From Hyphomicrobiales bacterium (GTDB lineage Bacteria; Pseudomonadota; Alphaproteobacteria; Rhizobiales; Beijerinckiaceae): a stretch of 32,407 nt of DNA. Made by a program: the position numbers and the translations under genes. The notes beneath the pieces are model-generated. The model saw only the letters and a list, made by a program, of their open reading frames with translations, was not told the DNA's origin and did no database searches. Position 1 is the stretch's first letter; each line of letters begins with the position of its first letter. Positions 1 to 32,407 of the stretch are shown here, one piece after another. The stretch covers positions 1 through 32,407 of the forward strand of contig JAFAQA010000399.1 of assembly GCA_019246665.1 (NCBI GenBank), read 5' to 3'.

Positions 1-341
1 GTCCAACCCTCGGCGAGGATCGACGGCACGAGCACCGCGCTGGGATGGCCGGCCAAGGCGACGTCATCATAGTCGAGCACATGGGCGGCGACGCCATTGA
101 CGAAAGCGGCGTCGGGCGCCAACAGGTTGCGACCCGAGGGGATTTCGGGGGCTGCATCGTTTTGCAACACCGTGGGGACCATTGCTGACACGATGCGCAC
201 CGGCTCTTCGGCCGCCCCCGCGATCATCACGCCGACGCAGTCCGCAAATCCGATCTTCGCGGCCCGGACACAACTCTCCGGCAGGCCGTCATGGCTGATG
301 CTCGCGACGAAATCCGCTGATTGCTTGGTAATGTTGAGCAT
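1..341 (-). CDS. MmgE/PrpD family protein, N-terminal part (cut by window edge)
   Basis: The first 113 codons of a protein whose 3' end lies outside the window. The sequence shows a helical N-terminus and then the segment HVLDYDDVALAGHPSAV, which matches the conserved D-Y-D-D...G-H-P-S block of the MmgE/PrpD family. That family includes 2-methylcitrate dehydratase and cis-aconitate decarboxylase, and acts on small tricarboxylic or branched acids in the cytoplasm. The ATG at 341 lies 10 bases after the stop of the acyl-CoA dehydrogenase gene and is preceded by GAGGCG, so it is the last visible gene of the long minus-strand operon. Its exact reaction cannot be read from the fragment. In this context a hydratase/dehydratase or decarboxylase step on the operon's substrate is my inference. 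Confidence 0.85.
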   Translation of the reverse strand, partial: MLNITKQSADFVASISHDGLPESCVRAAKIGFADCVGVMIAGAAEEPVRIVSAMVPTVLQNDAAPEIPSGRNLLAPDAAFVNGVAAHVLDYDDVALAGHPSAVLVPSILAEGW

Positions 342-351
342 GGGTTGCGCC

Positions 352-1551
352 TCAATAGGACCGGGGAAGGCCGAGGACGTGCTGCGCCACATAGGCGAGC
401 ACGAGATTCGTCGAGATCGGCGCCGTCTGATAGATGCGCGCCTCGCGCCATTTACGTTCGATGTCGTATTCCTGCGCGAAACCGAAACCACCATGGGTCT
501 GCAACGCGGTGTCGGCGGCTTTCCACGTCGCTTCGGAGGCGAGCAGCTTGGCGATGTTGGCATCCGCTCCACACGGCCTGCCGGCATCGAAGAGCGCTGC
601 GGCTCGCCGGCACATCAGGTCGGCGGCCTCGAGCTCGGCATAGGCGCGGGCGAGCGGAAACTGCACCCCCTGGTTCTGCCCGATCGGTCGCTCGAAGACC
701 CGACGCTCATTCGCATAATCGACACCCTTCTTGAGCAGCCAACGTCCGTCGCCCACGCATTCGGAGGCGACGAGGATGCGTTCGGCATTCATCCCATCGA
801 GGATGTAGCGAAAGCCCTGGCCCTCCTCACCGATCAGATCCTCAACCGGCACCTTCAGGTTCTCGATAAAGACTTCGGTGGTGTTGTGATTGATGAGCGC
901 CTTGATGGGCCGGATCTCGATGCCGTTTCCCTTGGCCTTCCTCAAATCGACGAGGAACACCGAAAGTCCTTCGGTGCGCTTCTTGACCTGCTCACGGGGC
1001 GTCGTTCGGGCGAGGAGCAGCATCAGATCGGAATGAAGGGCGCGCGATGTCCAAACCTTTTGCCCGTTGACTATGTAGTGGTCGCCTTGCCGCACAGCGC
1101 GTGTCTTTAGCTGGGTGGTGTCAGATCCGGTCGTGGGCTCCGTGACGCCGAAGGCCTGCAGACGCAACTCGCCGGAGGCGATGCCGGGCAGATAGCGCTG
1201 CTTTTGCTTCTCGTTGCCGTGCCGCAGAAGCGTTCCCATGATGTACATTTGAGCGTGAGCGGGGCTTGCCGTGCAGCCTGACGCGTTGATCTCCTCCAAG
1301 ATCACGGCCGCCGCCCGCAACGGCAGGCCGGCGCCACCGTACTCCTCTGGAATCAGGGCCCCCAAAAATCCGGATTTGGTCAACGCCTGGACGAATTCGG
1401 TGGGATACGCCCTCTTATCATCGAGGTCGCGCCAGTACTCGCCGGGGAAGCCCTCGCAAATGCGTCGAACGGAATGGCGCAATTCCGGATAATCCTCGCC
1501 AAGAGCAAGGGTCACCGCGGTATCGGGAGAGGCCGTGTCACGGCGGTTCAT
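352..1551 (-). CDS. Acyl-CoA dehydrogenase
   Basis: A 399-residue flavoprotein of normal family length that introduces the alpha-beta double bond into an acyl-CoA, passing electrons to ETF. Visible blocks are the N-terminal helical domain (LIPEEYGGAGLP, 67-77), the flavin-contact strand FGVTEPTTGSDT (134-145), NGQKVWTS (162-169) and the C-terminal helical part with QTHGGFGF (351-358). The usual C-terminal catalytic Glu (Y-E-G-T) is not there; the aligned stretch reads RIYQTAPIS. A Glu is present in NAER (E257), the place used by isovaleryl-CoA and long-chain dehydrogenases. The start at 1551 follows AAAGGA by 6 bases and lies 11 bases after the aldolase gene. The placement suggests a branched or dicarboxylic acyl-CoA substrate, which is inference. 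Confidence 0.9.
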   Translation of the reverse strand: MNRRDTASPDTAVTLALGEDYPELRHSVRRICEGFPGEYWRDLDDKRAYPTEFVQALTKSGFLGALIPEEYGGAGLPLRAAAVILEEINASGCTASPAHAQMYIMGTLLRHGNEKQKQRYLPGIASGELRLQAFGVTEPTTGSDTTQLKTRAVRQGDHYIVNGQKVWTSRALHSDLMLLLARTTPREQVKKRTEGLSVFLVDLRKAKGNGIEIRPIKALINHNTTEVFIENLKVPVEDLIGEEGQGFRYILDGMNAERILVASECVGDGRWLLKKGVDYANERRVFERPIGQNQGVQFPLARAYAELEAADLMCRRAAALFDAGRPCGADANIAKLLASEATWKAADTALQTHGGFGFAQEYDIERKWREARIYQTAPISTNLVLAYVAQHVLGLPRSY

Positions 1552-1562
1552 CGGCTATCCTT

Positions 1563-2507
1563 TCAGGGCGCGGCCACGCCAGGGCGGCGATAAGTCTTGG
1601 GAAGGCCGGCGCGCGCGATTGCGCCCGAGAAGCGCTCTCCGGGTAGCCACGCCTCGACCTCGTGACGCAGCGCGACCAGGGCCTCCAAATCGACGCCGGT
1701 ATCGAATCCGAGCTGTTCCAGGAGGAAGACCGTGTCCTCCGTATCGATGTTGCCCGTCGCGCCAGGAGCGAATGGACAGCCGCCGAGGCCCGCGAGAGAG
1801 GCATCGAAGGCTCGAACCCCGACCTCGATCGCGGCGGTGACGTTGGCGAGCCCGAGGCCTCGGGTATCGTGGAAATGGCAGGCGACGGGCAGCTTCCCGA
1901 CAGCCTTGGTGATGTCCCCAACGATGCGGCGAACCTGCCCCGGATCGCCGTAGCCGACCGTATCGGCGACGATGACCTCATCAGCGCCGGCCTCGGCAAG
2001 CCGGATCGCAAGCTCGATGACCCGCTTTTCGGGGACCGCGCCCTGGATAGTGCAGCCAAAAGCCGTCGCAATGCCGGCACCGAGCGTCACCCGGGGGCCG
2101 GGGGCCGCATTGCGGAGCGCCACGATGCGCCCAAAATCCGCAAGCGACTCCTCGGTCGTGCGCCGGACATTGGCGAGGTTGTGCTCCTCGCTAGCGGAGA
2201 GGACATAGTTGATCCGCGGCAAACCGGTCGCGATCGCCCGCGCGGCGCCCTTAAGATTGGGCACCAGCGCGGAGGCCGTGAAGCCGCCAAGCGCGATCGC
2301 GCCTCTCGCTACAGCTTCCGCATCCCCGAATTGGGGCACGACCTTGGCAGGAACGAAGGATGTCACTTCGATTTCACGGATGCCTGCCTTGGCGGCCCGT
2401 CGGCACCAGGTGAGCTTGCGCTCCGTCGCCAGCACAGTCCGCACCATCTGGATCCCGTCGCGTGGCCCGACTTCGCGGACACAAGCACGCTCACGCATGA
2501 TCTTCAT
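1563..2507 (-). CDS. Hydroxymethylglutaryl-CoA lyase family aldolase
   Basis: A 314-residue TIM-barrel aldolase of the HMG-CoA lyase (DRE-TIM metallolyase) family, which cleaves 3-hydroxy-3-methylglutaryl-CoA to acetyl-CoA and acetoacetate. All family signatures are present: GPRDG with R16-D17, E47 in IEVTSF, the metal-binding H211/H213 in CHFHD, the catalytic C244 in LGGCPFAPGATGN and N253. The start at 2507 is preceded by AAAGGGAA and sits 6 bases after the crotonase stop, so the two are cotranscribed. It is probably the carbon-carbon cleavage step of the locus. The substrate may be a homologue of HMG-CoA, because no biotin carboxylase of the leucine pathway is encoded nearby. Confidence 0.92.
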   Translation of the reverse strand: MKIMRERACVREVGPRDGIQMVRTVLATERKLTWCRRAAKAGIREIEVTSFVPAKVVPQFGDAEAVARGAIALGGFTASALVPNLKGAARAIATGLPRINYVLSASEEHNLANVRRTTEESLADFGRIVALRNAAPGPRVTLGAGIATAFGCTIQGAVPEKRVIELAIRLAEAGADEVIVADTVGYGDPGQVRRIVGDITKAVGKLPVACHFHDTRGLGLANVTAAIEVGVRAFDASLAGLGGCPFAPGATGNIDTEDTVFLLEQLGFDTGVDLEALVALRHEVEAWLPGERFSGAIARAGLPKTYRRPGVAAP

Positions 2508-2513
2508 TTCCCT

Positions 2514-3308
2514 TTAGAGGCCGCGGAAATTTGGCTTACGGCGCTCGTTGTAGGCGAGCACCCCCTCTCGCCGGTCCTCCGTCGGAACCATTCGATTGTA
2601 CGCCTCGATCTCATATGCGAGGCCGTCCCATATCGACATCTGCAAGCCGCGACGGATGGCCTGCTTGGCCTGGCGCACTGCGATCGGGCCGTTGCCGGCA
2701 ATGCGCCGGGCAGTCGCGAGCGCCGCGTCGCGCAATCCCTCGGGCGGCAACACCTTGTTGACGAGTCCCCATTTCTCGGCCTCTTCCGCCGAGAAAGGCG
2801 CCCCAGTGAGGATCAGCTCTTGGGCTCGCCTCTCGCCGACGGCCCGCGGCAGGTTTTGCGTCCCGCCCGCGCCCGGCATGATGCCGAGCGTTACCTCCGT
2901 GAGAGCGAAACGCGCATTCGTCGAGGCATAGACGAAGTCGGCCGCCGCCGCGACCTCGCAGCCCCCGCCGTAAGCCGCCCCGTTCACGCAGGCGATCAGC
3001 GGGACCGGGCAGCCCATGAGGGCCCGCACCATCCGCTCAAAAATCACGTGCTGCGACTGCCATGCGGCATCGGACATGCCCTTGCGTTCCTTCAGATCTC
3101 CGCCGGCGCAGAAGGCCTTCTCGCCGCGCCCGGTGACGATGACCACGCGAACGTCTTCGAGGTTCAACAGGAGGCCTTCGAACAGCTCCATGAGATCGAG
3201 GCCCATGCGCGTGTTCATGGCGTTTGCTGCCTCGGGCCGATCGAGTGTGACGAGCAAGATGTGCCTGTCGATGTGTTCGAGGAACAACGTCTCGAAATCA
3301 TTGCGCAT
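2514..3308 (-). CDS. Enoyl-CoA hydratase/isomerase family protein
   Basis: A 264-residue crotonase-fold enzyme that would add water to an enoyl-CoA. The oxyanion-hole segment FCAGGDLKER (67-75) and the GAAYGGGCEVA block (110-120) are present. The two catalytic glutamates of the hydratases appear as E118 (CEVA) and E138 (LTEVTLG), so hydratase activity is plausible rather than only isomerase. I place the start at 3308 because AAAGGAG lies 6 bases upstream and the homologous region begins there, although the frame stays open to 3443. The start overlaps the end of the CoA-transferase gene by 11 bases. In context it resembles the 3-methylglutaconyl-CoA hydratase step between the dehydrogenase and the lyase; that assignment is inference. 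Confidence 0.9.
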   Translation of the reverse strand: MRNDFETLFLEHIDRHILLVTLDRPEAANAMNTRMGLDLMELFEGLLLNLEDVRVVIVTGRGEKAFCAGGDLKERKGMSDAAWQSQHVIFERMVRALMGCPVPLIACVNGAAYGGGCEVAAAADFVYASTNARFALTEVTLGIMPGAGGTQNLPRAVGERRAQELILTGAPFSAEEAEKWGLVNKVLPPEGLRDAALATARRIAGNGPIAVRQAKQAIRRGLQMSIWDGLAYEIEAYNRMVPTEDRREGVLAYNERRKPNFRGL

Positions 3309-4461
3309 TGACCACTCCTTTCGGGGCGGCGGCTCCGAGCAATGCGTTGTGCTCGCCAAGCTTGGGGGCGCCAGTGCGTGCCCGGGGCCTTTTCCCCTCG
3401 AACGCCAACGGGACCCCGACCAGATCGATACCATCGGCTCCACAACGGACGGTCATATCGAGGGCCCGGGTCTGCGGGTGCTCGGCGACCTGATCGGTGG
3501 TGAGGAGCGGAGCATTCGGGACGCCGGCGGCATCCAGCGTGTCCCCGAGCGCGGCGGTTTTTTGGGGGCGAACCGCCGCCGCGATCTGAGGAAGCAACCG
3601 ATCGCGGTTGACGACGCGCATCGGGTTGGTTGCGAAATCCGGATCTTGCGCCAAGGCAGGTAAATTCAGAGCCGCGCAGAGCTTGCGATAGAGATTGTCG
3701 TTCCCCGCCGCGATCATGAGCCAGCCATCGGCCGTCTCGAACGCCTGGTAAGGCACGATCTCGGCAATTCCCGAACCATGAGGCTTTCGGACGTCACCAG
3801 AGGCCGCGTAGCCGGCAAGAGGGATGGTCATCCAGGCGAGGCCTGTCTCGTAAAGGGAGGTTGCCACGGTCCGCCCCTCGCCGGTGCTGTTGCGCGCCAG
3901 AAGAGCCGATAGCATTCCGATGACGGTCCACATGCCGGAGCCCATGTCGATCAGCGACACGCCGACGCGCACCGGCGGCCTTTCACCCTCGCCGGTGACG
4001 CTCATGATGCCTGTACTGGCCTGGGCGAGCGGATCATAGCCTGGCTTCTTCGCCAGAGGTCCTGTCGCTCCGAATGCGCCAATATCGCACCAGATGAGCG
4101 ACGGCTTTTCGGTTCGCAGAGCCGCGGCCGTGAGCCCGAACTTCTCAAGGATTCCCGGCCGCAGATTCTGAATCACCGCATCGGCCTTCGCCAGGATCAA
4201 CGTTCTGAGAGCCTCTACGTCATCTTCCCGCGAGAAATCCACCGTCACTCCTTCCTTGCCCCGATTAAGGCAATGGAACGACGTGGAGGAGCCATTCCAG
4301 AAGGGCGGCCCCCAGCCGCGGGCATAGTCGCCACCATCAGGGTTTTCCACCTTGATCACTCGCGCACCAAGATCGGCCAGGATCTGCCCGGCAAATGGGG
4401 CAGCGACGCTGTGGCCGAGTTCGACAACAGTGATGCCGCTCAGGGGTCTATCAATGCTCAT
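3298..4461 (-). CDS. CaiB/BaiF family (class III) CoA-transferase
   Basis: A 387-residue class III CoA-transferase, which moves CoA between a donor thioester and a free carboxylic acid through an aspartyl-CoA anhydride. It opens with the typical SGITVVELGHSVAAPFAGQILADLGA region. The candidate catalytic Asp is D172 in SLIDMGSG, at the position of Asp169 in formyl-CoA transferase. Length is normal for single-domain members. The start at 4461 is preceded by AGGA at good spacing. It is the first gene after the 78-base gap that carries a palindrome shared with the livK promoter region, so it probably has its own promoter. Its likely role is activation of the imported acid, which is inference. Confidence 0.9.
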   Translation of the reverse strand: MSIDRPLSGITVVELGHSVAAPFAGQILADLGARVIKVENPDGGDYARGWGPPFWNGSSTSFHCLNRGKEGVTVDFSREDDVEALRTLILAKADAVIQNLRPGILEKFGLTAAALRTEKPSLIWCDIGAFGATGPLAKKPGYDPLAQASTGIMSVTGEGERPPVRVGVSLIDMGSGMWTVIGMLSALLARNSTGEGRTVATSLYETGLAWMTIPLAGYAASGDVRKPHGSGIAEIVPYQAFETADGWLMIAAGNDNLYRKLCAALNLPALAQDPDFATNPMRVVNRDRLLPQIAAAVRPQKTAALGDTLDAAGVPNAPLLTTDQVAEHPQTRALDMTVRCGADGIDLVGVPLAFEGKRPRARTGAPKLGEHNALLGAAAPKGVVNAQ

Positions 4462-4500
4462 GATGGGTCCTGTGGGCGAGCTGATTTCTGGTTTATCGCG

Positions 4501-4514
4501 TGGAAACGTTTCAT
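4501..4514. promoter_or_regulatory. Candidate operator before the CoA-transferase gene
   Basis: TGGAAACGTTTCAT contains the perfect 10-bp palindrome GAAACGTTTC (4503-4512), 40 bases upstream of the CoA-transferase start. The same 12 bases GAAACGTTTCAT recur at 10089-10100 between livK and the ligase gene. The central CG with flanking AAA/TTT resembles LacI-family operators. No LacI-type gene is visible in the window. Confidence 0.55.
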
Positions 4515-4539
4515 CGTGGGCCCGGATTTCACGGCTGGC

Positions 4540-5349
4540 TCATGATTTGTCCATCGCATTGTCGGCGACGAGAACAGCCCCGTTGACGAAGCTCGCGCGG
4601 TCGGAGAGTGCGAACACGATCAGGTTGGCCAATTCTTCCGGTGTGCCCCAGCGCGTATTGCGCATCGAGTTGTTGGCCGACCAGAGACGGCGTTCCGTAT
4701 CCGCCTCTTCGGCGCTGAGGTGGCGCTTGGCGAGTTCGCGTTCCCACTTGGAGAAGCGCTCGGGCGTGTTCACGAAGCCAGGTACAACGCAGTTTACGCG
4801 GATGTTGTGTGGCCCAAACTCATTGGCAAGGATCTTGGAGAAGCGGATCTCTGCCGACTTCGCAGGTCCGGTGCAGGACGACAAAAACGGGGGCATGGTC
4901 ACCATGATGCCGGTCTCGCCGGCGACGTTGACGATGCTTCCCCCATTCTGCTCGACCATGAGGGGGATGATGCGCTGGCAGATGCGAAACTGGGCGAAGA
5001 AGTTGATAGCCATGCCGTATTGCAATTCTTCGTCCGTAACCTCGAGAAACGGCTTGTATGTGCCGGTGCCGGCATTGTTGACCAGCATGTCGATGCGGCC
5101 CAGACGCTCCTTGGCGACGCGCGGCAACTGTGCGATTTGGGAAAGATCCGTGACATCCAATGAAAATGTTTCCACCCGCGCGCCGGTCGTCTTCGCGATG
5201 TCGGCGCGCGCTTCCTCGAGGGCTGATTGCCGCCGTGCGCAAATAAGCACCGCTGCTCCTTCTTCGGCAAGCAAGCGTGCTGTCTCGAGCCCGATCCCCT
5301 TGCTGCCGCCCGTGATGACGGCAGTTTTCCCCTCCATCCCGAGTTTCAT
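4540..5349 (-). CDS. Short-chain dehydrogenase/reductase family protein with altered active site
   Basis: A 269-residue Rossmann-fold protein of the SDR family. The cofactor motif TGGSKGIG (13-20), NNAG (91-94), the catalytic-type N116 and the VPGFVNT segment are intact. The catalytic Tyr of Y-x-x-x-K is replaced: aligning K164 and the invariant IRVN shows T160 where Tyr should be, and the Ser position 13 residues earlier is G147. The protein therefore keeps the NAD(P)-binding fold but probably not classical SDR chemistry. The ATG at 5349 is preceded by GAGGAA and overlaps the stop of the small upstream ORF as TGATG; a GTG one codon earlier is possible. It sits between the transporter genes and the acyl-CoA genes. 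Confidence 0.85.
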   Translation of the reverse strand: MKLGMEGKTAVITGGSKGIGLETARLLAEEGAAVLICARRQSALEEARADIAKTTGARVETFSLDVTDLSQIAQLPRVAKERLGRIDMLVNNAGTGTYKPFLEVTDEELQYGMAINFFAQFRICQRIIPLMVEQNGGSIVNVAGETGIMVTMPPFLSSCTGPAKSAEIRFSKILANEFGPHNIRVNCVVPGFVNTPERFSKWERELAKRHLSAEEADTERRLWSANNSMRNTRWGTPEELANLIVFALSDRASFVNGAVLVADNAMDKS

Positions 5350-5471
5350 CACGCGTATTCCTCAGTGAATGGACACGAAGAGCTCATCGTAAATCTTCCG
5401 TCTCCTGTGGTCGAAGAAATTACAATCCCATTTAATACTTTACATTCCTTGGTGTTTTTGAAATTCATCAT
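5349..5471 (-). CDS. Small 40-residue ORF translationally coupled between livF and the SDR gene
   Basis: A 40-residue reading frame (begins MMNFKNTKEC, ends SSSCPFTEEYA) fills the gap between livF and the SDR gene. Its ATG at 5471 overlaps the livF stop as TGATG and its stop overlaps the SDR start in the same way. GAGGAG at 5480-5485 lies 8 bases before the ATG, an ideal ribosome-binding site. The stretch is only about 40% GC by my count, far below its neighbours, and uses AT-rich codons. There is no hydrophobic segment long enough for a membrane helix; two Cys (10 and 33) and Ser/Thr runs stand out. I recognise no family. It may encode a small protein, or be a coupling relic of a decayed gene. 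Confidence 0.5.
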   Translation of the reverse strand: MMNFKNTKECKVLNGIVISSTTGDGRFTMSSSCPFTEEYA

Positions 5472-6163
5472 CACAAATACTCCTCGGACAGAGCAAGATC
5501 CTGGATTTCTGCCACTGTACCGCTGCGCCGGACTTCCCCGCCGCGCATGACATAGCCACGTGCGGCAAGCTTGAGCGCTGGCCTCGCCATCTGCTCCGTC
5601 ATCAGGATTGTGGTGCCGCGTGCCTGCATGTGCCGAACGGCTTCGCTGATGCGGGTGATCCACACGGGCGCCAGCCCTAGGAAGGGTTCGTCGAGCAATA
5701 GCAACGGCGGAAACGAACTCATCGCCCTGGCGAGTGCCACGATCTGCTGCTGCCCGCCGGAGAGCTGGCCCGCCGGCTGCTTGGCGCGTTCCTCGAGGAG
5801 AGGAAAGACGGACACAAGCCATTCCCACGATTGCCGCTGGCGCGCCGCGCCGAGGCGGTAAGCGCCAGTGAGAACATTGTCTTCCACCGACATCGTCGGG
5901 AAGACGCGGCGGCCCTCCGGCGAATAACCAATACCCGCTCGGGCCCGCTCGTCGCAGGACAGCGCGCTCACGTCCCGCCCGGCGAAGCGCACAATCCCGC
6001 TCGTGGTGCAGACAAGGCCGATGACCGCGTTGATGAGGCTCGACTTGCCGGCACCGTTGGCGCCGACGAGCAGCACGGTCTCGCCGGCCTCTGCCGAGAT
6101 TGAGACCCGACGCAGTGCCGTGATGCCGCCGTAGCGAACCTCGAGATCTTCGATCGCGAGCAT
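5471..6163 (-). CDS. livF: Branched-chain amino acid-type ABC transporter ATP-binding protein LivF
   Basis: A 230-residue ABC ATPase of the LivF type, the second of two nucleotide-binding subunits of a HAAT-family importer at the inner face of the membrane. Walker A is GANGAGKS (34-41), the signature is LSGGQQQ, and Walker B is LLLLDEPFLGLAP. The TEQMARPALKLAARGYVM stretch toward the C-terminus is typical of LivF rather than LivG. Its start overlaps the livG stop as TGATG, showing tight coupling. The set of five liv genes is complete, but the substrate need not be an amino acid; many members carry aromatic or dicarboxylic acids, and the downstream acyl-CoA genes favour an organic acid. Confidence 0.92.
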   Translation of the reverse strand: MLAIEDLEVRYGGITALRRVSISAEAGETVLLVGANGAGKSSLINAVIGLVCTTSGIVRFAGRDVSALSCDERARAGIGYSPEGRRVFPTMSVEDNVLTGAYRLGAARQRQSWEWLVSVFPLLEERAKQPAGQLSGGQQQIVALARAMSSFPPLLLLDEPFLGLAPVWITRISEAVRHMQARGTTILMTEQMARPALKLAARGYVMRGGEVRRSGTVAEIQDLALSEEYL

Positions 6164-6903
6164 CAGGCAGCCTCTTCATCGATGGCACCGACATAAGCAT
6201 CGAGGACATCCTTGCGCGATAGCACCTCTGCGGGCGGGCCTGAGGCAAGGACACGGCCCGCATCGAGAACGAGCACCGATGGGCACAGGCGCCGGATCAG
6301 ATCCATGTCGTGCTCGACGATGAGCACGCTGCAACCGAGTTCGCGCTGCGCGTGGCGCACGAAGTCGTCAATCCGAGTGCGTTCACGCCTCTCGAGACCT
6401 GCTGCCGGTTCGTCGAGAAGCAAGACTTTGGGACGGGTAGCGTAGGTGAGGATGAGGCCGAGCATCTTCTGCAAACCATAGGGCAGCTTGTCACTCCGTT
6501 CGTCGAGGCGCGATGCCAGTTCGAACTTTTCGATCATGTGGGAGATGCCGTCCGAGGAGGCGCGCCGGCCTCCACTGAACCGGATGGCGCGAGAGATGTT
6601 TTCGCCTACGCTCGCCCCGCCGAAGGTGTTCGTCTGTTGAAAGCTGCGAACCAGACCCGCGCGGCTTAGTGCATGGAACGGCGCGCCGGTCACGTTCCTG
6701 CCGCCGAGCAGAATTCGTCCGCTGGTGGGCGTCAGCTTGCCGCAGATCACGTTGATCAGCGTCGTTTTGCCGGCGCCGTTCGGCCCGATCACGCCGAGCA
6801 CCTCACCGGGCGCGATAGTGAACGACACTTCGTCGAACACTTTCAGACCACCGAAGCGTTTGCAGACCCGGTCGACGGCCAGCTCGGCGCCGCACCTGCT
6901 CAT
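6163..6903 (-). CDS. livG: Branched-chain amino acid-type ABC transporter ATP-binding protein LivG
   Basis: A 246-residue ABC ATPase of the LivG type. Walker A is GPNGAGKT (40-47), followed by a Q-loop in RSFQQTNTFGG and Walker B in VLLLDEPAAGLERRE. The signature motif is degenerate (LPYGLQKML instead of LSGGQ), as often in LivG. I chose the ATG at 6903 because it overlaps the livM stop as ATGA and begins the conserved region, although the frame stays open to 6984. It pairs with LivF to power the permease LivH/LivM. Confidence 0.92.
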   Translation of the reverse strand: MSRCGAELAVDRVCKRFGGLKVFDEVSFTIAPGEVLGVIGPNGAGKTTLINVICGKLTPTSGRILLGGRNVTGAPFHALSRAGLVRSFQQTNTFGGASVGENISRAIRFSGGRRASSDGISHMIEKFELASRLDERSDKLPYGLQKMLGLILTYATRPKVLLLDEPAAGLERRERTRIDDFVRHAQRELGCSVLIVEHDMDLIRRLCPSVLVLDAGRVLASGPPAEVLSRKDVLDAYVGAIDEEAA

Positions 6904-7928
6904 GTCCGGTCTCCCGGCCCGAAAGAGGCGGAAGCGGGAACAGGCATTGCGGGCGCCCGGTTGGGCCGCAGGCGGTGAAGCCAATACGCGCCGGCCCCGA
7001 CAATGCCGTCCTTGGCGAGAAGCACAACGACCATGATGAGAAAGCCGAACAGGCCCTGCGAGTATTCCCCCTGGAGGGCAAGAAGATCCGACGCCCAGAC
7101 AAGCACGCAGCCGCCGACGAGCGGACCCAGGATCGAGCTCTTCCCTCCGATGATCGTGTAGGCGATGTAGTTGACCGAGGAGAGCGGGGCGAAGGAGCTC
7201 GGATGAGCCGTCAGCAGCATGTTGACGAGCGCGAACCCCGCCAACCCCGAAACGCCCGCTGCAATGACGAAGCCAAGCGCTTTGTAGTGCCAGACGACGA
7301 GGCCAAGACTTTGCGCCAGCACCTCATTTTCTTCGATCGCGGCAAAATGCTGCCTGAAGATCCGTGTCACCGTGGCCGTGACGATCACGCCCATGAGGGC
7401 GAGGGCCGTCGTGACCGAAAGCACGGCTTGGTTGTCGGCGAGCGTGATGCCGAAGAGCGTTGGGGCCGGCATGCCGACAAGGCCGTTGGAGCCGCCAGTG
7501 AGGGAGGGCGTCTCAAACAGGACGAGTTGAGTAATCTGCGTCAGCACGAAGGTGACGAGCACGAAGTAGACGCCGCGTAACCGGAGCACCAGCGCCCCGA
7601 GGGGCAACGCGAAGAGGGCCGGCACGGCGAAAGCCAAGAGGGTCAGGACGATGAGGTCGGTAATGCCGAAGCTGCGGCCAGCGATCGCCGCGGTATAGCC
7701 ACCCACGGCCATGAAGGTCGGCACGGCGAAGGTGAGCAGGTTCATGCGCATCATGATGTAGACGCTGAACGCCGCCGTGACCGCGATCAGGATTTGGTTC
7801 GCAACCGAGTAGACCATCGGACTGCGGGTGAGTGCCGGGATAATAAAAGCGGCCGCGATGACGAGGATGCCGACGGTTTCGCCGGCGTTGGACTTGCTCG
7901 GGAGGACGTCGAGCCGAGGCCGCGCCAT
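6900..7928 (-). CDS. livM: Branched-chain amino acid-type ABC transporter permease LivM
   Basis: A 342-residue polytopic inner-membrane permease of the LivM family, with about eight to ten hydrophobic segments and the conserved GGKSSILGPLVGG loop that contacts the ATPases. The start at 7928 lies one base after the livH stop (TGA-G-ATG) and begins at MARPRLD; the open frame continues upstream to 8090 but that part is antisense-like and not conserved in character. The stop overlaps livG as ATGA. It forms the translocation pathway with LivH. Confidence 0.9.
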   Translation of the reverse strand: MARPRLDVLPSKSNAGETVGILVIAAAFIIPALTRSPMVYSVANQILIAVTAAFSVYIMMRMNLLTFAVPTFMAVGGYTAAIAGRSFGITDLIVLTLLAFAVPALFALPLGALVLRLRGVYFVLVTFVLTQITQLVLFETPSLTGGSNGLVGMPAPTLFGITLADNQAVLSVTTALALMGVIVTATVTRIFRQHFAAIEENEVLAQSLGLVVWHYKALGFVIAAGVSGLAGFALVNMLLTAHPSSFAPLSSVNYIAYTIIGGKSSILGPLVGGCVLVWASDLLALQGEYSQGLFGFLIMVVVLLAKDGIVGAGAYWLHRLRPNRAPAMPVPASASFGPGDRT

Positions 7929-7929
7929 C

Positions 7930-8796
7930 TCAGGCCCCTCGACTTTCACGGCCGAAGAGGCCCGAAGGCCGGACCACGAGCATGATGAGGACCAGGACGA
8001 ACAGGGCCAGCGCGCCTTTCGAGCCGCCGAGATAGACGGCGGAATAGGCCTCGACCATCCCGACGATGAAGGCTGCAGCTGTCGCACCACCGACGCTGCC
8101 CAGGCCTCCGAGGATGACGATCAGGAAGGACGTCGCAAGCGCGGGATCACCGAGATAAGGAGCCAGCGAGAGGACGGGCGTGACCAGCGCGCCGGTCAGC
8201 CCCGCAAGGCCCGTCGCGAGGGCGAAGGCGAGCGGAAACAGCAGCTTCGGACGGAGACCCTGGGCCGCCGCGACTTGGCGGTCCTCCGCCAGCGCACGCA
8301 GAGCTCGCCCGAGACCGCTGCGATAGACGAGCAGATAAACGAAGACGATCGCCGCGAGGCACACGCCCAGCACGATCAGGTTCTCTATCGGCATGTAGAG
8401 TCCGCCGCCCCGCAGGACGCCGCTGACGGGAAACTTGAAGTCCGGCGCCTGTGGCCCGAAGACGACCAGAATTCCGGTAGACATCATCAAATACAGGCCA
8501 AGCGTCAGCATCAGTGTGGTGAGCTGGTCATCGACGACCCGTTCCAGCACAAGCAGCTCGAAGAGGTAGCCAAGCGCTGCCGTGCCAAACGTCGCGGCGA
8601 GCACCGCCAGGGGATAGGAGATGCCGAGATAGTGACCCGCCGCATATGCGAGATAGCCGCCAAGAACGTAGAACCCCCCATGAGCGAAATTGATGACGCC
8701 CAGTATGCCGAAGATCAGGGTGAAGCCTAAGGCGAGCAGTGCGTACTGCGCACCGAGGCTAATGCCGATCAGGCCGGTGGCGATGAAGCCGTCCAC
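7930..8796 (-). CDS. livH: Branched-chain amino acid-type ABC transporter permease LivH
   Basis: A 288-residue inner-membrane permease of the LivH family. It starts with the family-typical ALLALGFTLIFGILGVINFAHG region and contains the ILGGLGSVGGA coupling loop. The start codon appears to be GTG at 8796, 10 bases after the livK stop, with no strong ribosome-binding site, which suggests coupling to livK. Normal length; no defect seen. Confidence 0.9.
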   Translation of the reverse strand: MDGFIATGLIGISLGAQYALLALGFTLIFGILGVINFAHGGFYVLGGYLAYAAGHYLGISYPLAVLAATFGTAALGYLFELLVLERVVDDQLTTLMLTLGLYLMMSTGILVVFGPQAPDFKFPVSGVLRGGGLYMPIENLIVLGVCLAAIVFVYLLVYRSGLGRALRALAEDRQVAAAQGLRPKLLFPLAFALATGLAGLTGALVTPVLSLAPYLGDPALATSFLIVILGGLGSVGGATAAAFIVGMVEAYSAVYLGGSKGALALFVLVLIMLVVRPSGLFGRESRGA

Positions 8797-8806
8797 AAGC
8801 CGCTCG

Positions 8807-9982
8807 TTACTTGCCCGTCGCCGCTTCGACGCGCAGCGTTGGCTGGAGTTGCCCCTTCACCACGAAACCGACGCCAAACGGGAAGGAGAGTTCCTGGTTG
8901 ATGCCGAAGAATTCCTGCCCGATCCAGCGCCCTTGACCGATGTTTGGATCTTCCACGGGCAGGGAGCGCAAGGCCTCCGCGACTTTCTTGGTGTCGTCCA
9001 CCGTGCCGGCCTTGGCGATAGCCTTGACAACCATGCGAGTTGCCGAGACCCATTGGAAGAACAGGTTGTTCTCGGGCCTGTCGGCGTGCATCAAGGTCTT
9101 GTAATCTTCGGCAATGCCTTGAACATTCTCGTCGATGAAGACCGGCTCGTACCAATAGAAATCCTTGAGGACCTCGTTGCCGCCAGCGACGCGGGCAATC
9201 TCTTCATAACCTGGACCACCCAGCCGACCGATGGGGCCCTCAAAGCCCGCTTGCCGGAGCTGCTTGACCATGATGCCGGCGTCCCCGGGAGGCGATGATG
9301 CTAGATCGACCGCGTCCGGTTTGGCGTTCATGATGCGGGTGATGATCGGCGCGAAGTTCGTCGTGCCGCGCTGATAATATTCCTCGGTCGCCGAGATGTT
9401 GTTCTTCTCATAGGCAACCCTATCGACACTGGCTATGTCCGTGCCGCCCTGGTCGTTGGGAGCGACGAGCAGGACGCTCTTCATCCCGAATTTCTCTTTG
9501 GCGAATTTGATGATTGGACCGGCCCATCCCGATGGCCCAGGACCCTGATGGAAAACGAGGGGCCATTGCTGCCCGATGGCGTCCTTGGCGTAGCTGTCAC
9601 TCATAACCAGCATGAAATTGCGCACCGCGATCGGCTTGATGCCGGTGAGCTCGGGCGATCCGATCGGGCCGAGGATGAACTTGATGCCTTGAGCCGCCAT
9701 GTTATTGGCGGCGGCCGCAGCGCCCTCGGCCGTGTATTTGCTGTCGATGCTCACGACCGTGACGCGGCAGGGCTGACCGTCAATCTTGATCGATTCGCCC
9801 TTGTTGGCCTCGGCGGCGACATACTCCGCCGCGCCACGCAGGGCGATGCCCCATTGGGCTGCCGGCCCTGAGAGCACGCCGACGACCCCGAGCTTGAGTT
9901 GGCAATCCGCCAAGGCCGGGTTCGCTGCGACAGCCGTGCCGGCGACCACGGACAAGATCATGGAAAGGCGAACCCTGCTCAT
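8807..9982 (-). CDS. livK: ABC transporter substrate-binding protein (LivK-like, Peripla_BP_6)
   Basis: A 391-residue periplasmic binding protein with a cleavable signal peptide (MSRVRLSMILSVVAGTAVAA..ALA, about 25 residues) followed by LKLGVVGVLSGPAAQWG, the usual start of type I (Peripla_BP_6) receptors. It captures the substrate for LivHMGF. The ATG at 9982 is preceded by GGGAGG at 5-6 bases. It is the first gene of the long minus-strand operon and shares a 147-base divergent promoter region with the acyl-CoA ligase gene. Family membership does not fix the ligand; the catabolic genes downstream point to an organic acid rather than leucine. Confidence 0.9.
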   Translation of the reverse strand: MSRVRLSMILSVVAGTAVAANPALADCQLKLGVVGVLSGPAAQWGIALRGAAEYVAAEANKGESIKIDGQPCRVTVVSIDSKYTAEGAAAAANNMAAQGIKFILGPIGSPELTGIKPIAVRNFMLVMSDSYAKDAIGQQWPLVFHQGPGPSGWAGPIIKFAKEKFGMKSVLLVAPNDQGGTDIASVDRVAYEKNNISATEEYYQRGTTNFAPIITRIMNAKPDAVDLASSPPGDAGIMVKQLRQAGFEGPIGRLGGPGYEEIARVAGGNEVLKDFYWYEPVFIDENVQGIAEDYKTLMHADRPENNLFFQWVSATRMVVKAIAKAGTVDDTKKVAEALRSLPVEDPNIGQGRWIGQEFFGINQELSFPFGVGFVVKGQLQPTLRVEAATGK

Positions 9983-10078
9983 ATTGACCTCCCTGATAGG
10001 ATTGTATTGCGGCCCACACGGCCGTTCGGCAGTGGCCGCCTTTCCGTGCTTGACCGCAACCTATGCGCGGGCTACATA

Positions 10079-10108
10079 ATCTGTCAATGAAACGTTTCAT
10101 AACATAAT
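10079..10108. promoter_or_regulatory. livKp: Divergent promoter/operator region between livK and acyl-CoA ligase
   Basis: A perfect 14-bp palindrome ATGAAACGTTTCAT occupies 10087-10100. On the minus strand a TTGACA -35 box (10082-10087) directly abuts it, followed after about 17-18 bases by a weak -10. On the plus strand CATAAT (10103-10108) could be the ligase -10, putting the palindrome between -35 and -10. One regulator, probably of LacI type by the shape of the site, could therefore act on both directions. The same core occurs at 4503-4512. Confidence 0.6.
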
Positions 10109-10129
10109 TGTGATGATTGAAATGGCATT

Positions 10130-11650
10130 ATGAGGCCGATTCACTGGGCATCCGAGCTGGCTGCGCTGGCCGTGCGCTACGCCGACCGGATTGCCGTCTG
10201 CGATATGCAGGGCGAGGCTTCCTACTCGACGGTCTTTGCCAAGGCTGCCACGGTTGGGAACGCTCTGATGGAAATGGGCATCCGCGCTGGAGACGCGGTC
10301 GCGACCGTATTCCGGAACAGCGCTGATGCAGTCTCCGCGAGCTACGGTGTGATGATGTCCGGAGCCGCGGAAATGGCTCTCAATCCGGCCCTCGGACCCT
10401 CTGATCTACAGCATTGCCTGAAATTGTCGCGAGCCCGCGTCATTCTCACCAGCACGGATCTTGCCGATGGCATGAGGGCAGCCGGCCTTACGCTCCTACG
10501 TGTAAGCGAGTTGAGAGGGAGCGCTTTCGATTCCACCATTTTTCCATCCGTCGATCCGTCCGCCCCCGCGAGGATCGTGTTCACGTCGGGGACCACGGGC
10601 CCCCCGAAGGGCGCGGTGCATACTCATGAGGGGCGCTGGACGGCGAATCTGCTTTTGCGCGCGAGTTTGCCCCACCAGCCGCGCTCCGGCAGCCGCATCC
10701 TCTTGATGACGCCCTTCGCGCACGGCTCTTCGCTGATGACGTTTGCGTATCATTCGTCCGGTGCCGCGGTGACGCTTCTCGACGGCGTCGATCCCCCGAC
10801 GGTCCTCGATCTGCTCGAAAGCCGGAAATGCGATGCGATGTTCGCCCCCCCGACCGTTCTAGCGAAGATCGCGGCCGCGGCAGAAGGGCGTCGGCTGTCC
10901 TCGCTTCGCACTATTTTTTGCGGCACGGCGGTGCTAACGCCGACGCTCTACAGCCAGGCGAAAGCGATATTTGGACCCGTCATTCGGGTTACCTATGGCA
11001 AGAGCGAAGTGTTCAACCCGATCACTGTCATGGAAGCCGAGGAAACAGACAGCTGGTACGCCGGGGAGGGTGACGACGCTTGCGTGGGCTGGCCCGCGGC
11101 CGGCGTAGAACTTGCGATCCATGGTGAAGACGGCACCCCCGTCCCGACCGGCAATATCGGCGAAATCCTCATCCGTGCTCGTCATCTCATGGCGGGATAT
11201 CTTACAAAGGATGGATATCGCCGCGTGATGCCTGAAGAATTCCACGCGACGGGCGATCTCGGCTATATCGATGCCCGAGGCCGTCTGCACCTCGTGGGCC
11301 GCGCGGATGACATGATCAAGTCCGGCGGCTACACGGTGGCGCCCGATGAGGTCGAGCGCGCTCTTGCCGCTGTCCTCCAACCATCGGAGGTCGCCGTTGT
11401 CGGCATCCCTTCCGAATATTGGGGCGAAGTCGTTCTTGCCGCGGTCGAGCGCCCAGCGCCCGGTTGGCAGGCTCGGGTGGAAGACATCGTCAAAGCCATG
11501 ACGATCTATAAGCGGCCGCGCCTCCTGGTCGCGTTCGACGAGCTTCCGCGCAACGGCACCGGGAAAATCCGGCGTGCGGCGATCCGGGCCGACATTCTGT
11601 CGCGCTACCGTGTGAGCGAGGGCTCTAAGCCGCAGCTTGTCGAACGTTGA
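10130..11650 (+). CDS. AMP-forming acyl-CoA synthetase/ligase
   Basis: A 506-residue ANL-superfamily enzyme that activates a carboxylic acid with ATP and CoA. The phosphate-binding A3 motif FTSGTTGPPK is at 151-160, the A7-type ATGDLGYIDARGRLHLVGRADDMIKSGG hinge region follows, and the C-terminal catalytic Lys is K479 in NGTGKIRR. The start at 10130 has no strong ribosome-binding site. It is transcribed away from livK and shares the palindromic operator with it, so it is likely part of the same regulon. With a CoA-transferase also present, the locus has two ways to activate an acid; they may serve different steps. Confidence 0.9.
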   Translation: MRPIHWASELAALAVRYADRIAVCDMQGEASYSTVFAKAATVGNALMEMGIRAGDAVATVFRNSADAVSASYGVMMSGAAEMALNPALGPSDLQHCLKLSRARVILTSTDLADGMRAAGLTLLRVSELRGSAFDSTIFPSVDPSAPARIVFTSGTTGPPKGAVHTHEGRWTANLLLRASLPHQPRSGSRILLMTPFAHGSSLMTFAYHSSGAAVTLLDGVDPPTVLDLLESRKCDAMFAPPTVLAKIAAAAEGRRLSSLRTIFCGTAVLTPTLYSQAKAIFGPVIRVTYGKSEVFNPITVMEAEETDSWYAGEGDDACVGWPAAGVELAIHGEDGTPVPTGNIGEILIRARHLMAGYLTKDGYRRVMPEEFHATGDLGYIDARGRLHLVGRADDMIKSGGYTVAPDEVERALAAVLQPSEVAVVGIPSEYWGEVVLAAVERPAPGWQARVEDIVKAMTIYKRPRLLVAFDELPRNGTGKIRRAAIRADILSRYRVSEGSKPQLVER

Positions 11651-11715
11651 TCAGCGCCAATCTCGCTCATCGGGCTTCCACTCGCCACAAGCACCGTCGC
11701 GAAAGTGTCGTACAT

Positions 11716-11739
11716 ATCCATTAATCTGGAAATATGGAT
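11716..11739. promoter_or_regulatory. Candidate ArsR operator and promoter of arsR1
   Basis: An inverted repeat ATCCAT-12 bases-ATGGAT covers 11716-11739; its right half contains the arsR1 start codon. TAATCT at 11722-11727 could be a -10 box, which would put transcription start at or next to the ATG. Autorepression by ArsR at such a site is the known pattern. No good -35 is visible. Confidence 0.45.
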
Positions 11740-12153
11740 TCGGACGATGCGATCTTGACACTCTCCGCATTGGGCCAAGGCACGCGGCTTAAGGCCTTCA
11801 GGCTGCTCGTTTCGGATGAACCCGATGGTATTCCTGCGGGCGAACTCGCGGGTCGGCTCGCAGTCCCGCAGAATACCCTATCCGCCCATTTAGGCGTGCT
11901 GATCCGGGCACAGCTCGTGATGCGACAACGCCATGGCCGGCTGATCGTTTACCGAGCAAATCTCGACCGCTTTCGAGAGGTCGCCTTGTTTCTTCTCAAG
12001 GACTGCTGCGGCGGACGCCCCCAGGTCTGTGCTCCGCTGCTCAGCAGCCTTGCGGACCTTACCGGAGGCAAGCCGCTTCTCATGCGCAAGAATCGATCGA
12101 GCTCGCATCATCGCTTCCGGAGCGATTTGCGACAAGGCAATCGTGCAATTTGA
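11734..12153 (+). CDS. arsR: ArsR-family arsenic-responsive repressor (first copy)
   Basis: A 139-residue winged-helix regulator of the ArsR/SmtB family. The N-terminal LSALGQGTRLKAFRLL and the recognition-helix region AVPQNTLSAHLGVLIRA are typical. A cysteine set C91, C92 and C99 (DCCGGRPQVC) lies after the wing and is the probable As(III)/Sb(III) site, as in alphaproteobacterial ArsR proteins linked to aqpS. The tail after residue 110 is basic and longer than usual. It heads a plus-strand arsenic operon, 10 bases before arsC, and probably represses it until arsenite binds. Confidence 0.88.
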   Translation: MDSDDAILTLSALGQGTRLKAFRLLVSDEPDGIPAGELAGRLAVPQNTLSAHLGVLIRAQLVMRQRHGRLIVYRANLDRFREVALFLLKDCCGGRPQVCAPLLSSLADLTGGKPLLMRKNRSSSHHRFRSDLRQGNRAI

Positions 12154-12162
12154 AGGCCGGCC

Positions 12163-12587
12163 ATGGACGTCATCATCTATCACAATCCGGCTTGCGGGAC
12201 CTCGCGCAATACGCTCGGCCTCATCCGCAACACGGGTGTCGAACCGCATATCATCGAATACTTGAAATGCCGCCGACACGGCTTCTGCTGAGCCAGTTGA
12301 TCAATCGGATGGGAAGCGCCGTCAGAGATATCATGCGTGAGAAGGGAACGCCCTTTCATGAGTTGGGTCTTTCCGACCCTTCGATCGCAGAAGACGAGCT
12401 CCTCGACTTCATGATGGCGCATCCGGTCCTGATCAATCGGCCAATCGTCGTCACGCCAAGGGGCGTGAAACTCTGCCGTCGATCCGAGTTGGTGATCGAC
12501 CTCCTTGCGCCGCAGCGTGACGCCTTCACCAAGGAAGACGGTGAGCGGATTATCGATGAACAGGGTCGCCGGGTCTCAATGGCATGA
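12163..12587 (+). pseudogene. arsC: Arsenate reductase ArsC (glutaredoxin-coupled type), frameshifted
   Basis: Two frames together make one complete ArsC of about 141 residues. The first, from ATG 12163 with GAAGG upstream, gives YHNPACGTSRNT with the catalytic C11 and runs to EYLK, then would stop at 12289-12291. The second frame resumes with PPTRLLLSQL at 12270 and continues through KGTPFHELGL and NRPIVVTPRGVKLC to the stop at 12585-12587. A single missing base near 12265-12270 explains the break. The downstream frame alone lacks the catalytic Cys. ArsC reduces arsenate to arsenite for exit through AqpS. It could be a true pseudogene or a sequencing error; the reading frame is otherwise well preserved, so decay would be recent. 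Confidence 0.85.
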
Positions 12588-13279
12588 ACTATTCCTTAAC
12601 AAGGCGCTTTGCGGCCGAGGGGCTCGGCACCGGTCTTCTCGTTGCGACGGTGGTGGGCTCCGGCATCATGGCTGAGACCCTCACCAAGGACGTCGCACTT
12701 GCGCTGCTCGGCAACACCTTGGCGACCGGGGCCATTCTTGTCGTGCTGATCACCATCCTTGGTCCGATTTCGGGGGCGCATTTCAACCCCGCGGTGTCGC
12801 TGGTTTTCGCGCTGAAACGCGAGCTCCGGGCGCGTGAGGCCTTGCTCTATGTCACGGCGCAAATCCTCGGGGGCCTTGTCGGGACGATCGCGGCTCATTT
12901 GATGTTCGCCCTCCCTATGCTCGACGCTTCGTTGAAAATTCGAACCGGTGGTGCCCAGTGGTTTGCCGAAGCCGTTGCGGCCTTCGGCCTCGTGGCGACA
13001 ATTCTCGCCGGCATTCGTTTTGATCGCGCGGCAGTGCCCTGGCTCGTTGGCCTCTATATCACCGCGGCATATTGGTTCACGTCGTCCACTTCTTTCGCCA
13101 ACCCCGCGGTGGCGATTGCGCGAAGCTTCACGAATAGTTTTTCCGGGATTCGCCCGTCGGACCTTCCAGGCTTCATCGTTGCCGAACTCCTCGGCTCACT
13201 CTGTGGGCTTGCGTTGATGAGTTGGCTGCTGCGTTCATCGGCCGAAGTCGCACCGCTTGCGGCCGAGGCGAAGCTCTGA
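12584..13279 (+). CDS. aqpS: Aquaporin-family arsenite channel AqpS
   Basis: A 231-residue MIP-family membrane channel with six predicted helices. The two half-helix motifs are both NPA: HFNPAVS (68-70) and FANPAVAIAR (173-175), with the selectivity-filter Arg at R180. Its start overlaps the arsC stop as ATGA. In Sinorhizobium meliloti, AqpS in an arsR-aqpS-arsC operon lets arsenite leave the cell down its gradient after ArsC reduces arsenate; that role is inferred here from context. No ArsB or Acr3 pump gene is visible in the window. Confidence 0.9.
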   Translation: MNYSLTRRFAAEGLGTGLLVATVVGSGIMAETLTKDVALALLGNTLATGAILVVLITILGPISGAHFNPAVSLVFALKRELRAREALLYVTAQILGGLVGTIAAHLMFALPMLDASLKIRTGGAQWFAEAVAAFGLVATILAGIRFDRAAVPWLVGLYITAAYWFTSSTSFANPAVAIARSFTNSFSGIRPSDLPGFIVAELLGSLCGLALMSWLLRSSAEVAPLAAEAKL

Positions 13280-13341
13280 CCGTCGCGATTGTCGAAAGGC
13301 TGAACAGAGCCGCGAAGGACGCTCAGGGATACTTCCAAAAT

Positions 13342-13384
13342 TTTCGAAATACCCATTGACTCCGGTTCAGGCCAGCCTTACCTT
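13342..13384 (+). promoter_or_regulatory. Candidate promoter and operator of arsR2
   Basis: The palindrome TTTCGAAA (13342-13349) lies just before TTGACT (-35, 13356-13361), a 17-base spacer and TACCTT (-10, 13379-13384). The arsR2 ATG at 13391 would then fall at the expected transcription start, so the message could be leaderless; there is no ribosome-binding site upstream of it. Confidence 0.4.
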
Positions 13385-13390
13385 ATTTCC

Positions 13391-13711
13391 ATGAAAGTCG
13401 AAAAAGCAGCGAAACAACTCGAGGCACTCGGGAATCCAACGCGCCTCCAAGTCTACCGCATGCTGGTGCGCGCGGGTAAGGACGGGCTAGCTGTCGGACG
13501 CCTCCAGGATCGGCTCGGCATTGCCGCCTCAACATTGTCGCATCACCTGCATCGGCTGATCCTCACCGGTCTCGTGAGGCAGGAACGCCAGGCAACCACG
13601 CTGATTTGCCGTGCGAACTATCCCGCGATGGATGCTTTGCTTGGATTTCTTGCTGACGAGTGCTGCGTAGATGCTACCCCAGCGGGGGCTCGCGCTGGCG
13701 AGGCTGCGTAG
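13391..13711 (+). CDS. arsR: ArsR-family repressor (second copy)
   Basis: A 106-residue ArsR/SmtB-family winged-helix protein. LEALGNPTRLQVYRML and GIAASTLSHHLHRLILTG form the dimer/DNA-recognition core. Candidate metalloid ligands are C91-C92 (DECC) and C73 in the wing. It differs from the first ArsR in the cysteine layout, so the two may sense different arsenic species or serve different promoters. It lies 111 bases after aqpS with its own promoter-like sequence and 53 bases before the ArsO-like gene, which carries a dyad upstream. Confidence 0.87.
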   Translation: MKVEKAAKQLEALGNPTRLQVYRMLVRAGKDGLAVGRLQDRLGIAASTLSHHLHRLILTGLVRQERQATTLICRANYPAMDALLGFLADECCVDATPAGARAGEAA

Positions 13712-13729
13712 CTTTTTTTGCGCTTAAAT

Positions 13730-13753
13730 TTCGATAATGCTGGAATAATCGAA
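13730..13753. promoter_or_regulatory. Candidate ArsR operator before the arsO-like gene
   Basis: Inverted repeat TTCGAT-12 bases-ATCGAA, the same 6-12-6 layout as the dyad over the arsR1 start. It abuts the strong ribosome-binding site GAAGGAGG (13751-13758). A T7 run at 13713-13719, just after the arsR2 stop, could weaken read-through from arsR2. Confidence 0.45.
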
Positions 13754-13764
13754 GGAGGTCGGAC

Positions 13765-15162
13765 ATGACGAAGCTCGATGATCTACCCGCAGCAGTGATC
13801 GGTGGAGGGCCCGTTGGCCTGGCGGCCGCCGCGCATCTCATGGCGCGCGGAATGCCGGTAAGGGTTTACGAGGCCGGCGAGAAGGTGGCGCCAAACCTCC
13901 TCGAGTGGGGGCATGTGCGATTTTTCTCTCCGTGGAAGTACAGTGTCGATCCGGCCGCGCGCTCGCTCTTGGCAAGGCATGGCAAAGAAGTGCCGGACGA
14001 TAACAGCCTTCCGACAGGCGCCGATCTCGTTTCCGAATATCTTGCACCGCTCGCTTCAACGCCAGAGATGGCGGCTGTCATCGAGACCGGTGCGCGCGTA
14101 CTTGCAGTTTCGCGCCAAGGCATGGACAAGGTCGTGAGCAAAGACCGCTCGACACGGCCTTTCGTCCTGCAGATCGCAAAAGCTGCGGGCACGAGCCGTG
14201 TGCTTGCACGGGCGGTGATCGACGCCTCGGGAACGTGGTCACAACCAAATCCACTTGCAGCCCATGGCTTGCCGGTCGAGGGCGAAATCGAGTTCGCGGA
14301 CCGCATCCACTATGGCATTCCCGACGTGCTTGGGCGTCATCGAGCCGTCTATGCGAGGCGCAAGACGTTGGTGGTCGGTGCCGGGCACTCGGCTGGCGGT
14401 GTGATACTCGATTTGGTGTCGCTCGCGGAGGCAGTTCCTGGTACGGCGGTGCTCTGGGCAACGCGCAGCACCAATCTCACACGTGTCTTCGGTGGCGGGC
14501 TGGAGGACCAGTTGCCCGCGCGCGGCGAGCTTGGGGCCAGCCTCAAGGAACTCGTCGAAAGCGGACGCGTCCCGCTCGTCGCCGGCATCGCCATCACGGC
14601 GGTGCGCGAAGATCGCGGCATTTTGGTTGATGGCGACACTGCGGAGGGTGCGCGTAGCCTCGGCCCGATCGACCGGGTTGTTGTCGCGACAGGACAGCGG
14701 CCAAACCTTGATTTGACACGCGAGCTACGGCTTGAGCTTGATCCGTGGCTGGAATGCCCTCGGGCACTTGGCCCGCTGATCGATCCGAATTTGCACTCCT
14801 GCGGCTCGGTGCCGCCACATGGGCACCGTGAACTCTCGCACCCGGAGCACGGCTTCTACACGGTCGGGATCAAGAGCTACGGCCGGGCGCCGACCTTTTT
14901 GCTACTCACGGGATATGAGCAGGTCCGATCGGTAGCCGCGGCCATCGCTGGAGACTTGGTCGCTGCCGACGAGGTGCGGCTCGCCTTGCCGGAAACCGGC
15001 GTCTGCTCGACTCGGCCGATCACTATCGGTGAGCTTGCGTCCGAGGATTGTTGCAGCGGTCCGGCACCGGCCAACAAGGACGCGTGTTGCATCGCCGAAA
15101 CGGAAGCTAAGACTGTTGGCGAGATTGGTTGCGGTTGCAGGGAGACGGCGTGGGCGTCGTGA
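13765..15162 (+). CDS. arsO: ArsO-like FAD/NAD(P)-binding flavoprotein with cysteine-rich tail
   Basis: A 465-residue two-dinucleotide-binding-domain flavoprotein. The FAD motif [15 protein letters not shown] is at 11-25, a second Rossmann motif [10 protein letters not shown] lies near 206, and ATGQRPN (about 310) is the conserved ATG segment. Such putative flavin monooxygenases recur in ars operons under the name ArsO; their reaction is not firmly established. The C-terminal 50 residues hold C414, C429-C430, C441-C442, C456 and C458, an arrangement that could bind trivalent arsenic. The start follows GAAGGAGG by 6 bases. It ends the arsenic operon and may oxidise or relay an arsenical. The symbol rests on domain layout and context. 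Confidence 0.75.
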
Positions 15163-15286
15163 AGATCCCCAGATGACGCAGAGGAAACAAAGGGATCGGC
15201 GGGTTGTCATTGCGGCACTCGGCGTAACCCAGATTTTCGCCTTTACGAGCCGTCGAATCGTTATCTCTTGTGCTACAGCTTCCCCC

Positions 15287-16318
15287 ATGAAGTTCCTCGA
15301 TGAAGCCAAGGTCTATATCCGCTCCGGTGACGGTGGTGCGGGATGCGTGTCGTTCCGCCGAGAAAAGTTCATCGAATTCGGCGGCCCCGACGGCGGAGAT
15401 GGCGGCAGGGGCGGCGATGTCGTCGTCACCTGTGTCGATGGCCTCAACACCTTGATCGACTACCGTTACCAGCAGCATTTCAAGGGCAAGACCGGCGGCC
15501 ATGGCATGGGCAAGAACCGCCATGGCGCGAATGGCGCGGATGCCGTCCTCAAGGTGCCGGCGGGCACGCAGGTTTTTGCCGAGGATGGCGACACGTTGAT
15601 TGCCGACCTCACCCGTGTCGGCGAGAGCGTGCGCATCGCCAAAGGCGGCAATGGGGGCTTCGGCAACGCCTACTTCAAATCCTCGACCAATCGGGCGCCG
15701 CGTCGCGCCAATCCCGGCCAGCCTGGCGAGGAGATGACCATCATCCTGCGCCTCAAGCTGATCGCCGATGCCGGCCTTGTCGGTCTGCCGAATGCGGGGA
15801 AATCGACCTTCCTTTCCGTGGTCACGGCCGCAAAGCCCAAGATTGCCGATTACCCCTTCACCACCTTGCATCCAGGCCTCGGCGTGGTGCGGATCGATGG
15901 ACGCGAATTCGTGCTCGCCGATATTCCCGGCCTGATCGAGGGCGCGCATGAGGGCCACGGCCTGGGCGACCGTTTCCTCGGCCATGTCGAGCGCTGCCGC
16001 GTGCTCCTCCACCTCGTCGATGCCACCTCTGAACATGCGGGAGAGGCCTACAACACGGTGCGCGCCGAGCTCGAGGCCTATGGCGGTGGCCTTTCGGAAA
16101 AGCCCGAGATCGTCGCGCTTTCGAAGGCCGATGCGCTCGACGAGACGACGCTCAAGCAACAATCAGCGCGGCTCAAGCGAGCCGCGAAACGGGCTCCCCT
16201 TATCCTTTCCTCGGCCACGGGGCGCGGCGTCCAGGATGCCTTGCGCGCGCTCGCCTCGCATGTCCCGGTCTCGCGCGCCGACGAAGCCGAGGAGACGGCG
16301 GCGCCGGCCCGCGCTTGA
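15287..16318 (+). CDS. obgE: GTPase Obg/CgtA
   Basis: A 343-residue ribosome-associated GTPase needed for 50S maturation and stress control. The glycine-rich Obg domain (1-159, with [10 protein letters not shown] near 36-45) precedes the G domain: G1 GLPNAGKS (167-174), G3 DIPG (212-215), G4 SKAD (279-282, instead of NKxD) and G5 SATGRG. I use the ATG at 15287, where the conserved [17 protein letters not shown] begins; the frame is open further upstream into the arsenic region but that part is not Obg. The ribosome-binding site is weak. The usual rplU-rpmA neighbours are absent upstream. Confidence 0.96.
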
Positions 16319-16349
16319 CTCTCAGCCGGTCGAACGCCAATCGAGCGCC

Positions 16350-17477
16350 ATGACCGCGCTTCCCCTGCTTGCGAGCTTTCGGCGCGTCGTCGTCAAGGTC
16401 GGCTCCGCGCTTCTCGTCGACCGCGACAAGAGCCGGCTGCGACGCGCCTGGCTCGCCGCGCTCGCGGAGGATATCGGAGAGCTTGTGGCGAATGGCGCCG
16501 AGGTCATCGTGGTCTCATCGGGCGCGATCGCGCTCGGCCGCACGGTGCTCGGTTTCTCGAATGGAGCCTTGCGACTCGAGGAGAGCCAGGCTTGTGCCGC
16601 CGTCGGGCAAATCGCGCTCGCTCGCGTCTGGTCCGAAGCCCTGGCGCATGAAGGGATTACCGCCGGCCAGGTGCTGCTCACGCTCGGGGACACCGAGCAG
16701 CGGAGACGCTATCTCAATGCGCGGGCGACCCTCGGCAAGCTCCTCGAATTGCGCGCCGTCCCCGTCGTCAACGAGAACGACACCGTCGCCACCGCCGAGA
16801 TCCGCTATGGCGACAATGACCGCCTCGCGGCGCGCGTCGCGACCATGGCCGGGGCGGATTGCCTGATCCTGCTTTCGGATGTTGATGGCCTCTACGACTC
16901 CCCGCCCGGGGAAAGCCCCGATGCCAAGCTCATCTCACTCGTGGAACGCGTCACGCCGCGGATCGAAAAGATGGCTGGCTCGCCCGCTTCCGAATTCGCG
17001 CGCGGCGGCATGCGGACCAAGCTCGAGGCGGCGCGCATCGCGTCGGGCGCCGGCATGCATATGGTGATTGCCAATGGACGCCATGCCAATCCCCTGAAGC
17101 GCATCGCCGAGCGCGGCCCCTGCACCTGGTTCCTGACGAGTTCGACACCGCGCGCCGCACGCAAGACCTTCATCGCCGCCACACTCGAGCCCAAGGGCGT
17201 GCTCGTCATCGACGCGGGAGCCGTCCGCGCGCTTGAAGGCGGCAAGAGCCTGCTCGCTGCCGGCATCAAGCGTATCGAGGGAGAATTTGCGCGCGGCGAC
17301 GCGGTATTGATCCGCGGGCCGAACGGCACGGAAGTCGGACGCGGCCTCGTCGGCTATGACGCGGTGGATGCAAGACGCATCATCGGGCACAGCACGGAGG
17401 AGATCTTGTCGATTCTCGGCGCGGGCGCCCGCGCCGAGGTGATTCATCGCGACGACCTCGCGCTGGCGGCAGCTTGA
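16350..17477 (+). CDS. proB: Glutamate 5-kinase
   Basis: A 375-residue two-domain ProB: an amino-acid-kinase domain (VVKVGSALL near 14-22, VSSGAIALG near 51-59, [21 protein letters not shown] near 140-160) and a C-terminal PUA domain from about 280. It phosphorylates glutamate in the first step of proline synthesis. The start at 16350 lies 31 bases after the obgE stop, so the pair is likely cotranscribed, a common alphaproteobacterial arrangement. The expected proA is not next; the following gene is convergent. Confidence 0.96.
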
Positions 17478-17517
17478 GGAACAAGCTCCGCTATAGGGTG
17501 GATGTCCTCGATGAAAG

Positions 17518-17602
17518 AGCGAAAAGGTGAATGGTGAAAAGTGAGATACGCTTCCAGCCTGTTTTCACCTTTCGCTTTTCCCTCCTCACTATTCACTCTT
17601 CA
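17518..17602. repeat. Inverted arrays of a 7-bp G-rich repeat, hairpin between convergent genes
   Basis: Plus strand 17519-17545 carries imperfect heptads of the TGAATGG/TGAAAAG/TGAGATA kind. The minus strand of 17561-17602 carries a longer array in opposite orientation (TGAAGAG, TGAATAG, TGAGGAG, GGAAAAG, CGAAAGG, TGAAAAC). The arms pair: GCGAAAAGGTGAA (17519-17531) with TTCACCTTTCGC (17564-17575), one bulged base. CTTTTCC follows, so the hairpin could end proB transcription. The array reaches the methyltransferase stop codon. Confidence 0.65.
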
Positions 17603-18604
17603 CTGCTCGAACGTGACGAAGCTCTGAGGTGTGGGGGGCACCGGCTCGACGCTGATCTTTTGGAACCCCGCCTGACGCGCCATCTCCTCCAGCTCACGCG
17701 CCGTATACGCGTCCCCATGCGGCGTCGATCCCAGCATCATGAAAGAGAACATCGCCGGAAACGGGGGCGAGACGCGGTCTTCATTCGGGACGAACTCCGC
17801 CGCGAGCACCCGCCCTTTCGGATTCAAGCATTTGCGCGCCTTCTCGAGGAGGCCGACGCAAGTCTTCCGGTCGAAATGGTGAAGGAAGTTGGTGAGCAAG
17901 ACGAGATCAAAATCTTGACCCCACTCCACCTCGAAAGCGCTTCCGGGTAGTGCGTGATAGCGATCGGCGATCCCTGCCGCTGCCGCGTTCCTTTTGGCCA
18001 CGGCGAGCACCGGCTGCCAATCGATGGCGGTGATTTCGGCTTGGGGCAAAGCCTGCGCCACCGAGATTCCGAACAAGCCGTGTCCGGCGGCGATGTCGAG
18101 CACCCGGTGCGGCGGTGTCGACGAGGCGGCGACTTTTTCAGCCAAGGCCGCGGCGACGGGCCGTATGAATGGAACCATCGCTTCGGCGAATTTGACCCAT
18201 ACGGGATGATCGGAAGCGATATTCGCGAGCCCTGTCGAGCCGCCATTCCTCACGAAGGACGCAGGATCGCCGTCAAGCCAGAGCGAGATCATCTCCGGGG
18301 CAGCCAGGAAATCGATGATGCTGCCCATGAAGGCCGGGGAGGTCTTGGTCAAGAAGAGCTCTGTCGCCTCGGTAAGTCGGTAGCGGGTCTCGTCCTTTTC
18401 GAGGAAGCCGTGAATGGTGAGATAGTCACAGAGAATGCGCACCCCCCTGACCGACGCGCCCGTTCCCTTGGCAATCCGGTCGAGATCGCCGTCCACTTGC
18501 GAGATCACCGTAAATAAGTCGAGCGCCGACGCCGCTTTGAGCGCCGCCGTTTTCTGATAGCCCAAGACTGTATTGATGAAGAGGTCCGGAGAAATTTCGG
18601 CCAT
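17600..18604 (-). CDS. SAM-dependent O-methyltransferase (Methyltransf_2-like)
   Basis: A 334-residue protein with the two-domain layout of plant-type and CrtF/acetylserotonin-type O-methyltransferases: an N-terminal winged-helix dimerisation domain (about 10-85, LFINTVLGYQKTAALKAASALDLF) and a Rossmann methyltransferase domain with motif I VLDIAAGHGLFGI (168-180), acidic D195 in AIDW, and LTNFLHHFD. It would transfer a methyl group from SAM to a small molecule, whose identity is not visible. The ATG at 18604 is preceded by GAGGAAA. A perfect dyad lies just upstream. It faces proB tail to tail. Confidence 0.82.
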   Translation of the reverse strand: MAEISPDLFINTVLGYQKTAALKAASALDLFTVISQVDGDLDRIAKGTGASVRGVRILCDYLTIHGFLEKDETRYRLTEATELFLTKTSPAFMGSIIDFLAAPEMISLWLDGDPASFVRNGGSTGLANIASDHPVWVKFAEAMVPFIRPVAAALAEKVAASSTPPHRVLDIAAGHGLFGISVAQALPQAEITAIDWQPVLAVAKRNAAAAGIADRYHALPGSAFEVEWGQDFDLVLLTNFLHHFDRKTCVGLLEKARKCLNPKGRVLAAEFVPNEDRVSPPFPAMFSFMMLGSTPHGDAYTARELEEMARQAGFQKISVEPVPPTPQSFVTFEQ

Positions 18605-18627
18605 GGTGTTTCCTCGTGCCGCAAGCA

Positions 18628-18646
18628 TGATCGATGAAATCGATCA
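18628..18646. promoter_or_regulatory. Perfect dyad upstream of the O-methyltransferase gene
   Basis: TGATCGAT-GAA-ATCGATCA, two 8-bp arms with a 3-base spacer, 24 bases before the start codon. On the minus strand an AT-rich GATAAAAAAA lies immediately upstream and could be part of a -10 region, so the dyad is placed like a repressor site. No regulator gene is adjacent. Confidence 0.4.
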
Positions 18647-18796
18647 ACGTTTTTTTATCGCCTTCTTTCGAGAACTTCCGTTCGGCATGTCGGCCCCACT
18701 ACTCGAAGAACGTGGCACCGCTTGATTGTGTCTGGACCATACCACATGCGATCTGGAACTTTCGCCAAAGGAGCTCGTGGTGTCCGCGCCGAACAT

Positions 18797-18825
18797 CGAG
18801 TGGCGCCTCTCTGCGACGCCACTCG
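18797..18825. other. Hairpin downstream of the second methyltransferase gene
   Basis: CGAGTGGCG and CGCCACTCG form a perfect 9-bp stem with an 11-base loop, 13 bases after the stop of the minus-strand methyltransferase gene. No T-run follows in either direction, so it is not a clear intrinsic terminator. Confidence 0.4.
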
Positions 18826-18837
18826 CCTGGTGCTCGC

Positions 18838-20139
18838 TCAAGCGCCGCTGGCCGATGTCTCCTGCCGGAGCGCCACGTGAAGGCTCGAAATGCAGAATTG
18901 GCTTTCGCCCTCATGCGTATTTCTGATGATTAAGCGTGCCGCACCCTCCTTCCGGCGCGAGGAAAGCACGACCACTTGGGGGTGAGCCGAAGCCTCGAGC
19001 AAAACTTCGCGCGCGACGAACCTCACTCCGGCGTCATCGCTCAGGGCGAGACCCAGCGCACCGCTCATGAGGGTGATCTCGCAGGTCACGGCGAGTTCCT
19101 CCTCTGCGTCAAGAGCCAGCTTTCGAAGCGTCTGCCGCAAGTCGAAGCTCACCGCGTAGTTCCAGATCGGATCGCGGGTCGAGCCGATCAAGCCCTCTTT
19201 CTCGAGGTGGATGCGCGCCGAATTGTGCTGGATGGCGTTGCCCAAAGAGATGAGAATTCCTCGGTTGCTTGGCGGCCTGCGGGAAATGATGATGCCGATG
19301 GACGTGCAGTCATAGTCGCCGATGCGAAGCCGCAAATGAGGCTCCTCGCGATAAGGCGGAAGATCGACATAGCCGTCCAGCAAAGCGTCGCCCGGATCAA
19401 AATCGATCGGCTCCACGTCATGTCCGGCTCGGGTGAGCCTTTCCACGAGGGCCTGGATATCGCGACGCCGATAAAGCGAAAGATCGCGGCTTTCGAAAGT
19501 GTCGCTGTTCGACGAAAGATTGAACTCGGTCGTGTGGATGGCGACGCCACCTTCTTTGAGGGTCCTCATCGCCTTTTCGACGAAGGCAAGCCCATGCTCG
19601 AGCGAACCCAGATGCTCGAGGCTGCAGGCCGACCAGCAGAAGTCGAAACCGCCGCGAAATTTTTGCGGAATATCGTTCATGTCCGCGGCCTCGAACGTCA
19701 CCCGCTCACGAAATATGTTGGGATCGCAAATCCGCGGAAACTCAAGGGAATCGAGCCCTGCCGCATGCTGGTCTGTTTGCTGCCAGCCAGCGCGACGCGC
19801 GCCGTCGCTGTCCTGATCGGTTGCCACGATGGTGCAGCCCAAGCTCGCGAACAAGGCGGGCAAGGGCTCGCGCCCAACCCCGAACGCCAATCCTCGTCGG
19901 CCAAGGCTCAGGAGGCCACGCTCGAACAAGGATTGCGCGATGAAGACGAGCTCCCACAGCTTCCTTGCCAAGGTGGGGGGTCGCTTGAGCTGATCGCACC
20001 AATAGCGGAAGGTGTCGGACGAGCAGTCCGCTTGCTTGCAAAGCCGCGAGCCTTGCACCGGCGACAAGGGAGGGAACAGGGGGGGAGCCACATCGCCGAG
20101 CAAACGGCGATAGGTGATTGTCTCGAGCGAGAAATTCAT
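18838..20139 (-). CDS. SAM-dependent methyltransferase-domain protein with unassigned C-terminal region
   Basis: A 433-residue protein. A class I methyltransferase core spans about 60-290: motif I is GLAFGVGREPLPALFA (83-98), acidic D108/D110 in VATDQD, and CWSACSLEHLGSLEHG matches motif IV/post-IV of small-molecule or glycan methyltransferases. The following YRRRDIQALVERLTRAGHDVEPIDFD segment is a typical late Rossmann element. The last 140 residues are predicted mostly beta and I do not recognise them; they could be a binding or sugar-recognition domain. The start at 20139 lies 33 bases after the DUF1614 gene, so they may be cotranscribed. Substrate unknown. Confidence 0.75.
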   Translation of the reverse strand: MNFSLETITYRRLLGDVAPPLFPPLSPVQGSRLCKQADCSSDTFRYWCDQLKRPPTLARKLWELVFIAQSLFERGLLSLGRRGLAFGVGREPLPALFASLGCTIVATDQDSDGARRAGWQQTDQHAAGLDSLEFPRICDPNIFRERVTFEAADMNDIPQKFRGGFDFCWSACSLEHLGSLEHGLAFVEKAMRTLKEGGVAIHTTEFNLSSNSDTFESRDLSLYRRRDIQALVERLTRAGHDVEPIDFDPGDALLDGYVDLPPYREEPHLRLRIGDYDCTSIGIIISRRPPSNRGILISLGNAIQHNSARIHLEKEGLIGSTRDPIWNYAVSFDLRQTLRKLALDAEEELAVTCEITLMSGALGLALSDDAGVRFVAREVLLEASAHPQVVVLSSRRKEGAARLIIRNTHEGESQFCISSLHVALRQETSASGA

Positions 20140-20172
20140 CCTGCCCTCGCGTCAATTCGAACGCCTGATCCC

Positions 20173-20880
20173 TCAAGAGCTTCTGCGCCCCGTGAGGCTC
20201 GCGATCAACACGGCGATAATGCCCGCAAGGAAAATACCGTCGAAGGTGCCCGCTCCGCCGATCGAGGCGACAGGAGCGCCGAGCCCTTGAATATTCGAAA
20301 GGTTGAGCAGATCGGCGCCGATCAAGGTGCCGAGGCTGCCGCCCGCGTAAGCGAGGGCCGCGGCCTGCCGCCAGGAAATGAGCAACGCGGCGATCGCCGC
20401 CGCGATTGGCGGCCCCAAAATGGGAACCGCGATGCCGACCCCCGGAACCGGCGTCGCCATCAGGTGGCAGATCACGGCAACGCAACCGACCGCGAGCAAG
20501 CCTGGACCCCAAAGACGGTTCTTGTCGAGAAGGTAAAGCGACAAAATTGTCGGAATGACCGCGCCACCCACATTCACGGCGATCACCGTGCCCGGCCAAT
20601 CCACCACCACGGGCACGACGTAGCGCATGCCGAAATAGCTGACCTCGCGTCCCGTGAGTACGTTCTGCTCGGGAAGCTGGACAACCGGGATGTTGATGTA
20701 ACTTCCGAATAACGAGGCGAAGAGAAGAAAGAGTGCCGTGTTGGAGCTCACCCCAAGGCGGGTATAGGCGTAGCGGAGTATGCCGAGCTGGATGAAAACC
20801 AAAAGCAGCCCGAAGACGCCGACAAGAAGCGCGAAGAAAAGCGGCGCGATCGGTAAATATTGCAGATGACTGACGTGCAC
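20173..20880 (-). CDS. DUF1614 family membrane protein
   Basis: A 235-residue protein with about seven hydrophobic helices. The sequence FGSYINIPVVQL, the VNVGGAVIPTILSLYLL stretch and the GGAGTFDGIFLAGI motif near the C-terminus are characteristic of DUF1614 proteins, whose function is unknown. The start appears to be GTG at 20880, because no in-frame ATG precedes the first helix and the first in-frame Met lies well inside the protein. The region 20881-21006 upstream is non-coding with no clear promoter. Confidence 0.8.
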   Translation of the reverse strand: MHVSHLQYLPIAPLFFALLVGVFGLLLVFIQLGILRYAYTRLGVSSNTALFLLFASLFGSYINIPVVQLPEQNVLTGREVSYFGMRYVVPVVVDWPGTVIAVNVGGAVIPTILSLYLLDKNRLWGPGLLAVGCVAVICHLMATPVPGVGIAVPILGPPIAAAIAALLISWRQAAALAYAGGSLGTLIGADLLNLSNIQGLGAPVASIGGAGTFDGIFLAGIIAVLIASLTGRRSS

Positions 20881-21006
20881 GGGAAACCGTTCGTATCAGA
20901 ACCGCAGGGCAGCCGCTCCGGCCGATATAGCGCCAAGGTGCCGCTTGATCCAGGCATCTTGTTCTTGAGCGCGGCCTTTCTGAAAATCGCCTTCAACCTT
21001 TCTCGA

Positions 21007-22158
21007 TCATGCTTTCCTTCCCACAGCTTCTCGCGAGCGGCTGCGCGCCTTTGCTGCGCCGATCTCCACGACAGGCTTGCCGAGCACGCTCATGAGGGGC
21101 TCGACGCCGAGCCCCGCTTTGTCGGAGGGCGCCATGCGTCCTTGCGAGCGCTTCGGCGCGCCGGTTGCGATCTCGCGCGACACATAGCTGTTGAAATCCG
21201 TCGCGGAGAGGAGGAACTCTCTCGGCGTCGAGCCGGCGAGATGGGAGATTGCCGCGGTCGTGATGTCACCGCCCCAACTGTCCTCGATAGTCATGGCGAC
21301 GCCGCACGCGAGGCAAAGGTCGCGGATCACCCGCCCGCGCGTCAATCCGCCGACCTTTGAGATCTTGAGGTTGATCGCATCCATCGCACCGTCGCGCAGG
21401 GCGCGCAGCAGCATCTCGATGCCGTCGATCGTCTCGTCGAGGATAAAGGGCAGGCTGGTGCGCCGCCTCACCGCGAGACATTCCTCATATCCGCGGCAAG
21501 GCTGCTCGATATAGACATCGAGGTCCCGCACGGCGTTCACGACGCGTGCCGCCTCATGCATCGTCCAGCCCGTATTGGCATCGGCGATAAGGACCTCGCC
21601 GCGTTTGAGCACTGCCCTGCACGCCTCGATACGCTCTATGTCCACATCGGCGTTTCCACCGACCTTGAGCTGGAACTTCGTGTAGCCTTCGGCACGATAA
21701 CCGGCGACCCGCTTCGCCATGGCCTCGGGAGCTTCCTGGGAGATGGCACGGTAAAGATCGATCGGCCCGGTCTCGCCCCCTCCCAACAAGAGATGCACGG
21801 GCAGGCCCGCTGTCTTGCCGAGCACATCCCAGCAGGCGATATCGATCGGCGCCTTCACGTAAGGGTGACCGCGGAGCGCCGCGTCGAGCCGCTGGTCCAA
21901 TAGGCTGAGCCGTCGCGGGTCGAGCCCGATGAGCTTGTCCCCGATCTCGCGCAAGCCAGAGCGCACGCCTTCAGCGTAAGCCGGAAGATAAGCGGAGCCG
22001 AGCGGACAACACTCGCCATAACCCGTGATGCCGGCATCCGTCTCGACAGCCACGACGGTTGAATCGAACACGGACACGCTGTTGTCGTTCGACCAGGCGT
22101 AGCGACCCTCCCGCACCGGAAGCTCGACGCGATAGGCCTTGATGGCGTTGATTTTCAT
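21007..22158 (-). CDS. Enolase-superfamily dehydratase/racemase (MLE subgroup, cis-3-hydroxyproline dehydratase-like)
   Basis: A 383-residue mandelate racemase/muconate lactonising enzyme-type protein. After the alpha+beta capping domain (1-125) the barrel shows KFQLKVGG with K165, metal ligands D193 (ADANTGW), E218 (YIEQPC) and D241 (ILDET), and a second base K265 (NLKISKVGG). The pair K165/K265 fits enzymes that abstract the alpha proton of an amino-acid-like substrate. The closest type I recall is cis-3-hydroxy-L-proline dehydratase or hydroxyproline-betaine epimerase; this is memory of family features, not a search. The ATG at 22158 follows GAGGG by 9 bases. The C-terminal tail is Arg/Ala-rich. 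Confidence 0.82.
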
Positions 22159-22197
22159 GGTCTGGCACCCTCACGAGACCGCGACGGTGCCGAACGG

Positions 22198-22653
22198 TCA
22201 CCCGCGCGTCAATGGAACGACAAGCCTATAAAGGATTGCCGTGCAGACGCCCCAGACGCTTTGAAGAAAAACCGCAATCGCAACGTCACCTGGCTCAAAG
22301 CCGAAACCCAGCGAGAAGCCCTTCAAGGGCGCGACCACGAACCACAACCCGATATCCAGGATCACGGCGCCGAAAAGCAGCGCGGTAATCCAATAACCGA
22401 TCCCGCGCGGGAAATACGGCTCGAGAAACGCGAAGAGAATCCCCCAGAGCCCACCGAAGAATGCGCCGGAAAACAAGGTCGGCACGCCGAAAGGCGCGGT
22501 CGGCGTCATGTCGGGCGGCGGATCGGACACGGCTCCGATCCCGTAAAGAAGCAACAGCCCAAGCTGGAAAAAGGTGAGGACCGTCACAAAACCGGCTGCG
22601 AAGCCGATGAGGGCCCGTCGCGGCCAAAAAGCTGTCTCGGCGGCAATCCCCAT
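22198..22653 (-). CDS. Small integral membrane protein of unknown function
   Basis: A 151-residue protein with four hydrophobic segments (about 14-40, 58-80, 85-107 and 122-145). I do not recognise a named family. I prefer the ATG at 22653 because GGAGGG stands 6-7 bases upstream; an in-frame ATG at 22680 lies before that ribosome-binding site. The stop is 39 bases before the enolase-superfamily gene, so the two may share a transcript. Two palindromes and a promoter-like sequence lie upstream. Confidence 0.7.
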   Translation of the reverse strand: MGIAAETAFWPRRALIGFAAGFVTVLTFFQLGLLLLYGIGAVSDPPPDMTPTAPFGVPTLFSGAFFGGLWGILFAFLEPYFPRGIGYWITALLFGAVILDIGLWFVVAPLKGFSLGFGFEPGDVAIAVFLQSVWGVCTAILYRLVVPLTRG

Positions 22654-22696
22654 TCGAGCCCCTCCCTCAGTCAAATGCATCGTCTAAATTCTACAC

Positions 22697-22746
22697 GCTA
22701 ATTAGCTCATAAGCGGACCAGTCTAACGCGATCGCTTTCGCGAAAG
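22697..22746 (-). promoter_or_regulatory. Promoter-like region with two palindromes
   Basis: The 102-base gap before the small membrane protein gene holds CTTTCGCGAAAG (22735-22746, perfect 12 bp) and GCTAATTAGC (22697-22706, perfect 10 bp). On the minus strand TTAGAC, 16 bases and TAATTA make a plausible promoter, with the 12-bp palindrome upstream of the -35 and the 10-bp one over the -10. Confidence 0.4.
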
Positions 22747-22783
22747 TTCCTTCCTTATCGGCGAAGACCTCTCCAACCGAGGA

Positions 22784-23332
22784 TCAAGATTCAAGCTCTG
22801 CCTTCTCACCCGCAGGCAAGCCGATCTCGAAAGCGTTCAGGGTCATCGAGATGAGCGTATAGTAGCCGAGGATGCCGATGAGTTCCACGACCCCTTGCTC
22901 ACCGAGCGCCCGCGTTGCTCGTTCGAAGAGCGGTTGCGGCACCGCGTGGCTTTGGTGCAAGGCTTGGCTGAATTCATAAACAGCGAGCGCCTTTGGATCG
23001 TCGAGCGGGGGCCGTTCGCGCCTTGCGATCGCGTCGATCACCTTCGGCTCAATGCCGGCCTTAAGGCTCTCGCGCTTATGCGCGTACCACTCATAATGCG
23101 AGGTCCAGAAACGCGCGGTCACGAGAATCGCAAGCTCGGAGAGGCGAGGAGGCAGCGATGTCTCGTAGCGAACGAACTCACCGAGATGTTGCGCCCGCTG
23201 CGCCATCTCGGGGCTTTGCAGCCAGGCGAGGAGCGGCGCAGGCGCAGTGCCGCGCTTGCCGGCGATCGCGGCCGTGATCACCTTCTGCTGGGCGGGCGTC
23301 ATCTCGTCACGATTCAGGGCCTTGATGCGCAT
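22784..23332 (-). CDS. Carboxymuconolactone decarboxylase family protein
   Basis: A 182-residue all-helical protein of the CMD/AhpD-like superfamily. The core is SELAILVTARFWTSHYEWYAHKRESLKAGI, which has the E...H..W..H pattern of the decarboxylase-type branch and lacks the C-x-x-C of AhpD peroxidases. Exact reaction unknown; relatives act on cyclic lactones or serve as small oxidoreductases. The ATG at 23332 has AGGAAGG 11 bases upstream; a TTG at 23353, overlapping the epimerase stop, would add seven residues. It follows galM closely and is probably cotranscribed with it. Confidence 0.85.
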   Translation of the reverse strand: MRIKALNRDEMTPAQQKVITAAIAGKRGTAPAPLLAWLQSPEMAQRAQHLGEFVRYETSLPPRLSELAILVTARFWTSHYEWYAHKRESLKAGIEPKVIDAIARRERPPLDDPKALAVYEFSQALHQSHAVPQPLFERATRALGEQGVVELIGILGYYTLISMTLNAFEIGLPAGEKAELES

Positions 23333-23349
23333 CCGATCGGCATCCTTCC

Positions 23350-24420
23350 TCAACGTGGAGCTTGGTGAAAGCGATATTCCGTCCGCCGGCGGTAAATCTC
23401 GCCAGGCCTCAAGACCACGCTCGGAAAATGCGCGTGGTTGGGGCTGTCGGGAAAATGCTGCGCTTCGAGCGCGATACCCGCGCCTTCCCCATAATGTCGC
23501 CCTCCATGACCGGGCGCCGCGAAAGAGAGGTCGTGGCCATCAAAGACCTGGAGGCCGGGCTCGCTCGTCCAGAGCTCGAGCGCCAACCCGTTTCGTGGGC
23601 CCACCAAGGTCGCGGCATGGGCAAGGACGTCCGGACCCGAGCTTTGGCCATTCGCCCCGCGCAAGACGAAGTTCACGTCATAGCCGAAGGGAGATGATCC
23701 CTGAGATCGCACCTGACGGATTACCCGGGGCGAGCGGAAATCATAGGGTGTGCCGGCGATGGCCGTGATCTCGCCCGTGGGGATCAGCTCGCCATCGACG
23801 GGCGTGACGAAATCCGCCGCGACCATGAGCTCATGGTCGCGCGCGTCCTCGCTCCCGTCGAGATTGAAATAAGGGTGTTGCGCAAGGTTGACGATCGTCG
23901 CCGCATCCGTGGTCGCGGTGAGCTCGAGCTTCAATGTCGCGGGCTCGAGGAGCTGATACCGGCACCAGACCTTAAGGGTGCCGGGATAACCTTGGTCGCC
24001 TGCGGGGGAAAGGAGCGCAAGCGTCACCTGGTCACCGGCGTGCTCGACGATCCGCCACGCTCTCCGGTCGAAGCCGTTGGGGCCGCTGTGCAGGGAATGC
24101 AGACCCTTTTCATTCAACGGCAACTGATAGGAAATGCCATCGAGGCTGAAGCGGCCCTTGGCAATGCGATTGGCACAGCGCCCGACGATCGCGCCTGCGT
24201 GATGGGCCCGCCCATCGTAAGGTTCGAGCGCATCGAATCCCAAAACGACCCGTTGCGGTTTGCGACCACCGAGCGGCACCAGGAGGTCGCGCAAGGTCGC
24301 GCCGAGCTCCAAGATGGACGCCTCGCATCCTGACCCACCGACGAGACGCGCCTCGCGAATCTCGCTTCCATCGGGAAGAATGCCGAACACCGTCACCGCC
24401 ATGGGATTTGCTTCTACCAT
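23350..24420 (-). CDS. galM: Aldose 1-epimerase (galactose mutarotase)
   Basis: A 356-residue cytoplasmic enzyme that interconverts alpha and beta anomers of sugars. Typical segments are GRCANRIAKGRFSLDG, LPLNEKGLHSLHSGPNGFDRRAW, the catalytic-His region NLAQHPYFNLDG and, near the C-terminus, the catalytic-Glu region GIALEAQHFPDSPNH. The length is normal. The start could be the ATG at 24420 or the one at 24402; neither has a strong ribosome-binding site. It lies 53 bases after the extensin-like gene. No other galactose-pathway gene is visible nearby. Confidence 0.9.
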   Translation of the reverse strand: MVEANPMAVTVFGILPDGSEIREARLVGGSGCEASILELGATLRDLLVPLGGRKPQRVVLGFDALEPYDGRAHHAGAIVGRCANRIAKGRFSLDGISYQLPLNEKGLHSLHSGPNGFDRRAWRIVEHAGDQVTLALLSPAGDQGYPGTLKVWCRYQLLEPATLKLELTATTDAATIVNLAQHPYFNLDGSEDARDHELMVAADFVTPVDGELIPTGEITAIAGTPYDFRSPRVIRQVRSQGSSPFGYDVNFVLRGANGQSSGPDVLAHAATLVGPRNGLALELWTSEPGLQVFDGHDLSFAAPGHGGRHYGEGAGIALEAQHFPDSPNHAHFPSVVLRPGEIYRRRTEYRFHQAPR

Positions 24421-24473
24421 CTCGAGCCGCGGTTCAAGCGCGACGAGCGGATGACAACCTCGGTTGGACCCTC

Positions 24474-25826
24474 TTACTCATCCGGATCTCCATCGGCGCT
24501 GGACGGTTCGGGAACGTTTCGACCCGATTGGCCTCGCATGACCGGTTGTGCGCCGATGCTCCATCCCGGCGGCACGCTGCTTTGCGCGAGGGGGCGCGGC
24601 TGAGGGTTCTGAGAGGAAAGCGGAATGGGCGCCGGCGGCCGCGGTGGAAGGGCTGCCGCATAGGCCGAGCGCATAGGCTGTGCCGGCGGTTCGGGGGCGC
24701 CGAGCCGGCTCGCATCCTTTGCAATGGTGGCCCCGCCGGATTCGGCTCCCCCACGCCCGGCGATCGACGCGCGTTCCGCCAGTCCCACCCGATCGAGCCG
24801 ATCCCCCTTGCGCGCGGCGGCGAGCGGTTGTTCATCCTCCCTCGTCCCCTGTGCCGAGCGCACAGGCGGAAGCGTGGCTGGATAGACGGGTTGCGGGCGC
24901 GGAGCAGCGGCCATCATCGGCCGGGCCGGCGGCGCGGCGAGCGGCGCTTCGTCGATCGGCTCCTCTCGCGAGGCGACCGCTCTCGAGGCGGGTGTCGTAT
25001 CATCGAGCGCATAAGGATCGTCGGCCTCGGGCTCCTGCTGCAACTGGCCGGGCGGAACCGGAGCTTGCACCGGACCCTCGAGCGGCGCTGCCGTGCGTGG
25101 CGAGAACTTGATGACCGGACGGCAGATGTGATGCCCATTCGAGTGGCGCATCAAATCGAGGTGGAAATGATCCTCGTGATGGCCGTCGCTGCCCGGGCCG
25201 AGCACCGTATGAAAGATGTCGCAAGAGCCGACGAAGACGCTGCGCAGAAATTCCTGATCTTCCGGCGCGCCTCGCCAGCCGGTCCGCACCATCACCTCCC
25301 GCCCGTCGGCGAGAGTGAAGCCTGAGACATCGATGGCGTCAGCGAAGGCATGCTCGGAAATCATGCTCGTGCCGGTGCCGTTGTTCATCCGCCGGCAAGA
25401 GTAGGAGCCGAGCGAATGCATCTCGACGACGGGCTCGCCATAGACTGCAGCGGCCGCCGTCTGCACCTTGTCGTTCATCCAGCTTTCGAGTGCCGGAACC
25501 ATCTCGCAAGTGAGCGTCGCCGCATAAGCCTTGTGCCCATGCCCCGCGAGCGAGGCCGGAAAAGTCAGGCCGACTTTGCCGTCCGACAGCGCCGCGACGT
25601 GAAAAGGCGAGAGCGCCCCACAAGCGCCGGGCCCGTCGATCGCCGGAGCGCGCGCCACATAGGGAGTTTCCCTGACCGCGCCAGAACGCAGGCAAGCGCG
25701 CTCGGCTTCGTCCCGCCAGGCGGGGCGAGCTTCGCGTGGCGCCCTGCCGCAACTTGCAAGCGCAAGAACGATGAGGCCTGCGGCGCCGAGCATTGCCCGA
25801 CGCTGCGATGTCCCTGCGCCCACCAT
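24474..25826 (-). CDS. Extensin-like family lipoprotein (M15-type zinc fold)
   Basis: A 450-residue exported protein. The N-terminus is a lipoprotein signal with lipobox LASC (C26). Residues about 40-240 form the extensin-like C-terminal domain: cysteines at 45, 69, 107, 144, 202 and 235, SEHAFADAIDV with H159 and D166, and HHEDHFHLD with H220/H222, a zinc site like that of D-Ala-D-Ala carboxypeptidases. Role in the cell wall is inferred from this fold. Residues 250-450 are a long Pro/Ala/Arg-rich, probably disordered tail that is unusual in length. The start at 25826 was chosen by the signal peptide. Confidence 0.85.
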   Translation of the reverse strand: MVGAGTSQRRAMLGAAGLIVLALASCGRAPREARPAWRDEAERACLRSGAVRETPYVARAPAIDGPGACGALSPFHVAALSDGKVGLTFPASLAGHGHKAYAATLTCEMVPALESWMNDKVQTAAAAVYGEPVVEMHSLGSYSCRRMNNGTGTSMISEHAFADAIDVSGFTLADGREVMVRTGWRGAPEDQEFLRSVFVGSCDIFHTVLGPGSDGHHEDHFHLDLMRHSNGHHICRPVIKFSPRTAAPLEGPVQAPVPPGQLQQEPEADDPYALDDTTPASRAVASREEPIDEAPLAAPPARPMMAAAPRPQPVYPATLPPVRSAQGTREDEQPLAAARKGDRLDRVGLAERASIAGRGGAESGGATIAKDASRLGAPEPPAQPMRSAYAAALPPRPPAPIPLSSQNPQPRPLAQSSVPPGWSIGAQPVMRGQSGRNVPEPSSADGDPDE

Positions 25827-25927
25827 AACTCAAACACTCCAGGGAATTAGACTTTGACATAAATGCCGCCCAAACTGTTGACGCTTTGCCAAGGGTAACG
25901 GTTAATGACCTCCTAATTGCAAGGCGT

Positions 25928-25962
25928 CCGCCGAATCTCACGTCTCACGTGAGATTCGGCGG
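25928..25962. promoter_or_regulatory. Perfect 16-bp inverted repeat before the amidase gene
   Basis: CCGCCGAATCTCACGT, a 3-base loop CTC, and its exact reverse complement ACGTGAGATTCGGCGG. It ends 27 bases before the amidase start, just upstream of GGAAGG, and contains CACGTG and a TCTCACG direct repeat. No T-run follows on either strand, so it is not a standard terminator. It could be an operator or a 5'-leader hairpin. Confidence 0.6.
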
Positions 25963-25989
25963 GACTCTGATATCGGAAGGCGTAAAATC

Positions 25990-27246
25990 ATGATCTCGGC
26001 CGTCGCATTGCGTGCCCGCCTGGACCGGGGCGAGCTCACGGAAGAAGCCGCAATCCGGCTCAACCTCGAAACGATCGAAGATCTCGACGGCGAGATTCGT
26101 GCATTCGTCGCGCTCAATCCTGGGGAGGGCCGCCCCGCAGGTGCCGGCCGCCCGGGCCCGTTGAGCGGCATCGCGATCGGCGTCAAGGACATCATCGACA
26201 CCGCCGACATGCCGACCGAGATGGGATCTCCGATCTATGCGGGGTGGCGGCCGAGGGCGGATGCAGCGCTCGTCATGCTGGCGCGCAAGGCCGGCGGCAG
26301 CATTCTCGGGAAGACCGCGACCACGCACTTCGCTCAAGGCGACCCACCGGCGACCCGCAATCCGCATGATCGGGCGCACACGCCGGGCGGCTCCTCATCG
26401 GGATCGGCGGCGGCGGTCGCCGCCGGCATGGTGCCGCTCGCCTTCGGCACACAGACCGGAGGCTCGGTCATTCGACCCGCCTCCTATTGCGGGGTCGCGG
26501 CGATCAAACCTTCCTACCGGCTGCTGCCGACGCCGGGTATCAAAAGCTATTCGATCTCGCTCGACACAGCGGGCCTGTTCGCCGCGAGCGTCGCCGATGC
26601 GGCTTTCGCTCTCGCCGCCCTCACCGGCCGAGATTTCACCTTGCCCGAAGAAATGCAGCCGCTGCGCATCGGCGTGACGCGTCAAGGCTTCGCCGGAAAT
26701 GTCGATCTCGAGTCGGAAGCTGCGCTCGAGACTGCGGCCGAGATGCTCGAGCGCGGCGGAGCGAAACTCCAGGACCTCGATGATCCGCCGGAATTCGCCG
26801 AGGCTTGGCGGCTGCACCCGGTCATCGGCGATGGGGAGGCCTTGCGTTCGCTCGCCTGGGAGTGGGAGACCCATCGTAAGCTGATCCCGCCCAAGCTGAC
26901 GGAGGCGCTCAGCGCGGCCGAAGCCATTGGGCCTGAGGAATTCGACGAGGCGCGCCGGGCCGGCAAGCGGGCCCGCGTCGCCGCACATAAGTTTTTTCGC
27001 GACATCGACGCCGTGATCACTTTTTCCGCCCCCGGGGCAGCACCCAAGGGCCTCGAATCCACGGGTGATGCGAAATTCAACCGGCTTTGGACTCTGCTTG
27101 GCGTGCCTTGCGTCAATGTACCGGGATGCCGGGATTCTCGTGGACTTCCGGTCGGCGTGCAAGTGATCGCTCCCTTCGGCCGGGATGATCGGGCGCTCGC
27201 GGCTGCTTCATTGCTCGAACGGGCGATGCGGCACGTGCTCGCTTGA
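25990..27246 (+). CDS. Amidase (amidase signature family)
   Basis: A 418-residue amidase with the Ser-cisSer-Lys triad: K66 (IGVKDIID), the cis-Ser at S135/S136 (TPGGSSSGSAAA) and the nucleophile S159 (GTQTGGSVIRPAS). It hydrolyses a carboxamide to acid and ammonia; the specific amide is unknown. Too short and too distant from a gatCB setting to be GatA. The ATG at 25990 has GGAAGG 10 bases upstream. A strong inverted repeat lies in its leader. Length is slightly below the family norm (about 450-500). Confidence 0.88.
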   Translation: MISAVALRARLDRGELTEEAAIRLNLETIEDLDGEIRAFVALNPGEGRPAGAGRPGPLSGIAIGVKDIIDTADMPTEMGSPIYAGWRPRADAALVMLARKAGGSILGKTATTHFAQGDPPATRNPHDRAHTPGGSSSGSAAAVAAGMVPLAFGTQTGGSVIRPASYCGVAAIKPSYRLLPTPGIKSYSISLDTAGLFAASVADAAFALAALTGRDFTLPEEMQPLRIGVTRQGFAGNVDLESEAALETAAEMLERGGAKLQDLDDPPEFAEAWRLHPVIGDGEALRSLAWEWETHRKLIPPKLTEALSAAEAIGPEEFDEARRAGKRARVAAHKFFRDIDAVITFSAPGAAPKGLESTGDAKFNRLWTLLGVPCVNVPGCRDSRGLPVGVQVIAPFGRDDRALAAASLLERAMRHVLA

Positions 27247-27459
27247 GAGAAAGTCCGAGCCGATTTTGCTAGCCGACACACTTGCTCGCCATCACGCCTG
27301 CCCTATGTGATTGAAATTGGTCGATACTGGATCGGTAGCTATTGCGAACCGCATCCGAAATTGACCCTTCCGCGTTCAAGAGAGTTGATCAGGAAGCCGC
27401 CAAGCCGGCGCCTGCGGAAAGGGGGGAAAGTTTGGGGAATGGAGCGCTCGGAGATCACA

Positions 27460-27984
27460 ATGACGGAATCAAACCCGACGCAGAGCCAAGACGAGGACGC
27501 GGTACTCACCGGCCATGATGACGCTCCGGTGTCCAATGCACTCGCGACCGCTGCACGCATGATGCGAACCCGAACGGCCGCGCTTCTCGCGGCCGAAGGG
27601 CTGTTTGCCGGGCAGGATGTTCTCTTGCTTACGCTCGGAGGAGAAAAGAGCCTGGAAGTCGGCGAAATCGCCGAACGTCTCGGCGTGCGAGCACCGACCG
27701 TGTCGAAGACACTCACCCGCTTGACTGAGGCCGGCCTCGTGAGCCGCTCCGCGGTTTCGGGCGATAAGCGGCGAGTGGCGGCGCGGCTCACGGCGAAAGG
27801 TCGCGCGAAGCTCGATCGCATCGCCGAGATCCGCTCGAGGGTGGAGCGTGAGCTCCTCTCCGGCTTTGACGCGAAGGATGAGCGGCGCTTGCGCAAGCTG
27901 TTGCGCAAGGCGACCCGAACGATCTCGCTCAGCGCACGTGGCGAGGAAGTGAACATCCAGCCCGCGGATATCGATACACGGTGA
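27460..27984 (+). CDS. MarR-family transcriptional regulator
   Basis: A 174-residue winged-helix regulator. After a polar N-terminal extension come the dimerisation helix (SNALATAARMMRTRTAALLAAEGL), the recognition region LEVGEIAERLGVRAPTVSKTLTRLTEAGLVSR and the wing SGDKRRVAARLTAKG. The ATG at 27460 is chosen because GGAG stands 7 bases upstream; the ATG at 27439 is an alternative. MarR proteins usually repress a neighbouring gene until a small phenolic or other ligand binds; the MipA gene 146 bases downstream or the amidase upstream could be targets, which is inference. Confidence 0.85.
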   Translation: MTESNPTQSQDEDAVLTGHDDAPVSNALATAARMMRTRTAALLAAEGLFAGQDVLLLTLGGEKSLEVGEIAERLGVRAPTVSKTLTRLTEAGLVSRSAVSGDKRRVAARLTAKGRAKLDRIAEIRSRVERELLSGFDAKDERRLRKLLRKATRTISLSARGEEVNIQPADIDTR

Positions 27985-28130
27985 AGCTTCGCAGCACCCT
28001 GGTTCGGCCAGCCTCGATATTTGTACCCTCGTAACCTTGTCGGTAACGTTCTCGCCCCGGAGCTCTTCGAACAATTCGGCGCGGCGAAAGTTCGGTTGTT
28101 TACTCGGTGAGGCTTGTCTACAAGGAGGCC

Positions 28131-29069
28131 ATGGGTGACGGCCTGGAGTATCTTCTAAGCCCGAATGAATTTGCCCGGCTTAGAGGCGTCGGCCCTTTCG
28201 GTGCGCGGCGAATTGGCCATCTTGTCTGCGCCGGCATGGCCTCTGCGCTTTCGATGCTTCCATTGGCCGCGAGCATCGACGCTGCCTTGTCAGCCGATTT
28301 CGGCCAGCCTCAAGCGGGTGTTCCTGCTTCCGTTCCTACACCCCTCGATAGCGGCTGGATCGCCACGCTGAAGGTCACCACAGATCTTTTGCCCGATTGG
28401 GAAGGTGCCAAGAGCTATAGCTTCCTCGCCTACCCTTCCGTCTCGCTGCGCCGTGCCGACGCGCGCGATTGGAGCGCGCCGGACGACGGTCTGGATTTCT
28501 CCATCTATGATGCAAGCGGCTTCAGCATCGGCCCGGTGGCCCGCTATGAGCTCGGGCGCTATCGTAGCGATGACCCCCGCGCGCTCTTCGGCATCCATGA
28601 TGTTCCTTGGAGCATCGAAGCGGGTGGCTTCGCCGAGTTCTGGCCGATCCCGAACACTTTCCGGGCGCGCATCGAGATTCGGCACGGGATTGCCGCCGGC
28701 AATGGCTTCGTCGCGGATGCGGCCGCCGATTACCTGCTGCATTTCGGGCCCGCGACCTTCGCGCTCGGGCCGAGGCTCAGCCTCGGCGATCGGGACTTCA
28801 TGCGTACGCAATTCGGCGTGACGTTGACCGATTCTCTTCAGAACGGCGCCGTGACTCCTTTCAAGCCGGACGGAGGGCTGAAATCCGCTGGCGTCGCGAC
28901 TTCCGTGACCTATGAATTTTCCAAGGAATGGTCTGCGGTCGTCGATGGCGGCTATGATCGGCTGGTGGCTGATGCCGCCAAAAGCCCGCTGGTGAAAAAG
29001 CTAGGCTCGCCCGATCAGTTTCGCGTCGGATTGACGGTGAACTACTCCTTCGGCTTGAGCGGCCTTTAA
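28131..29069 (+). CDS. MipA/OmpV family outer-membrane protein
   Basis: A 312-residue predicted outer-membrane beta-barrel. A hydrophobic stretch ending in AASIDAALSA (about 36-52) looks like a signal sequence preceded by an unusually long N-terminal extension. The mature part has amphipathic strands, GPVARYELGRYRSDD, PWSIEAGGFAEFW, and ends in NYSFGLSGL, typical of MipA/OmpV scaffolding or porin-like proteins. AAGGAGG is only two bases from the ATG at 28131, which is close; starts at GTG 28107 or ATG 28236 are possible, and the last gives a normal signal peptide. The exact role is not known. Confidence 0.8.
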   Translation: MGDGLEYLLSPNEFARLRGVGPFGARRIGHLVCAGMASALSMLPLAASIDAALSADFGQPQAGVPASVPTPLDSGWIATLKVTTDLLPDWEGAKSYSFLAYPSVSLRRADARDWSAPDDGLDFSIYDASGFSIGPVARYELGRYRSDDPRALFGIHDVPWSIEAGGFAEFWPIPNTFRARIEIRHGIAAGNGFVADAAADYLLHFGPATFALGPRLSLGDRDFMRTQFGVTLTDSLQNGAVTPFKPDGGLKSAGVATSVTYEFSKEWSAVVDGGYDRLVADAAKSPLVKKLGSPDQFRVGLTVNYSFGLSGL

Positions 29070-29201
29070 GCCACGCGCCATCACGACGCTCCATCCTACC
29101 TTTCGCGACGCGCCAAGCATCTGCCAAATGCCGATGGTTCGATCCGTTTCCCTGAAGGCTCGTAAAGCCGGTAAGGGGTCGCCAATCATGAGAGGCTCAA
29201 G

Positions 29202-30137
29202 ATGACGAAACTTCCGCCTTTTCGCACCGGCAAGCCGCGCATCGAAAAAGGGCATGCTCGCGCGACGGATGAGCTCGAAATTCCATTTGCCGTGATCGAA
29301 GGAGCGCAACGAGGGCCGCGCCTGTTGGTGACGGCGGGCGTGCACGGCTCGGAATTCTGCTCGATCGAGGCCGCGCTACGCCTGACGAGAAACCCGCCGC
29401 AGAACCTCAAGGGAACGCTGATCGTTCTGCCGATCCTCAATATGCAGGGCTTCGTGCATCGCAGCATCTATGTCATGCCGCAGGATGGGAAGAATCTGAA
29501 CCGCGTCTTTCCCGGCAAGGCCGACGGCACGGCGAGCGAGCGCCTCGCCCATTGGCTGGTGACCGACGTCTACCCGGAGGTGGACGCCTATCTCGATCTT
29601 CACGGCGGTGATCTCGACGAATCCCTTGTGCCTTTCTCGCTGTTTCCGAACGGCAGCGAGGCTTCGCTCGCGCTCGCTTCAGCCTTCGGCCTGTCGATCG
29701 CCGTCACCGCGGGGGGCGAGGGCTACACGATCAACGCGGCTCACAAGGTCGGCGTACCCGGCATCATCGCCGAGGTGAGTGGCAACGGCCTCTGGGATGA
29801 CGACAATGTGGGTGAGCTGACGGCGGGGGTCGAACGGGTGATGAAGCATCTCGGCATGATCTCGGGCCCGGTCAGGGCGGCGCCGCAAGAGCAGCCCCAA
29901 GTCGTGAAGATGTGGGTGCCTCCGGCGCCACTGAGCGGACTATGGTATCCGGCGAAAGAGCTTTCCGAACCCGTCGCCGCCGGCGAGACGCTCGGCGAAA
30001 TCCGCGACGTGTTCGGCGAAGTTCTTGCGACCATCCCTTCGCAGGCAACCGGCTTTATCCTTTACCGGCTCACGAGCTTGTCGGTGAACAAGGGAGAGGC
30101 GCTTCTCGGGGTCGCGACACCCGTGACCGAGAAATAA
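29202..30137 (+). CDS. Succinylglutamate desuccinylase/aspartoacylase family protein
   Basis: A 311-residue zinc-carboxypeptidase-like deacylase. Zinc ligands appear as H48 and E51 (GVHGSEFCSIE) and H134 (LDLHGGD); NLNRVFPG (98-105) carries the substrate-binding Asn-Arg pair. Such enzymes hydrolyse N-acyl amino acids or, in ectoine pathways, N-acetyl diaminobutyrate (DoeB type). The C-terminal 80 residues form a small beta domain (GLWYPAKELSEPVAAGETLGEI) typical of the family. The ATG at 29202 has GAGG 6 bases upstream. The gene is convergent with the Fe-S scaffold gene, with the palindrome CCGGCGCCGG (30147-30156) in the 29-base gap. Confidence 0.85.
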   Translation: MTKLPPFRTGKPRIEKGHARATDELEIPFAVIEGAQRGPRLLVTAGVHGSEFCSIEAALRLTRNPPQNLKGTLIVLPILNMQGFVHRSIYVMPQDGKNLNRVFPGKADGTASERLAHWLVTDVYPEVDAYLDLHGGDLDESLVPFSLFPNGSEASLALASAFGLSIAVTAGGEGYTINAAHKVGVPGIIAEVSGNGLWDDDNVGELTAGVERVMKHLGMISGPVRAAPQEQPQVVKMWVPPAPLSGLWYPAKELSEPVAAGETLGEIRDVFGEVLATIPSQATGFILYRLTSLSVNKGEALLGVATPVTEK

Positions 30138-30166
30138 GGCCAAAACCGGCGCCGGCGCGCAGCCTC

Positions 30167-30616
30167 TCAGCGCGATACTTCCAAGCGGCGCTCCGCCTCG
30201 ATCTTGCCGATCGCCTCCACGACAGCGTCGAAGGTGAGGAGGGTCGACGCGTGCCGCGCCTTATAATCGCGCACCGGTTCGAGAATTTCCAGATCCTTCC
30301 ACTTGCCAGAGGGGGGCGGACCCTTCTCCTTGAGCATGGCTCTCATCTTCTCCCGAAGATCGCGGAGCTCGGTCGAAGTTGCGCCGACGACATGATGCGC
30401 CATGATCGACGAGGAGGCTTGGCCAAGCGCACAAGCCTTCACGTCATGGGCGAAGTCCGAAACCATATCGCCGTCCATCGACAGATCGACGGTGACGGTG
30501 GAACCGCAGAGCTTCGAATGGGCGGTTGCGCTGGCCTGGGGACGGCTCAGGCGTCCCAAACGGGGGATATTTGCCGCAAATGATAAAATTTTTGCGTTGT
30601 AAATGTCGTTCAACAT
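30167..30616 (-). CDS. Iron-sulfur cluster assembly scaffold protein (NifU_N/IscU-like)
   Basis: A 149-residue IscU/SufU-like protein. Two of the three cluster-ligand cysteines are recognisable: C37 (KLCGSTVTVDL) and C62 (KACALGQASSS). The third Cys is absent; the matching C-terminal segment reads YKARHASTLLTFDAV, with H122 near that place. I have seen this RHAS variant in alphaproteobacterial homologues next to folE, so it may be the norm for this branch; that is memory, not a search. The ATG at 30616 follows GAGGAAAG by 11 bases; the frame is open to 30826 but that is not homologous. Confidence 0.85.
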   Translation of the reverse strand: MLNDIYNAKILSFAANIPRLGRLSRPQASATAHSKLCGSTVTVDLSMDGDMVSDFAHDVKACALGQASSSIMAHHVVGATSTELRDLREKMRAMLKEKGPPPSGKWKDLEILEPVRDYKARHASTLLTFDAVVEAIGKIEAERRLEVSR

Positions 30617-30690
30617 TGAAAACCGGGCTTTCCTCGTCCCGTTGAGCAAGATCCGTGGGCCTTGCGGCTGGTGGCCGCTTGCGCCCTTCC

Positions 30691-30719
30691 TATATAGATG
30701 GGGCCAAGGACCGGTTAAA
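30691..30719 (-). promoter_or_regulatory. Candidate promoter of the Fe-S scaffold gene
   Basis: On the minus strand TTTAAC (30714-30719), a 17-base spacer and TATATA (30691-30696) form a sigma-70-like promoter about 75 bases before the start codon. TATATA is symmetric and could also serve folE on the plus strand, but no matching -35 is seen there. Confidence 0.35.
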
Positions 30720-30872
30720 CTCCCTTGCCATGCATAGGGGTCGATGGTGCTTGCGTGATCTCGCGCGGCTGCATCCGAGGACAAGAATCTCCAATTTGCG
30801 CGTCGATCCGCTGGGCTGGCCCTCATGGGCGATGCAAGCTAAGAGAACTCTTCGATATCAGGAAGGCTCCGC

Positions 30873-31517
30873 ATGGATTCCACGGTTAAGACCTTGCCTA
30901 TCCGGCCGCCTCAGGCGGATAACGACAGGTCCACATTGCGCCGCCCGACCCGCGAAGAGGCTGAAGCAGCGGTGCGCACCCTTATCCTCTGGGCGGGCGA
31001 TGATCCGACGCGCGAAGGTCTCGTCGAAACGCCGCGTCGCGTCGTCAAGGCTTACGAGCAGCTCTTCGAGGGCTACAGCAAGGATGCTGCCCACGCCCTG
31101 GAGCGGGTCTTCGAAGAAATCGGCGGGTATGACGATCTCGTCGTGGTGAGAGACATTCCCTTCTTCTCACATTGCGAGCACCACATGGTGCCGTTCTTCG
31201 GCAAGGCGCATGTCGGGTATTATTCGAGCAGCGGAGTGGTCGGCCTGTCGAAGCTCGCACGCGTCATCGACGTGTTCGCGCGTCGCCTGCAAACGCAGGA
31301 AACCATGTCGGCCGAGATCATCCGTGCCATCGAGGAAACGTTGAAGCCGCGTGGCGTCGCCCTGATGCTCGAAGCCGAGCATTTGTGCATGACGATGCGC
31401 GGGGTGCAAAAACCCGGTGCTTCGACGGTGACTACCCAGTTTACCGGCATCTTCCAGGATAACCGGACTGAGCAGATGAAATTTCTCACCATGCTCAGAC
31501 GACATTCCACAGTCTAA
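30873..31517 (+). CDS. folE: GTP cyclohydrolase I (FolE)
   Basis: A 214-residue homodecamer-forming enzyme that converts GTP to 7,8-dihydroneopterin triphosphate, the first step of folate synthesis. Zinc ligands C101 and H104 ([18 protein letters not shown]) and C172 ([18 protein letters not shown]) are all present, so this is the zinc-dependent FolE1 type. The N-terminal extension of about 25 residues is ordinary. The ATG at 30873 follows GGAAGG. It is divergent from the Fe-S scaffold gene across a 256-base gap. Confidence 0.96.
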
Positions 31518-31560
31518 TCTTGCCCGCGATAGCGCAGCCTCTGCGGGATCCGACTCGCGT

Positions 31561-31587
31561 GAACTGAGAACGATCGTCCCTCAGTTC
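31561..31587 (+). terminator. Hairpin after folE, possible terminator
   Basis: GAACTGAG (31561-31568) and CTCAGTTC (31580-31587) form an 8-bp stem with an 11-base loop that itself contains ACGATCGT. It stands 44 bases after the folE stop. Only a GTTTTC follows at a distance, so termination is weakly supported. Nothing else was seen in 31518-31771. Confidence 0.35.
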
Positions 31588-31771
31588 GTGAGCTTCTGCG
31601 TTTTCGGCATGGAAGCCTGTCGGGCCGCGGATGGATGGGCGTGTGTCGATGCCGTATAGCCGGGCAAGTTGGGAGCCGTTCCGATGGCCTCCGCGCCATC
31701 GCCTTTTGCTCCCAAGCGCTGACCTTCAAAATCGGCGCGTAGCCAATGCTTGAAACCAACAGGATCTTCCG

Positions 31772-32407
31772 ATGACCGTACATGACGCCGAACAGCTTGC
31801 CGCCATGAAATTCGGGGTCGGCCAGCCCGTGCGGCGGGGCGAGGATCCGGTGCTGGTGCGGGGAGAAGGCTGCTACACCGACGATATCAACCTGCCAGGC
31901 CAGCTTTATGCGGCGATGGCGCTCAGCCGGCATCCCCATGGTGTGATCCGCCGCATCGACATCGAGACCGCAAAATCGATGCCCGGCGTCCGCGCCGTCG
32001 TGACCGGGGAGGATTTGCAAAAGGCGGGTTATGGCACGCTTGACTGCGGCGTCCCCGCCACCAATCGTGATGGCACCCCGCTGCACAAGACCCCCCGTCC
32101 CGCGCTCGCCCTCGACCGCGTGCGCTTCGTCGGCGAGCCGATCGCTTGCGTTATCGCGGACACAGCTGTCGAGGCGCGCGACGCCGCCGAAGCCGTCGAG
32201 ACCGACATCGAGCCGCTTCCCGCAGTCGTCGATGTGCATGCGGCTGTGGCTGACGGCGCGCCGCTTCTCCATGAGGGTGTCGCTCACAATGTGGCGCTCG
32301 ACTATCACTATGGCGATAGCGAGAAGACCACACAGGCCTTCGCCAGGGCCGCGCATGTGACGAAGCTACGGATCGTGCATAACCGCGTGGTCGTGAATGC
32401 CATGGAG
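31772..32407 (+). CDS. Xanthine dehydrogenase-family molybdopterin-binding subunit, N-terminal part (cut by window edge)
   Basis: The first 212 residues of a large-subunit molybdenum hydroxylase, open to the window edge. The region GQPVRRGEDPVLVRGEGCYTDDINLPGQLYAAMALSRHPHG and FVGEPIACVIADT are hallmarks of the aldehyde oxidase/xanthine dehydrogenase a/b hammerhead domain found in CoxL-type proteins. The ATG at 31772 has AGGA 7 bases upstream. The full protein would be about 750-790 residues and should be followed or preceded by FAD and 2Fe-2S subunits, none of which lie upstream here. The substrate cannot be told from this part. Confidence 0.88.
   Translation, partial: MTVHDAEQLAAMKFGVGQPVRRGEDPVLVRGEGCYTDDINLPGQLYAAMALSRHPHGVIRRIDIETAKSMPGVRAVVTGEDLQKAGYGTLDCGVPATNRDGTPLHKTPRPALALDRVRFVGEPIACVIADTAVEARDAAEAVETDIEPLPAVVDVHAAVADGAPLLHEGVAHNVALDYHYGDSEKTTQAFARAAHVTKLRIVHNRVVVNAME

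Follow-up and report, generated by a model that had tools for sequence, protein, structure and literature searches.

A 40-codon open frame between livF and an SDR gene in a Hyphomicrobiales operon: probably the scar of a lost MmgE/PrpD-family gene

The small open frame that separates livF from an SDR oxidoreductase gene in the window analyzed here (32,407 nucleotides, the entire contig C438 of a draft Hyphomicrobiales genome of 4.86 Mb in 546 contigs, 92.7% complete and 3.5% contaminated) is probably a gene-replacement scar, in which a prpD gene has been lost and the DNA now filling its place would still deliver ribosomes to the SDR gene. The loss of prpD between livF and SDR in the lineage of the window is well supported by the comparison of related loci, and the 40-residue frame probably does not represent a new protein family.

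The frame belongs to a minus-strand operon with the gene order substrate-binding protein, livH, livM, livG, livF, small frame, SDR and catabolic genes, the latter coding for a CoA-transferase III, an enoyl-CoA hydratase, an HMGL-like lyase and an acyl-CoA dehydrogenase (Table 1). The names livH and livM are presumptive, being taken from gene order, and the LivF model matched the product of the gene given that name below the model's cut-off. The initial annotation had described a 40-residue frame filling the livF-SDR gap with TGATG on both sides, and its coordinates, reading frame and junctions are confirmed: the livF stop TGA (5473-5471) shares one base with the ATG at 5471, and the stop of the small frame (5351-5349) overlaps the SDR ATG at 5349. 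It had also correctly noted the same TGATG layout at the livG-livF junction (at 6163) and a well-placed GAGGAG Shine-Dalgarno (SD) sequence, which lies 8 nt 5' of the ATG. Both junctions of the small frame also read GTGATG, and in-frame GTG starts are possible, which would give a -4 (NTGA) layout.

Table 1. Features of the operon around the small frame (window coordinates)
Feature	Coordinates	Strand	Basis or remark
LivF-type ABC transporter ATPase	5471..6163	-	PF00005; name LivF from operon context
GAGGAG Shine-Dalgarno in LivF C-terminus (codes EE of EEYL)	5480..5485	-	sequence
18-nt imperfect direct repeat, upstream copy, livF/ORF junction	5468..5485	-	78% identity
40-codon frame, apparently in place of a lost prpD gene	5349..5471	-	reads MMNFKNTKECKVLNGIVISSTTGDGRFTMSSSCPFTEEYA
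AT-rich filler, 39.6% GC, no detectable relative, single copy in genome	5365..5460	-	composition and searches
18-nt imperfect direct repeat, downstream copy, ORF/SDR junction	5346..5363	-	78% identity
SDR oxidoreductase, first gene downstream of the frame	4540..5349	-	ATG start, GTG at 5352 possible
CoA-transferase III, enoyl-CoA hydratase, HMGL-like lyase, acyl-CoA dehydrogenase	352..4461	-	family search
Second PrpD-type gene, probable start, operon end	12..341	-	weak match, 28%, E 0.029

The composition of the frame, initially put at about 40% GC and unlike its surroundings, is indeed anomalous (39.0% GC, where the window as a whole has 62.6%). The most AT-rich 120 bp anywhere in the window (5362-5481, 36.7% GC) overlap the small frame, and the second AT-richest separate stretch of the window has 44.2% GC. 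As 9.9% of 20,000 dinucleotide shuffles also leave the frame open, its openness is by itself weak evidence. The antisense frame of the AT-rich piece (5350-5469, plus strand) is fully open as well, and its GC by codon position, as reasoned from the computed values, is more gene-like than that of the sense frame. Considered as an inserted gene fragment, this antisense frame returned weak matches only (E 0.09 to 6) in plasmids, PDB, Pfam, NCBIfam and PHROGs.

A search with the SDR protein in 397 genomes of the family recovered orthologs in C. asaccharovorans (G136, 90% identity to the window protein) and C. reniformis (G118, 70%). In C. asaccharovorans the livF-SDR gap measures 1,381 bases, versus 121 in the window, and encodes a 461-residue protein with the MmgE/PrpD N- and C-terminal domains (PF03972 and PF19305). 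A scan of named genomes for the SDR gave 80 loci, from which 22 with 66-90% SDR identity were compared and 58 more distant ones (30-38% identity) left out. Genes of the liv series lie directly upstream of SDR in 9 of these 22, and the locus L101 of G606, with the full order substrate-binding protein-livH-livM-livG-livF-prpD-SDR, makes ten; the C. asaccharovorans and C. reniformis contigs recur among the loci as L015 and L032 and were each counted once. The other 13 of the 22 have no livF ortholog directly upstream in the DNA examined and are uninformative on the gap. A prpD gene (prpD1) lies between livF and SDR in nine of the ten loci with both genes, the exception being L033. All nine matched stretches (450-461 residues) are free of internal stops, and the eight other prpD1 proteins share 53-68% identity with the C. 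asaccharovorans one. Homologous loci that do not carry the ORF, named in the initial annotation as counter-evidence to a small protein, are thus present.

Wider searches, with the genome of the window included, found the SDR ortholog in 3 of 397 genomes of the family, 2 of 397 of the order and 1 of 385 of the class; within the genus of G136 one of four genomes has it, and no ortholog was found on plasmids (E up to 1e-80). prpD1 was found in one of 397 genomes of the order (E up to 1e-120). At nine loci, from Xanthobacteraceae and other alphaproteobacterial MAGs (L023-L026, L028-L031 and L034), an SDR of 70-74% identity occurs without adjoining liv-CaiB orthologs in the DNA examined, and in five of them a distant liv cluster is present on the opposite strand. 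In Candidatus Burkholderia verschuerenii (L035, 2001-2803) the SDR match is split into two pieces in different frames and the liv order differs, so that to judge from its sequence this operon looks as if it is decaying. In the window itself, a probable second PrpD-type gene is kept at the end of the operon despite the loss of prpD1; it is cut by the contig end (window 1-351) and runs on in contig C397 (L098), with a 147-base identical overlap.

The edges of the small frame may be comparable to those of prpD in the relatives. The string GAGGAR-TAY-CTG-TGATG precedes prpD in five of the eight prpD-bearing loci inspected (L015-L019), the other starts being a TAATG (L086), an ATGA overlap (L022) and a loose gap (L032). 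Compared by eye, the SD and start of the small frame appear to correspond to those of prpD in these relatives, and so provide no independent evidence for a small gene. As to the far end of prpD, six of nine carriers (L015-L018, L086 and L101) have its stop overlapping the SDR start in the -4 layout, which indicates a tight junction between SDR and the preceding gene before prpD was lost. The 12-20 bases before the SDR start of the window resemble the end of the C. asaccharovorans prpD (p 0.0015-0.0355 for three lengths, without correction for the 9 loci and 3 lengths tried), and the downstream copy of the 18-nt repeat resembles the last codons of that gene together with the SDR ribosome-binding site. 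The best p per locus was 0.0035-0.10 for the other seven carriers tested and 0.21 for L033, and this similarity may reflect a shared SD-like composition. Between the edges, aligning the frame and its middle with the C. asaccharovorans prpD on both strands gave nothing better than shuffled sequence (local score 16, shuffle mean 16.8), and the status of the frame as a remnant hence rests on its place and edges. The window frame shares with the MmgE/PrpD gene of these operons its place, apparently its start signal and, in comparison with one relative, possibly similar last codons, but has no MmgE/PrpD sequence in the middle and 40 rather than about 450-460 codons. The suggestion in the initial annotation of a degraded insert kept for coupling comes close to the best reading; hidden from a view of the sequence alone were that the stretch appears to replace a whole MmgE/PrpD gene while carrying the start signal of prpD, and that its middle is not recognizable prpD sequence. 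A comparable arrangement is that of the in-frame deletion scars of the Keio collection, which reportedly keep the start and the last codons around a short unrelated filler and avoid polar effects; those scars are engineered, whereas the window frame is presumably a natural event with another filler.

The direction of change was examined with a concatenated protein tree of 8 genes from 11 loci, some of which lack some of the genes. In this tree the window branches as sister of a Chelatococcus/Bradyrhizobium group, which unites L015 with Bradyrhizobium/Tardiphaga/G606, with 100/100 on the relevant branches; on the other side lie the prpD carriers L019, L022 and L032, between which the prpD-less L033 falls with weak support (22/50). 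A tree of the SDR alone pairs the window with L015 only (83.7/83) and still nests it among prpD carriers. This nesting makes a loss in the window lineage the simplest reading, and by eye the fewest changes are two prpD losses, one in that lineage and one in L033. A prpD1 search of the genome of the window yielded four matches of 28-33% identity, with all 27 candidates scored; as the assembly is 92.7% complete, prpD1 could lie in a gap. The second prpD-less locus, L033, comes from a Hyphomonadaceae MAG, in which the same search recovered distant PrpD-type proteins alone (best 34%). Here an 84-nt stretch (5917-6000 of L033) is open, beginning at the old prpD start and continuing in frame into SDR, possibly forming an N-terminal SDR extension of 28 residues; 63% of shuffled DNA would be open by chance over this stretch. 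With chance openness of 10% and 63%, the two prpD-less cases do not prove selection.

The small frame has no coding signal in its codon usage. Its sense-frame codon score is -0.599, as against a mean of 0.193 and a minimum of -0.104 for 125 forty-codon stretches from nine operon genes, a comparison made harsher by the low GC of the frame; 46% of shuffled open frames equal or beat it, and 96% of 250 wrong-frame gene stretches score at least as high. Its GC by codon position (0.27/0.46/0.44) is also unlike that of the neighboring genes. Of 60 related genomes searched with the peptide, 14 contained matches at E of 1 or below, all but its own at E of at least 0.28, and a DNA search with 5349-5471 in 338 genomes of the family found only itself. 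No protein match was found in plasmids and phages; the DNA gave one match in each (E 0.4-0.5, not above chance), and one exact 23-base pattern found nothing above chance in viral contigs. The peptide had no match in Pfam, NCBIfam and PDB and a single one at chance level in PHROGs (E 0.097), in agreement with the initial remark that it resembles no known family.

These results bear most directly on the possibility that the frame is a true orphan gene for a microprotein, either foreign or newly arisen, which took the place of prpD and serves the transporter or the pathway. Its TGATG junctions on both sides, good SD and lack of a stop through 40 codons at 39% GC are what such a gene might display, but its SD and start appear to match those that prpD has in relatives, codon usage is no better than in shuffles, and no homolog above chance emerged from 59 other related genomes (protein), 337 others (DNA) or the plasmid, phage and family databases. 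We therefore consider this explanation unlikely, and the evidence so far makes a functional peptide improbable; the earlier proposals of a new small protein of the operon and of a peptide precursor both find no support, there being neither a homolog above chance nor a codon-usage signal for either. An assembly chimera, in which prpD is really present and the assembler has joined in a foreign AT-rich piece, is a still less probable account. The jump in composition, the fragmentation of the draft into 546 contigs and the failure to find relatives of the insert are compatible with it; yet both edges fall at the prpD start and stop with the junction signals kept, and prpD1 was found nowhere else in the assembly.

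The nearest known analogue of the small frame appears to be the mycobacterial interspersed repetitive units (MIRUs), which, according to PMC12548453, place a short ORF between co-directional genes with its stop overlapping the next start, allowing expression to be maintained. The window frame has this layout (TGATG, or GTGA), and the 18-nt direct repeat at both ends could be taken as a further sign of a MIRU-like mobile element, that is, a short ORF-carrying repeat that inserts at overlapping stop and start codons and stays coupled by the same logic. MIRUs are, however, repetitive and apparently mobile according to that source, whereas the window stretch lies at a site of gene loss and is single-copy: a search of its own genome with 5362-5466 found no second copy (best other match 15 nt, E 1.54), and none of the 337 other family genomes matched. 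Insertion alone would also leave the missing prpD unexplained, and the repeat may be merely two SD-plus-start signals, all of which renders a MIRU-like element improbable. Least credible of all is an element that acts in cis at the DNA or RNA level (promoter, terminator or attenuator) with an incidental open frame. The stretch is AT-rich and has a 16-bp near-palindrome around GAGCTC at 5375-5390, but it contains no sigma-70-type promoter-like or terminator-like site, its fold is not unusual (z +1.05) and it has no Rfam match at the gathering score.

Under the preferred reading of a gene-replacement scar, an MmgE/PrpD-family gene of about 1.38 kb has been lost between livF and SDR in the lineage of the window, where about 100 bp of unrelated AT-rich DNA now separate the old prpD start site from its old end. 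Ribosomes completing livF, or binding to the SD at the livF end, would still reach the prpD start, translate the 40 filler codons and terminate on the TGATG (or GTGA) at the SDR start, so that SDR translation would stay coupled and the message ribosome-covered. According to PMC12548453, coupling is most efficient when the spacing is between -4 and +3 nt and declines some 3-10 fold as it approaches +40 nt, RNA left untranslated is prone to Rho-dependent polarity, and short ORFs have been proposed to deliver ribosomes, a property that MIRUs may exploit. A prpD loss that kept an open frame up to the SDR start would thereby spare SDR and the later genes. Like the translationally coupled short upstream ORFs in that paper, the small frame ends close to the next start, at -1 nt if this is the ATG or at -4 nt if it is the GTG; it differs in that its start appears to be that of a full-length enzyme gene in relatives, and its coupling is putative. 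A bridging role for the small frame is thus plausible from its layout, and the peptide itself is probably without function. A literature search, mostly of material short of full texts, found no described case of this operon or of such scars.

There is a small chance that the stretch is instead a natural coupling cassette, in which, upon loss of an operon gene, a short foreign sequence with a frame open from the old start to the old stop was selected as a ribosome bridge or is becoming an orphan gene; if so, gene loss in tightly coupled operons would be a birthplace of microproteins. On the reading as a scar, the frame illustrates how a small gene with convincing junctions (an SD, TGATG on both sides and tight packing) may be no more than what an enzyme gene left behind when it was lost, although surveys of small ORFs based on these signals would count it as a gene. 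Should the bridge be under selection, it would offer a case in which one could test whether translational coupling determines the gene losses that an operon can survive. The window would also represent a variant of the pathway without one of its two PrpD-type enzymes.
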